Shown: piece by piece, positions 1 to 64,000 of the stretch
How positions within the stretch are numbered: position 1 is the stretch's first letter
Layout of the letters: every line of letters starts with the position of its first letter
From: Cytobacillus oceanisediminis 2691
GTDB lineage: Bacteria > Bacillota > Bacilli > Bacillales > Cytobacillaceae
Assembly (NCBI RefSeq): GCF_007678455.1
Contig: NZ_VEEP01000011.1
Span: forward strand, 62,001-126,000
DNA: 64,000 nucleotides
Direction: 5' to 3'
Translations under genes and position numbers: made by a program
The notes under the pieces: model-generated
Seen by the model: the letters and a program-made list of their open reading frames with translations, nothing else
Databases searched by the model: none
What the model was told of the DNA's origin: nothing

Positions 1-307
1 TATGGTTGGATTGGCAGACTTTCAGGATCATTACCCCGGAGAACTATCGGGTGGTCAACAGCAAAGAGTGAGTATTGCCCGCGCTTTGATTGTCAATCCG
101 CCGATCATATTGGCGGATGAACCGACTGGAAGTCTGGATTCAGAAACGGAAGAGGATTTGCTTAGGTTCATAAAAAAATTAAATAGTGAACTTGGCATAA
201 CCTTTTTAATCATTACCCATGATGACAAGGTTGCAAGGATTGGCCATCGGACCATTGAATTAAAAGATGGAAGAGTAGTTGAAGAGGTGATTGCAAATGA
301 GGCTTAA
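1..307 (+). CDS. ABC transporter ATP-binding protein, C-terminal part (cut by window start)
   Basis: This is the C-terminal ~100 residues of an ABC ATPase whose start lies before the window. The signature LSGGQQQRVSIARAL, a Walker B with D-loop (IILADEPTGSLD) and an H-loop (IITHD) are all visible. The set is typical of the LolD/MacB/YknY-type ATPases that drive export or envelope-remodelling permeases (family knowledge). It overlaps the following FtsX/MacB-type permease gene by a few bases, so the two are translationally coupled and probably form one transporter. The Walker A end is not in the window. The substrate cannot be told from sequence. Confidence 0.93.
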   Translation, partial: MVGLADFQDHYPGELSGGQQQRVSIARALIVNPPIILADEPTGSLDSETEEDLLRFIKKLNSELGITFLIITHDDKVARIGHRTIELKDGRVVEEVIANEA

Positions 308-1643
308 AGATCAATTTCGTTTCGTCAGGCAAAACATGAAGAAGAACAGGACAAGGCTGTTCATGACCATCCTGGCCACAGCGATGAGTGTTGCATTCCT
401 CATTGTCCTTGCTTCTGTAGGATTTGGGCTTCATAAATCGATTGTGAAAGAAACGCTGGAAAGAAGGATTGTGACAGAGATAGAAGTACCAGGAAAAGAA
501 GATCCTCAAAATGGATTTAAACAGCTGAGCGAAAAGGATATTGCATTTTTTGAAAAAATTAAGGATGTTAAAGCTGTTACCAGAAGGAAAAACCTCCAGG
601 ATTATCAGTTTGAAGTTGGTGAACACCAGACCTTTGCGCGGGCAGTGGTTGCCGATATGCCTTCCGAAATGAAGTCCGGGCTTGAATTATCAGATGGGCA
701 TCTGCCGAAATCAGACAATGAGGTGCTTGTTGGCTACCATTTTGTTGAAGATTTGCGACCTAACGGAGATGCAACAGAAGACATATATAATGAAAACGGC
801 CAGATAAAAGAAGAATATCAATACAAAGGTGAACTTGTAGGAAAGAAAATCATCATGAACGTAATCAAGTTTGAAGATGGCAAAGAAATAAAAGAGAAGC
901 TGCAAGTTACCATTGCAGGAATCCGTAAGAAGCCCACGAAGGAATGGGTCTATGACAATGTGGTATTTGTTTCCGAAGGGGTCCTTAAGCAAGTAGAGGA
1001 GTTTACAGGAACACCGCGGGGAATGATGAAGGACCCGAACAACCCAGACATGGAACTGCCAGCAATAGCGGCTGACCAGTTTGACGAGGTTAAAATATAC
1101 GCTGAAGATATGGAAGCAGTAAAAGATATTACAGTTAAGCTTGAAGAAAACAATTTTCCATCCTATTCGGTCATTAATGAATTGAAGGATGTGAATGTAA
1201 TGTTCACGATCGTGAAGGCTGGACTTATTTTCATCGGAACGATTGCCATCATCATTGCCTCGATAGGAATTTATAACACAATGACCATGGCCGTTACAGA
1301 AAGGGCACCAGATATCGGAATCATGAAAGCGATCGGTGCCAATCCAAAGACAATCAAAAAGATCTTCATACTGGAAAGCAGTTATATCGGCTTGATCGGA
1401 GCAGCGATCGGCACGCTCGTAGCCTATGTTATAAGTATAATTGTTAATTTTGGATTGCCGATCATCATAAAGCATGCATTTGGTGAAGAACCGCCCGAGG
1501 GCTTGATATTTAGCCATATTCCCTTTACACTGCCAATAATCAGCTTCATAATTTGTTACCTTGTCACAATCCTTTCTGGTTTGCGTCCAGCACAGAGAGC
1601 TACAAAAGTAGATGTGCTCCAGGCTTTGAGAAGAGAAGTATAA
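297..1643 (+). CDS. ABC transporter permease, MacB/FtsX type
   Basis: This encodes a 448-residue membrane subunit pairing with the upstream ATPase. One N-terminal membrane segment (about residues 20-45) is followed by a ~240-residue extracytoplasmic core, then three C-terminal membrane helices (from about residue 300) in an FtsX domain with the conserved stretch MAVTERAPDIGIMKAIGA. That 4-TM layout is that of MacB/YknZ permeases. ATG at 297 is preferred over the in-frame TTG at 291 because AGAGGTGA sits 6 bases before it; the start overlaps the ATPase stop. Such pairs export peptides or lipids or resist antimicrobial peptides; which applies here is unknown. Confidence 0.9.
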   Translation: MRLKDQFRFVRQNMKKNRTRLFMTILATAMSVAFLIVLASVGFGLHKSIVKETLERRIVTEIEVPGKEDPQNGFKQLSEKDIAFFEKIKDVKAVTRRKNLQDYQFEVGEHQTFARAVVADMPSEMKSGLELSDGHLPKSDNEVLVGYHFVEDLRPNGDATEDIYNENGQIKEEYQYKGELVGKKIIMNVIKFEDGKEIKEKLQVTIAGIRKKPTKEWVYDNVVFVSEGVLKQVEEFTGTPRGMMKDPNNPDMELPAIAADQFDEVKIYAEDMEAVKDITVKLEENNFPSYSVINELKDVNVMFTIVKAGLIFIGTIAIIIASIGIYNTMTMAVTERAPDIGIMKAIGANPKTIKKIFILESSYIGLIGAAIGTLVAYVISIIVNFGLPIIIKHAFGEEPPEGLIFSHIPFTLPIISFIICYLVTILSGLRPAQRATKVDVLQALRREV

Positions 1644-1743
1644 CAGGATGCGCTACATCTTTATAACTCCTGACCAGGAATGAATAGATTTGTTGCCTTT
1701 GGAAAAATCTAAACCTATCGACCATTTTACAGGGGGATAGGAT

Positions 1744-2091
1744 ATGTCAGTCATTGTTATTCAAACATTTGAATTGAAACAAGATAAGTTCCCGGACGGG
1801 ATCAAGAATCTGCGCTTGATTCAAAATTTCCGGAACGAACAGTATGACCATAGGGTGGAGCTTTTGTCGCCAATATCAGGAGAAGATCATACCTATGCAT
1901 TAGTTTCCACCTATGAAGGGTTAGCGGAAATGGAGCTTCAAAATAAGAAAATGTTTGAAGATGAGGAGTATAAAGAGCTAGTTGGTGAATTCTTTCTTGA
2001 AAATATCGTGCAAGGAAGCATGTATACACAGTTGTATCGCACAATGACTGGATTGAGCAAGGAATCGGATACCGATAAAGGCAAGAATTAA
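1744..2091 (+). CDS. small hypothetical protein, possibly dimeric alpha/beta barrel
   Basis: A 115-residue soluble protein with no membrane segment. The pattern of a beta strand (MSVIVIQTFEL), an amphipathic helix, strands around HRVELLSP and YALVSTYEG, a helix, and a final strand ending in YRTM resembles the ferredoxin-like fold of small monooxygenase-like (ABM/NIPSNAP) proteins. This is a fold impression only; no catalytic residues are recognisable. The ribosome binding site AGGGGGATAGG precedes the ATG. It lies 100 bases after the permease gene and may be transcribed with it. A terminator follows directly. Confidence 0.75.
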   Translation: MSVIVIQTFELKQDKFPDGIKNLRLIQNFRNEQYDHRVELLSPISGEDHTYALVSTYEGLAEMELQNKKMFEDEEYKELVGEFFLENIVQGSMYTQLYRTMTGLSKESDTDKGKN

Positions 2092-2094
2092 CTC

Positions 2095-2132
2095 TAAAAA
2101 AGTCATTCCTTAGGGAATTGGCTTTTTTTTTT
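2095..2132 (+). terminator. rho-independent terminator
   Basis: An imperfect stem (AGTCATTCC against GGAATTGGCT with wobble pairs) is followed by a run of ten T, just after the stop of the small barrel-like gene. Confidence 0.7.
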
Positions 2133-2204
2133 GCCTTATCACTCAATACATAATATCAGGTGGATTCTCTAATGATAATACTTATCGAGAAAGGGGAGAA
2201 AGGA

Positions 2205-3557
2205 ATGGATTTTTTTCTGCCATCTGTAAAATCCAAAGGCGGGGATCACTCAAATGAAGGAGATTTAAAATGGTGGCAATTGTCCCTTATCGGTGTGGGA
2301 TGTACGATCGGCACAGGTTTTTTCCTGGGTTCAGCCATTGGAATCAAAATCACCGGGCCATCAATCGTCATCTCATTTATCCTTGCGGCTATTGGTACTT
2401 ACCTGGTCTATAATTTATTGGCAAAAATGACAGCCGAAGACCCACAGGATGGTTCTTTTTGCTATTATGCCAAAAAGGCTTACGGAAAATGGGCTGGGTT
2501 CAGCTGCGGCTGGAATTATTGGAGTTCCAATATCCTGATTATGGGAAGCCAGCTGACCGCTCTTTCGATCTTATCCCAATTCTGGTTTCCCCATATCCCT
2601 TTATGGATTTTTGCAACTGGTTACGCAGTTCTCTCAATCGGCGTTGTCCTAACCGGAAATAAAGGTTTTGATAAGGTTGAAGATTTGCTTGCGGTTATTA
2701 AAACGGCAGCCATCATCATGTTCATCCTTATTGCTGCAGCAGCTCTTTTCGGATTGTTCAATCTTGAAACGCAGGAAGTTTATATGCCGAACTCAGTAGA
2801 TAAACTTTTTCCTGGCGGACTAAAAGGCTTTTGGTCATCGCTGATTTATGCTTTTTACGCATATGGAGGAATAGAGGTAATCGGATTGATGGCGACAAGA
2901 TTGAAAAATAAAGAAGATGCCCCAAAAGCGGGTGTGATCATGCTGATTTTACTGGTCATTGTGTACGTGCTTTCATTGGGCTTTGCTGTCATTCTGGCTG
3001 CACACGGAGCTTTTAACGATAAGGAAAGTCCATTTGTAACTGCCATGGGTCAGTTCAAGTTGGATTTCTTTCCGCATGTATTCAATGCTGCAATCATTCT
3101 CGCAGGTTTTTCGACTATGACAGCTTCTTTATTTGGTGTTACAACCTTGCTCGTCACACTGGCCGAGGATGGGGATGCTCCGAAGATTTTCTCCAAGAAA
3201 ATTGAAAAGTGGAAGCAATTGCCGCTTCCATCCCTGGGACTTGCAGTAGTAGGACTGATCGCTTCCATAATTACCGCGTTGCTGCTTCCGGGAAAAATAT
3301 ATGAGTATATTACTACTGCCGCAGGAATCCTGATTCTATTCAATTGGGCTTTCATTATCCTGTCGGGGCTTAAATTAGTTGAAATGAAGGTATGGGGGAA
3401 AACACTCTCCACATTGGGCATATTCCTTATTCTTGCTGCAGTTACAGGAACTCTGGCTGAGAAGAGCATACGAATGGGTTTCTTTATCAGCATTATTGTT
3501 GTTTTGTTAATTGGATTGATCTCTGTTGTTTTGCAGAAAAAAGTATGGAATAAATAG
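2205..3557 (+). CDS. APC-family amino acid permease
   Basis: A 450-residue polytopic membrane protein of the amino acid-polyamine-organocation family with about 12 predicted membrane segments. The first helix carries the family's glycine-rich substrate motif (VGCTIGTGFFLGSA), and helix 6 has the usual YAFYAYGGIEVIG segment. It likely imports an amino acid by proton symport (family knowledge); the specific substrate is not readable. The start at 2205 is chosen because AAAGGGGAGAAAGGA lies just upstream, whereas the in-frame GTG at 2160 has no binding site. The gene stands alone, between a terminator and a decayed DUF2512 gene. Confidence 0.93.
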   Translation: MDFFLPSVKSKGGDHSNEGDLKWWQLSLIGVGCTIGTGFFLGSAIGIKITGPSIVISFILAAIGTYLVYNLLAKMTAEDPQDGSFCYYAKKAYGKWAGFSCGWNYWSSNILIMGSQLTALSILSQFWFPHIPLWIFATGYAVLSIGVVLTGNKGFDKVEDLLAVIKTAAIIMFILIAAAALFGLFNLETQEVYMPNSVDKLFPGGLKGFWSSLIYAFYAYGGIEVIGLMATRLKNKEDAPKAGVIMLILLVIVYVLSLGFAVILAAHGAFNDKESPFVTAMGQFKLDFFPHVFNAAIILAGFSTMTASLFGVTTLLVTLAEDGDAPKIFSKKIEKWKQLPLPSLGLAVVGLIASIITALLLPGKIYEYITTAAGILILFNWAFIILSGLKLVEMKVWGKTLSTLGIFLILAAVTGTLAEKSIRMGFFISIIVVLLIGLISVVLQKKVWNK

Positions 3558-3596
3558 AATGGAGAAAAATAATATAAATCTTAAATATTGGTGGAG

Positions 3597-4027
3597 ATGG
3601 AGTGGGAACACCTTAGAGCCTGGCCTTGCTGTATACCATCCTTGGGGTAATATATGAAATGCCATTTACTAACGTACTATTGATTTCTCTGATCCTTATT
3701 ATTGCTTCATACTTAATAGGGGACTTATTCCTTCTGTCAAAGACTAATAATACGATCGCAACATTAGCAGATTTCGGACTTGTCTTTATGATCATTTGAA
3801 TAATAGGAGAAAGCTTGACCTATGGAGAGCGCCTATTGCTCCCATCCTTAATAGAAGCTGGCGGAATTGCCGTAACTGAATACTTTTTCCATAAATACGT
3901 ATCCCGAAGTGTTTTGGAAGTTGGCGAAAAGTATAACAATGGAAATTACCGATACAAAACAGAGGCATCTGAAGAATTATACCCTGTCAAACCGGATGTC
4001 AGAAGCGATGAGGATACAGGTAAATAA
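3597..4027 (+). pseudogene. DUF2512 (YndM-like) membrane protein, frameshifted and stop-interrupted
   Basis: Translation gives a nearly full DUF2512 protein, a small four-helix membrane family of Bacillaceae, but in pieces. The start (ATG 3597, MEWEHLRA) is in one frame. After a single-base loss near 3615-3620 the frame becomes ALLYTILGVIYEMPF and runs through GDLFLLSKTNNTIATLADFG. A TGA at 3797-3799 then breaks the reading where relatives carry Trp (FMII-stop-IIGESLTYGERLL), and the frame continues to YFFHKYV and a hydrophilic tail ending at 4027. Two independent lesions argue for a true pseudogene rather than one read error. Recognition of the family is from memory of its conserved motifs. 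Confidence 0.75.
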
Positions 4028-4043
4028 AGAGGTAAATAAAGAA

Positions 4044-4088
4044 GGCCGCAAAAAGCTGTGCTTTTCAGCTCTTTTGTGGCCTTGTTGT
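4044..4088. terminator. bidirectional terminator between convergent units
   Basis: A long stem (GGCCGCAAAAAGCTG against CAGCTCTTTTGTGGCC) separates the DUF2512 pseudogene (plus strand) from the PAP2 phosphatase gene (minus strand). T-rich sequence lies on the plus-strand side. Confidence 0.7.
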
Positions 4089-4092
4089 TTCT

Positions 4093-4737
4093 TCAATCTT
4101 TTACATATACGGTTTCCGAGCTTTTAGCGACCTTGAATTCCAGTACATCAAAAACAATGCCATAGATGAATGAAGTCAAGAACATGGAACCAAACATATC
4201 CAGGATATAATGCTGTTTTACAAAAAGCGTCGAGATGATGATCAAAGATCCCATTAAAGGTATGAAAATCCTGTGGATGATATGCTTGTTTTGAATGTGA
4301 AGACTGCCAAGAATGATTGTGAATGTAGTCAACACATGGATACTAGGGAAAGCATTAAAGGGTTGATCGTGGCTATAGATCATTCCGACAAGGTCAATGA
4401 GGATCCCATCTCCTGTCAATTCCGGTCTTGGAACGGTTGTTTGAAAGAAGAAATAAATCAGGAAACAAATCAATTCTCCCACAACAATCAGAGTCAATGT
4501 CTTTAAATAAACTCGTGTTTCCTTATACCAAAAATACACCAAATAACCCAAAATAAAACCGTACCAAAAGATATAGGGTATAATAAAAACCGGAAGGAAG
4601 GGAATCATTTTATCGAAGTCAGTTGAAAGGATTACTGCCTCCCTTGGATTGTTGTTTATTAATTTGTAAATCATGCCTAATACTGGCATGACCAGTAAAA
4701 ATAATAGATAAGGCAGATCTTTCTTTTTATTTTTCAT
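4093..4737 (-). CDS. PAP2-superfamily membrane phosphatase (AUR1-like)
   Basis: A 214-residue membrane protein with about six hydrophobic segments. The phosphatase motifs PSIHV (about residues 130-134) and KQHYILDMFGS (about residues 168-178, catalytic-type His followed by Asp) match the C2 and C3 motifs of the PAP2/inositolphosphorylceramide synthase-like group. It probably dephosphorylates or transfers head groups of a lipid phosphate at the membrane face (family inference). GGGGATAGGAC precedes the ATG. It is monocistronic on the minus strand and convergent with the DUF2512 remnant. Confidence 0.85.
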   Translation of the reverse strand: MKNKKKDLPYLLFLLVMPVLGMIYKLINNNPREAVILSTDFDKMIPFLPVFIIPYIFWYGFILGYLVYFWYKETRVYLKTLTLIVVGELICFLIYFFFQTTVPRPELTGDGILIDLVGMIYSHDQPFNAFPSIHVLTTFTIILGSLHIQNKHIIHRIFIPLMGSLIIISTLFVKQHYILDMFGSMFLTSFIYGIVFDVLEFKVAKSSETVYVKD

Positions 4738-5083
4738 GTCCTATCCCCTTTGCTGAATTGCTGATGGTGTATAAATACCACAAACAGTCCATTTTAATCC
4801 CCATTCAATTTTTACCTTTTCTGTAATCACTTATATAGACGATTTTCATAGGCTTTAGTTCCACAATTCTTAACCAAATCTATTTTTTATCTACAAGCGT
4901 GATTTTTCATAACGGTAATGGAAAGTTCCCCTCAACTGCTCAACCAGTTAAATAAAAACTCTAAGAAAATTATTCTCTAAAAAAAAGAAGCTTATAAAAA
5001 GAAGGGAGACAGAGAAAAGAGAGAATAAGTGATTGGATATCGTAAATTTCGTATGGAAATATTAATACTATCTGAAAAAATAA
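4738..5083. other. AT-rich intergenic region, nothing recognised
   Basis: About 345 bases between the PAP2 gene start and the tRNA-Arg terminator. It should contain the PAP2 promoter on the minus strand. I see no open reading frame of useful length, no RNA motif and no mobile-element end. Confidence 0.5.
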
Positions 5084-5112
5084 AAAAACCTTGATATATT
5101 ATCAAGGTTTTT
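5084..5112 (-). terminator. terminator of the tRNA-Arg gene
   Basis: A perfect 12-bp stem (AAAAACCTTGAT/ATCAAGGTTTTT) with a 5-base loop lies directly downstream of the tRNA on the minus strand and ends in T residues. Confidence 0.85.
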
Positions 5113-5115
5113 AAG

Positions 5116-5189
5116 CGTCCCAGAAGAGATTCGAACTCCCGACCTACAGTTTAGGAAACTGTTGCTCTATCCTGCTGAGCTACTGGGAC
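5116..5189 (-). tRNA. tRNA-Arg (anticodon CCT)
   Basis: Read on the minus strand, this folds as a complete cloverleaf. The acceptor stem is GTCCCAG/CTGGGAC with discriminator G; the D arm is GCTC...GAGC; the anticodon stem is ACAGT/ACTGT around the loop TTCCTAA, giving anticodon CCT; the T loop is TTCGAAT. The 3' CCA is not encoded, so it must be added by the nucleotidyltransferase. The gene is followed by its own hairpin terminator. It decodes AGG arginine codons. Confidence 0.96.
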
Positions 5190-5244
5190 AAGATTAGAAA
5201 TAAAGTTGAAATTTGAGAAAGTAACTAGATTAGTGTGATATCCC

Positions 5245-5288
5245 GTCCACATCTCAGAATGAATTCCAAGAAGCGGCTCGATGTGGAC
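5245..5288. repeat. 9-bp inverted repeat next to the tRNA remnant
   Basis: GTCCACATC (5245-5253) and GATGTGGAC (5280-5288) form a perfect inverted repeat with a 26-base loop. It lies between the tRNA gene and the chimeric tRNA scrap. No T tract follows, so it is not a standard terminator. Confidence 0.5.
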
Positions 5289-5298
5289 GCTGAAGCCG

Positions 5299-5338
5299 TT
5301 TCGATGAAGCGGATTCGAACGTACTGAGCTACTGGGAC
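5299..5338 (-). pseudogene. chimeric tRNA remnant
   Basis: The minus strand repeats the first 15 bases of the adjacent tRNA-Arg exactly (GTCCCAGTAGCTCAG, 5324-5338), then jumps to a T-arm-like GTTCGAATCC. The whole anticodon region is absent and the 3' acceptor strand is missing, so it cannot fold as a tRNA. It looks like the scar of recombination or deletion between tRNA genes. Confidence 0.55.
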
Positions 5339-5469
5339 AAGGTATATTGGTTTTGAATTTCAGCGACTTAATTATTATATGATGAATCCAGAAAAATTTC
5401 AAGATGATTTTTCCTGTAAATTTTCAGAGGGCAATCAAGAAGCAGATGATCTGGCTTCTTGATTGCTGT

Positions 5470-6285
5470 TCAATGTTGTTGTTTTCGATGAAACAGGCCC
5501 ATTACTTCCAGGGTTTCTGTTATATTCACAAATGCCTCAGGGTCTATTTCTTCTATGAGTGTTTTGACTTCGGTAAGTTCATACCGGGATATGACCGTAA
5601 TGATGACATTGCTTTGCTCATTGGAGTATCCGCCAATAGAGTCGATAACCGTCACACCGCGATAGACATTTTTAAGAAGATGCTGTTTCACTTCCTCGCC
5701 TTTTCTGGTAATGATCATTAAAGTAAGCTTCACATGATGTGTATGAACTTTATCAATCACTTTTCCCAGAACGAAAATGGAAACAAGGGTATTCAGTGCT
5801 GCATCCCAGCTGAATAAGAAGCCTGATAACAAAATGACGATAGAATTCATCGCAAACAATAATGTTCCCATTGGAAAGTCCTTTCGTCTGGCAAGGAGCA
5901 TTCCAATGATATCAAATCCGCCTGATGAACCTGATGAGCGAAAGATAATACCTATTCCCAGTCCGACAATAGCACCTCCGAAAATGGAAGAAAGAATCGG
6001 GTCCTTAGCGAGTTTAAATACAGGTATAAAATAAAGTGCAATTGAGATGGTAATGACTGAAAGGATTGTATAAATGATGAATTTTCTCCCTAATTTCAAA
6101 TAACCAATAACAAGCAGGGGGAAGTTCAACAGGAAATTGTAAATGCCCGTATTTATAGATGTGAGCATCGATAAAATGATGGAAAGACCACTGATTCCAC
6201 TGCTCATGATTCCATGTGGAATCAGGAAGAGGTTGAATGCAAATGAAACGATGAGTGAGCCAATAATAATTCCAGCTGTCTTCAA
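5470..6285 (-). CDS. YitT family membrane protein (DUF161 + DUF2179)
   Basis: A 271-residue protein with five or six hydrophobic segments in the first ~190 residues (GIMSSGISGLSIIL and GSSGGFDIIGMLLA motifs), followed by a soluble DUF2179 domain (YRGVTVIDSIGGYSN). This is the standard YitT/YqfU architecture; function in the family is poorly defined. TTG at 6285 is preferred because GGAGGC lies 8-9 bases upstream; the TTG at 6300 overlaps that site. It is one of three YitT-type genes in the window. Confidence 0.88.
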   Translation of the reverse strand: MKTAGIIIGSLIVSFAFNLFLIPHGIMSSGISGLSIILSMLTSINTGIYNFLLNFPLLVIGYLKLGRKFIIYTILSVITISIALYFIPVFKLAKDPILSSIFGGAIVGLGIGIIFRSSGSSGGFDIIGMLLARRKDFPMGTLLFAMNSIVILLSGFLFSWDAALNTLVSIFVLGKVIDKVHTHHVKLTLMIITRKGEEVKQHLLKNVYRGVTVIDSIGGYSNEQSNVIITVISRYELTEVKTLIEEIDPEAFVNITETLEVMGLFHRKQQH

Positions 6286-6482
6286 GTAGGACGCCTCCAA
6301 TAAATAGTGTGTGAGAAATATTATATCGGTGAAAATAAAGAAATGGATTTAAAAGTTTATTTTAAATTCATATATTATTTTGATTTAGAAGTGCTATTTT
6401 CAACCAAAAATCGAATGATGAAAATTATATATCTGCCAGAGAAGGGAAAAATAAGATGATTTAATGTTGGAGGTGAGCAGCT

Positions 6483-6740
6483 ATGGACAATGATTCAGTC
6501 AGGGACCTGGTAACCGTAAGAGATGAGATGGGAAATGAGAGACAGTTCGAAGTAGAAGCATTGTTTGAAATGAATGGACTATCTTATGCGATGTTGAGAG
6601 AAGGGGAAGAAACTGTGGTAATGAAAGTAGAGGACCAAGGTGAGGACCAATTTCTCGTAGGACTTGAAAGTGAAGGTGAAAAATCCAACTTGCTAGATGC
6701 CTATCAAATTGCTGTTGATGCAGCACCAGCGGAAGAGTGA
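6483..6740 (+). CDS. DUF1292 family small protein
   Basis: An 85-residue acidic protein with the DUF1292 pattern: a DEMGNERQFEVEALFEMNG start, then SYAMLREGEETVVMKVE. The group is widespread in Firmicutes (YrzB-like) and has no established function. GGAGGTGAGCAG precedes the ATG. It stands alone between two YitT genes and is followed by a terminator. Confidence 0.85.
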   Translation: MDNDSVRDLVTVRDEMGNERQFEVEALFEMNGLSYAMLREGEETVVMKVEDQGEDQFLVGLESEGEKSNLLDAYQIAVDAAPAEE

Positions 6741-6773
6741 TGGGGCTAACAAATTACTTGATGATAAACGAAA

Positions 6774-6804
6774 AGCCCAGATGTTCTCTGGGCTGCACTT
6801 TTTT
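6774..6804 (+). terminator. rho-independent terminator
   Basis: The stem AGCCCAGA/TCTGGGCT is followed by GCACTTTTTT, directly after the DUF1292 gene. Confidence 0.8.
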
Positions 6805-6824
6805 CCCTGCGGTTAAAATAATCA

Positions 6825-7718
6825 CTAGTGGATATTTCGTTTCTTGAACCTTCCTCCTCGTACTTCAGCAATGTTACCTACAGCAAGGAAGGCAGTTTCA
6901 TCCAGCTCTTCGACAATTGATTTTAGTTTCGCTTCTTCCAGACGGGTAATGACACAGAAAATTACTTTCTTGTCATCCCCGGTGTATGCTCCTTCACCTG
7001 TTAAATAGGTTACACCCCGGCCAAGCCGAGCAAGAATCGCTTCGCCGATTTCCTTATGCTGGTCACTGATGATCCACGCTGCTTTTGATTCATCCAGTCC
7101 AGCAATCACAATATCAATTGTTTTAAAAGCGATGAAGTACGCGAGAATCGAATACATTGCACGATCCCAGCCAAACACAAATCCTGCGGTTCCAAAAATG
7201 AAGATGTTAAAAAACATGATGACTTCACCGACTGAAAATGGGAGTCTTCGATTTGCGAGGATTGCCAGAATCTCAGTACCGTCCAGAGATCCGCCGTAAC
7301 GGATGACTATGCCTACACCAGCCCCGAGAACGATCCCTCCGAATACGGTGGCAAGCAGCAAATCTTCTGTAAAAACAGGTACTTCATGAAGAAAGCTGGT
7401 TGTTAATGAAAGAACAGTAATCCCCAAAAGGGTGGAAAGTGCGAATGTTTTTCCAATTTGTTTATAACCAATGAAAAAGAAAGGAATGTTTAATACAAAA
7501 ATAAAGAGGCCGAGGCGCCAGCCTGTTAAATGAGAGAGGATAATTGAAATGCCAACAATTCCGCCATCCAAAATTCTGTTTGGGACGAGGAATTCCTCAA
7601 TTCCTACACCCATCAGGACAGCTCCCAAAATGATGAAAAAGATTCTTTTAGCTAGTTTTGTTTTTGTAATGCCCTTATGCTGCTGCCGGGCAAGAACTGC
7701 TTCTTGACTGCTGTTCAT
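6825..7718 (-). CDS. YitT family membrane protein (DUF161 + DUF2179)
   Basis: A 297-residue paralogue of the 5470-6285 gene with the same build: a hydrophilic N-terminus, five or six membrane segments with VPNRILDGGIVGISIIL and GGSLDGTEILAIL, and a C-terminal DUF2179 domain (LGRGVTYLTGEGAYTGDDKK). GGGGGAACAA precedes the ATG. It is a separate unit on the minus strand. The cellular role is not established in the family. Confidence 0.9.
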   Translation of the reverse strand: MNSSQEAVLARQQHKGITKTKLAKRIFFIILGAVLMGVGIEEFLVPNRILDGGIVGISIILSHLTGWRLGLFIFVLNIPFFFIGYKQIGKTFALSTLLGITVLSLTTSFLHEVPVFTEDLLLATVFGGIVLGAGVGIVIRYGGSLDGTEILAILANRRLPFSVGEVIMFFNIFIFGTAGFVFGWDRAMYSILAYFIAFKTIDIVIAGLDESKAAWIISDQHKEIGEAILARLGRGVTYLTGEGAYTGDDKKVIFCVITRLEEAKLKSIVEELDETAFLAVGNIAEVRGGRFKKRNIH

Positions 7719-7953
7719 TTGTTCCCCCTTAGTAGAATCAACCGTTTGAATATATAATCTATTTTATCATAAAAGATGTAAATGTACTGTTTGAAAGTAT
7801 GTTTCTATTTAATGTGTGAATCTTCAATAGTTCTTATCCAGTCAGTAAGTAAGCCAGTAAGTAGTTCAATTTTCCAGGGTTGAAATGTCATGAATTGGGT
7901 ACAAAATAGGAAGGTAAATGCTTTTTTAAAAAACGAAAAGGTGATGTATTGAA

Positions 7954-9099
7954 TTGAATTTGACTTTATTCATTGGAATATTTCTGTTGATGCTTTTTCT
8001 GATCGGCATGGTTGGCATCAAATTGATTAAAATTCCAGATATATTATTATATATTTTACTTGGACTGGTATTATCATTAGTTATTAAAGAATCCAAAGTA
8101 ATTGAAGTGGCAGGGGAGATTGGATTAGTCCTGCTGTTTTTTATTCTTGGAATGAAATTCCCTGTAAACAGGTTAATATCGAACAGTTCCAGGGTTTGGA
8201 AGGGCGGCTTGCTGGATGTGGTGCTGGGGGTTTTGGTAACTGCTGTGATCAGCTCGCTGTTCGGACTGGATTGGGTATCATCCTTGATTGTAGGTGGAAT
8301 TGTCTATGCTACCAGTTCGTCTATTACGGCAAAACTGTTGGAGGACAAGAACAGGACTGAGAATAAAGAATCCGAGTTCATGCTTCTGATCCTGGTTTTT
8401 GAGGATTTGATTGCTCCCGTCCTTGTAACAGTACTTATTGGACTCTCTGGAAAAGGATTGACGGTTACTGATTTTTTAATAATTTTAGCGAAGATAGGCA
8501 TTCTCGCCGGGATTGCCGTGTTCTTTGCAAAGGTTGTCTTTAAAAAGGCGGAATCAATTCTAAAAGAAATCAACCAGGACGATATATTCATCGTTTTGAT
8601 TACCGGCATTGCCCTCACCTACGGAGGAATTGCCATAATGCTGGAGCTATCAGAGGTAATCGGTGCCTTTCTCGCTGGTATGATGCTATCTGAGTTAACA
8701 ATAAAGGACAAGGTTGAAAAAGCAGCATTGCCAGTAAGGAATATATTCCTTCCATTCTTTTTCCTGAATTTTGGTCTTCACATTGAATTGACGAGCGATA
8801 TTCCTTATTTAGGACTGCTTGTCGTGCTCGTTCTGTGGTCGTTGATCCATAAATTGATTGTTGGGTATATGGGAGGGCAATGGTTTGGCCTGTCAAGAAG
8901 CGATTCGCTAAAAGCGGGGCTATCGCTTACTCAGCGGGGTGAGTTTTCCGTAATCATAGCTGCACTTGCAACTGGAGAGTTAAAGGTTTTCGCCAGTATA
9001 TATATCTTGGTTATTGCTTTTATAGGAACAATTTTGTTCCAGTTGGCACCAAGGTTAAATACATTGATCGTTGATAAAGTTAAAGAAAAAAGAAGTTAA
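7954..9099 (+). CDS. CPA2-type cation:proton antiporter
   Basis: A 381-residue polytopic protein of the monovalent cation:proton antiporter-2 family, with about 11-12 membrane segments. Family landmarks include ILLGLVLSLV, LLFFILGMKF, the LILVFEDLIAPVL segment in which acidic residues act in ion exchange, and LAGMMLSEL. There is no C-terminal RCK/TrkA_N domain, so any such regulator must be separate. The start is TTG, with AAAGGTGAT 9 bases upstream. The exchanged ion (K+ or Na+) cannot be told. Confidence 0.88.
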   Translation: MNLTLFIGIFLLMLFLIGMVGIKLIKIPDILLYILLGLVLSLVIKESKVIEVAGEIGLVLLFFILGMKFPVNRLISNSSRVWKGGLLDVVLGVLVTAVISSLFGLDWVSSLIVGGIVYATSSSITAKLLEDKNRTENKESEFMLLILVFEDLIAPVLVTVLIGLSGKGLTVTDFLIILAKIGILAGIAVFFAKVVFKKAESILKEINQDDIFIVLITGIALTYGGIAIMLELSEVIGAFLAGMMLSELTIKDKVEKAALPVRNIFLPFFFLNFGLHIELTSDIPYLGLLVVLVLWSLIHKLIVGYMGGQWFGLSRSDSLKAGLSLTQRGEFSVIIAALATGELKVFASIYILVIAFIGTILFQLAPRLNTLIVDKVKEKRS

Positions 9100-9131
9100 G
9101 CATTAAAGGGTCATCCCTTTAATGCTTTTTT
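9099..9131 (+). terminator. rho-independent terminator
   Basis: A perfect 12-bp stem (AGCATTAAAGGG/CCCTTTAATGCT) with a TCAT loop and a T tail follows the antiporter gene. Confidence 0.9.
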
Positions 9132-9161
9132 ATGTGGCCGGTACTTGGCCGGAATAATCCC

Positions 9162-9371
9162 TTATTCCAGTATTTCTTTTACACGCCCAACCTGACCGTC
9201 CTCAAGCCTAACCTTAATTCCGTGTGGATGTGTGCCCGAATTGGTAAGGAGATCTTTAACGACTCCCTGAGTGAGTTTTCCTGTTTTCTGGTCTGCCTTG
9301 AGAACTATATTTACTTTTAAACCAGGTTTGATGTCATTTCGATTTTTTCCATCTTTACTCTTTGTCATCAA
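9162..9371 (-). CDS. ywbE: YwbE family protein (DUF2196)
   Basis: A 69-residue protein matching the Bacillus YwbE family: NDIKPGLKVNIVLKADQKTG, then LTNSGTHPHGIKVRLEDGQV and GRVKEIL. It is a small beta-rich protein conserved across bacilli with no proven function. It is encoded alone on the minus strand, convergent with the antiporter gene. Confidence 0.88.
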   Translation of the reverse strand: MMTKSKDGKNRNDIKPGLKVNIVLKADQKTGKLTQGVVKDLLTNSGTHPHGIKVRLEDGQVGRVKEILE

Positions 9372-9452
9372 TCTTCACCTCACTTCATTTCAAGTATTCT
9401 ATTCTACCATCTTTTGCTTTATTATATAGGAAAAAAGCAAAGAGGGATTGCC

Positions 9453-10169
9453 TTGAAGGTTGGGAGATTGCCATGGTTGATTTTTTTTGTTCTTTTGTTT
9501 GCCGCCATACTGATTTATTTTCAACAAAATCAAAAAGAAAAATACGAAGGGTTTGATCTGATTCCTGAACGCACTGAGGATATTCCGCTATATAAAGGGC
9601 TGGAGGCAGATAGCCCAGTCTATAAAATAGAGGGAAATCATTGGAGTGAGGTCATGAAGTTTTACGAGGAGGAGCTCCCGAAAAATGGTTGGAGTTTAAT
9701 TATGCAGCAGGCCTCGTCAGATTCCAATGAGGATGGAGCTGGCTTCACATCAAGCTGGGAAAAGAAAGGGACAGATTGGGCATTGTCAATCAGCGGGTCA
9801 TATTTCATAAATATGGACCAGACGGAGGTCACATTCGATAGAACAGTACCAATAAAAGCTGCAAAATGGGTCGAATCTGAAGTGCCTGAGGTCTGTATAA
9901 ATGAGCAGCCAGACCGAAGTGGTGATTGCTTCAAGATGACTGACAAAAAAATAATCAGTCAAATTGGAGAAATGATCAATGAAGCACCAGAAGCAGGAAA
10001 TCAGCCACTTTTATATAAAGAGAAAAGCACTATTATGTTTGGAGCTTTGACTATTACTGTCTATTATGACTTGGATAACGGGATTTATTTAGTTTCAGAT
10101 AAGGGAACAAAATGGATGAAACCAGAAAAAGAGTTTTTTGAATTGACCCGAATTTCAAAAGAATATTAA
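9453..10169 (+). CDS. membrane-anchored hypothetical protein
   Basis: A 238-residue protein with one N-terminal membrane helix (WLIFFVLLFAAILIYF) and a long outward-facing soluble part; the family is not recognised. The segment near residues 60-110 (WSEVMKFYEEELPKNGW...) resembles domains repeatedly seen in secreted Bacillus proteins of unknown role. Two Cys are close together (VCINEQPDRSGDCF) and could form a disulfide outside the cell. TTG at 9453 follows GAGGG by a good spacing and is preferred over upstream in-frame codons. Confidence 0.75.
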   Translation: MKVGRLPWLIFFVLLFAAILIYFQQNQKEKYEGFDLIPERTEDIPLYKGLEADSPVYKIEGNHWSEVMKFYEEELPKNGWSLIMQQASSDSNEDGAGFTSSWEKKGTDWALSISGSYFINMDQTEVTFDRTVPIKAAKWVESEVPEVCINEQPDRSGDCFKMTDKKIISQIGEMINEAPEAGNQPLLYKEKSTIMFGALTITVYYDLDNGIYLVSDKGTKWMKPEKEFFELTRISKEY

Positions 10170-10348
10170 ACGTGTGATTAAATGGAAGTTGAATCTTGTT
10201 CGTTACTATTTAACTAGGCCGACCCGATTATTTTCTATTCACTGTTCAAAATAACGATTTAAAAAGAGATTATTTTTCCCTTAAAGTGTATCCTATTGAT
10301 AGTAAGTAATAGACTTTTATTAATATGAAGAAAAGGGAAGTGACCTTT

Positions 10349-11173
10349 GTGAATCCAACAGCTGCGGTGGCAAATGAATTACAACTAAAAGCCGAAACAA
10401 TCGCAAAGGAAATGGTAGATTCAATAGTTGAAATTGTTGGTGTCGAAATCCCAAAGAAGGAAATTGACCAGGCAATTGTTGTTTATACTGAGTACCTTGG
10501 GTTTCTTGGTGACTCAATCAGGAATGCAGATGAAACCACTCCTCATGGGTTGATTGAATGGAGCAAGGACAATGGAGAGAGGGAAGCTGCAAGAGGAGGA
10601 CAAATTTCTGACATACTTCTCAGATATCCGCCAACAAGAATAGTGTTTATCGATAAAATGGCAGATATAAGTCTCAAACATGGTGTAGACACTGAAGATT
10701 TAATTTGGATCAATAAAAAAGTAAACAATATGCTTGATATCAGCATTAATGAAACTGTATTTGCCTTTGAAAGGAAAGCTTCGAAACTGATGAAGGAAGT
10801 CCAGGACGAAGTGGATATCTTGTCGGCCCCAGTGGTTCCGGTCCAGGAGAATATAGCCGTCTTGCCTTTAGTCGGAAAAATGGACCATGATCGGGCGAGA
10901 CTAATCATGGAACGGGCGATTCCACAGGTTGCTCAGCAAAAGGTTCAATCGTTGATCATTGACTTTTCAGGAATTGTCACGATAGATGCAGCGATTGCCA
11001 AGCATATTTTTGATATTCATAATGTCCTGCGGTTGTTGGGAGTGGAATCGTTCGCAACTGGGATGCGCCCCGAACTAGCACAGGCTGCGGTAGAAGGTGG
11101 AGTTGATTTCTCGAGGATCAATACATTCGCAACTGTAAAACAGGCAATTGACAGCATCAATAACCAAAATTAA
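10349..11173 (+). CDS. RsbR-type STAS-domain stressosome protein
   Basis: A 274-residue protein. The N-terminal ~145 residues are an all-helical variable (sensor) region. The C-terminal STAS domain starts about residue 155 (NIAVLPLVGKMDHDRARLIMERAIPQ), with the conserved segment SLIIDFSGIVTIDAAIAKHI, where the Thr corresponds to an RsbT phosphorylation position, and GVESFATGMRPELAQ. This is the RsbR co-antagonist layout that feeds the sigma-B stress response (family knowledge); RsbRD (YqhA) is the likely counterpart. GTG at 10349 follows AAGGGAAGTGA closely, whereas the ATG at 10325 has no binding site. No RsbS/RsbT genes are adjacent. Confidence 0.87.
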   Translation: MNPTAAVANELQLKAETIAKEMVDSIVEIVGVEIPKKEIDQAIVVYTEYLGFLGDSIRNADETTPHGLIEWSKDNGEREAARGGQISDILLRYPPTRIVFIDKMADISLKHGVDTEDLIWINKKVNNMLDISINETVFAFERKASKLMKEVQDEVDILSAPVVPVQENIAVLPLVGKMDHDRARLIMERAIPQVAQQKVQSLIIDFSGIVTIDAAIAKHIFDIHNVLRLLGVESFATGMRPELAQAAVEGGVDFSRINTFATVKQAIDSINNQN

Positions 11174-11193
11174 TGGTTTATAGGAGGATGGAT

Positions 11194-11940
11194 TTGAATA
11201 AAAAAGGATCAAATATTAAATTAATTGCACTCGATATGGACGGAACTCTCCTCAATGAAAACCATGAGGTTACAGATGAAAATAGACAGGCAATCAAGGA
11301 AGCTGAACGAAGAGGGGTATTTGTGGTACTCAGTACCGGACGCAGTCTCAAAACAGCGCGAGATTATGTTATATCCCTCGAATTATCTTCTTATCTTGTG
11401 ACAGTTAATGGTGGAGAAATATGGGGACCAGATGGGGAGCTCGTTGAAGTTAATCCGGTCGATACAGAACATATCCAATGGATGTTTGAGCTGTCTAGGA
11501 AGCACAAAACGGGATTTTGGGCTACAAGCAGTGAAGACGTTTGGAGGAATAACATGCCAGAGGACTTATTTTCACAAAAGTGGCTCAAGTTTGGCTTCCA
11601 TATTGAAGAGGATGAAATCAGGAAAAGTGTATTAACAGAGTTAAAAGAAAAAGGTTTATTTGAAATAAGCAATTCCAGTCTGAAAAATATTGAAGTCAAC
11701 GCATTAGGAATCAATAAGGCCAAGGGCTTGCAGAAGGTCTGTGAATTATTAGGGATTTCAATGGAAAACGTGATGGCCGTTGGAGACAGCCTGAATGACA
11801 TTGCAATGATCACTGAGGCTGGATTGGGAATCGCGATGGGAAATGCCCAGGATGTTGTCAAGGAAGCTGCGGATGATGTTACAGGTACGAATCGTGAAAG
11901 CGGAGTCGCTCAGTCAATTCATAAATGGGTGCTCGTTTGA
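11194..11940 (+). CDS. HAD-superfamily Cof-type hydrolase
   Basis: A 248-residue haloacid dehalogenase-type phosphatase of the Cof (IIB cap) group. Motif I is ALDMDGTLLNENHEV, motif II has VVLSTGRS, motif III is the Lys in NKAKGLQKV, and motif IV is GDSLNDIAMI. These enzymes dephosphorylate sugar phosphates, FMN or similar small molecules; the substrate is not predictable. TTG at 11194 lies 6 bases after AGGAGG. The gene follows the STAS gene by 20 bases and is probably cotranscribed. Confidence 0.9.
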   Translation: MNKKGSNIKLIALDMDGTLLNENHEVTDENRQAIKEAERRGVFVVLSTGRSLKTARDYVISLELSSYLVTVNGGEIWGPDGELVEVNPVDTEHIQWMFELSRKHKTGFWATSSEDVWRNNMPEDLFSQKWLKFGFHIEEDEIRKSVLTELKEKGLFEISNSSLKNIEVNALGINKAKGLQKVCELLGISMENVMAVGDSLNDIAMITEAGLGIAMGNAQDVVKEAADDVTGTNRESGVAQSIHKWVLV

Positions 11941-11941
11941 A

Positions 11942-11977
11942 GAGAGGAAGCAGTTGCACTGCTTCCTCTCTCTGTTT
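11942..11977 (+). terminator. rho-independent terminator
   Basis: A perfect 12-bp stem (GAGAGGAAGCAG/CTGCTTCCTCTC) and the tail TCTGTTTAAT sit between the convergent HAD phosphatase and beta-helix genes. Confidence 0.85.
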
Positions 11978-11984
11978 AATATCG

Positions 11985-13664
11985 TCACACCTTAATCTCA
12001 CTTCCGAAGTGTCTCGATATATTTTGCCTGAAGCCTTTTGATTGAATATCCTTTACCATGGCCTTATTTTCAGATATTTGTACAACTGTCCTGCCATTGA
12101 TTGCCTCAGCGAAAACCTTCTCAACTGATGATTCTGTTACGCCCTTCCCGATTTCTATTGTTTTAGGAGCAGAATGTGTTGTGACCACATTTCTAATTTT
12201 TACATTGTCAGCATGATTATTGCCTCCGAAAACCTTGATGTCTGAACCAGCGTTTGAAAAACCCCTTAGTTCTATATTTTTTAGCATGACATTTCGGGCT
12301 CTGTACTGGATGGCCAAGACAGGTTCGCCATTATAGTCATAGGATGGATCGCCAATTGCCGTGAAATGGTTGACGGCAACGTTTTTGTACGCAGATACAA
12401 CCATGGCTCTAGGTGCTGAATGGGCATATAGTTCAGTGTAAACCGGATGGATGGAGATGATGTTGGCTGCTGTTATGTTAATGGCTGTTTTTGATTCAGG
12501 ATCATTCTCCTTGTGATGGCCAATATGCCGAAAATTATAAGATCTATTATCGTTCACGGATAAATGGCCTATAATGACAACATTATTTGCTGCAGAAGAT
12601 GTATGGTGGGCCTTAATTTCAATACCGCCGAAGCATCTGGTGGTAGAGTTGTTCAATAGCCATACATTTCTTGAACCATCATCTATTTCTATTCCGTTGG
12701 AGTTTGAAAATCCTTTTTTATGTGCTTTTCCGCTTGGATCACTCATATGGCAATTTGAAATGAAAATGTTATCGCTATGATGAGTGGTAATCCCATCATC
12801 GCCAAAACCGTAGCCTGTCAGATTGTCCAGCCAGATAAATTCACTTCCGCCCCTTGCCCGGTACCCATCTCCATAGTAATTGTAGAGAGGTGACGAAATG
12901 TCGAAGCAATGAAGCCCGGGGTTGATTCCTTCAACATCCTTTACCCAGCCGTATTTTACATTGGCATACAGCAGGCAGCTGGAGTGGTTTCCCCAGGTGC
13001 TTGTTTTTTCAACATTTCCGAGCCGTTCAACATTCCAGTCCAGGGTCATTCCGCTGACATAAATGTTGCGATTTCCCGTTCGGTGATGTTTATTCGTTAC
13101 TAGCCTTTTTCCTTTTGGGGAAGAGTCATGAAGCTTGATGACTGTTTTTCCCTTTCCTGCGCCGACAAGGATGGTATAGGATGGCAGTTTTATCTCCTTC
13201 ACGATAAATATACCTTCTGGTACATATACCTTTACATGTCCACGTCCAACAGCCATCCTGAAAGCTTCGGTATTATCTGTCTTACCATCTCCGACCGCTC
13301 CGAAGTCTTCAATATGAACCTCCCGATTAATTTCTTTTACGAGGTGTTTATACTCTTCATTCAATTTTCCTATCCAATCGGGAAAGACATTTCCATTTCT
13401 GTCAACAATCGTGTCATATTGAACAGCGTCATCAAAGGCTGATTTAGTCTGGAAAACTCTTCTTAGGCTAGTCTGGAAATTAGTGAAAATAGACGATATT
13501 TTTTTATTTGAATTCATTAATAGAGGCTTGTAATCCTCGCTGACTTCTCTGAATAACTGGTTAGTTTCACTGATCAATTGAACCATCGATAATTTTTTCC
13601 CGGAGATGCGTGAGATCATTTCAGCATTTTTCCTGGGGTCATGATTTCTTTCTAATTTCAGCAT
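11985..13664 (-). CDS. right-handed parallel beta-helix protein (pectate lyase 3-like)
   Basis: A 559-residue protein. After ~130 helical N-terminal residues comes a pectate-lyase-3 type start (VHIEDFGAVGDGKTDNTEAF), then a long series of beta-helix rungs rich in Asn, His and Gly (NNVVIIGHLSVNDNRSYNFR, NVMLKNIELRGFSN, NVKIRNVVTT). No signal peptide or membrane anchor is seen at the chosen start, so either it is cytoplasmic or it leaves by an unusual route. ATG at 13664 follows AAAGGTGGGAATAAG; the 36-residue extension from an upstream in-frame start at 13772 has no binding site. The fold is clear, the substrate is not; phage tail-spike, glycan lyase and structural roles all remain open. Confidence 0.8.
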   Translation of the reverse strand: MLKLERNHDPRKNAEMISRISGKKLSMVQLISETNQLFREVSEDYKPLLMNSNKKISSIFTNFQTSLRRVFQTKSAFDDAVQYDTIVDRNGNVFPDWIGKLNEEYKHLVKEINREVHIEDFGAVGDGKTDNTEAFRMAVGRGHVKVYVPEGIFIVKEIKLPSYTILVGAGKGKTVIKLHDSSPKGKRLVTNKHHRTGNRNIYVSGMTLDWNVERLGNVEKTSTWGNHSSCLLYANVKYGWVKDVEGINPGLHCFDISSPLYNYYGDGYRARGGSEFIWLDNLTGYGFGDDGITTHHSDNIFISNCHMSDPSGKAHKKGFSNSNGIEIDDGSRNVWLLNNSTTRCFGGIEIKAHHTSSAANNVVIIGHLSVNDNRSYNFRHIGHHKENDPESKTAINITAANIISIHPVYTELYAHSAPRAMVVSAYKNVAVNHFTAIGDPSYDYNGEPVLAIQYRARNVMLKNIELRGFSNAGSDIKVFGGNNHADNVKIRNVVTTHSAPKTIEIGKGVTESSVEKVFAEAINGRTVVQISENKAMVKDIQSKGFRQNISRHFGSEIKV

Positions 13665-13844
13665 CTTATTCCCACCTTTTAAAAAAGCTGCTAGAATATT
13701 ATTCCCGATGGAGGGAAAGATAACCTCTTTGTATGTTAAAAACATGATATTTAAGAGAGTATTAAGACCCAATGAGTTTTTATCCTGCCTATCAAGGTAA
13801 TCATAGAATAGATAGATTTTCTTTTAAAAGAAAGTGGGTTTTCC

Positions 13845-14867
13845 ATGATTACTTTAGGTCCAAGAGTGCTGAAAACTGGAATCGCAGTTGCCCTGGCCCT
13901 CTACTTAACAAAATGGATTGGATTAGAGCCGCCGGTTTTCGCGGCAATTGCAGCTTCGTTTACAATCCAGCCATCGATTTATCGCTCCTGGAAACAAGTT
14001 TTAGAACAATTCCAGGCTAATTTGGTCGGTGCGCTCATCGCCGTTGCCTCCATATATTTATTCGGAAACAACCCTGTTGTCATCGGCCTGGTAACAATGA
14101 TTGTCATCATATTAAGTCTGAAGCTTAAAATGGAAAGTTCAATATCCTTAACAGTTATCACGGTCTTAATCATGATGAGTTCACAGGAATTTGAAGGTAT
14201 CATTACAGCTGCCAACAAGTTCCTGATTGTCCTTGTAGGAATGGGATCGGCATTTCTCGTGAATCTCATCGTTTATCCGCCTAATTTCAATAAAAATTTC
14301 ACCGGTAAAATGGATAGCAGCTTTAAAACATTGTCATTGCTGATCAGGACGGCAATATCCAATGAACTTACCGAAAAAACTTTTCAAACACAGTGGGTCC
14401 AATTGCGAAAAGATATCGCTAAATTGGAAGAACTATATAAAATACTCGACGAAGAGAGAGAGAAAATATCAAAGTTCAAACGCCTTGATGTTAGGGAACT
14501 GGTCGTGTTTAAACAAATGCTGGCTTGTCTTCATCACGGCTTGAGACTCCTTGATATCGTCGAGGACCATTTCTTTCAGAGCCGGCCACAGCAGGAGGAG
14601 AGCAGAGAGTTTGATGATCATCTTGAAGAACTAATCCAATACCATGAACTGATTCTCCTGAAATACTCTGGCAAAATCAAGGAATTTAATGTAGATCAGA
14701 TTGTCGAGGAAAGCGGGAATTTCCTTGAAACAATCATGGAGGATAAAGCAATGGACCGAGATGACAGACTGCGTCTGACGATAATAGGTTCAGCTATTTA
14801 TGATTATGCCTTTCAACTCAAAAGGCTCGATGATTTGATTGATCAGTACCAAAAAAGAAAAATATGA
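13845..14867 (+). CDS. aromatic acid exporter family protein (DUF939, FUSC-like)
   Basis: A 340-residue protein with an N-terminal half of about five or six membrane segments (KTGIAVALALYLTKWIGL, FAAIAASFTIQPSIYRSWKQ, FLVNLIVYPPNF) and a helical, charged cytoplasmic half. The motif IQPSIYRSW and overall layout fit the ArAE_1/YqjA-type group related to FUSC transporters. Export of small aromatic or phenolic acids is a family-level inference. It starts at an ATG 70 bases after the beta-helix gene's longest possible start, divergently arranged. Confidence 0.85.
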   Translation: MITLGPRVLKTGIAVALALYLTKWIGLEPPVFAAIAASFTIQPSIYRSWKQVLEQFQANLVGALIAVASIYLFGNNPVVIGLVTMIVIILSLKLKMESSISLTVITVLIMMSSQEFEGIITAANKFLIVLVGMGSAFLVNLIVYPPNFNKNFTGKMDSSFKTLSLLIRTAISNELTEKTFQTQWVQLRKDIAKLEELYKILDEEREKISKFKRLDVRELVVFKQMLACLHHGLRLLDIVEDHFFQSRPQQEESREFDDHLEELIQYHELILLKYSGKIKEFNVDQIVEESGNFLETIMEDKAMDRDDRLRLTIIGSAIYDYAFQLKRLDDLIDQYQKRKI

Positions 14868-15033
14868 ATGGATTGAAGGAAATAAGCAAATAGACCGGCA
14901 GAGCCTAAAACAAAAATAAGAATAAATAATCCTTATTTGCATTAAGTATTAATATGTATGACCACAAGAATGCACTCATTGCATTCTCACGTGTAAATAC
15001 AGGGAATTCATTTTACTTCTAGGAGGGAATGCA

Positions 15034-15456
15034 TTGGGCAGACCAGCAGGTTTTTGGGTAAGACTAGGTGCGGCAATTTTGGATGGATTAATTATCGGTG
15101 TACCACTTTCAATCATTAGTTACCTGATAACAGGCAACGCGGAAGACAACATATTTACTTCCACAATGAACTTGGTATACACTGTTCTTGTGCCAGTAAT
15201 ATGGTCTGGCTATACCGTTGGAAAGAAAATTGTAGGGGTAAGGATCGCGAAAGTCAATGGCGAAAAACTTGGTTTTGGGACGATGCTCATGCGTACAGTA
15301 GTCGCTGGGCTTGTTTATCTATTGACTTTAGGGATTGGTGTAATTGTCAGTGCCTTCATGGTAGGTTTGCGCCAGGATAAAAGAGCGATTCATGATTTTA
15401 TTGCTGGAACTTATGTAACCTATGAAAAACCTGATGAAATAAATTATGAACAGTAA
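15034..15456 (+). CDS. RDD family membrane protein
   Basis: A 140-residue protein with the RDD-domain signature: an R-L-G-A-x-I-L-D start (FWVRLGAAILDGLIIGVPL), about three or four membrane helices, and KKIVGVRIAKVNG. The final D of the family motif is near RAIHDFIAGTYV. The function of stand-alone RDD proteins is mostly unknown; some act in ion exchange. The start is TTG after AGGAGGG. It is a single gene ending in a terminator. Confidence 0.88.
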   Translation: MGRPAGFWVRLGAAILDGLIIGVPLSIISYLITGNAEDNIFTSTMNLVYTVLVPVIWSGYTVGKKIVGVRIAKVNGEKLGFGTMLMRTVVAGLVYLLTLGIGVIVSAFMVGLRQDKRAIHDFIAGTYVTYEKPDEINYEQ

Positions 15457-15475
15457 TACCATTAGCGGCTTTAGG

Positions 15476-15503
15476 CACCTGGGATACCAGGTGTCTGTTT
15501 TTG
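15476..15503 (+). terminator. rho-independent terminator
   Basis: The stem CACCTGG/CCAGGTG with a GATA loop, then TCTGTTTTTGTG, follows the RDD gene. Confidence 0.8.
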
Positions 15504-15575
15504 TGTAGAAAAGCCTGGATTATGGTAGTATGATAGATTGAAATAGATTCCGAATAAAGAATGGGAAGTGAACCA

Positions 15576-16541
15576 ATGGGTCCAATTATGTTAGGTGTTT
15601 TAGCTGCCTTCTTTTTTGCTTTTACCTTCGTCCTTAATCAGTCAATGGAATTATCAGGTGGAAGCTGGATATGGAGTGCTTCATTAAGATACATATTCAT
15701 GGTCCCGTTCCTATTGGCAATAGTAGCTGCAAGGAAGAATTTAAAGTCATTAATCCAGCATATGAAACAAAATCTATTCCCGTGGTTTTTATGGAGTTTT
15801 ATTGGATTTGTCCTTTTTTATGCACCCCTGACATATGCGGCTGCCTATTCTCCAGGATGGCTGATCGCAGGTACATGGCAAATCACGATTATATCAGGCG
15901 CTTTTCTCAGTCCCTTGTTTTATGAAATAAAACAGACAAACGATGGTTTAGTAGCTGTCAGAGGAAAAATCCCTTTTAAGGGACTGGGGATGTCCGTTGT
16001 CATCTTATTGGGCATCATGTTGATGCAAATCGAACATGCACGGCAGATTCCTCTCCAAATGGTATTGCTTGGAGTGATTCCAGTCTTGATTGCATCTTTT
16101 GCTTATCCACTTGGCAATCGAAAAATGATGGAAGTTATTAATGGAAGTCTCGACGCCTATCAGCGAGTGCTTGGAATGACTTTGGCCAGTCTGCCATTCT
16201 GGCTCGTTCTTGCTGTTTTTGGTTATGTTACAGAGGGAGCTCCATCCATGAGCCAAAGCCTGCAATCCCTTCTTGTTGCCATTGCCTCAGGAGTAATCGC
16301 AACCGTATTGTTTTTCAGGGCAACAGATTTAGTTAGGGGGAATATGGCCCAACTTGCTGCTGTCGAAGCAACCCAGTCAATGGAGGTTCTCTTTGCGTTA
16401 GCTGGTGAATATTTAATCCTTTCGATGCCGCTGCCTTCTCCTTTATCCTGGGCAGGTATTGGACTTGTCATGCTTGGGATGGCATTGCACAGCTACTCTA
16501 CGCTTAGCAGAAAAGAAGAAAAGCTGAAAATAAGTGCTTAA
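15576..16541 (+). CDS. multidrug-resistance efflux-type DMT transporter
   Basis: A 321-residue protein with ten predicted membrane segments in two related halves, of the EmrE-like (Pfam EmrE/DMT superfamily) long form. Recognisable parts are a LGVLAAFFFAFTFVLNQSME start, the central PVLIASFAYPLGNRKMM, and the C-terminal AAVEATQSMEVLFALAGEYL. It likely exports a drug or metabolite by proton exchange (family inference). ATG at 15576 follows GGGAAGTGA by 4 bases and is preferred over the ATG at 15561, which overlaps that site. Confidence 0.82.
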   Translation: MGPIMLGVLAAFFFAFTFVLNQSMELSGGSWIWSASLRYIFMVPFLLAIVAARKNLKSLIQHMKQNLFPWFLWSFIGFVLFYAPLTYAAAYSPGWLIAGTWQITIISGAFLSPLFYEIKQTNDGLVAVRGKIPFKGLGMSVVILLGIMLMQIEHARQIPLQMVLLGVIPVLIASFAYPLGNRKMMEVINGSLDAYQRVLGMTLASLPFWLVLAVFGYVTEGAPSMSQSLQSLLVAIASGVIATVLFFRATDLVRGNMAQLAAVEATQSMEVLFALAGEYLILSMPLPSPLSWAGIGLVMLGMALHSYSTLSRKEEKLKISA

Positions 16542-16594
16542 TCTGAGAACAAGTTATTAGTAATTTAGCACTCTTTAAAAGAGGTGGATGCGGG

Positions 16595-17449
16595 ATGCAG
16601 TACAAACTTACTGAACAAATGGAAAAGGCATTGGAAATCGCGGAAAAAGAGCGCAAAGGTTCTTTAAGTCCCTGCATTTTGCCCGGTCATCTATTGCTCG
16701 GCTGCCTGAACGACGGTTCGTTCCCAGTCTGGGAGGCAAAGCAAAAAAGCTTAATTGACCCTTCGTTCGTGAGGGAATCTTTAATTCCTCATGAAGAGAC
16801 GATGTCGTATGAGTTTTGCCAACCATTTAATCTGCCAGTCTGTCTATCAACAAAACTGGTACTCAAGCAAGCGGTCAACTATATGAAAAACTACAATCAA
16901 ATTTTTCTCAATGAGGGACATGTCCTGAAAGCACTGATCAAGACAGGGCAAACAAAAGGATTATTAACCAGGGATCAGGAAAATGCCCTTTTGAATATAG
17001 CAACTATTTCAAGGGACATGATACTATCTTTAAAAAGATACAACTCAACCGGAGGAGAATACAAATATATCAGGATGTTAAGTAATCAGGACGGGGAAAA
17101 ACTGATTCGTTTCATCCAAGAAGAATTCGGGTCCCGATGGACGGACTCGATTCAGCAATCCATAGTACAGCAGAAATCATCTATATGTGTTGCCATGGAT
17201 CAGGATGGGGAAGAGATTGTAGGGTTTGCAGCCTTTGACATTCAAAAACCAGGCTTTTTTGGACCGATGGGCGTTGTAAAGAACAGAAGATCGAAGGGCA
17301 TTGGAGAGTCATTATTGCATTTTTGCCTGAAAGAAATGAGCAAGATGGGCTACAAGGAAATCATCATTGATCAAGCCGGACCGATTGAATTTTATGAAAA
17401 AACCTGTAACGCTAAAGTGATTCCCTCAATCGACTTAGACTGCTATTGA
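16595..17449 (+). CDS. Clp N-domain-like / GNAT acetyltransferase fusion
   Basis: A 284-residue protein. Residues ~1-145 resemble the double Clp repeat of ClpA/ClpC N-domains: LTEQMEKALEIAEKERKGS, PGHLLLGCL, then NEGHVLKALIKTG. Residues ~150-284 are a GNAT acetyltransferase with the acetyl-CoA loop GVVKNRRSKGIGESLL and a late PIEFYEKTCNA strand-helix. The pairing suggests an acetyltransferase that uses a Clp-type adaptor- or protein-binding module (inference). AAAGAGGTGGATGCGGG precedes the ATG. It is a single-gene unit closed by a terminator. Confidence 0.78.
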   Translation: MQYKLTEQMEKALEIAEKERKGSLSPCILPGHLLLGCLNDGSFPVWEAKQKSLIDPSFVRESLIPHEETMSYEFCQPFNLPVCLSTKLVLKQAVNYMKNYNQIFLNEGHVLKALIKTGQTKGLLTRDQENALLNIATISRDMILSLKRYNSTGGEYKYIRMLSNQDGEKLIRFIQEEFGSRWTDSIQQSIVQQKSSICVAMDQDGEEIVGFAAFDIQKPGFFGPMGVVKNRRSKGIGESLLHFCLKEMSKMGYKEIIIDQAGPIEFYEKTCNAKVIPSIDLDCY

Positions 17450-17473
17450 GACCATTATATGGTCTTTTATTTA
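17449..17473 (+). terminator. rho-independent terminator
   Basis: A short stem (AGACCAT/ATGGTCT) and a T-rich tail overlap the stop codon of the GNAT fusion gene. Confidence 0.7.
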
Positions 17474-17630
17474 TGACCAGCTGTTACTTATTTACTATAT
17501 ATTCCAGCATAGTTATAATGCTTTTTAATCATTTTAATCTGAAAAGTATAAATATTCAAAATAATTAAAGGTTTTTACAAAATTTTGCAGTATTTCTTCG
17601 GTAATTAAATTTTCAGGGGGTGCAAGAAAC

Positions 17631-20600
17631 TTGGGAAGATTATCGAAGCAAAAGACTGCTAGAAAGCTCTGGGCGGTAATACTGGCCTTCATAATGGTAT
17701 TTTCGACTTTTTCATCACAGCTAGCCATTGCTGCATCACAGAAGCCAGCTAGTTTTTCAAAAGAAGAACTCGTACTGGAGAAAAAACGGGAAAAAGAATA
17801 TGAATCAGGCAATACAGGAGAGAATGAAACTGAGTCAGCAGACCATAAAGAGCTGACGAACCTGTTAGATGGACTGGGCATTGAACCGCCACCATTGAAA
17901 GGTGATAAACAAACAGCTGCTGAAAAGGAAAAGGATGCTGTTCTCCTTAAAGCCTTTGAAAGGGAGCAAGTAATTGATGTCATCATCAGGATGAAGGACC
18001 AACCTGATCTCAATAAGATTTATCCCCAGGTAAAAGAAAAGAAAAACCGGGCAGAAAAAATAAAATCAATTCAAGACCACCTCAAAGAAAAAGCGGACAA
18101 TTCCCAAAAGGGATTACAACAGGCACTATCAGCAATGGAGACAAAGGGAAAAGCCAAAAAGAAAGAGACTCTATGGATTATCAATGGAATAACCGCTTCC
18201 GTCACAAAGGAAGCTCTGGATGAACTGAAAAAACGTGAAGATATTGCGGAAATCTCCCTTGATGAAACCCTCAGCTTACCTGAGGTGACTGTGGAAGAGT
18301 CTCCCCCGCGACTGCCTGAATGGGGACTCGAAAAAATCTATGCTCCTAAAGTGTGGGGACAATACGGGTTAAAAGGAAAAGGGATTGTTGTTGGTATCAT
18401 GGATTCCGGAGTAGATGGAAACCACGAAGCTCTAAAGAAAAATTACCGCGGTCGGGACGGAAACGGTCAGTATTCCTGGATTGACCTGTCAGGTCAGGGG
18501 TATAAAACGCCAAATGACGGATTTGGCCATGGAACACACGTAGCGGGTACTGCCGTTGGCGGAGGAGACGGAGAGCCGATCGGCGTAGCACCTGAAGCTG
18601 AATGGATTGCCGCCAAAATTTTCAACGACGGCGGTTCGACAACACTATCAGCCATCCATCAGGCATTCCAATGGTTCATGGCTCCAGGCGGGGACCCTTC
18701 AAAGGCTCCGGATGTGGTCAATAATTCATGGGGGAATGCCAATACTTATAATCTCGAATTTTATGAAGATGTCAAAGCATGGGTATCAGCAGGGATATTC
18801 CCAGCTTTCGCAGCTGGAAACGATGGCCCTGGCTCACAAACAATCGGTTCACCGGGAAGTTTTCCGGAAACTTTCGCGGTCGGGGCAACGGATATTTATG
18901 ATCAAACAGCTTATTTCTCAAGTCGGGGTCCGGTTTTTTGGAAGGATGAGAATGGAAATGAGCAGAGACTTATCAAACCGGATATCTCTGCGCCTGGCCA
19001 CAAGATCTATTCAGCATGGCCATCCAAGCGAAATGAAGGAAAATACAATACAATCAGCGGTACTTCGATGGCCACTCCTCATGTCACAGGGGCAGTCGCG
19101 CTTTTATTGCAGGCGAATCCCAGCCTGACAGTCGACCAGATAAAAGAAACACTTAAACAGACTGTCAGAGTTGAACCGCATATGGGTACTCTGCCCAATG
19201 ATTCCTATGGCAGCGGAATCATCAATATTTATCAGGCTGTCACCGAAACAGCCTTTGCGGGTGAACTTGCCGGAAAGCTTACAGACAAGGCTGGAAAGCC
19301 AATACCAGGGAAACTTGAGGTTGCAGAAGAAGGGCTGTCCTATGACATTGGCAAAGATGGAACTTTCAAGTTCAAAATCAGGGAAGGCAGCCATAAGGTT
19401 AAGGTCACTTCCTTTGGCTATAAGGATTTGCAATTCACAATACAGCTGAAGAAGGGCGAAACAGAATCTGTGAACTGGGTATTGGAGAATGCAGATACTT
19501 TTAGTGTAAAAGGAAATGTATCAATTGAGGACGGGGAAACAATCCCTTTTGCCTTTGTAAGGGTAAAAGGAACTCCTCTATCCACTTATCGAACGGATGC
19601 AAGCGGAAAGTTTGAGGTCAAGAATCTGCCAGCAGGAAAGTATGTTCTGCAGATTTCGGGTGAAGGAATAACTGGCCTGGCAAAGGAGATAGAAGTCAGC
19701 AAGGATCTCTCTCTTGAACTGAAGGTCAAAGCGAACGCCACACTGACAAAAAAAGAATGGAGTATGGCGAATGGGAATATGCACAGGAATGCAGTATCCG
19801 GAAATGCCATAGACCTGGATGCGCTTGTTGAAGGATGGAACTACGATACAGGAGGTAAAGGAAAAATTTTATTTTCCACTCCTGCAACAGCCAAAGGGAA
19901 ATTGATTCTGGTTACCGACAGCGGGTCTGTTATTGCAGTGGATACTGTAACCGGAATAGAGCTATGGACAGTGAAAATTGGAAGCTCGAATAGGTCTTCA
20001 CCAACGATAGAAGGAGACAAAGTCTATCTTTCAGGCGGGCAGGACGGAAAGATGTATGCACTCGATTTAAAATCAGGCAGCATTGTATGGACTGCAAACA
20101 CAGGTGCAATAGGAGTCTATGAATCTCCTTTATACATTGATGGGACACTGTTTGTTGCTTCCGATCTTGGAGATCAAGCAAAGCTGATTGCGTTGAATGC
20201 TGAAACAGGCAAAAAGAAATGGATCGTCGAACTTGGAGGCCCTGCCTATTTCGGGCCAAGTGCAGGCGACGGGATGCTATTTATCGGCAGCTATGATAAT
20301 CAAAAACTAAGAGCTCTTCGTGTAGAAGACGGAAGCGAAGTATGGAGCAAAACTCTTGTAAATGAAGGAATTGCATCCAAGCCGGTATACGATAAAGGAA
20401 CACTATATGTTGCAGGTACCAATTTCAATACAGAAGGCGGCACACTTTATGCCCTTGATGCGAAAACGGGCGAAGAAAAGTGGAAAGCAGGCGGAATTGG
20501 AGATACTCAGGCTGGGTCTCCAATCGTCTATGAAAATATCGTTGTGATCGGTTCAGCTGTACAGCCTGCATTGCGCGCTTTTGACTCGAATACTGGCGAG

Positions 20601-23600
20601 GAACTCTGGAACAACCGGGCTGTCGGAACGACGCTGAACAATGGTTCTGTATCTGCTAATGGGCTTCTGTTTTTTGCAGGCACAAGCGGAAACCTATCTG
20701 TCATTGATGTGTATACCGGTGAAAGATTGAAGGATTTCAGCCTTCCAGTTTACAGTACTTCTGGTATACCGATCCTGCCAGGACAAATTTTCGTGCCTTA
20801 CCAGAACGGTGTTCAAAGTTACAATTCACCAGCTTCTGTAAAAGGGACATTGAAAGATACAGGTGGGAATGCCATTAAAGGTACTGTTACTGTTGCCGAA
20901 ACAGGAAATTCTATTGAAACAGATAAAAATGGAGAATTTCTGCTAAAACAGACTCCGGGAGATTATACGATCCGGATTTCATCTTACGGCAAAAAGCAAA
21001 TTACCGAACAAGTTGGGTTATCTTCCGGGTATGTTTTAACAAAAGACTATGAACTTGAAGATGCAGCAAAAGGGTCAATCTCCATCCTGGTAAAAGACCA
21101 GCGAACTGGCAAGCCTGTAGAGGGAGCAGGGATTGAATTGAAGGGCTCACCAGTGAAAGGTCAAACAGACAGCAAAGGGTTATTTTCAGTTGAAGAAGTG
21201 TTTGAAGGAACCTTCACTGTGTCGATTTCTATGAAAGGATTTAAGGCTGGCAGCAAGGAAATCGTTGTAAAAGCCGGTGAAAATGCGGATATGACATTCG
21301 AATTGCAGCCAATTGATATTGCGGTCTTGAATGATTACAAGAGCGAAATCACCACCATGCTGAACGTTAATGGGTATACAGCTGAAGAGCGGGAATGGGA
21401 CGTGATTGAGGAGATCGGCCGTTATAAAGTGATTTACTTGAATGGAGGCTATGGTTCAGATGGAATCAAGCCAACAGAGGCACAGTTTAAAGATTTAGTC
21501 GATAAAGCAGAAGCGAATGATGTCAGCATCATCTTCACCGACCAGTGGGGCTCAAATTATGGGTCCATTCATCATTTGAAAGACTTCTATAATAATCCTA
21601 AAGAGCTGGGCCATGATTATGATGTTGGGGAAATCAGAATCCAGGTTGAAGCTGAACATCCTATTTTCAAAGGATACAAAGCGGGGGACAGAATCAATGT
21701 GTTAGAAAGGAACGCTGATTTTGCCTGGTTCAACCATTATTCTGGAAGGACAATTGGAAAAATCGGAAGCACCGATCAGGGTTTTGTCGGGGCGGGTATC
21801 GCTTATAATGCTGTCTCCGAAGACAGTGCCCATTTATTGTTGTCAAGTCATGCTACAGTTCCGTGGGAATCATCGAAAGCATGGCTGCGAGGACAGCAGC
21901 AAATTTTGTTCAATAGCATTGACTACCTGTATAACGTGAAATATGGAAAGGTCACTGGTAAAATAACCAATTCATCCGGACAGCCTATTGAAGCATCTAT
22001 CGAAGTATTGGAAACTGGCGTAAAAGCGGAAACTGACGAAAACGGAAGCTTTACCATTTTTCATGATGAAGGAACCTTTAAGCTGGAAGTGCGTTCGAAG
22101 GGATTGGGATCCAAGTCAGAGACAATCACAGTAGCCAATGAATCCCCAGCAACTGTTCAAATCGCACTTGGTGAATCAGAAAAAGGTGTCCTGGAAGGCA
22201 GTGTCAAGGATTCAGTATCTGGCATGGAGCTTTCCGACGTCCTTGTTTCTGTGAAAAACCAGGCGGGAGAAATAGTAGAACAAGTACAGACCGCAACGAA
22301 TGGACGTTATAAAATATCAGGATTAGCGGAAGAGGTATTTGAAATTACTTTCAGCAAGGAAGGATACATCACGAATAAGCAAAGCATTGATGTAGCACGT
22401 CATACTGGAGATTTGGATATCAAAATCATCCCTATGCCATCTGTCGGAGTTGTAGGTGACTACTATTCAACAGATAAAAACTTTAAGGCATTATTTAAAG
22501 AAATCGGGGTTGAAGTCAGGGATGTACAGCCTGCAGATTTAATTGAAAAGATGAATGAGTTTGATGTTATTTTCTTCAATGATCCGAGTTCATCAGCTAT
22601 AAACGATGAGATGTTTGCTGCTGCCGACAAAGCACAGACCAGCCTGATCTTTGGTGATGCGGTATGGGGTGGCGGAATCAAGCAGCTCGTGAGTTACAGG
22701 AATGATCCAAAAGAGCTGAAAACAATAAGGAAAACGACAGAAGCGGCTCAATATAAAGTTCTCGAAGAGCATCCTGTCTTCAATGGAGCAAAGGAAGAAG
22801 AATTGGTTGAAATCCTGTCCCCGGCTGCCAGCTATATCGGATATTTCAAGGACTACAGCGGTTATCCTCTGGCTGAAATCAAGCATGAAGGTTCTGATGT
22901 CCCTCATGGTCTTGGCATGGCTTATAAGCCACGGTCGGCCGGAAGTGCAGAATTGCTGATGAGCGGCCATGGTTTTGGTTATTATCATGGAGCGAAAGAC
23001 TACACCGAGGAAGGAAAACAGCTTTTGATCAACTCGGTATTATGGGCAGCCAATGTCGAGTATCCCGTAATCAGCGGGAAGGTTGTCGATGAACAAGGCA
23101 ATCCATTGAAAGCGGATATCAAAGTAAAGGGACAGCCGTTCCAGACCCAGTCAAGCAACGAGGATGGGGGCTTCACGATCGCTATCCTGCCAGGGGAATA
23201 CGAAATTGAAATCAGTGCCTATGGGTATGGTGCAAGAACAGTGAAGGCTAGTGCAGAAGTGGATAGTGAACCAAAGGAGGTTATTCTTTCTCCAGCTGAG
23301 AATGTCGGAGTGATTTCTGGAACAGTTGAAGATTCCATGGATGGAAATGCGCTAGAGGGTGCCAAGGTAACCATCCTCGGAAAACCAAGAGAAGCAGTGA
23401 CAAATTTGCAGGGACAATATGTTATCACCAAAGTTGAGCCGGGAGATTACACAGCAAGGATTGAAAAGGATGGATATGTACGCCAGGATGTCAGCCTGAA
23501 GGTGACTGATAAACAAAAAGTTTCCCTGAGTGTGAAATTACGTCCTTCACCAACAATAGGAGTGATCGTGGACCTGACTGCTTCGGGAACATCGTATAAG

Positions 23601-26600
23601 CAGTATCTTGAGGAAAGAGGTTACAAGGTGTTGTACCTCAATTATCAGGATATAGAAAAATTGGATGAGGTGGATGTTGTTTTCGCCAACTCGGATTATG
23701 CACCGAGCCTCGTCCCGTCAAAAGAGGATTTCCTCGCATTCCAAAAAGCCCTGGATGAAAAGCGTAAATCGGTCATTTGGACTGGCCAGGCTGGCGGAAG
23801 AGGTTCCATTCGCTATTTGCAGGAATTCAACCAAGATCCAAAGACAATCTTTGAACATAATAACAAAGCCGGAGCACAAGGGGTTGTACTTGAAGACCAT
23901 CCATTGACAACAGGATTCAACACAGGGGATATTATCGAGATTCCAGGGAAATCGGGTTACTATTATGGCTTTGACGGTTATTCAGGTAAAACTGTCGTAG
24001 ACTTCTCGCATACAGCAACCGGAGAAAAGGGCAGCATGGTCGCATACAAGGGCAGAACAATCGATTCAGTCGAAATCCTGCTCGCCAATATGACAATCAG
24101 CCATGTTTTCAAGCCGAATGATTCCTTTGACCCTGCAAGGGAGCGTCTCTTGAATAATGCACTGAACTGGGCACTCGACGAAAAAGACGCCATTGTCGGT
24201 GAACTCCAGGGTACTGTCCGGAATGAAAATGGACCAGTCATGGCGTCGATTATAGTAAAAGAAACGGGCAAAATCTATCAGACAGATGACAAAGGCAATT
24301 TCTTTGCTGCATTTGAGGAAGGAACCTATTCGCTGACTGTGGAAGCTTTTGGTCACGAATCAAAAGATTTTACCATCACAATTTCCAATGGTCAGGCAGT
24401 GACTGAAGCTTTCGCCATCAAACCTGTCAATTCCGGTATTCTGGCAGGTAAAATAGTTGATGCATCTACTAAAGAAGAGATTGCCGGGGCAAATGTCGAG
24501 GTAATTGGCACACCAGTGACCGTGAAGACAAATGAGGAAGGGAATTATCAGACGACACTGCCTGCAGGAACTTATGAAGTTAGAGTGATTGCGACGGGCT
24601 ATAGCCCGATTTACCAGTCAGTCGAAATTACAGAAGGGCAGCAAACTGATTTTAATGCCTCTCTTATTGAATCCGAGAAGATTGCTATTCTTGCCAACCC
24701 TGCTCAGAAGGATAGAATCATGCCTTTCCTTGAGGCAAATGGGTATGATAGTGAACTCTATCCTTATAAAGAATACGAACGGTTGATAGAGAATTTGCAA
24801 AATTATAAAGCAGTCATTGTCAATGACACTTACATGAATGAAGATCGCTTCAAGGCTATGGTTGAGAAGGCGAACGAGAATGAAGTCAGCATGATTTTCA
24901 CTGCGAATTATGGAGGGACAATTGGTGATCTTAGCAACGCTTACGGTGATCCGGAATCCCTTGAAAGAAGTTACGTTGATAGAGAAATCAGTTTGAAAGT
25001 GGCAGAAGATCATCCTATCCTGAAAGGTTTCAATAAAGGGGATGAGGTCCAGCTCCTTGTAAATCCAAAAGGTGTTGTGCAGTACTCGGTGTATTCAAAT
25101 TATAGTGGAACAACGCTTGCATCTCTGACGAATCCGAATAAGGGGGAGCTGGGAAGCACGATTGGCTATAAGTTCAGTTCATCGAATAGTGTCCACATCC
25201 TGCTTTCTGCACTACAAATTAGTGCATATGGCCACCCGAACGATCGCTGGACTGAAAATGCTAAAAAAGTATACTTGAATGCGATTGATTATGCGTTGAC
25301 AGCAAGCCAGGGAGAGATTACTGGGGAAGTCAAGGACAGTCAAGGGAAGCCGATTGCAGGAGCTTTTGTCACCATTGAGGGAACCAGCCACAAAACGACA
25401 ACTAATAAAGCTGGCCAGTATAAATTTGGCATTGGTGTTGGTGAGTATAACTTAAAAGTCCAGGCAAGAGGCTTTAAAGAACAGACCAAGGAAGCGAAAG
25501 TCGAAGATGTGGGAAGCAGGGTCGAGCTGCACTTTACCCTTGAAGCAATTGATGGATCAGAATTGAAGGGTGCCATTACATCCAAGAAAAGCAAGAAACC
25601 GATAGCTGATGCACAATTGATTTTGATTCCGAAAGATGAGCCGGACTTTAAGACCGAAAGCTCCGCCAAGGATGATGGAACCTATCTATTTAAAGATTTA
25701 TTGCCTGGTGACTATACTCTGCAGGTAACTGTCGATGGTTACCTCAAGGAAAGTTTCGAGTTCACTATAGGCTCAGATGATTTGGAATTTAACCTGGAAT
25801 TGAATCCATTTGAAGCAGCCGTGCTTGGAGATGTAAACGGAGCACTGTCAAAGCTGCTGAATGAACAAAAATTGTATGCAGAAGAAAAAGGCTGGGACAT
25901 CCTCGGAAATGTCGAGAAATATGAGATCATCCTGGTCAATACGAACAAAGGTACTAGAGAACAGTTCCAACAGCTGATAGAAGAAAGCGATGAACATAAA
26001 ACCAGCTTGGTGTTCACAGGAACATGGGGTGTCGATGAAGGTTCCATTCCAGTGCTCAACGAGTTAGTGGGAAGTCCTGAAATCGATCAGCAAGGGTATA
26101 ATGAAGGCGCTGTTTATATCGATGGAGTGGATGGACACCCAATTTTTGATGGCATTAGTTTTGATGAGGACGGTCTGGTCAAAATCCATACCGCAAAAAG
26201 TCCATACTCAACTTTCAAAAATTACTCAGGTGTACCACTCTCGAGCTTATATATCGATAGTGAAAGAAAAGGTAATTCGATTGAGTTTGAATTCAGAAGC
26301 AAGGAGCATATGCATTTGCTGATGTCTTCATTTGCGGTCACCAATATAATCGGACCTGATTATGGATGGACGAAGAATGGGCGAAAATTATTCGTAAATG
26401 CATTGCGCTGGTCGAAGGATGCAGAGCAGGAAATCCCTGAAGAACCATTATGGGATCAAGAAGAAATGATGGTGAAAGGAGAACCTGCCTTGGTAAAGGG
26501 TACAGCAACCAATGGCACCTCTGTGAATATCTACGAAAAGCGCGGAAACGAAATCTTCCTGATTGATTCTGTTAAAACTGGACGTGACGGAATCTTCCAG

Positions 26601-26735
26601 GCAGAACTGAATTTGGATAATGGTATCCATACTTTGATTGCAGAAACTGAAAACTACGCAGGTAAAACGAAGGCAATAAAGGCAATGAAATTGATTGTGA
26701 CCGGGAAACCTGAGAAAAAAGACAAAGCAAGCTGA
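17631..26735 (+). CDS. giant secreted subtilase (bacillopeptidase F-like) with propeller and five tandem modules
   Basis: A 3034-residue exoprotein. It has a Sec signal peptide (residues ~1-35, ...QLAIAAS), an I9-type propeptide (~105-220) and an S8 catalytic domain with Asp258 (GIMDSGVDG), His300 (FGHGTHVAGT), oxyanion Asn397 (AAGND) and Ser479 (SGTSMATPH). Two carboxypeptidase-regulatory-like domains follow, then a PQQ-type beta-propeller (~704-1063). After that, five modules of ~375 residues each combine regulatory-like beta-sandwiches with a ~235-residue domain carrying HPI/V-F-x-G and YSG motifs (starts about 1227, 1603, 1974, 2351, 2728). A final Ig-like domain ends without an LPXTG anchor. 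Catalytic part and C-terminus recall bacillopeptidase F, which is about half this size. TTG follows AGGGGGTG. It likely degrades or binds extracellular polymers. Confidence 0.93.
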   Translation: MGRLSKQKTARKLWAVILAFIMVFSTFSSQLAIAASQKPASFSKEELVLEKKREKEYESGNTGENETESADHKELTNLLDGLGIEPPPLKGDKQTAAEKEKDAVLLKAFEREQVIDVIIRMKDQPDLNKIYPQVKEKKNRAEKIKSIQDHLKEKADNSQKGLQQALSAMETKGKAKKKETLWIINGITASVTKEALDELKKREDIAEISLDETLSLPEVTVEESPPRLPEWGLEKIYAPKVWGQYGLKGKGIVVGIMDSGVDGNHEALKKNYRGRDGNGQYSWIDLSGQGYKTPNDGFGHGTHVAGTAVGGGDGEPIGVAPEAEWIAAKIFNDGGSTTLSAIHQAFQWFMAPGGDPSKAPDVVNNSWGNANTYNLEFYEDVKAWVSAGIFPAFAAGNDGPGSQTIGSPGSFPETFAVGATDIYDQTAYFSSRGPVFWKDENGNEQRLIKPDISAPGHKIYSAWPSKRNEGKYNTISGTSMATPHVTGAVALLLQANPSLTVDQIKETLKQTVRVEPHMGTLPNDSYGSGIINIYQAVTETAFAGELAGKLTDKAGKPIPGKLEVAEEGLSYDIGKDGTFKFKIREGSHKVKVTSFGYKDLQFTIQLKKGETESVNWVLENADTFSVKGNVSIEDGETIPFAFVRVKGTPLSTYRTDASGKFEVKNLPAGKYVLQISGEGITGLAKEIEVSKDLSLELKVKANATLTKKEWSMANGNMHRNAVSGNAIDLDALVEGWNYDTGGKGKILFSTPATAKGKLILVTDSGSVIAVDTVTGIELWTVKIGSSNRSSPTIEGDKVYLSGGQDGKMYALDLKSGSIVWTANTGAIGVYESPLYIDGTLFVASDLGDQAKLIALNAETGKKKWIVELGGPAYFGPSAGDGMLFIGSYDNQKLRALRVEDGSEVWSKTLVNEGIASKPVYDKGTLYVAGTNFNTEGGTLYALDAKTGEEKWKAGGIGDTQAGSPIVYENIVVIGSAVQPALRAFDSNTGEELWNNRAVGTTLNNGSVSANGLLFFAGTSGNLSVIDVYTGERLKDFSLPVYSTSGIPILPGQIFVPYQNGVQSYNSPASVKGTLKDTGGNAIKGTVTVAETGNSIETDKNGEFLLKQTPGDYTIRISSYGKKQITEQVGLSSGYVLTKDYELEDAAKGSISILVKDQRTGKPVEGAGIELKGSPVKGQTDSKGLFSVEEVFEGTFTVSISMKGFKAGSKEIVVKAGENADMTFELQPIDIAVLNDYKSEITTMLNVNGYTAEEREWDVIEEIGRYKVIYLNGGYGSDGIKPTEAQFKDLVDKAEANDVSIIFTDQWGSNYGSIHHLKDFYNNPKELGHDYDVGEIRIQVEAEHPIFKGYKAGDRINVLERNADFAWFNHYSGRTIGKIGSTDQGFVGAGIAYNAVSEDSAHLLLSSHATVPWESSKAWLRGQQQILFNSIDYLYNVKYGKVTGKITNSSGQPIEASIEVLETGVKAETDENGSFTIFHDEGTFKLEVRSKGLGSKSETITVANESPATVQIALGESEKGVLEGSVKDSVSGMELSDVLVSVKNQAGEIVEQVQTATNGRYKISGLAEEVFEITFSKEGYITNKQSIDVARHTGDLDIKIIPMPSVGVVGDYYSTDKNFKALFKEIGVEVRDVQPADLIEKMNEFDVIFFNDPSSSAINDEMFAAADKAQTSLIFGDAVWGGGIKQLVSYRNDPKELKTIRKTTEAAQYKVLEEHPVFNGAKEEELVEILSPAASYIGYFKDYSGYPLAEIKHEGSDVPHGLGMAYKPRSAGSAELLMSGHGFGYYHGAKDYTEEGKQLLINSVLWAANVEYPVISGKVVDEQGNPLKADIKVKGQPFQTQSSNEDGGFTIAILPGEYEIEISAYGYGARTVKASAEVDSEPKEVILSPAENVGVISGTVEDSMDGNALEGAKVTILGKPREAVTNLQGQYVITKVEPGDYTARIEKDGYVRQDVSLKVTDKQKVSLSVKLRPSPTIGVIVDLTASGTSYKQYLEERGYKVLYLNYQDIEKLDEVDVVFANSDYAPSLVPSKEDFLAFQKALDEKRKSVIWTGQAGGRGSIRYLQEFNQDPKTIFEHNNKAGAQGVVLEDHPLTTGFNTGDIIEIPGKSGYYYGFDGYSGKTVVDFSHTATGEKGSMVAYKGRTIDSVEILLANMTISHVFKPNDSFDPARERLLNNALNWALDEKDAIVGELQGTVRNENGPVMASIIVKETGKIYQTDDKGNFFAAFEEGTYSLTVEAFGHESKDFTITISNGQAVTEAFAIKPVNSGILAGKIVDASTKEEIAGANVEVIGTPVTVKTNEEGNYQTTLPAGTYEVRVIATGYSPIYQSVEITEGQQTDFNASLIESEKIAILANPAQKDRIMPFLEANGYDSELYPYKEYERLIENLQNYKAVIVNDTYMNEDRFKAMVEKANENEVSMIFTANYGGTIGDLSNAYGDPESLERSYVDREISLKVAEDHPILKGFNKGDEVQLLVNPKGVVQYSVYSNYSGTTLASLTNPNKGELGSTIGYKFSSSNSVHILLSALQISAYGHPNDRWTENAKKVYLNAIDYALTASQGEITGEVKDSQGKPIAGAFVTIEGTSHKTTTNKAGQYKFGIGVGEYNLKVQARGFKEQTKEAKVEDVGSRVELHFTLEAIDGSELKGAITSKKSKKPIADAQLILIPKDEPDFKTESSAKDDGTYLFKDLLPGDYTLQVTVDGYLKESFEFTIGSDDLEFNLELNPFEAAVLGDVNGALSKLLNEQKLYAEEKGWDILGNVEKYEIILVNTNKGTREQFQQLIEESDEHKTSLVFTGTWGVDEGSIPVLNELVGSPEIDQQGYNEGAVYIDGVDGHPIFDGISFDEDGLVKIHTAKSPYSTFKNYSGVPLSSLYIDSERKGNSIEFEFRSKEHMHLLMSSFAVTNIIGPDYGWTKNGRKLFVNALRWSKDAEQEIPEEPLWDQEEMMVKGEPALVKGTATNGTSVNIYEKRGNEIFLIDSVKTGRDGIFQAELNLDNGIHTLIAETENYAGKTKAIKAMKLIVTGKPEKKDKAS
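21300..26430 (+). repeat. five tandem ~1.1-kb coding repeats inside the subtilase gene
   Basis: Protein-level repeats with a period near 1120-1130 bases. Each has a hydrophobic strand start (IAVLNDY, VGVVGDY, IGVIVDL, IAILANP, AAVLGDV), an HP-hydrophobic-x-G motif (EHPIFKG, EHPVFNG, DHPLTTG, DHPILKG, GHPIFDG) and a YSG motif (HYSGRTI, DYSGYPL, GYSGKTV, NYSGTTL, NYSGVPL). The DNA has diverged clearly, so these are old duplications rather than a recent expansion. Confidence 0.85.
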
Positions 26736-26770
26736 CAGCAAAACTTATAATTTAAAGACCAATTCATATT

Positions 26771-26802
26771 GGCTCCCTTTCTGGGGGAGCCTTTTCTTTT
26801 TG
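26771..26802 (+). terminator. rho-independent terminator
   Basis: The stem GGCTCCC/GGGAGCC is followed by TTTTCTTTTT, 35 bases after the subtilase stop. Confidence 0.9.
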
Positions 26803-26977
26803 AAAAGAGCATTTAAGGGTACTATGATAATGTAATACTTAAACTGAAAATTAAGGATTTTGAGCATCAAATTTTTTAATCCATTTTCAGTCCATATGCT
26901 TATCATTTCACAAACTGGGTACTTTTGTGATAGATTAATATTTAAAATATTCTCACAAGTTTTAGGAAGGTGACAAA

Positions 26978-29740
26978 ATGACATCAGGAATTGAAGTAAA
27001 TGACAGCAGTTTGCCATTGCGCCGGGATGTGAAAATGCTTGGAAACATCCTTGGTGACATACTTGTCTATCATGGCGGAGTGGAATTGTTTGAAAAAGTA
27101 GAAAAGATCAGGGCAATGTGTAAAACACTCAGAAATCAAAATGACCCTGAAACATACACGGCTTTAAAAACGGAAATTGCAGGATTGTCTGTTCCGATGA
27201 GAAAAAATATCATTCGCGCGTTTTCAGTCTATTTCCATTTAATCAATGCAGCAGAACAAAACCATCGGATCCGCAGACGCCGCGACTATCTGCTCGATTC
27301 GGACATAAGCACACAGCCAGGTTCAATAGAAGCAGCCATCCTTTCACTAAAAGACAATTATATATCCTCCGATATTATTCAAAATGTCATCAATGCCATA
27401 TCGTTGGAATTAATCATCACAGCCCACCCTACAGAAGCTACTAAGCGCTCAATCCTTGAAATACAGAAAAGGATTGCGGATATCCTTAAAAGCCTTGATA
27501 ATCCGCTGTTATCCAGGAAAGAGCGTGAGAAGGTAGAGGAAAGCTTATTCAATGAGGTTTCTGTCCTGTGGCAGACAGATGAACTGAGAGACCGCAAACC
27601 GACAGTCATTGATGAAGTCAGGAATGGACTATATTATTTTGACAAGACATTGTTCGATGTCTTGCCTGAAATCCATCAAGAGGTGGAAACTAGTTTGAAA
27701 GAACATTATCCGGAACATGAATGGAAAGTCCCTCATTTCCTGCGCTTTGGATCTTGGATTGGCGGTGACAGGGATGGGAATCCAAATGTCACACCTGAGG
27801 TCACATGGGAAACATTGCAAAGACAAAGACGCCTTGTGTTAAAAAAATACAAAGCTGTATTAGTTGATTTGATGAAACGATTCAGCCATTCAACTACAAG
27901 AGCAGCTGTAAGTGAAGAATTACTGGAATCCGTCAAACGGGAAGAAGAAAAATACCTTGCCGACGATCAAAAATGGAATGTTGAAGGCGAGGTGTACCGC
28001 CGGAAATTCGCGGTCATTATTCAAAGGCTTAAGGAAGCAGGCAAATCAGAGATTGGTTACAAAGCATCAGAAGAATTACTCGATGACCTTCTTGTCATAA
28101 AACGAAGCATTTATCAGCATCACCCGGTACATCATGAACTGAAAACATTACAAAAATTGATCAGACAAGTACAACTATTCGGATTCCACCTTGCCACGCT
28201 TGATATACGAAACCACAGCGGCGAACATGAAGCGGCAATCGCCGAAATATTGAAAAAGGTGGGGATCACTCAAGATTATCCAGCACTATCAGAAGAGGGA
28301 AAACAGGAACTGCTTGTCAAACTTCTGGAAAACCCAAGACCACTGCTGCTGCTTCACGAGGATTACTCAAAAGAAACACAGGAAATGATCGAGGTATTCC
28401 AGATGATCAAGCGGGCGCATCAAGAATTCGGCAAACGTTCAATTTCCGTTTATCTAGTGAGTATGACGCAATCTGCGAGTGATTTGCTAGAGGTACTTAT
28501 ACTGGCAAAAGAAGCAGGTATATACAGGCTCCATGCTGACGGAACCCTGGAATCTGATCTTAATGTCGCTCCGCTTCTTGAAACAATCGATGATTTGACA
28601 GCCGGTCCAAAAATTATGGAAACATTATTCAATCTGCCATTATACCGCAATCACTTAAATAAAATGGGAGATCAGCAGGAAATCATGCTGGGATACTCAG
28701 ATGGAAGCAAGGATGGCGGAACTTTGACAGCAAACTGGAAACTTTACAAAGCCCAGCTTGAGATTAATGAAATGGCAAAGAGATATAACATTGCTCTCAA
28801 GTTCTTCCATGGTCGAGGGGGGTCACTAGGACGGGGAGGCGGACCTTTGCATAGAAGCCTTCTTTCACAGCCGGTCGAGACACTTGGACAGGGCGTGAAA
28901 ATCACCGAACAAGGGGAAGTTCTCTCATCCCGTTATCTTTTGAAAGACATCGCTTATAGAAGTCTTGAGCAGGCTACTTCGACAATGATGAAGGCGGCAG
29001 CCAATGTGTTGAAGGAATCAGAACAGGGGCATGTCCGCGATAAAAGATGGGTAGATGCGATTGAAGAAATTTCTGCTGTTTCGTTAAAGAAATATCAGTC
29101 CCTGGTATTTGAGGATCCCGATTTCCTTGTTTATTTCAATCAGGCGACCCCGCTGAAAGAGCTTGCGGAGCTTAATATCGGTTCGAGGCCAATGAGCCGT
29201 AAAAACAGCAGCAAATTCGAAAATTTGCGTGCTATTCCATGGGTATTCGCCTGGACACAGAGCAGGCAACTGTTCCCGGCATGGTATGCAGCTGGATCAG
29301 GCCTGCAGAGCTTTGCGCAGGAAAATTCGGGAAATCTGAAGCTATTGCAGGATATGTACGCTGAATGGCCATTCTTCCGCAGTACGATTGATAATCTGCA
29401 GATGGCTTTGATGAAAGCGGATATCACCACTGCCCAGGAATATACTTCCTTAGTTGAGGACAAATCCATTGCCGACCGTATCTTCAGCAATATCCTGGAG
29501 GAATATGAACGGACAAGGAACATTCTTCTCCAAATTTCGGAGGATGAAGAGCTGCTTGACCATACACCGAACATCAAAGATTCTGTCCATAGGCGAAATC
29601 CGTATGTCGATCCACTAAACTTCATCCAAGTGGAATTGATTAAAGAACTTCGCAAGGATGAAAATCCGGATGATGAATTATTGACACAGGTTTTATTGAC
29701 AATCAGTGGCGTTGCCGCTGGTTTAAGGAATACTGGTTGA
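26978..29740 (+). CDS. ppc: phosphoenolpyruvate carboxylase
   Basis: A 920-residue full-length enzyme that carboxylates PEP with bicarbonate to oxaloacetate, replenishing the TCA cycle. All hallmark motifs are present: the catalytic-His segment TAHPTEATKRS, GSWIGGDRDGNPNVT, GYSDGSKDGG, the mobile-loop FHGRGGSLGRGGGP, GSRPMSRK, and the invariant C-terminal ending AAGLRNTG. AGGAAGGTGAC precedes the ATG. It is a single gene with its own terminator. Its product could feed oxaloacetate into the same pool as the malate enzymes encoded downstream. Confidence 0.97.
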   Translation: MTSGIEVNDSSLPLRRDVKMLGNILGDILVYHGGVELFEKVEKIRAMCKTLRNQNDPETYTALKTEIAGLSVPMRKNIIRAFSVYFHLINAAEQNHRIRRRRDYLLDSDISTQPGSIEAAILSLKDNYISSDIIQNVINAISLELIITAHPTEATKRSILEIQKRIADILKSLDNPLLSRKEREKVEESLFNEVSVLWQTDELRDRKPTVIDEVRNGLYYFDKTLFDVLPEIHQEVETSLKEHYPEHEWKVPHFLRFGSWIGGDRDGNPNVTPEVTWETLQRQRRLVLKKYKAVLVDLMKRFSHSTTRAAVSEELLESVKREEEKYLADDQKWNVEGEVYRRKFAVIIQRLKEAGKSEIGYKASEELLDDLLVIKRSIYQHHPVHHELKTLQKLIRQVQLFGFHLATLDIRNHSGEHEAAIAEILKKVGITQDYPALSEEGKQELLVKLLENPRPLLLLHEDYSKETQEMIEVFQMIKRAHQEFGKRSISVYLVSMTQSASDLLEVLILAKEAGIYRLHADGTLESDLNVAPLLETIDDLTAGPKIMETLFNLPLYRNHLNKMGDQQEIMLGYSDGSKDGGTLTANWKLYKAQLEINEMAKRYNIALKFFHGRGGSLGRGGGPLHRSLLSQPVETLGQGVKITEQGEVLSSRYLLKDIAYRSLEQATSTMMKAAANVLKESEQGHVRDKRWVDAIEEISAVSLKKYQSLVFEDPDFLVYFNQATPLKELAELNIGSRPMSRKNSSKFENLRAIPWVFAWTQSRQLFPAWYAAGSGLQSFAQENSGNLKLLQDMYAEWPFFRSTIDNLQMALMKADITTAQEYTSLVEDKSIADRIFSNILEEYERTRNILLQISEDEELLDHTPNIKDSVHRRNPYVDPLNFIQVELIKELRKDENPDDELLTQVLLTISGVAAGLRNTG

Positions 29741-29746
29741 CAGGAT

Positions 29747-29773
29747 GACCCGCCGATTGGCGGGTCTCTTTAG
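29747..29773 (+). terminator. rho-independent terminator
   Basis: The stem GACCCGCC/GGCGGGTC with a GATT loop and the tail TCTTTAGTTATT follows ppc. Confidence 0.85.
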
Positions 29774-29807
29774 TTATTAGTAAAAAACTGGATGGGTTTT
29801 TTAAGGT

Positions 29808-30269
29808 TCAAAATGGCAGTTTCATTTGCCTTTCCATGGTCATTTGCGTTAAAATTTCATGATTAAGAGTCTTAGCCATCTTCATCGTAAGATTAAGGAT
29901 TTTACGGATGCCTTCTTTGTGGCCGTTTTTGATGGCAAGGTTATCGCAATGAATTTCACTATCAATGCTGACTTGCTGCTCGGGGACCGGATGTTCAATA
30001 TGCCCAATTTCATGCCAGATGATTGCTTCCTTTATGTCATTGTCAATACAGAAAGAGGGATAGTCGTATACAACGATGAACCAATCACACTCATCTTCAT
30101 AAGATCGATAAAAGAGGGTCAGAACCCGGGGATCGATATCCCATAAATCAAGCCACTTTCCATTTTTGAATCCAAATACCTTCAAGATGGCTTCCTTATT
30201 TTCGATGATTGCGATTCTTCCATAGGCATTGTACTTCTCATGTTCCAAAAATTCGCCAATGCACTTCAA
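29808..30269 (-). CDS. small HEXXH-motif putative zinc metallopeptidase
   Basis: A 153-residue soluble protein with the zinc-protease motif HEIGH within IIWHEIGHIEHP (about residue 86), followed ~20 residues later by DSEIHCDNLAIKNG. The acidic residue there is placed like the third zinc ligand of ImmA/IrrE- or minigluzincin-like peptidases. No signal peptide is present. TTG at 30269 follows GGGAGGA. The target is unknown; related domains act on regulators or in toxin-antitoxin and mobile-element control, but nothing adjacent confirms that here. Confidence 0.65.
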   Translation of the reverse strand: MKCIGEFLEHEKYNAYGRIAIIENKEAILKVFGFKNGKWLDLWDIDPRVLTLFYRSYEDECDWFIVVYDYPSFCIDNDIKEAIIWHEIGHIEHPVPEQQVSIDSEIHCDNLAIKNGHKEGIRKILNLTMKMAKTLNHEILTQMTMERQMKLPF

Positions 30270-30390
30270 AAAAATCCTCCCTTTTCTATAATGCCTTGTT
30301 AATATTGTTAAATATATTAGTCGATCCTAATCAACATGCGTAAAATAAAAAGGGCAGGGAAAATGAAAATGTGAAAGGGGGAAGCTGTGT

Positions 30391-30672
30391 ATGCTTTGTT
30401 CACATGGTTATTTGAAAGTGAATCGAAGAATAGTGGATAATGAGCAAATTTATGAAGAGAATGAACAGTTCATCACAATGTATCATGATCGAATAACCAC
30501 AGCTTCTGATATTTTTTACCTCCATGATATCCTTGATATTACCTTTAAAAATATGTCAGGAAAGAAAGGATTCCTTTATCTCCATACCACAAGAGGGGTG
30601 TATTCCTTTTATACAAATGCCAAGCCGGACCGGCTGATCAGGGCTTATAAAGAAATAAAACATCAAAGTTAA
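30391..30672 (+). CDS. hypothetical protein, PH-like
   Basis: A 93-residue protein rich in beta strands ending in one helix (ITMYHDRITTASD..., KKGFLYLHTTRGVYSFYTNA, RLIRAYKEIKHQ). This resembles the bacterial PH-domain fold, but no specific family is recognised. GGGGGAAGC precedes the ATG. It sits immediately upstream of the 17-bp perfect hairpin that overlaps the start of the next gene. Confidence 0.7.
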   Translation: MLCSHGYLKVNRRIVDNEQIYEENEQFITMYHDRITTASDIFYLHDILDITFKNMSGKKGFLYLHTTRGVYSFYTNAKPDRLIRAYKEIKHQS

Positions 30673-30690
30673 CTGCTTACATATAAAACA

Positions 30691-30732
30691 GCATAAAATC
30701 ACACCCTATATACAAAGGGTGTGATTTTATGC
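30691..30732 (+). promoter_or_regulatory. perfect 17-bp hairpin covering the ribosome binding site and start codon of the next gene
   Basis: GCATAAAATCACACCCT (30691-30707) and AGGGTGTGATTTTATGC (30716-30732) are exact inverted repeats with an 8-base loop. The 3' arm contains both the likely ribosome binding site AGGGTGTG and the ATG at 30729 of the CBO0543-family gene. It may be the terminator of the upstream gene, a translational lock on the downstream gene, or both. Confidence 0.75.
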
Positions 30733-31334
30733 TTTCTTCCATTATTTGTGCAGCAGGAGAACCGTTGAATAAATATCTTATTGTTTTAGGCACCATCTCG
30801 CTGCAGGAAGTATTGGATGCCGAGGCAAAATATCATAAGATATTAAGGGCATATTGGCACGAGAATAATTTTTTGACATATGAATGGTGGTTCCTTGTTG
30901 TCCTTTCCATTGTTCCGGCTATTATCTGGTGGATGAAGGTCGATAAAACAAGACTGATTGAAAATACTTCATTTGGTCTTTTTTATGGAGTCACAGCCAT
31001 CTTCCTGGATTCAATTGGCACCAATGCCATGGTGTGGACATATCCAGTCAGGCTGACTCCATATTTAAATCCGCAGTTATATCCCTATGATGTTGGAGTT
31101 GTCATCATACCTTTCATGCTCGTATATCAAAGGTTCAGCAGTTCGTTTAAGAAATTTTTCATCGCAACTGGACTGCTATCTCTTTTCCTGGCATTTATGG
31201 CAGAGCCATTTATGGTCCATCTTGGAATTTATAAAGAATTCACATGGAAACATATATATAGCTTCCCAATTTACTGGTTATTGGGATTGATGTGCTGGGC
31301 AATCATTAAAAAATTCAAATCATATTCCACATAA
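30729..31334 (+). CDS. CBO0543 family membrane protein
   Basis: A 201-residue protein with about five membrane helices and family-like aromatic stretches (WWFLVVLSIVPAIIWWMKVD, LLGLMCWAIIKKF, and YPVRLTPYLNPQLYPYDVGV between helices). CBO0543-family proteins are common in spore-forming Firmicutes and uncharacterised. The start ATG at 30729 with AGGGTGTG six bases before it lies inside a perfect hairpin, so translation from this start would need the hairpin to be open. No later start has a better binding site. Confidence 0.75.
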   Translation: MLSSIICAAGEPLNKYLIVLGTISLQEVLDAEAKYHKILRAYWHENNFLTYEWWFLVVLSIVPAIIWWMKVDKTRLIENTSFGLFYGVTAIFLDSIGTNAMVWTYPVRLTPYLNPQLYPYDVGVVIIPFMLVYQRFSSSFKKFFIATGLLSLFLAFMAEPFMVHLGIYKEFTWKHIYSFPIYWLLGLMCWAIIKKFKSYST

Positions 31335-31337
31335 TCG

Positions 31338-31366
31338 AAAACCCTGGCTCTTGAGCCAGGGTTTTT
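31338..31366 (+). terminator. rho-independent terminator
   Basis: The stem AAAACCCTGGCTC/GAGCCAGGGTTTTT follows the CBO0543-family gene and ends in T residues. Confidence 0.9.
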
Positions 31367-31399
31367 CATGGTATATTGTTGTGAGAAGGATGTGGCACA

Positions 31400-31729
31400 A
31401 TGACGCAGTTTACAAAAAATGTGATTAATATCATTAAAAATATTCCATCTGGAAAAGTCATGACATATGGCCAAATCGCAAAAGCCGCTGGAAGCCCAAG
31501 AGCAGCAAGACAGGTTGTCAGAATCCTGCATTCCATGTCAGAAAAATATAACTTGCCATGGCATAGAGTCATTAATTCCAAAGGGGAAATTGGTTTCAAG
31601 GATGAGGAGATGTTTCAAACCCAGAAATCTTTGCTAATCTCAGATGGTGTTCAATTTAAGTCTGATCGAGCAATTTCCCTTCTTGTTTATTTATGGGATA
31701 TAGATTGGGAATTTGGTGAACAACCTTGA
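31400..31729 (+). CDS. alkyltransferase-like (ATL) DNA-repair protein
   Basis: A 109-residue MGMT-family DNA-binding domain with IPSGKVMTYGQIAKAAGSPR (winged-helix part, including the Arg finger region) and the active-site box PWHRVINSKGEI. The alkyl-acceptor Cys of true methyltransferases (PCHRV) is replaced by Trp, which defines ATL proteins. These bind O6-alkylguanine without repairing it and hand the lesion to nucleotide excision repair (family knowledge). It is a single gene after a terminator. Confidence 0.9.
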   Translation: MTQFTKNVINIIKNIPSGKVMTYGQIAKAAGSPRAARQVVRILHSMSEKYNLPWHRVINSKGEIGFKDEEMFQTQKSLLISDGVQFKSDRAISLLVYLWDIDWEFGEQP

Positions 31730-31848
31730 GGGAAAATTAAGTATTCCTTATCCATTTATAAAGGCAGTGAATGGATATTATTTACGATCCAATGCGGCAA
31801 CATTAGGGTGAAGAATAAACAGGGCATAAAAAGCCGTCATATTAACAG
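31730..31848. other. short intergenic stretch before the DUF3231 remnant
   Basis: AT-rich sequence with no recognisable gene, repeat or RNA. It lies between the ATL gene and the terminator of the DUF3231 C-terminal remnant, just outside the IS-bounded segment. Confidence 0.4.
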
Positions 31849-31890
31849 CAAAGCCCCCAAAAAGGTGTAAATACCCATCGGGGGTCTTAA
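31849..31890 (-). terminator. probable terminator of the DUF3231 remnant
   Basis: On the minus strand, AGACCCCC and GGGGGCTTT pair around a long loop directly after the stop of the DUF3231 C-terminal fragment. The loop is long and the T tract short, so confidence is moderate. Confidence 0.45.
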
Positions 31891-31896
31891 TCTAAA

Positions 31897-32052
31897 TTAA
31901 CTTTTGGTAAGATCCTTTCGGTCAACTGATAAGGGTGGCTGCTCAAGCCATTCGTTCGCAATCATGATATTAATCCATCTTCTGAATATTTGAGGACCTC
32001 TGCATTCACTCGGGAATAATCCACGACGAGGTCACTCCTTTGGCTTTCCGCG
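31897..32052 (-). pseudogene. C-terminal remnant of a DUF3231 gene
   Basis: Read on the minus strand, this encodes IAESQRSDLVVDYSRVNAEV followed by LKYSEDG. After a one-base loss near 31974 it continues INIMIANEWLEQPPLSVDRK up to a TAA at 31897. The pattern R-x-D-L...Y...E...DG-x-x-IMI...W-L-E-Q-P-P...DR matches the end of DUF3231 proteins, a ~330-residue Bacillaceae family sometimes called spore coat-like. The upstream ~280 residues are missing; the sequence runs directly into the tnpB remnant. The matching N-terminal piece lies at 52128-52420. Confidence 0.7.
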
Positions 32053-32626
32053 ATTCTGGCAGATGGGACAAGGTACAGAAACAACCGTTATTTTAAGTCG
32101 TTAGAACAAAGGTTAGCAAAAGCCCAACAGATCCTGTCAAGGCGAATCATCGGCTCTGGTAATTGGAATAAACAACGAAAAAAGGTTTCCCGAATTCACG
32201 AAATGATTGAAAACAAACGGACAGATTTCCTAAATAAGACCTCTACGGATATCATCAAAAACCACGATCTTATCGGAATAAAGATTCTGCAAGTATCAAA
32301 CATGATGAAAAATAAGAAGACAGCTGGGTCTATCGCGGATGTGTCTTGGTATCAATTCAAAACGATGCTAAAATACAAGGCTGAATGAATGGTACGGCAA
32401 GGCAGTAGTGGAAGTGAGTAAAACCTTGCCTAGCTCTCAGCTGTGTTCGAGCTGCGGTTATAAAAATAAGGATGTTAAAGATCAAGGTTTGCGTGAATGG
32501 ACTTGTATATGTGGTGTGCATCACGACCGCGATATTAATGCAGGGTTAAATCTCAAATACGAAGCCATAAGACTTCTAACCGGGGCTAGCCTAATCCATA
32601 ACTGGCGGTTACGATGGTGTTCTTAG
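32050..32626 (+). pseudogene. IS200/IS605 TnpB (OrfB) remnant, 5'-truncated and frameshifted
   Basis: The fragment starts in the RuvC-I region (AILADGTRYRNNRYFKSLEQ) and runs through NWNKQRKKVSRIHEMIENKR to [10 protein letters not shown] tandem GAAT duplication at 32383-32390 creates TGA there; the other frame continues [38 protein letters not shown] and [12 protein letters not shown]. The first catalytic Asp region is deleted, and the usual E-D of the second catalytic motif reads IKIL. The zinc-finger cysteines and the last Asp (DRDINA) are still visible. This guide-RNA nuclease relic is surely inactive. Confidence 0.88.
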
Positions 32627-32630
32627 GAAT

Positions 32631-32678
32631 CCCCCACTTCAACGGTTCGCAAGAGCAGTTAAGTGGCGGGTAGTTCAA
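32631..32678 (+). mobile_element. IS200/IS605 right end, copy 1
   Basis: The ~48-base stretch CCCCCACTTCAACGG ... AAGTGGCGGGTAGTTCAA follows the tnpB remnant. CCCACTT and AAGTGGCGGG can pair as the subterminal hairpin, and the end TTCAA fits the TCAA-type right cleavage site of IS200/IS605 elements. It is nearly identical to 52079-52127. Confidence 0.8.
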
Positions 32679-32776
32679 CATATATAGTCGATTTCTTTTA
32701 AACACAGGTAATGAAGACGGTGCCGCCAGGAGACCCTGCTGTAAATAGGGGGGCTGCCCGTCTGCCTTCGCTTTGA

Positions 32777-33670
32777 TTAGCTTTCCAGCTCAAGATATTG
32801 CCGGGAGGTAGTTATAAATTCACGGACAGTAAAGGGTAAGTATTTATTTTTTTTCCAAATCATCCCCAGCTCTAGATTAACATTTGATTGAACAAGAGGA
32901 ATGACAGCAATTTCATCATTGCTTATATTTTTGCAAATTTTACTAGGCAATAGTGCTATTCCCATTTTTCCCTCGACCATTCCAAGCAGGAAATCCTTTT
33001 GTGAACTTTCACAGACGATATTGGGCTGGAAGTGATTCTTGGAACACTCCTCAATGATTAGGTCATAAAGCGTGAAGTCTTTCCGGTATAGTATAAACGG
33101 CTCATTATCCAATTCAGAGAAGTGCACCTCTTTTTTTAAAGCTAATCCATGGTCCCGATGGACAATTAACATCAAAGGATCCTTTATTACATTTATGATT
33201 TCAAAGCTGCTGTTAGGGGCAGGCAATGTGCAAATCAGACCTATATCCAAAGTTCCTTCCTCTACACCCAGCTTTATTTTCTTGGTCCCTACTTCTGTTA
33301 AAGTTATTTTCACTAGAGGATATTTCTCTTTATATTGGCTTATGAACTTTGAAAAGAAGGCAGCACCCACAATAGGAGGAATGCCGATTCTTATTTCCCC
33401 GCTTTTCAGTTCCATAATGTCAGTTAACTCAAGTGTGAGGTTTTTGAATGCCTGTAAAACTTCCTTTGCATTAATTAATACCGCTTTTCCTGCATCCGTT
33501 AATTCCAGCTGCTTTGAGGAACGGTAAAATAAAGGAACACCCAATTCTCCCTCTAAATTTTTAATTGCCTTGCTGATTGAAGGCTGGGTTACATGCAATG
33601 TTTGTGAAGCTTTCGTGAAGCTTAAATGCTTCGCTACCTCTGTAAAGTACTCCAAATGACGAATGTCCAT
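32777..33670 (-). CDS. LysR family transcriptional regulator
   Basis: A 297-residue LysR-type regulator. The N-terminal winged helix (MDIRHLEYFTEVAKHLSFTK, then QTLHVTQPSISKAIKNLEGE) is followed by a linker helix and a periplasmic-binding-protein-like effector domain (IRIGIPPIVGAAFFSKF...). It is divergent from the malic enzyme gene across 273 bases, the classic arrangement for LysR control of a neighbour. By analogy with malolactic/malate regulators it may respond to malate or another organic acid (inference). Confidence 0.92.
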   Translation of the reverse strand: MDIRHLEYFTEVAKHLSFTKASQTLHVTQPSISKAIKNLEGELGVPLFYRSSKQLELTDAGKAVLINAKEVLQAFKNLTLELTDIMELKSGEIRIGIPPIVGAAFFSKFISQYKEKYPLVKITLTEVGTKKIKLGVEEGTLDIGLICTLPAPNSSFEIINVIKDPLMLIVHRDHGLALKKEVHFSELDNEPFILYRKDFTLYDLIIEECSKNHFQPNIVCESSQKDFLLGMVEGKMGIALLPSKICKNISNDEIAVIPLVQSNVNLELGMIWKKNKYLPFTVREFITTSRQYLELES

Positions 33671-33943
33671 AAATCTTCCCTCCCTTGAAAATGGATTAAT
33701 GTTTTATTGTTTTTTTATAATATTCTAACATTTTAAATGATAATACCTCATTGAGTCTACTGTGTGAACCTGCTGTTTCTATTGTGAGTAACTGCTTTAT
33801 AGCTAAAAAGCATAAAGGATATAGATTATATGTATTTCATTTATAACTGCAACCCATTATATAATGAACTAAATTTATCAGGTGCATTGTTAAATCCGAA
33901 TACAGAAAATTAAAAAAATTCTGCAGGAAAAGGAGATGTAAAG
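33671..33943. promoter_or_regulatory. divergent lysR / malic enzyme control region
   Basis: A 273-base AT-rich region between divergent start codons, expected to hold both promoters and the LysR-binding site. A TATAAT-like hexamer lies at about 33857-33862 on the malic-enzyme side. I could not single out one convincing T-N11-A operator by eye. Confidence 0.5.
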
Positions 33944-35158
33944 ATGAGCAATTTACAAAAAGAGGCGCTTTTCATTCACGAGAAGTTCAAAGGAAAGTTG
34001 TCGGTAGAAGTAAAAATGCCATTAAATAGCATGAAGGATTTAAGCTTGGCATATTCCCCTGGGGTGGCTGAACCGTGCAAGCAGATCTATGATCAACCAG
34101 AAAAAGTCTATGATTATACCATCAAAGGCAATTTAATCGCAGTTGTTTCTGACGGAACATCGGTCTTGGGTTTAGGCGATATTGGCCCCGAGGCGGCAAT
34201 GCCAGTAATGGAAGGGAAGGCTGCCCTATTCAAGTCGTTCGCAGGGATTGATGCCGTTCCTATTTGCCTGGATACGAAAGACCCTGAAGAAATCATTAAA
34301 ACAGTAAAGCTGCTGCAGCCAGCCTTTGGAGGAATCAATTTGGAGGATATCGCATCACCCAATTGTTTTTACATCGAGGAACGGCTGAAAAAAGAAATGA
34401 ATATCCCGGTATTCCATGATGATCAGCATGGAACCGCAATCGTAACAGCAGCGGGATTGATTAACTCTTTGAAGCTTGTAGATAAAAAAATCGATGAAAT
34501 AAAAGTAGTTATCAATGGAGCAGGTGCTGCAGGGATTGCCATCGTAAAGCTTTTAATCACAATGGGTGTAAACGATATTATTATGTGTGATACAAGGGGC
34601 GCAATCTATGAAGGCAGACAGGAAGGCATGAATCCGCTGAAAGAATCCATCTCAAGGATTACCAACCACCGCAAACTTAAAGGACAGCTGGCAGATGTGA
34701 TTGTTAATGCCGATGTTTTCATTGGAGTTTCCTCCGCCGGTGCCATGACTAAGGAAATGGTAGAAACAATGGCTGGCGAGGCAATCATTTTTGCCATGGC
34801 CAACCCGGTGCCTGAGATTATGCCTGAAGAAGCAAAGGCTGCCGGAGCGAGGGTAGTTGGAACAGGTCGTTCTGATTTGCCTAACCAGGTAAATAATGTC
34901 CTTGCGTTCCCTGGTATTTTCAGAGGAGCTTTGGATGTTTTGGCTACCGATATAAATGACGAGATGAAGGCTGCAGCTGTTAAAGCAATTGCAGGTTTAA
35001 TTCAGAGTGAGGAGCTAGAAGAGGATTATGTGATACCAGCGCCATTAGACAGCAGAGTCGTTCCTGCAGTAAGAGAAGCGGTGGCGAAGGCTGCCTGGGA
35101 AACAGGTGTAGCGCGCAAAGAGGTTTTATCCAATCAGTTGGTCAATACCCAGCAATAA
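33944..35158 (+). CDS. malic enzyme (malate dehydrogenase, decarboxylating)
   Basis: A 404-residue short-form malic enzyme converting malate to pyruvate and CO2 with NAD(P)+. Motifs include LAYSPGVAEPCKQI, the catalytic Lys region VMEGKAALFK, the metal-binding FHDDQHGTAIV, the nucleotide-binding VVINGAGAAGIAIV, and ANPVPEIMPEEA. AAAAGGAGATGTAAAG precedes the ATG. The linked lysR and the downstream glycolate/malate synthase genes suggest a role in draining malate to pyruvate. NAD versus NADP preference is not certain from sequence. Confidence 0.95.
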   Translation: MSNLQKEALFIHEKFKGKLSVEVKMPLNSMKDLSLAYSPGVAEPCKQIYDQPEKVYDYTIKGNLIAVVSDGTSVLGLGDIGPEAAMPVMEGKAALFKSFAGIDAVPICLDTKDPEEIIKTVKLLQPAFGGINLEDIASPNCFYIEERLKKEMNIPVFHDDQHGTAIVTAAGLINSLKLVDKKIDEIKVVINGAGAAGIAIVKLLITMGVNDIIMCDTRGAIYEGRQEGMNPLKESISRITNHRKLKGQLADVIVNADVFIGVSSAGAMTKEMVETMAGEAIIFAMANPVPEIMPEEAKAAGARVVGTGRSDLPNQVNNVLAFPGIFRGALDVLATDINDEMKAAAVKAIAGLIQSEELEEDYVIPAPLDSRVVPAVREAVAKAAWETGVARKEVLSNQLVNTQQ

Positions 35159-35278
35159 ATCACTTTATTTCTGTAGAGATTGTTTCCTAAACAGACTAGT
35201 GTTCAGTTTTGCAAGTTGGATTTATCAGTGACGAAGGCATTCCAGATCAATCGGCGGTATTTTGACGGAATTTAAATT

Positions 35279-35605
35279 ATGTTGAATGAGAGAGTGATTA
35301 AGTTGAGAATTTATGAAGTGCTTGACACAAAGGAAATGCTTCGTTGCGAATTTATCGAAAACTATCATGTCTTATACGAGAAAATTGAACTTAGAGACTA
35401 TGAGATTAAAGATGATTGCTTATTAGAAAAGGGCTGCACTATACAAAAATATATTACTATTTTTAAAGGCAGTTCGTTTTCTTCTCTAATGAAAATCAAA
35501 GCATATCCGATTCAAGTGGTGGATATCATTGAAATTCGAAAGATGGTTGCAAATGACTTCCCTGAACTATTCAAAAATGTTCAATTTTCCCGCAAAGCTG
35601 TTTAA
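35279..35605 (+). CDS. hypothetical protein
   Basis: A 108-residue soluble protein, family not recognised. It alternates strands and acidic helices (LRIYEVLDTKEMLRCEFIEN, KMVANDFPELFKNVQF). The printed start is ATG 35279, but a TTG at 35303 stands after GAGAGAGTGA and may be the real one. It lies between the malic enzyme and the T-box leader of proBA and has no clear partner. Confidence 0.55.
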   Translation: MLNERVIKLRIYEVLDTKEMLRCEFIENYHVLYEKIELRDYEIKDDCLLEKGCTIQKYITIFKGSSFSSLMKIKAYPIQVVDIIEIRKMVANDFPELFKNVQFSRKAV

Positions 35606-35894
35606 ATAAGGCCAGTATCCTAAAATTTGTAGTTCTCACAATGAATTCAAAATTTACAAGAAGCAACAGCAAAATCAATACTTAAACAGCTTTAACTAAA
35701 AAAATTGGATTTGTCCCCTTTAAGTTGTTCAGTTTTTCTGTACAGAAGGAATGTAACTTGAGGGGGAATTTTTACTGGTAATAAGGATCAGTAATTTTTG
35801 CAGGTTGATTGATTGACGAGAAAGTTTTTATTGACATAAAATCCTGTGTCATACATAATGTCTAATAAACTGAAAATTTAAATATAATCGTCAA
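35606..35894. other. AT-rich intergenic region before the T-box
   Basis: This should contain the proBA promoter; TTGACA at 35832-35837 followed by CATAAT about 18 bases later is a fair -35/-10 pair for it. No gene or repeat is seen. Confidence 0.45.
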
Positions 35895-35899
35895 CAGTA

Positions 35900-36137
35900 A
35901 TGACAGGGAACCAGTAAATAGAAATCAGGCAATAGAGAGTAGGATTCACCGGCTGAAAGATCTTACAGCCTGCAAAGCTATTGAACCTATCCCTTGAACT
36001 GTCAGGAAAACCTGACCGGCTTCCGCCGTTTCCGGAACATGAAGTCGGGCACTTGTATGATAAGTGCCAAAGAAGGTGGTACCGCGAAAGACAAGCTCTT
36101 CCGTCCTTTTATCAAGGGATAGGAGGGCTTTTTTTTA
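35900..36137 (+). promoter_or_regulatory. T-box leader (proline-type) upstream of proBA
   Basis: Stem I is closed by TGACAG (35901-35906) and CTGTCA (35999-36004). Its 3' side carries GAACCTAT with CCT (35986-35988), a proline codon, in the specifier position. The T-box core AAGGTGGTACCGCG is at 36073-36086. A terminator follows (AAGCTCTTCCGTCCTT/AGGGATAGGAGGGCTT, then T8). Uncharged tRNA-Pro would stabilise the antiterminator and turn on proline synthesis. The specifier assignment is by eye and fits the downstream genes. Confidence 0.9.
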
Positions 36138-36202
36138 TTCATCAAAAGATCATAGGCTTTTTAATTATTGTTGAACCAATAACAAAAAGAAGGTGGCAGC
36201 AT

Positions 36203-37321
36203 ATGAAAAGAAAGAGGATTGTCGTAAAGATTGGAAGCAGTTCACTGACAAACTTGAATGGCGGGCTTTGTATCGATATGCTGCGCGAACATGTAGATGC
36301 GCTGGCGCGCTTGAAGAAGCTTGGCCATGAAGTGATTTTGATTTCATCAGGAGCCGTTGCCGCCGGTTTTACCGACCTCGGGTATTCATCCCGGCCTGTA
36401 ACCATTGCCGGGAAGCAGGCAGCTGCAGCAGTAGGGCAGGGCCATCTTCTCAAGGGATATACAGAGGAATTGAAAAAATATGGACTTGTTGCCGCACAAC
36501 TGCTGCTTACACGGCAAAATTTCCTTCATAAAGAACAGTATCAGAATGCATATGCAACAATATCCGAACTACTAAAACGAAATGTGCTTCCAATCATAAA
36601 TGAAAATGATTCCGTATCGATTGAGGAGCTGGCATTCGGTGATAATGACTTGCTTTCCGCATTGGTGAGCGGCCTCATTCATGCAAATCATTTAATAATC
36701 TTGACAGATATCAATGGAATATATGATCAAAATCCCAGGACCAATCCAGATGCCAAAAAGTTCAACTACCTTGCGAAAATTCCGGATGAATTATTCGAAA
36801 GTGCATCAGGAGCGGGTTCAAAAGTCGGGACGGGAGGAATGAAAACAAAGCTTGAAGCTGCACGGACTGCAACGGCATTGGGAGTTCAGGTTTTTATTGG
36901 CTCTGGTACTGGAGCGGAGAAACTGGTAGAGATTCTGGATGGGAAAGGGGATGGCACCTATATTGGAAGTACTTCTCATGCAAGCCTGAAAACATCGAAG
37001 CAATGGCTGGCACTGCATTCGATTCCAAGAGGAAAGGTTGAGGTGGACAAGGGGGCAGTTCAGGCCATTTTAAAACATGGTAAAAGCCTCCTTCCGGCTG
37101 GGATAACAAATATTACTGGCAGCTTTATGGTTAACGATGTCGTGGAGGTAGTTGGCCCCAATGGCGAATTAGTCGGGAGAGGACAGGTCAATTTTTCATC
37201 AAGGGAGCTAGGCGAAATTAAAGGGTTATCAAGTTCAGAGGCGATGGCCATTGTCAACAGTGATAGAAGCGTTGTTATCCACCGTGATCACTGGGTCAGC
37301 CAGCGAAAGGAGAAGAAATAA
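36203..37321 (+). CDS. proB: glutamate 5-kinase
   Basis: A 372-residue first enzyme of proline synthesis, phosphorylating glutamate. It has an amino-acid-kinase domain ([54 protein letters not shown]) and a C-terminal PUA domain from about residue 275 ([18 protein letters not shown]). ATG at 36203 follows AAGGTGG by 6 bases; an in-frame start at 35981 lies inside the T-box stem I and is rejected. The stop overlaps the proA start by one base. Controlled by the upstream proline-type T-box. Confidence 0.96.
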
Positions 37322-38565
37322 TGAGTGCAATCGAATTGATTCAAAAAGGGGAAAAAGCAAAAAAAGCAGCTGCGTTAATGGGAAAAAAGACAACAGAACA
37401 GAAAAATTCAGCTCTCATACTCATTTCCAGCCAGCTGATCAAGGAAAAGGATTTTATCATTGCTGAAAATAAAAAAGATCTGGCTGCCGGGACAGATAAT
37501 GGGATGAGTGAATCAGTTTTGGATCGGCTTAGGTTGGATGCGGCGAGGCTTGAAGATATGGCGGAAGCCTTAATATCGTTAACACAGCTAAAGGACCCAG
37601 TTGGTGAAGTATTGGAGCAATGGGAACGGCAAAATGGCCTTTTAATTTCACAGACGCGCGTCCCGCTCGGGGTTATTGGCATGATCTATGAGGCGCGCCC
37701 GAATGTGACGGTTGATGCATCAAGCCTTTGTTTGAAAACTGGTAATTCTGTGCTTCTGCGCGGAAGTTCAACAGCGATCAAATCAAACAAAGCCATTGTC
37801 CAGGTAATCCATCGAGCGCTTGAGAAGAGCGATTTGCCTGTTGATGCAGTTCAGCTTGTTGAAGATACAAGCAGGGACACTGCATCTGAAATGTTCAAGT
37901 TGAACCGCTACCTCGATGTACTGATTCCCCGAGGCGGTGCGAAACTGATCAAAACGGTTGTGGAAAACTCTACTGTTCCTGTATTGGAAACGGGTGCGGG
38001 TAACTGTCACGTGTTTATCGATCAATCAGCTGACAGAAATATGGCAATCAATATTTCTATGAATGCGAAAACACAGCGTCCGTCTGTTTGTAATGCGTGT
38101 GAAACAATCCTTATCCATGAAGAGTGGGCAGCCATGCATCTGCCCAAACTGGTAGAGACCCTGCAGGACAAAGGGGTAATCATTCACGGTGATGAAATGG
38201 TTCCCGGGAGAGCAATCATTCCAGCCACTGAGCAAGACTGGTCGACAGAATATTTGGGATTGGAAGTAGCCATAAAAGTAGTTGGCAGCATAGATGAAGC
38301 CATTTCGCATATTAACGGGTATGGGACAAAGCATTCTGAAGTGATTGTTTCTTCCGACCCTGAAAATGTATACAGGTTTTTACAGGAAGTGGATGCTGCT
38401 GCAGTTTACCACAACGCTTCAACTAGATTCACAGATGGATATGAATTTGGATTTGGGGCTGAAATTGGAATCAGTACACAAAAGCTTCATGCACGGGGGC
38501 CAATGGGGCTGCAGGCCTTGACTTCAACCAAATATATAATTAAGGGTAACGGACAAGTGAAATAA
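37321..38565 (+). CDS. proA: gamma-glutamyl phosphate reductase
   Basis: A 414-residue NADPH-dependent enzyme reducing glutamyl-5-phosphate to glutamate semialdehyde. It has the aldehyde-dehydrogenase-like fold with [30 protein letters not shown], and the catalytic Cys region [14 protein letters not shown]. Its ATG overlaps the proB stop (TAATG), so the pair is translationally coupled. It ends before a strong bidirectional terminator. Confidence 0.97.
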
Positions 38566-38589
38566 TCAACGATCATGTTTTACATAAAT

Positions 38590-38632
38590 AAAAGATAAAA
38601 ACGCCAAAAGCATGCGTTTTTATCTTTTATCT
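38590..38632. terminator. bidirectional terminator between proA and glpQ
   Basis: A 15-bp stem (AAAAGATAAAAACGC/GCGTTTTTATCTTTT) has A- and T-runs on both sides, between convergent proA and the glycerophosphodiesterase gene. Confidence 0.85.
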
Positions 38633-38641
38633 GCCTAATAT

Positions 38642-39541
38642 TTAATGTGTGTTATTTTTTTCATGAAGAACTTCTTGCAATCGGTCTGGGAAGTTTGTAA
38701 ACATTCCTGTGACACCCCAATCAAGGAGTTTTCTCATATCTTCCTTCTCATTGACTGTATACGGATGTATCAGCAAATTATACTCTCTGACCTTTTGTAC
38801 ATATGCTTCATCTATACGGTTGAAATTCATGCCCAGTCCGATGCTGTATGTTTTATATTCCTCTAGTTCAGCATCTGTAATGGCTGCTGTCTCGTCATAC
38901 CATAATAATTGGATAAGCGGGATATCAGGATTTAAATCATGAATCTTCTTCAGGCTTTCAGGGCTGAAAGATTGGATCAAAACTTTGCTGGAAGGAGCAT
39001 TAACTCCTGTTAACTTATACTCTTCAAGTATTTCTAACAATTTTTCTTCCATCCCTGGGTATACTTCAGGCGATTTTGTCTCGATATAGTAGCGGGCATC
39101 CTTGCCGAATTTCTGGATCACTTCTTCAAGTGTTGGCACTTTCAGTCCTGCATATTCCTCTTTTGCATAGTCCGGATATTTTTCATTGAACCATGAGCCG
39201 GCATCCAGCTTTTTGATTTCATCCAGCGTATATTCCTTGACGAGTCCGGTTCCGTTTGTTGTCCGGTCCAATGTTTCATCATGCATGGCAATCAATTGGC
39301 CATCCTTTGTCATTTGAAGGTCGACTTCTATGTAGTCTCCTTTCATCTTCTCACCCAATTCATAGGAAGTGAGTGTGTGCTCCGGTGCATATCCAGATGC
39401 TCCCCGATGTGCCACATTTAAAATTTGGTTTGCTGTTAAGGATGGATCAACAGGTTCAGCCGCTGCGGCCGAGTCAACTATTCCCGAACCGATTCCAATC
39501 AAGGCTGCTGACATTAAGATGTTTCTGAAAATTGGTTTCAT
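38642..39541 (-). CDS. glpQ: secreted glycerophosphodiester phosphodiesterase
   Basis: A 299-residue GDPD-family enzyme splitting glycerophosphodiesters (or teichoic acid-derived units) to glycerol-3-phosphate and an alcohol. It has a Sec signal peptide (residues ~1-28, ...VDSAAAAE), the catalytic [12 protein letters not shown], metal ligands in [12 protein letters not shown] and the second catalytic His in [26 protein letters not shown] precedes the ATG. Upstream lie three TTAACA-like hexamers at exact 11-base spacing, a PhoP-box pattern, so phosphate-starvation control is likely (inference). Confidence 0.93.
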
Positions 39542-39590
39542 ATTTTGTAATCTCCTTTCGTGATATTTCTTCTTAATAATAATTCCGAAA

Positions 39591-39618
39591 GTTTAAGAGA
39601 ATATGAATTTAAAGTTAA
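39591..39618 (-). promoter_or_regulatory. PhoP-box-like repeats upstream of glpQ
   Basis: On the minus strand TTAACT, TTCATA and TTAAAC begin at exactly 11-base intervals, ~50 bases upstream of the glpQ start. This matches the Bacillus PhoP binding pattern of TT(A/T/C)ACA direct repeats. An AT-rich -10-like stretch lies between the boxes and the gene. Confidence 0.65.
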
Positions 39619-39646
39619 GAAGAGTTTAGATTCTATTAAGTTATGG
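39596..39646. repeat. direct repeat copy 1 (contains the glpQ Pho box)
   Basis: AGAGAATATGAATTTAAAG ... AAGTTATGG is repeated at 40409-40461 with a few changes, in the same orientation, on the other side of the short YitT gene. Confidence 0.6.
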
Positions 39647-39774
39647 ATTTAGCAAATATCTTTTAAACGTTGACTAATTAGAGGTTCTTTTCATTGTAAG
39701 ATTAAGGATGAATTTAACGAAGGAATCACTCATAGGATAATGTATTCAGTAAAGTTCCGGGAGGAGAAGGAGAT

Positions 39775-40359
39775 TTGGCAGGAAAAATAGTTACCATCAC
39801 CATTGCCAGTGTGTTCATTGGGGTCGGGATAAATGGTTTTATTATTCCTTCTCATCTGATTAATGGGGGCGTTTGGGGAATCAGCCTATTGCTTAGTTAT
39901 TTATTAGGATGGAAATTGGCAATAATCTTTACTTTTTTAAACGTTCCTATTTATTTTATAGCCATTTATTATGATATGAACCTTTTTTTCTACGGCCTAA
40001 TTGGTACATTTATATCTGCCTTAATGATCAGCCTTTTATCTCCTCTAAATGGAATGTTTCATTTTCCGTTTCTGATAAGTATTTGTTTAGGAGGTATCTT
40101 TGTGGGAACTGGAGCCGGCCTGATGTTAAGAATTCATGCGAGTCCTGGAGGTCTGGATTTACTGGCGCTGATGCTATCAAAAATTTTTTCGCTAAATGTT
40201 GGAGTGATCATCCTGATGATAGATACTTTCATCATCTTAAGCGGGGCAGTCATCTTTAAACAGACTGTATTTCTTTACTCCCTAGTGATTGTTACACTTG
40301 TTGGCCTGATAGCATTACTGTTTACATCAATAAAATCGATAACAATATATAGGTATTGA
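39775..40359 (+). CDS. short YitT-type membrane protein without DUF2179
   Basis: A 194-residue membrane protein with the YitT membrane domain only: FIGVGINGFIIPSHLINGGV, then GGIFVGTGAGLMLRIHASPG and GGLDLLALML. The C-terminal DUF2179 domain present in the two full-length paralogues of this window is absent; the protein ends soon after the last helix (SIKSITIYRY). TTG at 39775 follows GGGAGGAGAAGGAG. It is flanked by ~50-base direct repeats and divergent from glpQ. Confidence 0.82.
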   Translation: MAGKIVTITIASVFIGVGINGFIIPSHLINGGVWGISLLLSYLLGWKLAIIFTFLNVPIYFIAIYYDMNLFFYGLIGTFISALMISLLSPLNGMFHFPFLISICLGGIFVGTGAGLMLRIHASPGGLDLLALMLSKIFSLNVGVIILMIDTFIILSGAVIFKQTVFLYSLVIVTLVGLIALLFTSIKSITIYRY

Positions 40360-40363
40360 TTGG

Positions 40364-40394
40364 AAAAGGATAGGGGGGGACCTATCCTTTTTTT
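40364..40394 (+). terminator. rho-independent terminator
   Basis: The stem AAAAGGATAGG/CCTATCCTTTT plus a T run follows the short YitT gene. Confidence 0.9.
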
Positions 40395-40408
40395 ACTTTA
40401 AAGCTAAA

Positions 40409-40461
40409 GAGAATATGAATTTTAAAGTTAAGAAGAATTTGTCTCCTATTTCAAATTATGG
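40409..40461. repeat. direct repeat copy 2 (degenerate Pho box)
   Basis: A second copy of the glpQ upstream sequence (AGAGAATATGAATTTTAAAG ... AAATTATGG). One inserted T breaks the 11-base spacing of the hexamers. No minus-strand gene lies directly downstream for it to drive. Confidence 0.6.
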
Positions 40462-40553
40462 AAAGTGTAAATTAACTTATTAGATTTTTTAATATTTTCA
40501 AACTATTTTGTTGATTCCAACACATTTTAATGCTTAAATAGATTTAAGTATGA

Positions 40554-40578
40554 CACATATCAGATATGTGATATCTGA
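40554..40578. promoter_or_regulatory. overlapping palindromes upstream of the FadR-type regulator
   Basis: CACATATCAGATATGTG (40554-40570) and TCAGATATGTGATATCTGA (40560-40578) are both perfect palindromes and overlap by 11 bases, 5 bases before the ribosome binding site. They are a likely operator, with autoregulation by the FadR-type protein the simplest reading. Confidence 0.6.
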
Positions 40579-40593
40579 CGATAAGGGGGTGAA

Positions 40594-41289
40594 GTGGTGA
40601 AGGTGGAGAAGATTCCAACTAAAAAAGTGTCTGAGTCGGTTACGGAGCAAATCGAGAAAATGATTGAAGAGGGGACTTTCCTTCCGGGAGAAAAGCTTCC
40701 TTCGGTCCGTGAACTTTGTGACATGTTCGGAGTCGGCCGTTCCGCGGTACGGGACGCCATTACAACCCTTAAAGGAAAGGGTGCTGTTACCGTGAAGCAG
40801 GGGGAAGGTACCTACATATGTAAGTTCGACTCTGGAAAATTATTTAACAATCACCTTCTGCTTCCAAGTTCAAAGGACATAAGCCAGCTTTTTCAGGTAA
40901 GGAAACTCCTTGAGCCAGGCATTGCAGGCATTGCTGCGCAGAACCGTTCTGAGGCCGATTTGGAGTTAATGGCCGAATTGCTTTCCGGAAAAGGGGAAAA
41001 TAGCTGGGAAGCTGATTATAACTTTCACATGGCGATTGCGAGAGCTGCCGGTAACGAAATCCTTGTTCAGCTGCTTGAATTCATTTCAGCATCCATGAAA
41101 AAAACGATGATCGGATTCCATGGCTTTATAGAAGAAGACAGGGCAGTTTTTGAAGAGATCGCCGGCCAGCACTACGGGATTTATCAGATGATCCTGACAA
41201 AAAATCCTGCTCACGCAAAACGATTGATGCAGGAACATCTGGACTGTGTAGAAGATCTGCTGAAAAATAGTTCCGTTTTAAATGTTTAA
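40594..41289 (+). CDS. FadR-type GntR family regulator (FCD domain)
   Basis: A 231-residue regulator. The N-terminal GntR winged helix has EKLPSVRELCDMFGVGRSAV, then RDAITTLKGKGAVTVKQGEGT. The C-terminal FCD ligand domain has DYNFHMAIARAAGN and QHYGIYQMILTKNPAHAKRL with the Asp/His residues that bind metal and carboxylic acid effectors. FadR/LldR/GlcC relatives control glycolate or lactate genes, matching the oxidase genes that follow 45 bases later. The start is GTG 40594 or 40597 after AAGGGGGTGAAG. Confidence 0.92.
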   Translation: MVKVEKIPTKKVSESVTEQIEKMIEEGTFLPGEKLPSVRELCDMFGVGRSAVRDAITTLKGKGAVTVKQGEGTYICKFDSGKLFNNHLLLPSSKDISQLFQVRKLLEPGIAGIAAQNRSEADLELMAELLSGKGENSWEADYNFHMAIARAAGNEILVQLLEFISASMKKTMIGFHGFIEEDRAVFEEIAGQHYGIYQMILTKNPAHAKRLMQEHLDCVEDLLKNSSVLNV

Positions 41290-41302
41290 AAAAACAAATT
41301 TT

Positions 41303-41319
41303 GTTTCTTACTCAGAAAC
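41303..41319. promoter_or_regulatory. GTTTC-N7-GAAAC site before the oxidase operon
   Basis: GTTTCTTACTCAGAAAC is a 17-base imperfect palindrome just upstream of the first oxidase gene. It has the same 5+7+5 architecture as sites at 45573-45589 and 49904-49920. Candidate IclR-family operator. Confidence 0.55.
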
Positions 41320-41334
41320 AGTTGGAGGGCTGCC

Positions 41335-42660
41335 ATGATTACCGCAGAGCTTTTAACGGAGATAAAAGCTGTTTTTCCTGAAACTCAGATATCGGAAGGA
41401 GGAGACGGAAAGCAACCTTTTGGCAATGGAGGGGTGTTGACAGTATTTCCGAATACCGAAAAGGAAATCGCAAGTCTATTAAAATATGCCAATGAGACAA
41501 ATAAAACCGTGAATGTCATTGGCGGAGGGACAAAAAAAGGATACGGGGGAACAACTGAAAGTGCAGATATCCTTCTGTCACTGTCCAATTGTAAAGGAAT
41601 CGTCGAGCATGTTCCCGGGGATATGACACTTACAGTTAAACCGGGTACCACCTTTAAAGAAATCCAGGATTATTTGCTGGATTTTAACCAAAAAATCGCA
41701 CTTGATCCATTCTTGCCTGCCTATGCGACAATTGGCGGTATAATTTCTGCCAATGACAGCGGACCCAAACGGCTTGGCTATGGGTCGGCGCGTGATGCAG
41801 TCATCGGACTCCGGATTGTTTATCCAGACGGTACTGTCATCCGCTCAGGAGGAAAGGTTGTAAAGAATGTTGCAGGCTATGATATGAACAAATTGTTTAT
41901 CGGGGCAATGGGCACTCTTGGAGTGATTTCCGAAATCACCTTGAAGCTTCGTCCTGTGGCAAAATACGAAAGCCTGGTACTTCTTAAATTTCGTCAAGAA
42001 AGTCTGGAAGATGCAAGGACTTTTGCTGTAAAACTGCTGGATACGGTAATTGAACCAGTTGCCCTGGAGCTGATCAATCCCTCATTATCAGCAAAACTCT
42101 TAAATGAAAAGGTTTACACCATGGCAGTCAGTCTCGAAGATGTGGAAAGCTCCGTGATGTATCAGGAAGATTTTATCCAGAAGCATAAGCCATCTGAGTC
42201 CAGTCTGGACATCCTTCGGAATGAAGAGGCAAGATCATTCTGGAATGAATTTTATGGATTCGTGCCAAATGCTGCTGTTAGTAATACTGAAAAACAAACA
42301 GAAGCAATATTGAAGATCGGCACTGTGAATATGAATGTAATCAAAATATTGCAGGAATGTCAGGTGGTACAGGATTCCCATAATCTGCTCATAGAAGCGC
42401 ATGGCGGTCTTGGTCATGGAATAAGCCAGTTGGTACTGAAGGGAGCAGAGGCAGACATTAATTCTGCAATCCATCCTTTAAGAAGCAAAGCTGAAGAACT
42501 TAGCGGTTATGCTGTAGTCAGGCATTTACCCCTTGAACAGCGCAAAATGGTAAATGTATGGGGAGAAAAGCAGGCACACCAGTTCATTCTGGATGGAATC
42601 AAAACAAAGATTGATCCAAATCGAGTCCTGAATCCTGGACGTTTTGTTGGGGGGATATAA
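41335..42660 (+). CDS. FAD-binding oxidoreductase, glycolate oxidase subunit-like (GlcE/GlcD type)
   Basis: A 441-residue FAD-linked oxidase. The FAD_binding_4 domain occupies residues ~30-215 (NVIGGGTKKGYGGT, then GDMTLTVKPGTTFKEI, IGGIISANDSGPKRLGYG and GKVVKNVAGYDMNKL). A shorter C-terminal substrate-side domain ends in DPNRVLNPGRFVGG. Next to a GlcF-type Fe-S gene and a second FAD gene, it is best read as a subunit of a glycolate (or D-2-hydroxyacid) dehydrogenase passing electrons to the quinone pool. It is longer than E. coli GlcE. First gene of the oxidase operon. Confidence 0.85.
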   Translation: MITAELLTEIKAVFPETQISEGGDGKQPFGNGGVLTVFPNTEKEIASLLKYANETNKTVNVIGGGTKKGYGGTTESADILLSLSNCKGIVEHVPGDMTLTVKPGTTFKEIQDYLLDFNQKIALDPFLPAYATIGGIISANDSGPKRLGYGSARDAVIGLRIVYPDGTVIRSGGKVVKNVAGYDMNKLFIGAMGTLGVISEITLKLRPVAKYESLVLLKFRQESLEDARTFAVKLLDTVIEPVALELINPSLSAKLLNEKVYTMAVSLEDVESSVMYQEDFIQKHKPSESSLDILRNEEARSFWNEFYGFVPNAAVSNTEKQTEAILKIGTVNMNVIKILQECQVVQDSHNLLIEAHGGLGHGISQLVLKGAEADINSAIHPLRSKAEELSGYAVVRHLPLEQRKMVNVWGEKQAHQFILDGIKTKIDPNRVLNPGRFVGGI

Positions 42661-42662
42661 TT

Positions 42663-44021
42663 GTGAGTTTACGAGAGATAGATTTAAAGCAAGAGCCTGC
42701 TTGCAGTTCCAAGACTTTAGGCAATTACCTCTGGAGCGACCTTCCAGATGAAAATAAATGGGCCGACTGTGTCCATTGCGGCATGTGTCTAGAATCTTGC
42801 CCAACCTATGAACTTACGGGTCAGGAACAGCATTCTCCGCGAGGAAGGGTCCATTTGATCAAGTCGGTTGCAGAAGGCAAACTCTCGGTAAATGAGCAGT
42901 TCATGGATCCTGTGTTCGCCTGTCTCGATTGTCGTGCCTGTACAACTGCCTGTCCTGCCGATGTCAATGTCGGTGGCCTGATTGAAGAAGCCCGCGGACA
43001 AATTCGCCAGGCGATGCCGCTGACAGGCTGGAAGGGTGCAGTAAACAAACTGTTCCTTCAAGAGTTGTTCCCGCATCAAAATCGCCTTAATTCCTTGGGC
43101 AGCCTGCTGAAATTTTACCAAAAGAGCGGCATTCAGAAGGCAGTCAGGAAAACGGGGCTGATCAACATCATGCCGAAACACCTTGTGGAAATGGAAGCAA
43201 TCATGCCGGAGGTACATGAACCTGTACGCAAAAAATATCAGAATGTCGATGTGATCAAGGCGAAAACAGAAACAAAAAATGAAGTAGCGATGCTGACTGG
43301 CTGCGTAATGGACGTCATGTTCAGTGATGTCAATGAAGCAACCATAAATGTATTGACCCGAAATGGCAACGATGTCATCATTCCGAGGAATCAAACATGC
43401 TGCGGGGCACTGCATGTCCATGCTGGTGACAGGGAAACAGGCAGGAAGCTTGCCAGGAAAAATATTGAAGCATTCAAGGATGCTGATAAAGTCATTGTTA
43501 ACGCAGCGGGATGCGGAAGCATGCTAAAGGAGTACCATGAATTGTTCCGCGACGATCCCGAGTGGCATGACAGGGCGTTGGAGTTCTCCAAGAAGGTTGA
43601 AGACATTTCTAAATATCTTCATGACACTGGATATGAAAAGCCAAAAGCAGCGATGAACGTCAGGATGACCTATCATGATGCTTGCCACCTGGCACATGGA
43701 CAGGGAATAAGACAGGAACCGCGGGATCTTCTTTTGAATATCCCTGGAGTGGAAATGGTGCATATGCCTAACTCTGACCGCTGCTGCGGCAGTGCGGGAA
43801 TCTATAACATCACAAACCCTGATATGGCCGGTGCTGTCCTTGAAAGCAAAATGGAAAATGTCCCGGAAGATGTTGAGATGATTTCGATGGGGAATCCGGG
43901 ATGCATGCTTCAGATGGCAATCGGAGTCGAGAAGCACGGAAGAAATCAAAAGGTTGTCCATACGATTCAGCTGCTTGATTGGGCTTATCAAAAAGAAGAT
44001 AGCCAGAAGGAGGGTGAATGA
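42663..44021 (+). CDS. glcF: Fe-S subunit of glycolate oxidase
   Basis: A 452-residue iron-sulfur protein with two 4Fe-4S motifs (CVHCGMCLESCP and CLDCRACTTACP) followed by two CCG domains (TCCGALHVHAG and RCCGSAGIYN), the GlcF/LutA/GlpC layout. It shuttles electrons from the flavin subunits to the membrane acceptor. The start is GTG, two bases after the upstream stop, and the end overlaps the next ATG, so the three genes are coupled. Confidence 0.92.
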   Translation: MSLREIDLKQEPACSSKTLGNYLWSDLPDENKWADCVHCGMCLESCPTYELTGQEQHSPRGRVHLIKSVAEGKLSVNEQFMDPVFACLDCRACTTACPADVNVGGLIEEARGQIRQAMPLTGWKGAVNKLFLQELFPHQNRLNSLGSLLKFYQKSGIQKAVRKTGLINIMPKHLVEMEAIMPEVHEPVRKKYQNVDVIKAKTETKNEVAMLTGCVMDVMFSDVNEATINVLTRNGNDVIIPRNQTCCGALHVHAGDRETGRKLARKNIEAFKDADKVIVNAAGCGSMLKEYHELFRDDPEWHDRALEFSKKVEDISKYLHDTGYEKPKAAMNVRMTYHDACHLAHGQGIRQEPRDLLLNIPGVEMVHMPNSDRCCGSAGIYNITNPDMAGAVLESKMENVPEDVEMISMGNPGCMLQMAIGVEKHGRNQKVVHTIQLLDWAYQKEDSQKEGE

Positions 44022-45487
44022 TGGCAAAGAAAGGTATTCAATCGAAGGACCCTCATGTCCTGAATCTAGCTAAAATCGTCGGTTATGATCCTGTCCGCAA
44101 GTCCGTTCTCTATGAAAAGGAAGATCTTCTTGCCTATGACTGTGACGGTTTCACCATCCATAAGCATCTGCCAAGGGTTGTCGTTTTCCCGAAGAATACA
44201 GCTGAAGTTGCTGCCATCGTTAAATACTGTCATGAAAGTGAACTGCCATTTTTAGCAAGAGGGGCAGGAACGGGTCTGAGCGGAGGAGCAATTCCTTTGA
44301 ACGGAGAGGTAATCATCAGCATGGTCCGGATGAAAAAACTCCTGAGTGTTGATTTTGAAAACAGACGTGCAGTGGTGGAACCAGGATTTGTCAACCTTAA
44401 ACTTACCAACTCCATTTCAGATAAGGGATATTATTATGCTCCGGATCCATCGAGCCAGTATTGCTGTACGATCGGCGGGAATGTGGCCGAGAACGCTGGG
44501 GGAGCGCATTGCCTGAAATATGGTGTTACGACGAACCATATTCTCGGACTTGAGGTTGTCCTGCCAAATGGGGATATTATAGAAATCGGAAAAGATGGTA
44601 TCCCGGATCTGCCGGGCTACGACCTGCTTGGATTATTGACTGGTTCCGAAGGCACATTGGGGATTGTTACAAAAATAACTGTAAGGATATTGAAGAATCC
44701 AGAAGGAAAGCAAACCGTGCTTGCCTACTTTGATAAAGTAGCAGATGGCAGCAAAGCTGTATCAGATATTATTTCAGCTGGAATTGTCCCTGCTGCACTG
44801 GAGATGATGGATCAAACGGCGATTGAAGGCGTGGAGGCAGCCGCTTTTCCTGTAGGGCATCCAAAGGACATAGAGGCTGTGCTCCTGATCGAAGTGGATG
44901 GAATTGCCGCTGGCCTCGATGAACAGATCAACCAGATTCTTGAGGTATGCAATAACAATAATGTCCGCGAAGTAAAAGCAGCCCAGAGTGAACAGGAAAG
45001 AGCAAGATGGTGGGCCAACCGGAAAACGGGTTTTGGAGCGATGGGCGCAATATCACCTGATTATTTAGTACAGGATGGCGTTATCCCAAGAAGCAGGCTC
45101 CCTGAGGTTTTAAAGCGGATCAATGAAATAAGCGAAGAATTTGGGCTGAGGATCGCCAATATCTTTCATGCCGGGGATGGGAACCTGCACCCACTCGTTC
45201 TGTTTGATGCGAGAAAGCCGGGGGAATCCGAAAGAGCGCTGGAAGCCGGAAGCATGTGTCTGAAGGTTTGTGCAGATGTCGGCGGAACGATAACCGGTGA
45301 ACATGGAGTTGGAATAGAGAAAAGGGAAGAAATGCGGTTTGTGTTCAATGACGAGGAAATCCATGCACAAACAGAAATCAGGCAGGTATTCAACCCTAAA
45401 AATCTCTTGAATGCTGGAAAACTCTTTCCATCTCCTGGACGTTGTGTCGAGGTGAAAAAGGAAATTGCCGCGGCTTCATCTCAATAA
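44018..45487 (+). CDS. glcD: glycolate oxidase FAD subunit
   Basis: A 489-residue FAD-linked oxidase. The FAD_binding_4 domain (ARGAGTGLSGGAIPLNGEVI, CTIGGNVAENAGGAHCLKYG) is followed by an FAD-oxidase C-terminal domain (IFHAGDGNLHPLVLFD, GGTITGEHGVGIEKREEM). These fit GlcD of glycolate oxidase, the catalytic subunit that oxidises glycolate to glyoxylate. Two ATGs (44018 and 44021) overlap the glcF stop after GGAGGGTGA. Last gene of the E-F-D-like trio. Confidence 0.92.
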   Translation: MMAKKGIQSKDPHVLNLAKIVGYDPVRKSVLYEKEDLLAYDCDGFTIHKHLPRVVVFPKNTAEVAAIVKYCHESELPFLARGAGTGLSGGAIPLNGEVIISMVRMKKLLSVDFENRRAVVEPGFVNLKLTNSISDKGYYYAPDPSSQYCCTIGGNVAENAGGAHCLKYGVTTNHILGLEVVLPNGDIIEIGKDGIPDLPGYDLLGLLTGSEGTLGIVTKITVRILKNPEGKQTVLAYFDKVADGSKAVSDIISAGIVPAALEMMDQTAIEGVEAAAFPVGHPKDIEAVLLIEVDGIAAGLDEQINQILEVCNNNNVREVKAAQSEQERARWWANRKTGFGAMGAISPDYLVQDGVIPRSRLPEVLKRINEISEEFGLRIANIFHAGDGNLHPLVLFDARKPGESERALEAGSMCLKVCADVGGTITGEHGVGIEKREEMRFVFNDEEIHAQTEIRQVFNPKNLLNAGKLFPSPGRCVEVKKEIAAASSQ

Positions 45488-45572
45488 AAATCAGAATAAT
45501 CAAAAGGGATAAAATATTTGAAATGCAACCGAAATTCATGATATGATTTTTTTAAAGAAATTTTGAAACAGC

Positions 45573-45589
45573 GTTTCGTAATAAGAAAC
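45573..45589. promoter_or_regulatory. GTTTC-N7-GAAAC site before malate synthase
   Basis: GTTTCGTAATAAGAAAC sits about 45 bases before the malate synthase start, preceded by a further GAAAC half-site (45565-45569). Same architecture as the site before the oxidase operon. Confidence 0.55.
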
Positions 45590-45631
45590 AAATACTTATT
45601 AACGAAAAGGTAAAGGGAGGAAAGTATTCGC

Positions 45632-47812
45632 ATGGCAGACTATGTAAAAGCGGGCAACTTACAGGTAGCAGGAGAACTATATGAATTTATCAATTCCGAG
45701 GTTCTTCCGGGAACAGGGGTGGATCAGGAACAGTTCTGGTCCGGATTGGGCAGTCTGGTCCAGGAACTGGCCCCAAGAAACAGGGAGCTTTTGAAGGTCC
45801 GCGACGAAATCCAGGAAAAACTGAATTCATGGCATAGGGAAAACAACGGAGATTTCGATTTTGAAAAATATAAGTCGTTCCTAAATGAAATCGGTTACCT
45901 GGAGCCGGAAACGGAAGATTACCAGGTCACTACAGAAGCTGTTGATGAAGAGGTTGCTTTGCAGGCAGGTCCGCAGCTGGTCGTCCCAGTCAATAACGCA
46001 CGCTATGCGATCAATGCGGCAAATGCACGCTGGGGAAGTCTGTATGATGCGCTTTATGGCACAGATGCCATCAGTGAAGAAAATGGAGCAGAAAAAGGTC
46101 TTGGCTACAATCCGGTACGCGGTGATAAAGTTATCGCTTATGGCAGGGATTTTCTTGACAAGGCTGCCCCATTAGCGGAGGGATCCCATAAAGATGCAGA
46201 GAAATATGCCGTTGTTGATGGAAAGCTGGCTGTTACACTTTCTGGCGGTACCAGAACTGGCTTAAAGGAAGAGGAAAAGCTGGCAGGTTACCAGGGAGAT
46301 GCTGATGCACCAAAGGCTGTATTGCTGAAAAATAACCGTTTGCATTTTGAAATCCAGATCGATCAGGAACATCCGATTGGCAAGACTGATAAAGCCAGGG
46401 TAAAAGATATCCTGCTTGAAGCAGCACTGACAACAATCATGGACTGCGAGGATTCTGTCGCAGCGGTTGATGCTGAGGACAAAGTTGTCGTTTATCGCAG
46501 CTGGCTGGGATTGCAAAAGGGTGATCTTTCCGCGACATTCAACAAGAATGGCCGCAGCATGACCAGGACGATGAATCCTGACCGCCAGTACTCAGCTCCT
46601 AATGGGGAGGAATTTACCCTTAAAGGCCGCTCACTTATGTTCGTTCGCAATGTGGGCCACTTGATGACAAGCAATGCTGTCCTTGATGCCGAAGGAAATG
46701 AAGTTCCAGAAGGTATCCTCGATACGGTCTTTACTAGCTTGATCGCTAAACATTCCGTAATTGGAAATACAAAATACCAGAATTCCTCCAAGGGTTCAGT
46801 CTATATTGTAAAACCTAAAATGCATGGCTCAAGGGAAGTTGCGTTTGCCAATGAGTTGTTCGACCGGACAGAGGATTTAGTCGGTCTTGAACGCAATACT
46901 CTTAAAATCGGAGTAATGGATGAAGAACGCCGTACAAGTCTAAACCTTAAGGCTTGTATCCGTGAAGTGAAAGACAGGGTCGTATTCATCAACACTGGAT
47001 TCCTCGACCGTACTGGCGATGAGATGCATACTTCAATGGAAGCTGGTCCAATGGTCCGCAAAAATGATATGAAATCATCCGTTTGGCTTCAGGCTTATGA
47101 AAAGTCCAATGTTGCAACAGGACTTGATGTTGGTTTCCAAGAACATGCGCAAATCGGTAAAGGGATGTGGGCGATGCCTGATTTGATGGGACCAATGCTT
47201 GAGCAAAAGATTGGCCACTTAAAGGCGGGAGCCAATACTGCATGGGTGCCATCTCCAACAGCTGCGACTTTACACGCGCTTCACTACCATCAGGTGGATG
47301 TATTTGAAGTCCAGGACCAGCTGGCAGGCGAATCAAAGGATTACCGTGATGATATCCTGCAAATCCCTGTCGCTGACAATCCTCAATGGAAGGAAGAGGA
47401 AATCCAGGAAGAGCTGGATAATAACGCACAGGGAATCCTCGGTTATGTGGTCCGCTGGGTGGAGTCAGGAATTGGCTGCTCCAAAGTTCCTGACATCAAT
47501 GATGTAGGATTGATGGAGGACAGGGCAACATTAAGGATTTCCAGCCAGCATATGGCAAACTGGCTTCATCATGGAGTTTGCACTAAAGATCAAGTACTTG
47601 AGACTTTACAACGTATGGCAAAAGTCGTTGACAAGCAAAATGAGCTGGATCCTTCCTACCGCCCAATGGCAGAGGACTTTGACAACTCGGTTGCTTTCCA
47701 GGCCGCATGCGACCTTGTGTTTCGCGGGTTTGAACAGCCAAATGGATATACAGAGCCAATCCTCCATCGCCGCCGGCAGGAAGCTAAAGCAAAGTATGCT
47801 GTGAAAAACTAA
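45632..47812 (+). CDS. glcB: malate synthase G
   Basis: A 726-residue enzyme condensing glyoxylate with acetyl-CoA to malate. The length and motifs are those of isoform [91 protein letters not shown] precedes the ATG. Placed directly after glycolate oxidase genes, it consumes the glyoxylate they make. A GTTTC-N7-GAAAC site lies in its leader. Confidence 0.97.
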
Positions 47813-47887
47813 TCTATTTCAACTGGGGCATTCTATCCAGATAAGAGTGCCCCTGTTCCATATGTAAAAAACAGGTCAAGAAAAATA

Positions 47888-47907
47888 GTTTCTTATTTTA
47901 AATAAAC
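47888..47907. promoter_or_regulatory. weaker GTTTC-type palindrome before the FAH-family gene
   Basis: GTTTCTTATTTTAAATAAAC is an imperfect inverted repeat upstream of the FAH gene. It shares the left half GTTTCTTA with the site at 41303 but the right half is degenerate. Confidence 0.3.
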
Positions 47908-47972
47908 ATGCAATAAACCATAAACTGCATAGATAACTCTAATGAACCTTAGAGTCTGAGAGGAGCAAAAGG

Positions 47973-48752
47973 ATGAAATTCGCTAGATTTACAGTTGATA
48001 CAAAGGAGTATTCAGGTGTCGTTACGGATGAAGGCATCAAGGGCATTTCAGGAGATATGTTGGGTAGCTGGGATTATTCAGGAGAAGTCTTTTCAGCTGA
48101 AGAGGTTAAGTTCCTTGCCCCTCTTGTTCCAAACCAAATAATTGGAATCGGCGCCAATTTTGTTGCGAAAAAGGAGGATCTCCCATCTGAACTTCCGGAG
48201 ATTCCTGTGTTTTTCTTTAAACCTGTATCTTCTGTTATCGGGACTGAAGAAGAAATCATCATACCTGAAGGAACAGAACAAGTTAAATTTGAATCTGAAC
48301 TTGCCGTCGTGATTGGGAAAGAAGCAAGGAATATTTCAGAATCGGAAGTTTTAGACTATGTGTTTGGTTATACGATCGGCAACGATGTCACAGCACCAAG
48401 CTTTTTCCACCAGGATGGACATTGGACAATCGGCAAATCCTTTGATACCTTTACACCACTTGGACCAGTAATCGAAACTGAACTCGACCCTTTCAAAGTA
48501 AATGTAAAGGCAAATTTAAACGGTGTTGAAAAACAAAACAGCCCTGCTGAGTTGATGATCATTCCAATCCGCAAAATGATTTCTTATTTGACAAAGGTCA
48601 TGACGCTTAAACCCGGGGATGTCATCCTTACAGGCAGTCCAGTAGGTGCAGAGCTAGTGGGCTCAGAAGATGTAATTGAGTGTCAGATTGATGAGATAGG
48701 AACGCTTAAGAATGTTTTTACAGCTGTCAAGGAAAAAACAACTGCCAGCTGA
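47973..48752 (+). CDS. fumarylacetoacetate hydrolase family protein
   Basis: A 259-residue FAH-fold enzyme. The metal site is visible as EGTEQVKFESELAVVIGKEA with the E-x-E pair and the Asp in GYTIGNDVTA; also present is KSFDTFTPLGPVI and the late LKPGDVILTGSPVG. Members hydrolyse or decarboxylate 2-oxo acids (e.g. 2-hydroxyhepta-2,4-diene-1,7-dioate isomerases, oxaloacetate decarboxylases, acylpyruvases). Its place beside malate synthase and the IclR gene suggests work on a 2-oxo diacid such as oxaloacetate, but that is inference. TGAGAGGAGCAAAAGG precedes the ATG. Confidence 0.88.
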   Translation: MKFARFTVDTKEYSGVVTDEGIKGISGDMLGSWDYSGEVFSAEEVKFLAPLVPNQIIGIGANFVAKKEDLPSELPEIPVFFFKPVSSVIGTEEEIIIPEGTEQVKFESELAVVIGKEARNISESEVLDYVFGYTIGNDVTAPSFFHQDGHWTIGKSFDTFTPLGPVIETELDPFKVNVKANLNGVEKQNSPAELMIIPIRKMISYLTKVMTLKPGDVILTGSPVGAELVGSEDVIECQIDEIGTLKNVFTAVKEKTTAS

Positions 48753-48800
48753 CAACACCGCAAACTATTCAAGGGGCAGCAGTACATGAGGTGAGGGAAA

Positions 48801-49583
48801 GTGGAAAGGGAAAATGTTGTTAAATCAGTCAGCCGTGCACTTGATATCATCCAGTTGGTCAGTTTGAAAAAGGGCGGATTAGGAGTAACAGAGATTTCAA
48901 AACAAATAGATATTAATAAAAGCTCTGTTTACAGAATACTGTCAACTCTTGCTCAATATGGTTATATTGAACAAGACGAGTCAACAGGCCGTTATAAACT
49001 GGGGTATAAATTTCTGGAAATCAGCTCTAAACTGCTTGATTCAATCGATTTGAGAGCAGAAGCTAGACCATTCCTCCAGGAGCTGGAGAATGAGACTAAT
49101 GAAGTCATCCATCTTGTCGTATATGATCAGGGAGAGGTCGTTTATATTGAGAAACTGGAAGGAACTGAGACATTAAGGATGCATTCAAAGGTTGGAAAGC
49201 GTGCTCCTATGCACTGTACATCCGTAGGAAAAGCGATTCTTGCTTATCAGCCAACTGCCATCGTCCAGGAAATCATTGACCGTAAAGGCCTGCCAATACA
49301 CACAGATAAGACCATTACTGAAAAAAATGTCTTGTTCGAGGAGTTGATCCGGGTAAAAAAAGCGGGATATGCTCTTGACCTTGAAGAGAATGAAAGTGGA
49401 ATCACCTGTATTGCCGTCCCTATTTTCGACCATCTTGGAAAAGTTGTTGCTGCTGTCAGTATTTCAGGACCATCAATCCGGATGACCGAGGAAAGACTTG
49501 AGCAGCTGAAAAAGAAGATGGTCAATGTGGGGCTGAGGATTTCTTCACGACTTGGCTACTCAAAACCAAATCAACTTAATTAA
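48801..49583 (+). CDS. IclR family transcriptional regulator
   Basis: A 260-residue regulator with an N-terminal winged helix (SVSRALDIIQLVSLKKGGLG, then ISKQIDINKSSVYRILSTLA) and a C-terminal GAF-like effector domain (HSKVGKRAPMHCTSVGKAIL, YALDLEENESGITCIAVPIF). IclR/GlxR/AllR relatives respond to glyoxylate, pyruvate and similar small acids, which fits this locus. GAGGTGAGGGAAA precedes the GTG start. It lies 48 bases after the FAH gene, probably cotranscribed. It is the best candidate to bind the GTTTC-N7-GAAAC sites around the cluster. Confidence 0.92.
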   Translation: MERENVVKSVSRALDIIQLVSLKKGGLGVTEISKQIDINKSSVYRILSTLAQYGYIEQDESTGRYKLGYKFLEISSKLLDSIDLRAEARPFLQELENETNEVIHLVVYDQGEVVYIEKLEGTETLRMHSKVGKRAPMHCTSVGKAILAYQPTAIVQEIIDRKGLPIHTDKTITEKNVLFEELIRVKKAGYALDLEENESGITCIAVPIFDHLGKVVAAVSISGPSIRMTEERLEQLKKKMVNVGLRISSRLGYSKPNQLN

Positions 49584-49591
49584 GAAGAGTC

Positions 49592-49630
49592 AAAAAATTT
49601 GTTCGATGTTATATCGGGCAAATTTTTTTG
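49592..49630 (+). terminator. rho-independent terminator
   Basis: AAAAAATTTG and CAAATTTTTTT pair around an inner CGAT/ATCG stem, followed by further T residues, directly after the IclR gene. Confidence 0.75.
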
Positions 49631-49868
49631 TTTTTTTAGATATAAAACCCAACCCGCATTTAACCTGCTGTTCTTTTGAAAAATCATCCATACCATTTAA
49701 CTTCAAAAAATATTTAATCTTTGACAAAACATCTGTTTCCCAGCTTTATATGCAATTGAGACCTGTTAATTTATAAAGGCAAAAAAATCCTTTTATTAAT
49801 ATAATAATCTAAATTTTCTTAAAATTGTTGAAATTCGGACTGGATTGTTTGTATAATAAGAAATAGGT
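49631..49868. other. AT-rich intergenic region, nothing recognised
   Basis: About 240 bases after the IclR terminator with no coding potential or known motif. It probably includes promoter elements for the LctP-type permease. Confidence 0.4.
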
Positions 49869-49920
49869 GTTATATAACATGAATCTTATAGTTATATAAC
49901 AATGTTGCGTGATTCGCAAC
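49869..49920. promoter_or_regulatory. operator cluster upstream of the LctP-family permease
   Basis: GTTATATAAC occurs twice (49869-49878 and 49891-49900), exactly 22 bases apart, two helical turns. GTTGCGTGATTCGCAAC (49904-49920) follows immediately and shares the 17-base 5+7+5 palindrome shape of the other cluster sites. It lies ~50 bases before the GTG start. Confidence 0.6.
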
Positions 49921-49969
49921 AATAGAATTCATTGTTTTTTATTATCAAACAAAAGGGAGATGGTGTTTT

Positions 49970-51754
49970 GTGAGTACTGGATTGTTAGCGTTTTTATCCT
50001 TGCTGCCGATTCTTGCGGTAGGTATTTTTCTGGTCGGACTAAGATGGCCAGCAAGCAAGGCGATGCCAATTTCATATTTGGTGGCCATAGGCCTTGCCTT
50101 GTTCGTATGGAAAGTGCCTGGTGCCAATGTTGGTGCTGCCTCAGTTCATGGGTTGATTGTAGCAGGAAATCTTCTTTACATTATTTTTGGAGCGATCTTG
50201 CTGTTGAACACTTTACAGGAAAGCGGCGGGATAAAAACAATCCGCCAGGGATTCACCGATATTTCAGCGGACAGAAGGATACAGGTTATCATTATTGCCT
50301 GGCTGTTTGGCTCGTTCATTGAAGGCTCCGCAGGATTCGGCACTCCAGCAGCGGTGGCTGTACCTTTACTGGTCGGACTGGGATTTCCGGCTATGGCGGC
50401 GGTAGTGGCCGGTATGGTCATCCAGAGTACCCCAGTCTCGTTTGGTGCAGTTGGGACTCCGATGCTTGTAGGCGTTTTTACAGGATTATCCGCAGACTCA
50501 AGCATCACGAGTGATTTCCTTGGCCTCGTGGATCTCATTGCTGTAAAGGTTGCTCTGCTGCATATGATTGCAGGAACCCTGGTACCATTGTTTGTTGTTG
50601 CCCTGATGACAAGGTATTTCGGGAAAAACAAATCGTTCTCGGAAGGAATCAAAGTCTGGAAATTTGCACTGTTCGCTTCGTTTGCGATGACGATTCCATA
50701 TATAATTGTCGTGAACATCCTAGGACCAGAGTTCCCTTCAATGATTGGCGGCCTGGTTGGATTGGTGATTGTCATTTTTGCCGCTAAAAAAGGATTCCTG
50801 ATGCCATCGAAAGAAGAAGAATGGGATTTTGAAGAAAAATCAAAGTGGGATGCTGAATGGATCGGCAATCTTGAAATCAAGGATGTTACCCATAAAAGCG
50901 GCAGCATGAGCATGTTTCGTGCATGGACACCTTATGTTCTCGTTGGTGTGCTATTGATCCTGACAAGGCTCAATTCCCTTCCGATAGCAGGGTGGTTTAA
51001 AGCATGGACCGTATCATTTGAAGACATATTCGGCTCAGGAATTACATCCAGCTTTCAGCCGTTGTACTTGCCGGGAACCATTTTCATCATCGTCTCCCTG
51101 ATTACCTATTTCCTGCATGGAATGAATGCAAGCGCATACAAAAAAGCATGGTTCCAGTCCGGCAAAACCATGATTTCTGCTTCAACTGCACTTATTTTTA
51201 CCGTGCCAATGGTTCAGGTTTTCCTGAACACCGGTGGCGGGGCTGCGGGATTTGATAAGATGCCGATTGAACTTGCAAATGGGGTGGCTGCCCTGGCAGG
51301 AGATAATTGGCCGCTGTTCTCAACCTTCATTGGAGGTATGGGCGCGTTTATCGCCGGCAGCAACACGGTCAGCAATATGATGTTCTCTTTATTCCAGTAT
51401 AACGTAGGATCAAACATCGGTGTCGATCCTACCTGGATCGTTGCTCTCCAGGCAGTTGGAGGCGCAGCTGGAAACATGATATGTGTGCATAATGTGGTAG
51501 CTGCATCCGCGGTCGTTGGCCTGGTAGGAAAAGAAGGCGCTGTCATCAGGAAAACTCTCTTCCCATTCACATATTACGCATTGCTTACCGGATCGGTTGG
51601 CTACTCAATTGTCTGGTACTCACAAAAAGGAATATTCAACCTCGGTTCCTATATTGCCGTAGCCATCGCCGTTGCCGCGGTATACATCATTGCTACTAAT
51701 AACAGAAGATCTGGTCTCTTATTGCAGGAGACACAGCCAGTGGTTAAACAGTAG
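49970..51754 (+). CDS. LctP-family L-lactate/glycolate permease
   Basis: A 594-residue protein with about 13 or 14 membrane helices of the lactate permease (LctP) family: [20 protein letters not shown], then [40 protein letters not shown] and [20 protein letters not shown]. The family includes L-lactate permease LldP and glycolate permease GlcA; the gene context favours glycolate or both. AAAGGGAGATGGTG precedes the GTG. It closes the two-carbon acid cluster and ends in a strong terminator. Confidence 0.93.
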
Positions 51755-51762
51755 AACTTTAG

Positions 51763-51797
51763 AAAGGGTCTCCATCAAGGTAACGGAGACCCTTTTT
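51763..51797 (+). terminator. rho-independent terminator
   Basis: The stem AAAGGGTCTCC/GGAGACCCTTT with a T tail follows the permease gene. Confidence 0.9.
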
Positions 51798-51853
51798 AGG
51801 ATAGTTTTAACAAAAGTGTCTCCATCAGGAAAAAAAGGGAATAACCAAGGATT

Positions 51854-51889
51854 AATGCACTCAAGCGTTGAGTGCATTATTTTTATCAT
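51854..51889. repeat. 11-bp perfect inverted repeat, possible second terminator
   Basis: AATGCACTCAA and TTGAGTGCATT flank a 3-base loop, followed by ATTTTTAT. It may be a second terminator of the permease gene, or of minus-strand transcription that no longer exists. Confidence 0.55.
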
Positions 51890-51944
51890 TATAAGACAGC
51901 AGACTCCCTCTTCAATCGAGAGAAGTTCATTTAGCCTTGAGATA

Positions 51945-52127
51945 AGGGGAGATGAATGTCGGTTGGCGAGAGCCAAAGCACTAACTGGCATGATATAATT
52001 GGAACATATGTTCCTGTTGGGCAGGGTGAGTTTAGTGCTAGTGAAAAAGGCGTTTAAGTTTCGTATTTTCCCAAACATCCCCCACTTCAAACGGTTCGAA
52101 AGAGCAGTTAAGTGGCGGGTAGTTCAA
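51945..52127 (+). mobile_element. internally deleted IS200/IS605 element, copy 2
   Basis: A left-end-like region with hairpin TTGGCGAGAGCCAA (51963-51976) and a promoter-like TGATATAAT is followed by GTG 52035 starting VLVKKAFKFRIFPN, the usual TnpB N-terminus. After about 14 codons it jumps straight into the right end CCCCCACTTCAAACGG ... GTAGTTCAA (52079-52127), 95% or more identical by eye to copy 1. The body of tnpB is gone, making a MITE-like scrap. The left boundary (51945) is approximate. Confidence 0.75.
51994..52014. promoter_or_regulatory. tnpB promoter with SOS-box-like palindrome
   Basis: TATAAT (51994-51999) is followed at once by GGAACATATGTTCC (52001-52014). The core GAACATATGTTC matches the Bacillus LexA/DinR box pattern GAAC-N4-GTTC. 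It lies in the IS left end, upstream of the tnpB start codon. Confidence 0.45.
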
Positions 52128-52420
52128 GTATTTCAGATGAAAGATATCAGAGAACTGTCTTTCTGATTTCAGATTGACATCCTGTTCTGTAAACCCATGC
52201 GTAACAGAAATGTTTTCATTGATGAACATCTCTTTGAATTTAGCGACATGCTGTTGTGAAAGTTCCAGTGCATGCTCCACCAATATTTTGATTTCTGGAA
52301 CTTCAATGTTCTGCAAAAAATAATGCAGGACACATATTGACGTAGTGTCGCTTAAGTCGTGGCCCATATGAAGGATAAATCGGCTGCTGTCATTTTGATG
52401 GTATTATGATTGCTTTCCAA
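52128..52420 (-). pseudogene. N-terminal remnant of a DUF3231 gene
   Basis: On the minus strand, TTG at 52420 after AAAGGGGGC starts MESNHNTIKMTAADLSFIWA. After a frameshift near 52358 the other frame reads LSDTTSICVLHYFLQNIEVP, then EHALELSQQHVAKFKEMF, GFTEQDVNL and FSDIFHLKYL. These are the family's T-A-A-E-L-x-x-L-W, C-V-L-x-Y-F-L and G-F-T-x-x-D-V motifs. The frame stops being DUF3231 exactly at the IS right end (52127). The corresponding C-terminal end is found 20 kb away at 31897-32052, next to IS copy 1. Confidence 0.78.
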
Positions 52421-52606
52421 GATTCCGCCCCCTTTCATTCAAGAAGTACTATTCCCAATACAAATCATAAATATAACGATGAACACTAATTAAATGATAC
52501 ATAATTCAAGGGATAAATCCTAAATTTAAATACGATTCATAAATGGTTTTATTGCTCCTTAAAGAGGGAAAAACAAGGAGGAGTATATTGCATTGTGAGG
52601 TAGATT

Positions 52607-53290
52607 ATGGATTTTGCTGAATTAGAAAAAGAAATCAGTGGATATATTGGACGTTTGTTGCGGGAAAACTTTGGGCGTGGTCCAGGCAATGTTTTTTGCA
52701 CGATTTCAAGCCCGTTTGTTTCAATTTATATCACCAATTTCTTATCCCCAATGGAAAACACACTTATTTCAAATAAACAGAGTGTCTATGTGCAAAAAAC
52801 AAGAGACTTAATGATGGAAACACTTGAAGAACAAATTAAATCATACATCGAGATGAATACGAAAGATGAAATAAAAGAGTTTTATTATGATTGGAATCTT
52901 GAAGCCAAATCAGGAATGTTCCTGTTTATTTTTAAAAATGACCGCCCTTATAACTTTGGATGCTTTGATAATAAAGACTTAATCGAAAACGAAACTGTCA
53001 AACTCAGTATGGAAATACAAAAGGCCCCAAAAGAAACTCATTGCAAGTTGTTAAATGAGCGTACTTTGATCATTGTTCGGCACGGTATCCTCATCAGTCT
53101 GGAAAAAGAATTCATCCAACTAGGCTTTTCGGAAACCTTGAAAATTGCAAAGCTAAATCTTGAAAAGAAGGTCATTAAAAATCATCGGGATTCCTATGAA
53201 AAATATCTTAATGCCAGGATCACCGATTATTTTGTGGACTGGAATTTCGAACAGGATAAAAGCTATACTTTATTCATTTTGAAGCCTTAA
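52607..53290 (+). CDS. tandem DUF2294 protein
   Basis: A 227-residue soluble protein made of two DUF2294 units. The first (~1-110) has YIGRLLRENFGRGPGNVFCT and FYYDWNLEAKSGMFLFIF; the second (~120-227) has NERTLIIVRHGILISLEKEF and YFVDWNFEQDKSYTLFIL. Single DUF2294 proteins of ~120 residues are common in bacilli and have no firm function. The two-unit form looks like an internal duplication. An AGGAGGAG lies 35 bases upstream and GAGGTAGATT directly before the ATG. Single gene. Confidence 0.8.
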   Translation: MDFAELEKEISGYIGRLLRENFGRGPGNVFCTISSPFVSIYITNFLSPMENTLISNKQSVYVQKTRDLMMETLEEQIKSYIEMNTKDEIKEFYYDWNLEAKSGMFLFIFKNDRPYNFGCFDNKDLIENETVKLSMEIQKAPKETHCKLLNERTLIIVRHGILISLEKEFIQLGFSETLKIAKLNLEKKVIKNHRDSYEKYLNARITDYFVDWNFEQDKSYTLFILKP

Positions 53291-53453
53291 TTAAAGATGA
53301 ACTTGAATAAAAATAGATAAGATGTTACTATACTTATTAGGGTAATGATTAAGACTCTTAATCTTACTTAAAAACATTTTGTAAGTTTTATTCAAAAAAT
53401 CAAATAAAATGACTTCTGATTGTAATGAATGGGCATAGAACCAGAACATAAGT

Positions 53454-53496
53454 CAGAAAAGGATTAATCTGATTAATCCTTTTCTGGCTTTTTTTA
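53454..53496 (+). terminator. rho-independent terminator
   Basis: A perfect 15-bp stem (CAGAAAAGGATTAAT/ATTAATCCTTTTCTG) with a 3-base loop and a long T tail follows the DUF2294 gene, 160 bases after its stop. Confidence 0.9.
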
Positions 53497-53547
53497 TTGT
53501 CATATATTGGATTAAATAACTACTGTAAAGGATGATTTTACAACATA

Positions 53548-53820
53548 ATGACTATCAGCAATAGAGATTTAATTTCATGTATTGAAAACTTTATTTCAGC
53601 AAAAAAGACGACTCTTTCGGATACACCGAATACAATCAAGAAAAAAGAGCTGGAATCCTATTTAGAAGAATTTGCGGCCGAGCAGGGCATTGATTATAAA
53701 AAAAAGGAAGAGCCGACCAGAACTAGCTATTCCTTTACCGTACAGGGACAAGAGGCACTCGTGGAATTTTTCTATCGGTACAGTCATTTTTACACCAGAC
53801 ATTCTATTACTCTTAAATAA
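53548..53820 (+). CDS. hypothetical protein
   Basis: A 90-residue soluble protein, family not recognised. A Lys-rich helical first half (ENFISAKKTTLSDTPNTIKK, ELESYLEEFAAEQG) is followed by strands (YSFTVQGQEALVEFFYRYSH). The ribosome binding site AAAGGATG is ~17 bases before the ATG, which is far. It is followed by a short terminator. Confidence 0.6.
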   Translation: MTISNRDLISCIENFISAKKTTLSDTPNTIKKKELESYLEEFAAEQGIDYKKKEEPTRTSYSFTVQGQEALVEFFYRYSHFYTRHSITLK

Positions 53821-53823
53821 TCA

Positions 53824-53850
53824 AGCTGTTCCTATGGAGCAGCTTTTTAT
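53824..53850 (+). terminator. rho-independent terminator
   Basis: The stem AGCTGTTCC/GGAGCAGCT with a TAT loop is followed by TTTTATATTTT. Confidence 0.8.
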
Positions 53851-53919
53851 ATTTTGTTATTGAATTAAACAGAATGGTATAGGATAATTTTGTCAATGTG
53901 CTTTAAGGGGGCAGGGAAA

Positions 53920-54315
53920 TTGGAAAAGTCATTTAATCGCTTTTTTGAAGAATATCTGAAAGAATGGAAGAAGTCTTCTTTAACTCAATTTAAATCGATG
54001 ATTTCAAGGGAATACCAGGCAAGAGAAGTAACACAGGGGAAAATTCATGATTTTGGATTTGATGAATCCATTCGAGGATGGGAGCATGGTTTCAATTTTG
54101 TCAAAAGCAACGGCGCAGTATGGGATTTAGCAGAAGTAAAGAGGATTCAGCTCAGGGAGCAAGAAATAATGGCAGTAATCATTGCGAAACTGGTTATTGA
54201 CGGAAAAAAGATGGATACTTGTAATCTTTTCTTTCAAACATTCACTTATGATTTCGGCTGGAAGTTAATCAGGAGTTACATAGAGGCTGGCATTCCTGTA
54301 AGCCAGTTTGATTAG
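53920..54315 (+). CDS. hypothetical protein
   Basis: A 131-residue soluble protein, family not recognised. Features are an acidic/basic helical N-terminus (FNRFFEEYLKEWKKSSLTQF), GFDESIRGWEHGFNFVKSNG, and a C-terminal strand-helix (FFQTFTYDFGWKLIRSYIEA). TTG at 53920 follows AAGGGGGC at normal spacing; earlier in-frame codons overlap that site. It precedes the YbaN-type gene by 25 bases and may share its transcript. Confidence 0.65.
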   Translation: MEKSFNRFFEEYLKEWKKSSLTQFKSMISREYQAREVTQGKIHDFGFDESIRGWEHGFNFVKSNGAVWDLAEVKRIQLREQEIMAVIIAKLVIDGKKMDTCNLFFQTFTYDFGWKLIRSYIEAGIPVSQFD

Positions 54316-54340
54316 CGAAGTACCGCAAGGAGGATGAACG

Positions 54341-54709
54341 ATGAACATCGCAGTAAAAGTTATATTGATCATCATTGGATCGCTCTCAATCATATTAGGA
54401 GTGATTGGGATCGTGGTTCCTCTTTTGCCTACTACCCCGCTAATCTTGTTAGGGGCAGCTTGTTATTTCAAAGCGTCCGATGAACTGTACAAAAAATTAA
54501 TCCGGAATAAATGGCTGGGCGGGTATATAAAGGATTTCCGTGAGAAAAACGGAATCACGCTGAAGAACAAAATTTTAAGCATCAGTCTTATGTGGATATC
54601 GATAGCTGCAACATTGTTAATAGTCGATTTCTATTTTTGGCTTGCAGCTGGTCTAATTATTATAGCTGTAACAGTAAGTGCTTATATCCTATCATTCGAT
54701 ACTCTTTAA
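54341..54709 (+). CDS. YbaN family (DUF454) membrane protein
   Basis: A 122-residue membrane protein with the DUF454 signature: GVIGIVVPLLPTTPLILLGA after an N-terminal helix, then CYFKASDELYKKLIRNKWLG, and two C-terminal helices. The family is widespread and uncharacterised. GCAAGGAGGATGAACG precedes the ATG, giving a strong start. Likely cotranscribed with the preceding hypothetical gene. Confidence 0.88.
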   Translation: MNIAVKVILIIIGSLSIILGVIGIVVPLLPTTPLILLGAACYFKASDELYKKLIRNKWLGGYIKDFREKNGITLKNKILSISLMWISIAATLLIVDFYFWLAAGLIIIAVTVSAYILSFDTL

Positions 54710-54786
54710 AGGCTGCCAAACCAGAGGGGAATTAAGCTTTTGCCCGGGACTCGTATTTTACAAAAATTTAATATCGATAATACAAG

Positions 54787-54814
54787 AAAGAGCAATGTGA
54801 TCCATTGCTCTTTT
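54787..54814 (+). terminator. rho-independent terminator
   Basis: The stem AAAGAGCAATG/CATTGCTCTTT plus T residues, 75 bases after the YbaN-type gene. Confidence 0.85.
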
Positions 54815-54895
54815 AATCTTTTTTGATAATGAGTATTAAGTTCAACCAGAAATAATTAATATTACTGGATCATTATTCAGAAAAGGAATCTATTA

Positions 54896-54970
54896 ATGAA
54901 AAGAGCGTCCATTAAATCAAAAGTGGCTGAATTAATTGTAAGCAAGGGGATTGTGGACATCTGCACTTAG
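54896..54970 (+). CDS. possible 24-residue peptide
   Basis: A short reading frame MKRASIKSKVAELIVSKGIV plus four residues, with AAAAGGAA before its ATG. The spacing and a helical, basic composition make it a weak candidate for a small protein or the broken start of a lost gene. No family is recognised. Confidence 0.2.
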   Translation: MKRASIKSKVAELIVSKGIVDICT

Positions 54971-55001
54971 GGAATGGATTTGTAGAGTCAAGTGATATGC
55001 A

Positions 55002-55334
55002 TTAGTAATGCAGGGGCAGGGGGCGTAAATAAATATTGATGGTGTTGGGCATCAAGCTGTCTTTCTGAGCTTGTTTAAAACTGTTGAACATTGCCTTTCC
55101 TCCGGTATGGTTAGCGGAGTGGATGGTGATTCTTTCAGCGTAAAGTTGTTTAGTAATCATTATTTTCACGAGCATTAATCCATTCCTTACATGATTTGTA
55201 AGGTCATGGTCGAGTGAAAGATGGTCGATATCGTAATTATGAAGAAGGTACAGACATTCATCAATCGTTTCGGCCAAAATATAACCCTCTGGCGGTCGGC
55301 GGTAATCATCCATAAAAACACTTATTTTCTCCAT
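55002..55334 (-). CDS. cyclic-phosphate processing receiver-like domain protein
   Basis: A 110-residue single-domain protein of receiver-like fold: VFMDDYRRPPEGYIL at the start (paired Asp), SLDHDL with a central Asp/His, and ITIHSANHTGGKAMFNSFKQ near the end. These D-D...D-H-D...H-S-A-N residues fit the cREC-type family proposed to process cyclic nucleotide or RNA phosphates (family proposal, not proven). ATG at 55334 after GGAAGGAGTG is preferred over the GTG three codons upstream. Confidence 0.72.
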   Translation of the reverse strand: MEKISVFMDDYRRPPEGYILAETIDECLYLLHNYDIDHLSLDHDLTNHVRNGLMLVKIMITKQLYAERITIHSANHTGGKAMFNSFKQAQKDSLMPNTINIYLRPLPLHY

Positions 55335-55343
55335 TTCTAGCAC

Positions 55344-55526
55344 TCCTTCCTAAAAGAGGGGTGACTAAGAAAAGTCGGATAGCCCAAAATTCTTTCTTAA
55401 TCTAAAGCCTAACACATATCGCGACAAAAATGGACATTTTCAGCTTGGGAAATCCTTCTATTTTTAAAAATTTGTGTTTTATCTATTTTATTTGTGTTTT
55501 TTTAAGTCATGCAAAAATCTTTAAAA
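55344..55526. other. intergenic region, nothing recognised
   Basis: AT-rich sequence between the receiver-like gene and the terminator of the FAD monooxygenase remnant. It should include the minus-strand promoter of the receiver-like gene; no other structure is seen. Confidence 0.4.
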
Positions 55527-55563
55527 CAATCAAAACCCCAATCAAGTTTATCGTCGGGGTTTA
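55527..55563 (-). terminator. terminator of the FAD monooxygenase remnant
   Basis: On the minus strand AAACCCC and GGGGTTTT pair around a 16-base loop overlapping the stop codon of the remnant and running into T-rich sequence. Confidence 0.5.
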
Positions 55564-55799
55564 AAAATTGTTGGGCGGAAAATCCTAGCGAGCAGGCTCA
55601 GTTTGACCAGGCTGACAGGGTGAGATTTAAGGTGCAGCACCCTGATAAACTGAGTGTAAACTTTTTCATCATGGGAACAAGCCAGGGAGACCTTTTTAAC
55701 AAACCATTGTAATAAATGAAGACCAGCAGGTTTTGGGCTGCTCGTTGTGCTAAAACGAAAATCTTCAGTTAAGGCAGTCAGCCATGGCATATCGACAAT
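55548..55799 (-). pseudogene. C-terminal remnant of an FAD-dependent monooxygenase-like gene
   Basis: The minus strand encodes DMPWLTALTEDFRF, then PKPAGLHLLQWFVKKVSLAC and FIRVLHLKSHPVSLVKLSLL, ending in a stop at 55548. This resembles the tail of FAD-dependent aromatic/polyprenyl hydroxylases, where W-x-L-A...D-L-R, G-L-x-L-L-x-W-Y and F-x-x-V-x-x-L-x-x-P-x-x-L occur in this order. The flavin-binding parts are missing upstream. Family assignment is from memory of the motif pattern and needs a search. Confidence 0.45.
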
Positions 55800-56040
55800 C
55801 CTGCTTTAATGCTTCCTTTTTAGAATACATTCGCTGCCCCCTGCTATATATATAGAAAAGTTATGTTTCTTCAAGACCTATAAGTTAAAATGTAGGTAGC
55901 TGAACAATACGATAATTTTACCTAAAGAGACAGGGAAATGAAAGAGTTGTTATATATAGATCCAGGCTCATGGATAAAATACAATATCCTGCGACTTGTT
56001 CAAGAAACCTGTATCCCTATTATGATTGGAGAACATGCTG
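55800..56040. other. intergenic region before the methyltransferase gene
   Basis: AT-rich sequence without recognisable coding or RNA features beyond the methyltransferase ribosome binding site at its end. Confidence 0.4.
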
Positions 56041-56640
56041 ATGAATGAGCAACAGTTTGATAGATTGCTGAATGTTGGAACCACGGGCCAACAGAAAGGA
56101 TTCATGACATCCTTGCATTATCATCGTTATGAACCTACTCCATACGAGGCACTTGAGTTATTTTTTCAAGAGTATGAACTTAGTCGACATGATCAAATAG
56201 TTGACTTTGGGTGTGGTAAAGGGCGTTTGAATTTTTATCTTAATTATCGTTTCAATTCAACTGTCACTGGAATTGAAATGAATGAGATCTTCTATTCGGA
56301 AGCACTTGAAAATAAACTTAACTATTTGAAGAATCATCGTAACAGAGCGGATGCCATCCATTTTCACTGCATTTTGGCAGAGGATTATGAAATTTCCCTT
56401 GATGAAAATAAATTTTACTTTTTTAATCCTTTTACAGTGCAGATTATGATGAAGGTAGTTAAGAATATCCTGTTATCTTTTGAAAGGGAACCGAGGCAAA
56501 TCGACTTGATTCTTTATTTTCCATCGGAAGATTATATTTTTTATTTGGAGTCGCAGACACCATTTGCACTGGTATTTGAATATGAATTACCGGATCCCAA
56601 CCTGAATGAAAGATTTTTAGTGTACAGATTGAACCCTTAA
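56041..56640 (+). CDS. SAM-dependent methyltransferase
   Basis: A 199-residue class I methyltransferase. Motif I is IVDFGCGKGRLNFYL (about residues 59-73), the acidic ribose-binding residue follows in TVTGIEMNEIFY, and the motif IV-like NKFYFFNPFTVQIMM contains N-P-F instead of a DPPY-type box. The target is unknown; relatives are annotated only as methyltransferases. ATG at 56041 stands 8 bases after TTGGAGAA, better spaced than the in-frame starts at 56026 and 56035. Single gene. Confidence 0.85.
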   Translation: MNEQQFDRLLNVGTTGQQKGFMTSLHYHRYEPTPYEALELFFQEYELSRHDQIVDFGCGKGRLNFYLNYRFNSTVTGIEMNEIFYSEALENKLNYLKNHRNRADAIHFHCILAEDYEISLDENKFYFFNPFTVQIMMKVVKNILLSFEREPRQIDLILYFPSEDYIFYLESQTPFALVFEYELPDPNLNERFLVYRLNP

Positions 56641-56750
56641 AGCAAGTTTTAAAGAAATGAAAGAAATTAGCAAAATCCTGCTTTTTAAAGGGATTTAACC
56701 GTGAATAGAGAAATTATTACTGAATAAGGATTGATAAGGGAGGAAACAAA

Positions 56751-57233
56751 TTGGAAGAGAAAGTGATGAATGCAATACAGGATGATTACCCAGAGGATTT
56801 TGCCTGGTGTTATGGCTGCGGAAGGATGAATGAACACGGCCATCATTTCCGTACAGGTTGGAACGGTGAAAAGACAATAACAATATACAAACCCAAAAAA
56901 GAACATATGGCATTACCAGGTTTCGTATATGGCGGTTTGATTGGTTCGCTGGTGGATTGCCATGGCACTGGTTCAGCTGCCCTCTACCTGCATCGGAAAA
57001 ATGGTAACGAACCAGGTAATGGGGCAGAGCCTCCAAGGTTTGTAACAGCATCGCTTCATGTCGATTTCCTGAAGCCAACACCTAATGGAATCGAATTGAA
57101 AGCAATAGGAACCGTCCGCGAGATTCATCCAAAGAAATATCGCGTAGAAACAGAAGTATATGCTGGAGAAACATTATGTGCTAAAGGGGAAGTAGTGGCT
57201 GTTGTCATGCCTGATACTTTTTTAGAAAAATAA
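56751..57233 (+). CDS. PaaI-type hotdog thioesterase
   Basis: A 160-residue hotdog-fold protein. CYGCGRMNEHGHHFR at the N-terminus, then the central helix PGFVYGGLIGSLVDCHGTGS with the acidic catalytic residue, and FVTASLHVDFLKPTPNGIEL in the strand region fit the PaaI acyl-CoA thioesterase group. The Cys-x-x-Cys at residues ~20-23 is a feature of one subgroup. TTG start after GGGAGG. Substrate not predictable. Confidence 0.87.
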   Translation: MEEKVMNAIQDDYPEDFAWCYGCGRMNEHGHHFRTGWNGEKTITIYKPKKEHMALPGFVYGGLIGSLVDCHGTGSAALYLHRKNGNEPGNGAEPPRFVTASLHVDFLKPTPNGIELKAIGTVREIHPKKYRVETEVYAGETLCAKGEVVAVVMPDTFLEK

Positions 57234-57242
57234 TGCGTGAAA

Positions 57243-57272
57243 AAGACCCTGTTCACCCTCAGGGTCTTAAAT
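57243..57272. terminator. bidirectional terminator
   Basis: The stem AAGACCCTG/CAGGGTCTT lies between the convergent thioesterase and lipoprotein genes. The minus-strand side ends in TTTTT. Confidence 0.8.
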
Positions 57273-57276
57273 TTGA

Positions 57277-57786
57277 TTATTTCACAGGTTCAAGCAAATT
57301 TGTCGGGAGAAAACCTTCTTCGCCTGAATCCTTCATTTTCACCTTTGTGCGTCGGAGGTCTCTTTCCACAATTTCTGCTTCACTTCCCTGCTTGATTTCC
57401 TTGACATCTTGATCTTTTACGATCTTGTCCACTCCTTCTACATCATTCAATTCAATCAATTTATAAAGTTCATCATAAGCTTCTGCTGAAAGTGCAAGAT
57501 AGGCATCTTTTTGGACTGTGGCCGTATCTCCGGACTGCAGGGTGTTATCCTTTACTTCCTGTTCACCTTCCTTGTAGGTATCCTTCATGTTCTGGATGAT
57601 TCCCGGTGTTTCTTCTTTTACTTTATCAACGACTTCTTTTGACTTTTCCTCGGTTGCTTTCGCGGCATTTTTTGTTTCTTCTTCTAATTGTTTTGCTCCC
57701 TGTTCAGCTTCATCATTGCTGCATCCAGAGATCAACATAACTGCTAATCCAGCAGGCAATATCCATTTTTTTAATGAAACGGTCAT
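57277..57786 (-). CDS. lipoprotein with SH3-like C-terminal domain
   Basis: A 169-residue exported lipoprotein: MTVSLKKWILPAGLAVMLIS then GC, a type II lipobox (LISGC). A Lys/Glu-rich coiled-coil-like stretch (EEETKNAAKATEEKSKEVVD) is followed by a C-terminal ~70 residues (VQKDAYLALSAEAYDELYKL ... EEGFLPTNLLEPVK) ending like an SH3b strand pair. ATG at 57786 follows AGGAGG; upstream in-frame codons extend past the binding site and would bury the signal. It may sit at the membrane-wall interface; function unknown. Confidence 0.85.
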   Translation of the reverse strand: MTVSLKKWILPAGLAVMLISGCSNDEAEQGAKQLEEETKNAAKATEEKSKEVVDKVKEETPGIIQNMKDTYKEGEQEVKDNTLQSGDTATVQKDAYLALSAEAYDELYKLIELNDVEGVDKIVKDQDVKEIKQGSEAEIVERDLRRTKVKMKDSGEEGFLPTNLLEPVK

Positions 57787-57927
57787 AAGTAAAATCCTCC
57801 TGATCCCACTATTCGTATATTGTAAGATACCACTCAGGTTAGCAATTAAAACATCCATGCTACATCGACAAATACTCAATATTGGATAATAATACCTTTA
57901 TACATTATTTTCGAGGGGGGGATTTGC

Positions 57928-58641
57928 ATGAAAGGGAAAAGAGGACTATCTCCACTTGCCACAGCCAAGAAATTCATAGATGACCGGTTTCCTGACTGTG
58001 ACGCAGCGCTTCTGGCCGGGAGTGTAACCAGGGGGGAAGCAACCGAAACCTCCGATTTGGATATGGTGGTCTTTATAAAAGATATTCCCTCAGCATACAG
58101 AGAGTCATTGGTCGCATATGGGTGGCCAATTGAAGTATTTGTACATAATCTGCACACCTGCAGAGAGTTTTTTCAAAACGATATTAGCAGGGCGAGGCCC
58201 AGTTTGCCCAGAATGGTTGCTGAGGGAGTGGTCATCAGAAATAATGAATTACTGGCTGAAATAATCGATGAAGCGAAAAGTATCATTGAAGAAGGTCCTG
58301 CCGAATGGACGCTGAAAGAGATCGAGTTCAAGAGATATTTCATCACCGATACTCTGGATGATTTCATCGGGACAAATAATAAGGCAGAAGAACTCTTCAT
58401 TGCCAATGGTTTGGCTGACCAACTTCAAGAATTTATTTTAAGGACCAACAAACGGTGGATCGGCAAGTCAAAATGGGTAGTGAGGGAATTAATAAGATTT
58501 GACCCTGAATTTACTGAAAGATTTATTGGATCGTTCGAAATATATTACAAAACCGGAAACAAGCAAATGATCATAAAATTGGCGGAGGAAATATTAGAAG
58601 AATACGGTGGCAGATTATTTGATGGTTTTTCAATTAGATGA
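57928..58641 (+). CDS. nucleotidyltransferase-domain protein
   Basis: A 237-residue protein with the pol-beta-type nucleotidyltransferase motif near residue 30: LAGSVTRGEATETSDLDMVV (G-S-x-x-R-G-x-x-x-x-x-S-D-x-D). The third acidic residue is probably the Glu in WPIEVFVHN. The C-terminal helical part (~110-237) may bind the substrate. Relatives modify small molecules (aminoglycosides) or act in two-gene MNT/HEPN modules, but no HEPN partner is adjacent. GAGGGGGGGATTTGC precedes the ATG. It is directly followed by the 52-bp repeat array. Confidence 0.85.
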   Translation: MKGKRGLSPLATAKKFIDDRFPDCDAALLAGSVTRGEATETSDLDMVVFIKDIPSAYRESLVAYGWPIEVFVHNLHTCREFFQNDISRARPSLPRMVAEGVVIRNNELLAEIIDEAKSIIEEGPAEWTLKEIEFKRYFITDTLDDFIGTNNKAEELFIANGLADQLQEFILRTNKRWIGKSKWVVRELIRFDPEFTERFIGSFEIYYKTGNKQMIIKLAEEILEEYGGRLFDGFSIR

Positions 58642-58696
58642 AAAAGCAGCCATATTATTGACTGATTTAGATTGCTTATTCTCAGTCTTTTTGAAT

Positions 58697-59740
58697 CTTG
58701 ACAGGTTTGAAGGAGTAGTGTGAAAAGCTGTCAAAAACCCGTCGTTATTTTGACAGGTTGGATGGTGTAGAGAGAAAAGTTGTCAAAAATCCATCGTTAT
58801 TTTGACAGGTTTGAAGGAGTAGTGTGAAAAGCTGTCAAAAACCCGTCGTTATTTTGACAGGTTTATAGTTGTAGAGCAAAAAGCTGTCAAAAATCCGTCG
58901 TAATTTTGACAGGTTTGAAGGAGTAGTGTGAAAAGCTGTCAAAAATCCATCGATTTTTTGACAGGTTAGATGGTTTAGAGCGAAAAGTTGTCAAGAATCC
59001 ATCGTTATTTTGACAGGTTTATAGGTATAGAGCGAAAAGTTGTCAAGAATCCATCGTTATTTTGACAGGTTTATAGGTATAGAGCAAAAAGCTGTCAAGA
59101 ATCCATCGTTATTTTGACAGGTTATATGGTGTAGAGGGAAAAGCTGTCAAGAACCCGGCGCTATTTTGACAGGTTTATAGGTATAGAGCAAAAAGCTGTC
59201 AAAAATCCGTCGTAATTTTGACAGGTTGTGAGGTGTAGAGCAAAAAGCTGTCAAAAATCCGTCGTAATTTTGACAGGTTGTGAGGTGTAGAGCGAAAAGC
59301 TGTCAAAAATCCATCGATATTTTGACAGGTTAGATGGTGTAGAGCGAAAAGTTGTCAAGAATCCATCGTTATTTTGACAGGTTTATAGGTATAGAGCGAA
59401 AAGCTGTCAAAAATCCGTCGTAATTTTGACAGGTTGTGAGGTGTAGAGCGAAAAGCTGTCAAGAATCCATCGTTATTTTGACAGGTTATATGGTATAGAG
59501 CAAAAAGCTGTCAAGAATCCATCGTTATTTTGACAGGTTATATGGTGTAGAGAGAAAAGCTGTCAAGAACCCGGCGCCATTTTGACAGGTTATATGGTGT
59601 AGAGAGAAAAGCTGTCAAGAACCCGTCGCTATTTTGACAGGTTTATAGGTAGAGAGCAAAAAGCTGTCAAGAATCGGTCGTTATTTTGACAGGTTAGATG
59701 GTCGCGAGCGAAAAGCTGTCAAAACCACGTCGTTGTTTTA
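58697..59740. repeat. array of ~20 tandem 52-bp units with TTGACAG/CTGTCAA inverted repeats
   Basis: The unit is TTGACAG, a ~23-base variable linker (GTTTATAGGTATAGAGCAAA-like), CTGTCAA, and a ~15-base core (ARAATCCRTCGTTATT-like). The period is 52 bases (988 bases over 19 steps), so it is not a coding repeat. The two 7-base arms are almost invariant across copies (some carry TTGTCAA), while both linkers vary (GGTTTGAAGGAGTAGTG, GTTGTGAGGTGTAG, GTTATATGGTGTAG; cores CCCGTCG, CCATCG, CCGGCG). Each core can fold as CTGTCAA-loop-TTGACAG. The array lies between convergent genes. Confidence 0.92.
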
Positions 59741-59762
59741 AAATAAGCTTTTCAAATGGAAT

Positions 59763-60179
59763 TTAAGCTTTGTAAATTGTGAAGGCAGCTATGCAAAAAC
59801 AGCTGATGATAATGATCTCAATCGTGAGAAGGTACCAAATCCCTTCAGAAGCGGCAGTTCCTGCCATCGGTGCCGTGAATCCCATGATTAAACCAATTAG
59901 ATATCCAGTCAATATTGTTTTGTAGTTAAATAGATTTCCAAATAGAATCCCTGATAAACCTCCAATAATCACGGAAAGCAACGCGGCCTCCAGGAAGTGT
60001 AAAGGATTTAAGTTGATAAAAATCAGCCCCGTTCCCAGCGCTAATCCGGCGGCGGCCACCATCGTTATATTCCTGCCCAGGTGTAAATCGATATACATTC
60101 TACGATTGTACAAATAGATATATAGAATATAAGCTGATAAAAAATTTATTGGATAAAAAATCACAATCCACTCCGGCAA
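59763..60179 (-). CDS. hypothetical membrane protein
   Basis: A 138-residue protein with about five membrane segments (WIVIFYPINFLSAYILYIYL, MVAAAGLALGTGLIFI, ALLSVIIGGLSGILFGNLF, GYLIGLIMGFTAPMAG, IEIIIISCFCIAAFTI). Family not recognised. Small-residue-rich helices with GLSGILFGN and GLIMGFTAP suggest packing in the membrane or oligomer formation. It is convergent with the nucleotidyltransferase gene across the 52-bp repeat array. Confidence 0.75.
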   Translation of the reverse strand: MPEWIVIFYPINFLSAYILYIYLYNRRMYIDLHLGRNITMVAAAGLALGTGLIFINLNPLHFLEAALLSVIIGGLSGILFGNLFNYKTILTGYLIGLIMGFTAPMAGTAASEGIWYLLTIEIIIISCFCIAAFTIYKA

Positions 60180-60318
60180 GATTCATCACCTCTACATTCA
60201 CTTTATTCATTTACGGAGAGGAGGTGCTAACAATTAGAATGGTGCTAGTCGTTTGTTCTTAACCCGTTGTAATTTATAATAAATAAAATGAATAGTTTAA
60301 ACTGAAAGGATGTTCTTT

Positions 60319-60693
60319 ATGGATGAAATAGTTAAAAAGCTGCGATTTAAAGAAGGCAATGCATTGGTATTGAATGCACCAGATGGATTCCGCTTAGGGG
60401 TGGAAGGTGAACAGCAGAGTGATAAAAATAATTTCTTACTTTTGTTCGTGAATAGTAGTGACGAAGTCAGGGCGTGGCTGCCAAAGGCGCTGGAAGCTTT
60501 AAAGGAAGATGCAGTTTTCTGGATTGCATTCCCGAAGAAGAGTTCAAAGGTTAAAACAGACATCAACCGCGACTCTCTTTTTGCGATCGTAAGCGAACTA
60601 TCTGATTATAGAGCTGTAAGCAATGTCTCCATAGACTCAAAGTGGTCAGCTCTCCGATTCAGGCAAGAGCACCTGGTGAAAACCAAAAAATGA
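60319..60693 (+). CDS. hypothetical protein (DUF3052-like)
   Basis: A 124-residue soluble protein. The build is a short N-terminal segment (MDEIVKKLRFKEGNALVLNA) then NNFLLLFVNSSDEVRAWLPK, VFWIAFPKKSSKV and DYRAVSNVSIDSKWSALRFR. The W-I-A-Y/F-P-K...S motif and the final S-x-x-W-S-A-x-R-F-R are typical of DUF3052/YdeI-like small proteins of unknown role. ATG at 60319, 8 bases after GAAAGGA, is preferred over ATG 60310, which overlaps that site. Confidence 0.75.
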   Translation: MDEIVKKLRFKEGNALVLNAPDGFRLGVEGEQQSDKNNFLLLFVNSSDEVRAWLPKALEALKEDAVFWIAFPKKSSKVKTDINRDSLFAIVSELSDYRAVSNVSIDSKWSALRFRQEHLVKTKK

Positions 60694-60771
60694 CGGTATA
60701 AATTTAGCTTTCCTTTTATAAAATGTATGATAAAATGAATAAGTCAAAATTACATATTCCGTCTATACGGA

Positions 60772-60803
60772 AGAGGTTCTAGCTACCCTCTCAAAAAAAC
60801 TAA
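60772..60803 (+). promoter_or_regulatory. preQ1-I riboswitch
   Basis: AGAGGTTCTAGCTACCCTCT followed by an A-rich stretch and ACTAA matches the class I preQ1 aptamer (P1 stem, C-rich loop, A-rich pseudoknot strand) known from Bacillus que operons. It lies 60 bases before queC and directly upstream of a terminator hairpin, so ligand binding would stop transcription. Confidence 0.93.
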
Positions 60804-60808
60804 GGGAA

Positions 60809-60842
60809 AACAGTACTGCTGTCTTAGTGGTGCTGTTTTTTC
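60809..60842 (+). terminator. riboswitch-controlled terminator before queC
   Basis: AACAGTACTGC and GTGGTGCTGTT pair with wobbles around a 7-base loop, followed by TTTTTT. Expression platform of the preQ1 riboswitch. Confidence 0.85.
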
Positions 60843-60862
60843 GTTGTAAAGGAGAATTTTTT

Positions 60863-61519
60863 ATGAAAAACGAGAAAGCTGTTGTCGTTTTCAGTGGCGG
60901 GCAGGATAGTACAACATGCCTGTTTTGGGCTTTAAAAGAATTTAAAGAGGTTGAATTAGTGACATTTGATTACAACCAGCGTCACAGGACAGAAATTGAC
61001 TGTGCGAAGGACATTGCAAGTGAACTTGGAATCAAGCATCATATCCTCGATATGGGACTGCTGAACCAATTAGCGCCAAACGCATTGACCCGGAACGAAA
61101 TTGAAGTGAAAGATGGAGAGGACGGGGAGTTGCCGTCCACGTTTGTTCCAGGTAGGAACTTATTGTTTTTATCATTTGCTGGTGTTCTTGCGAGTCAAAT
61201 CAACGCAAAACACATCGTAACAGGTGTTTGTGAAACGGACTTCAGCGGCTACCCTGATTGCCGGGATGTTTTTATAAAATCAATGAATGTTACCCTTAAT
61301 CTTTCAATGGATGATAACTTTGTCATCCATACACCTTTAATGTGGCTGAATAAGGCGGAAACCTGGAAGCTGGCCGATGATCTTGGCGCAATGGAATTTG
61401 TCAGGACAAAGACATTGACTTGCTATAACGGGATCATCGCCGATGGATGCGGGGTATGCCCTGCCTGCAGGCTGCGGAAGAAAGGACTGGATGAGTTCCT
61501 GGAAGGAGCTGAGTCATGA
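60863..61519 (+). CDS. queC: 7-cyano-7-deazaguanine synthase
   Basis: A 218-residue ATP-dependent enzyme converting 7-carboxy-7-deazaguanine to preQ0 in queuosine synthesis. It has the PP-loop [20 protein letters not shown], the [13 protein letters not shown] segment and the C-terminal zinc cysteines in [10 protein letters not shown] plus the earlier Cys. ATG at 60863 follows AAAGGAG; an in-frame upstream start at 60827 falls in the terminator. Its stop overlaps the queD start. Confidence 0.97.
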
Positions 61520-61995
61520 TGTGCGATTTCCGAATTGTCGACCAGCTTCAAAAAATAGATGAAGATATAAAAAGAGGACAGTTAAAATATCACTCAAAAC
61601 GTGTCCTTGTCAGCAAGGAATTTACCTTTGATGCCGCCCATCATCTTCATGAATATGATGGGAAATGCAAAAATCTGCACGGACATACGTATAGAGTCAT
61701 CTTCGGTCTGAGTGGTTTTGTTGATGCCCGCGGTCTAATGATTGATTTTGGTGACATAAAGGATATTTGGAAGACAGAAATAGAACTATACCTTGACCAC
61801 AGATATTTGAATGAAACCTTGCCGCCGATGAATACGACGGCTGAAAATATGGTTGTCTGGATTTATGAACAAATGGCAAATGCTCTGGCAAACAGAAAGC
61901 ACTTGTATGACGGAGCTAAGGTTGAATTCGTCAGACTCTATGAAACTCCTACAAGCTATGCAGAAGCAAGACGGGAGTGGATGAAGATTGAGTAA
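61516..61995 (+). CDS. queD: 6-carboxy-5,6,7,8-tetrahydropterin synthase
   Basis: A 159-residue QueD of the PTPS family making the pterin precursor from dihydroneopterin triphosphate. Zinc-binding His residues lie in [20 protein letters not shown] and HTYRV; the catalytic Cys is in [16 protein letters not shown] is also present. ATG at 61516 or 61519 overlaps the queC stop; the end overlaps queE. The N-terminal ~27 residues before RVLVSKEF extend slightly beyond the usual PTPS core. Confidence 0.95.
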
Positions 61996-62716
61996 GATTC
62001 CCGTTATGGAGATTTTTGGGCCGACCATCCAGGGTGAGGGAATGGTAGTAGGCCAAAAAACAATGTTTGTACGTACCGCAGGGTGTGACTATTCATGTGC
62101 CTGGTGTGATTCAGCATTTACTTGGGATGGGTCCGGAAATGATTTAATCAGGCAAATGGATGCAATAGAAATTTGGAATGAGCTCACAACACTAGGTGGA
62201 GAAGGGTTCTCATATGTTACGATTTCAGGAGGTAATCCAGCGTTACTGAAAAACTTGTCGAGTCTTGTTAATTTGCTAAAGGAAAAAAATATTAATATAT
62301 GCCTGGAAACCCAGGGCAGCAAATGGCAGGATTGGTTCCTGGATATTCAAGCGCTGACCCTGTCGCCAAAACCGCCTAGTTCAGGGATGAAAACTGATTT
62401 TTATGTCCTGGATAAAATTGTAGATCCTTTGGCTGAAAAAGGCGCATTACAAAATGTAAGCCTGAAGATCGTAATTTTTGATGACATTGATTATGATTAC
62501 GCTAAAATGGTGCATACACGATATCCTGCACTATCTTTTTATCTGCAGGTAGGGAATGATGATATTGTTACCGAAAACCGCCAGGAGCTTGCGGTTTCAT
62601 TGGTCGATAAGTATGAATGGCTGATTGACAAAGTGATGAATGATAATGAAATGAAGAATGTAAGAGTTCTGCCGCAGCTTCATGTGTATATTTGGGGAAA
62701 TAAAAGAGGGGTTTAA
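61988..62716 (+). CDS. queE: 7-carboxy-7-deazaguanine synthase
   Basis: A 242-residue radical SAM enzyme that rearranges carboxytetrahydropterin to CDG. The 4Fe-4S motif is CDYSCAWC (C-x3-C-x2-C), with the QueE start MEIFGPTIQGEG and the SAM motif TISGGNPALL. The start is TTG 61988 within the end of queD, or ATG 62006 just before the conserved segment. Third gene of the que operon. Confidence 0.95.
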   Translation: MSKIPVMEIFGPTIQGEGMVVGQKTMFVRTAGCDYSCAWCDSAFTWDGSGNDLIRQMDAIEIWNELTTLGGEGFSYVTISGGNPALLKNLSSLVNLLKEKNINICLETQGSKWQDWFLDIQALTLSPKPPSSGMKTDFYVLDKIVDPLAEKGALQNVSLKIVIFDDIDYDYAKMVHTRYPALSFYLQVGNDDIVTENRQELAVSLVDKYEWLIDKVMNDNEMKNVRVLPQLHVYIWGNKRGV

Positions 62717-62735
62717 ATAAACAGGAGGTAAGATT

Positions 62736-63275
62736 ATGAGAATCTTTTTATACTTGATTTCAATTATAACTGCCAACGTGATTACAGCGGCACTTGCACC
62801 ACTTCAGTTTGGTATGTTCATTGTGCCGATGGGTACATTATTGATAGGAGCCACATTCATTTTCCGTGACCTTGTCCAAAATAAGTATGGCCGAGCGAAA
62901 ACATACATGTTCATTGGCTTGGCTCTTGTATTATCAGCAATTGTTTCTTCGATTCTTGGTGACACTCTTTGGATTGTATTCGCTTCGGCTTTGAGCTTTG
63001 CTGTTGCTGAGACGACCGATACTGAAATTTATACGAGGCTAAAACTGCCAATGAGCTGGAGAATCTTCTATAGCGGATTGGTTGGCGGACTGTTGGACTC
63101 AATCATATTCGTCGTGCTAGGATTGAGTCCTTTAGGAGCAAACTTCCTGCCATGGGAAGCCGTCCCTGCTGCGATTTTAGGCCAAGTCATCGTAAAAACC
63201 ATCATTCAGGGAATCGGTGCCATGCTGCTTAATCCAATCAATCATATTTTCAACAATAAAGCAATGTCTAACTAG
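62736..63275 (+). CDS. VUT family queuosine precursor transporter
   Basis: A 179-residue membrane protein with six helices of the YhhQ/VUT family (FGMFIVPMGTLLIGATFIFR, DLVQNKYGRAKTYMFIGLAL, then LGDTLWIVFASALSFAVAET). E. coli YhhQ imports preQ0/preQ1, and this one ends a preQ1-controlled que operon, so precursor uptake is the likely role. AGGAGGTAAG precedes the ATG. queF is not in the window. Confidence 0.92.
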   Translation: MRIFLYLISIITANVITAALAPLQFGMFIVPMGTLLIGATFIFRDLVQNKYGRAKTYMFIGLALVLSAIVSSILGDTLWIVFASALSFAVAETTDTEIYTRLKLPMSWRIFYSGLVGGLLDSIIFVVLGLSPLGANFLPWEAVPAAILGQVIVKTIIQGIGAMLLNPINHIFNNKAMSN

Positions 63276-63277
63276 AG

Positions 63278-63313
63278 AAAAGGTGCCCAATCTATTGATC
63301 GGGCACCTTTTTT
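63278..63313 (+). terminator. rho-independent terminator of the que operon
   Basis: The stem AAAAGGTGCCC/GGGCACCTTTT with a 12-base loop and a T tail. Confidence 0.9.
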
Positions 63314-63336
63314 ATGAAAAGAATCTGCTGGGAGGA

Positions 63337-64000
63337 TTACATATTCAATTTTTTAATAACGATTTTTTCAATCATTTTCCACGGAAGAAGATTTTTTAAA
63401 AACAAGGTATTCTTGATGCCTTTACCAATTGGATATCTCAATTGCGGGGAGTTTGCGGATGCAATTCCAGAAACAAGCCTGGCAACATCCTGAGGATTCC
63501 CATAACTGGCTTCAGCGGTTTTTAGTTCTTTCATAATCGCTTCCATAGAGGATTCATATGGTGATTGGTCATGCATTGGAACTGCTTCAATGCTTTTCCA
63601 TATATCCGTTTTAAAGGAACCAGGTTCAATCAAAATTACATCGATTCCAAAAGGCTTTAACTCCAGCCTTAAGCTTTCACTGTATCCCTCCAGAGCATGT
63701 TTCGATGCTGCGTAGGCAGACAGGCCTGGGAATCCAAACCTTCCGCTGATGCTGCTCATATTTATGATTTTTCCATACCTTTGCTGACGCATAAAAGGGA
63801 GGACGGCCTGAGTGACAGCAATCACTCCAAAAAAATTCGTTTCAAATTGTTTTCGATATGTGTCCACCTCAAGTTCTTCTGAAAAGCCACCTTGTGCATA
63901 GCCGGCATTATTGACTAGCAGATCTACTGAATCCAGTGAATGCACGAACCTCTTGAATTCTTGGATTGATTCATCAATCGTAACATCCAACTGAAATAAT
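63337..64000 (-). CDS. SDR family oxidoreductase (start beyond window end)
   Basis: The C-terminal ~220 residues of a short-chain dehydrogenase/reductase on the minus strand; the N-terminal TGxxxGxG nucleotide site lies outside. Visible motifs are LLVNNAGYAQGGF (N-N-A-G), IINMSSISGRFG with the catalytic Ser, and YAASKHALEGYSESLRLEL (Y-x-x-x-K). The tail has the hydrophobic KGIKNTLFLKNLLPWKMIEK typical of 'classical' SDRs annotated as oxidoreductases of unknown substrate. Confidence 0.93.
   Translation of the reverse strand, partial: LFQLDVTIDESIQEFKRFVHSLDSVDLLVNNAGYAQGGFSEELEVDTYRKQFETNFFGVIAVTQAVLPFMRQQRYGKIINMSSISGRFGFPGLSAYAASKHALEGYSESLRLELKPFGIDVILIEPGSFKTDIWKSIEAVPMHDQSPYESSMEAIMKELKTAEASYGNPQDVARLVSGIASANSPQLRYPIGKGIKNTLFLKNLLPWKMIEKIVIKKLNM

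Follow-up and report, generated by a model that had tools for sequence, protein, structure and literature searches.

Introduction

Tandem repeats with a 52-nt unit form a class in Bacillus that has a constant size and a variable sequence and has been described as enigmatic (Subirana and Messeguer 2021, PMC8161180). The class has been recorded in B. selenatarsenatis and is common to B. boroniphilus and B. subterraneus, its repeats contain short signals, often together with their reverse in one and the same repeat, and its function has been left undecided, with small RNAs and a nucleoid protein that polymerises as the two proposals (PMC8161180). The 52-nt arrays of B. coagulans are reported to be transcribed (PMC8161180; PMC8625621). 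Two other kinds of repeat invite comparison. REP/BIME sequences are described as high-copy extragenic palindromic elements with regular spacing and alternating orientation (PMC2817692), features that the arrays analyzed below share, although the latter have a half-site without an internal palindrome and a fixed 52-bp tandem period. In CRISPR loci, a comparison taken from PMC8161180, constant and variable segments likewise alternate, but the linkers of the present arrays repeat within an array instead of being unique spacers, and their half-sites alternate in orientation.

Here we describe an array found in the window, that is, the whole 64,000-nt stretch of DNA analyzed. The array belongs to the published 52-nt class of constant size and variable sequence, and the statement of an earlier note on this DNA that its unit matches no known repeat class is thereby corrected. 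As in that class, the period is 51-53 bp and no multiple of three, a genome carries many arrays and families of variable sequence and constant size, short signals occur with their reverse in the same repeat, and array length is partly conserved between strains (11 of 16 shared loci differ). By our own count, 17 letters likewise separate GGACAGcTT from AAGC in family 71_52_7, published for B. alkalitelluris. The repeat class itself is thus already published; what is new here, and has no counterpart in the main text of PMC8161180, is the alternation of half-sites every 26 bp, the extended half-site and the co-orientation with replication.

Results

The array in the window

The kilobase array of about twenty 52-bp units between convergent genes that the earlier note had reported is real. 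Direct parsing yielded exactly twenty units, every step being 52 bp, and TRF reported 58698-59739 with period 52, 20.0 copies and a score of 1261. Its parts and flanks are as follows (S stands for G or C).

57928-58641, + strand: flanking ORF with an NTP_transf_2 nucleotidyltransferase domain, ending 56 bp short of the array
58698-59737, + strand: array of twenty 52-bp units, with G at both S positions and a purine-rich long linker on the + strand of the window
58699-58707, + strand: first forward half-site TGACAGGTT, present in 20/20 units, one per 52 bp
58708-58724, + strand: first long linker, 17 bp, variable (direct parsing)
58725-58733, - strand: first reverse half-site (AAGCTGTCA on +), 26 bp past the forward one, with a C>T variant in 4/20 units
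58734-58750, + strand: first short linker, 17 bp, variable, A-rich and then T-rich (parsing and column comparison)
59763-60179, - strand: flanking convergent ORF of 138 aa, hydrophobic by eye (ORF list)

The arm TTGACAG is unbroken in all 20 units and CTGTCAA in 16, the remaining four having TTGTCAA. Since 29 of the 52 columns are invariant, the claim that only the arms are kept fails inside this array; it describes the differences between arrays better. The long linkers of the 20 units have a purine fraction of 0.741 and a GC skew of 0.781 on the + strand. A protein repeat, which the earlier note had dismissed, is ruled out by the period of 52 bp, which is no multiple of three. The NTP_transf_2 ORF served as the synteny anchor for comparing loci, and in a Pfam scan of five flanking window proteins the 138-aa product had no match at E 0.001. 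Elsewhere in the window are a PreQ1 riboswitch aptamer (60767-60809, +), followed by ORFs whose sequences resemble those of queuosine-synthesis genes, and a T-box leader (35891-36111, +) barely above its gathering score (93.8 vs 93 bits).

Half-sites alternate every 26 bp and are conserved across arrays

Across arrays, the unit resolves into a 9-mer, TGACAGSTT, that flips orientation every 26 bp, or 2.5 helical turns. The step from forward to reverse half-site is 26 bp in 810 cases and that from reverse to forward in 783, with at most 19 cases each of 25 and 27 bp; whole-unit steps are 52 bp in 722 cases, 51 bp in 17, 53 bp in 11 and others in 9. Like half-sites therefore recur every 52 bp, which at five turns (52/5 = 10.4 bp per turn) places them on the same face of the helix.

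Conservation was compared in 99 arrays comprising 717 units, which may be orthologous between species and hence not independent, and whose orientation was assigned partly from linker purines. Mean within-array variation was 2.5% in the forward half-site, which served to find and chain the arrays and is thus conserved partly by construction, and 2.0% in the reverse half-site, which was not demanded in chaining, although one exact forward-reverse-forward stretch was required for retrieval of the named loci, vs 12.4% and 15.4% in the linkers. Likewise not demanded in chaining were T6, kept in 98 of the 99 arrays, and A46, kept in all 99, which lie three positions outside the half-sites and in no search pattern; the extended half-site TnnTGACAGSTT is kept across arrays with differing linkers, and the half-site also persists between species and strains. 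The arms are thus specifically conserved, as the earlier note proposed, and the outcome of its test of arms against linkers speaks for a function or for maintenance that is sequence-specific. Independence of the linkers is incomplete: AGAGC is found in 18 of 98 arrays, vs 3.7 expected. Known leading-strand words were rejected as an account of the linkers, AGCGG occurring in 13 of 98 arrays and GAGAAGGG in 1 of 98.

Arrays are widespread in the genus

In the genome from which the window derives, TTGACAG-N23-CTGTCAA with at most one mismatch has 305 matches and the reversed control pattern has 1, a difference that excludes chance; among the matches listed, these form separate arrays with differing linkers. 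The search for further arrays in related genomes, suggested by the earlier note, was positive: TGACAG arrays are present in 17 of 21 genomes of the genus, with 0 for the control pattern, and the window array is one of many intergenic 52-base arrays in this genus. The genus is presumably Mesobacillus, as the array of G004, assigned to the same genus, sits at the positions of the M. boroniphilus locus L095. The other four genomes, one of them 66% complete, lack TGACAG arrays, which are therefore not essential. Among these four, G014 (240 kb sampled) and G002 (160 kb sampled) have 52-bp arrays with other arms, and no 52-bp array was found in the 100 kb sampled from G008.

In the rest of the family, 6 of 172 genomes have 1 to 6 matches at up to two mismatches. 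A scan requiring one exact forward-reverse-forward stretch retrieved, among the matches listed, arrays in records named M. selenatarsenatis and M. boroniphilus and in strains filed as Bacillus sp.; a record titled Chryseobacterium that carries the same arrays is probably misnamed. The half-site variant TTCGGACAGSTT, again at a spacing of 17 bp, occurs in 15 of the 397 genomes by which the order was sampled (control, 2 of 397). Nine of the 15 are of the genus, and the six outside it, of which one has no more than one match, belong to other families. A viral origin was ruled out, as viral contigs gave 0 exact matches.

Unit number and arm sequence change between strains

The earlier note had also proposed comparing copy number between strains. 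For a subset of 17 arrays of the window's genome, comparison with G061, a conspecific genome in a single contig, placed 16 at the same locus, with flanks 94-100% identical and unequal unit number at 11 of the 16. In 192 aligned unit pairs, the rate of change per site was 0.015 in the arms and 0.043 in the linkers. Fast gain and loss of units would account for linkers that are alike within arrays and unlike between them.

Turnover extends to whole arrays. At one locus, two strains of one species agree in 99.6% of their flanking sequence but enclose arrays that are unrelated, one with TGACAG arms and a 52-bp period, the other with CATAAGG and 53 bp. Here (L208 2068-2778 and L169 2974-3650) the whole intergenic region differs from the stop codon on, terminator included; the upstream gene, named from its sequence, we take to encode aconitase. 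The locus of the window has TGACAG arrays in G000, G061 and G013, and a 52-bp array with arms GTCACATTAA/TTAATGTGAC in G006, G012 and G018. Further 52-bp arm families recur between genomes, namely GGTCACCAAT/ATTGG, GACATTT/AAATGTC and the GCATTGCCCGAAAA family (loci L171, L182, L220, L221; L178, L202, L235, L249, L250; L145, L242). Higher-order periods of 104 and 156 occur in arrays, and in the compound arrays L049, L050, L032, L075 and L092 TRF shows a GGACAG-/TGACAG-type block with CTGTC[CT] partners adjoining a TGACAG block.

Most relatives that lack a TGACAG array have a terminator-like hairpin, GCAGCC...GGCTGC-T, behind the nucleotidyltransferase gene, as recognized by eye at loci L124 and L126-L139. 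One arm of this hairpin is missing at window 58640-58695, and G013 has a broken T run. That the array replaced the terminator behind this gene is only suggested by these sequences, which represent one lineage.

Such turnover brings up the possibility of a replication-shaped satellite without function, produced by slippage and unequal crossing-over, in which arrays would survive mainly in the orientation whose replication is stable and the arms would belong to the amplification mechanism. It would accommodate the quick change in unit number between nearly identical flanks, the periods above the unit level, the unlike arrays at one locus in two strains and in other species, and the species that have no arrays. 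Slippage, however, is indifferent to arm sequence, yet one half-site at fixed spacing recurs in many arrays, and the close variant TTCGGACAGSTT appears in other families. We consider this explanation rather improbable.

Base identity, not pairing, is kept in six of nine arm pairs

The earlier note read the units as hairpins, possibly of a structured RNA, and proposed a test of arm covariation. Linker columns show no excess of complementarity, and in the arm pairs 10/42, 11/41, 12/40, 13/39, 16/36 and 17/35 there are 14 pair-keeping vs 12 pair-breaking transitions, so that in six of the nine arm pairs it is base identity that is kept, not pairing, and the hairpin or structured-RNA proposal is weakened. 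The opposite holds for pair 14/38, where wobble-keeping changes prevail by 53 to 9, bringing the six pairs plus 14/38 to 67 vs 21; pair 9/43, an arm end with mostly transversions, and pair 15/37, a G.G mismatch, were excluded. Circular palindromicity of the consensus units was weak and mixed (p <=0.05 in 45/103 TGACAG arrays and 9/17 other arrays, the 17 including L133 and L180, which represent a single G009 array without inverted arms) and was set aside as evidence.

In each of 71 polar arrays, folding as single-stranded DNA is predicted to be more stable for the leading-sense strand. In G061 this strand folds better in 19 of 20 TGACAG arrays, among the matches listed, vs 66 of 106 control intergenic pieces, and for two units of the window the folding z is -4.96 on the + strand and -1.51 on the - strand. 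Together with the wobble preference at 14/38, this bias is the main support for a rival explanation, a single-stranded hairpin element, whose G-rich strand is the lagging-strand template and would fold when exposed at the fork, and whose units would have been spread one-way by a strand-specific enzyme (TnpA of IS200/IS605, a RAYT-like enzyme or another acting on single strands). The direction of the wobble changes fits it, as C38>T (53 units; G14>A, 9), the commonest change at a conserved arm base, keeps a G.T pair solely on the leading-sense strand, and so does the targeting of the lagging-strand template by IS608 and ISDra2 (PMC6006769). It is at odds with the absence of pairing preference in the six arm pairs, with the retention of T6 and A46 beyond the usually unpaired position 8/44, with the minority position of fully pairing units (16 of 99 arrays have C in place of G at column 15), and with the lack of a strand bias in the other arm families, whose leading-sense strand folds better in 6 of 10; the folding bias also depends, by our reading, partly on the parameters for G.A and G.G mismatches. 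The Pfam family Y1_Tnp has a match in 18 of the 21 genomes and 0 matches in G006 and G015, both of which bear arrays, and RAYT/IS200 was rejected as a present-day driver on this ground. A hairpin element appears rather unlikely to us. Hairpins on the lagging-strand template are generally expected to favour loss, and the position of the more strongly folding strand on that template speaks also against the functionless satellite.

Array polarity follows replication

The unit is polar, one strand having G at both S positions and a purine-rich long linker. Where examined, this G-rich strand is almost always the leading strand. The GC-skew switch of G061 was located between 2.52 and 2.56 Mb; among the matches listed (167 in all), the polar strand is the + strand in 12 of the 13 arrays before it and the - strand in all 7 beyond it, and 19 of 20 follow the replichore. 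G061:C1:525532-526236, which the window's genome also has as L204, is the sole examined G061 TGACAG array, among the matches listed, that opposes its replichore. In the other single-contig genomes the resolved arrays following the replichore number 10/11 (G009), 8/8 (G019, one array sitting at a local skew of only -0.002), 11/12 (G015) and 9/10 (G018). The five genomes together give 57 of 61, with G061 counted among the matches listed; this count is exclusive of three G018 arrays and one G015 array between stretches of opposite skew, the other arrays of these two genomes having been scored from bracketing stretches.

In stretches of seven drafts, with polarity defined by the two S positions only, 69 of 73 polar arrays match the surrounding skew (p about 1e-16), and 60 of 61 do so where skew exceeds 0.04; of the 98 arrays, 20 had no clear polarity and 5 short flanks. 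Outside the array, the window has a skew of +0.106; on this basis + is presumed to be the leading strand, and the window array obeys the rule. The same holds for other arm families, whose purines are on the leading strand in 20/21 vs 133/187 control pieces (p about 0.014), after exclusion of loci that were short, weakly skewed or rich in N.

Ordinary mutational strand bias was ruled out as the cause of this polarity, as the long linkers of G061 are far more skewed on the leading strand (GC skew 0.50, purine 0.71) than other intergenic DNA (0.08 and 0.52). Array orientation also tracks replication better than it tracks genes. Among the matches listed in G061, arrays agree with the left gene in 10 of 20 cases and with the right gene in 13 of 20, and by a crude ORF caller 205 of 274 genes are co-oriented with replication, which sets the agreement to be expected of arrays that do no more than track genes at 75%; against this rate, p is 0.04 for the 19 of 20 arrays of G061, among the matches listed, and 2e-5 for the 69 of 73 of the drafts.

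SRS/KOPS sequences, too, are skewed to one strand along the direction of replication. The arrays differ from them in consisting of long units, and the octamer GAGAAGGG, which we take to be an SRS/KOPS octamer, occurs in 1 of 98 arrays. What is shared is a skew of short DNA marks to the leading strand, SRS/KOPS being the polar octamers of SpoIIIE/FtsK (PMC5869595). In titles and abstract openings, we found no literature on the orientation of 52-nt arrays relative to replication.

Readings based on transcription are weakened

Arrays with two callable neighbors, 63 after the omission of 35 of 98 at locus edges and by the same crude ORF caller, lie in 40 tandem, 14 convergent and 9 divergent gaps. 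Convergent over divergent gaps are enriched (14/9 vs 25/54 in other intergenic gaps, p 0.015). A barrier between converging transcripts, one of the functions suggested earlier, is weakened by the 40 arrays in tandem gaps and by an orientation that tracks replication more than genes; an array of terminators seems disfavoured, as arrays occur in divergent gaps too.

Transcription of the array into repeated hairpins, as a small RNA, a sponge or a 3'-end element, could draw on the transcripts reported for the B. coagulans arrays (PMC8161180; PMC8625621), on the closeness of arrays to gene 3' ends, at a median of 91 bp (n 68) as against 196 bp (n 58) for 5' ends, and on the 28 of 40 tandem-gap arrays that share the orientation of the genes (p 0.017). 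The agreement with replication is nevertheless closer, in G061 (19/20 among the matches listed, vs 10/20 and 13/20 for genes) as in the drafts (69/73 vs 28/40), and this argues against a role at the transcript level, as do linkers without complementarity and the window array itself, in which Rfam found no family at the gathering score. The RNA reading is thus weakened like that of the barrier, and we hold it to be very improbable.

Discussion

Half-sites that stay the same at a constant spacing in array after array, while the linkers vary freely, speak for recognition of a specific sequence. That pairing is hardly constrained speaks for duplex DNA, pair 14/38 being a contrary case, and the orientation connects the arrays with replication or segregation, be it through function or through survival. 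We therefore tentatively read the arrays as helically phased, sequence-specific DNA half-sites in a process linked to replication or segregation, and put the probability of this reading at roughly 0.45, somewhat short of even odds. A putative sequence-specific DNA-binding factor would occupy the phased half-sites cooperatively, and its complex with the array would act in, or be selected by, a process running with the fork or from origin to terminus; candidates are nucleoid or segregation organization and fork-linked processing rather than gene expression. The protein-binding array proposed in the earlier note is partly supported; no cognate protein was found for the half-site. This counts against the phased half-sites, and so do the several arm families at the 52-bp period, which call for several factors or for one that reads geometry, the strand-biased predicted folding, superfluous to the binding of duplex DNA, the wobble preference at 14/38 (53 vs 9), the recurring linker words, the non-essentiality of the arrays and the differences in unit number.

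A broader form of this reading, which we regard as speculative and unlikely, would make the arrays chromosome-wide polar marks, phased protein arrays of one polarity per replichore that direct a fork-following or origin-to-terminus process. That process might be a segregation motor, fork restart or nucleoid folding, and families of half-sites would change between lineages while the five-turn geometry stays.

For the 52-nt class, nucleoid and small-RNA roles have so far been proposed and none shown (PMC8161180). The strict half-site, the 26-bp alternation and the polarity that follows replication make the open question of this enigmatic class directly testable, namely whether a protein binds TnnTGACAGSTT and what consequence the reversal of an array has. 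The wrong-way array of G061 (G061:C1:525532-526236, the one such array among the matches listed) could show whether orientation matters.
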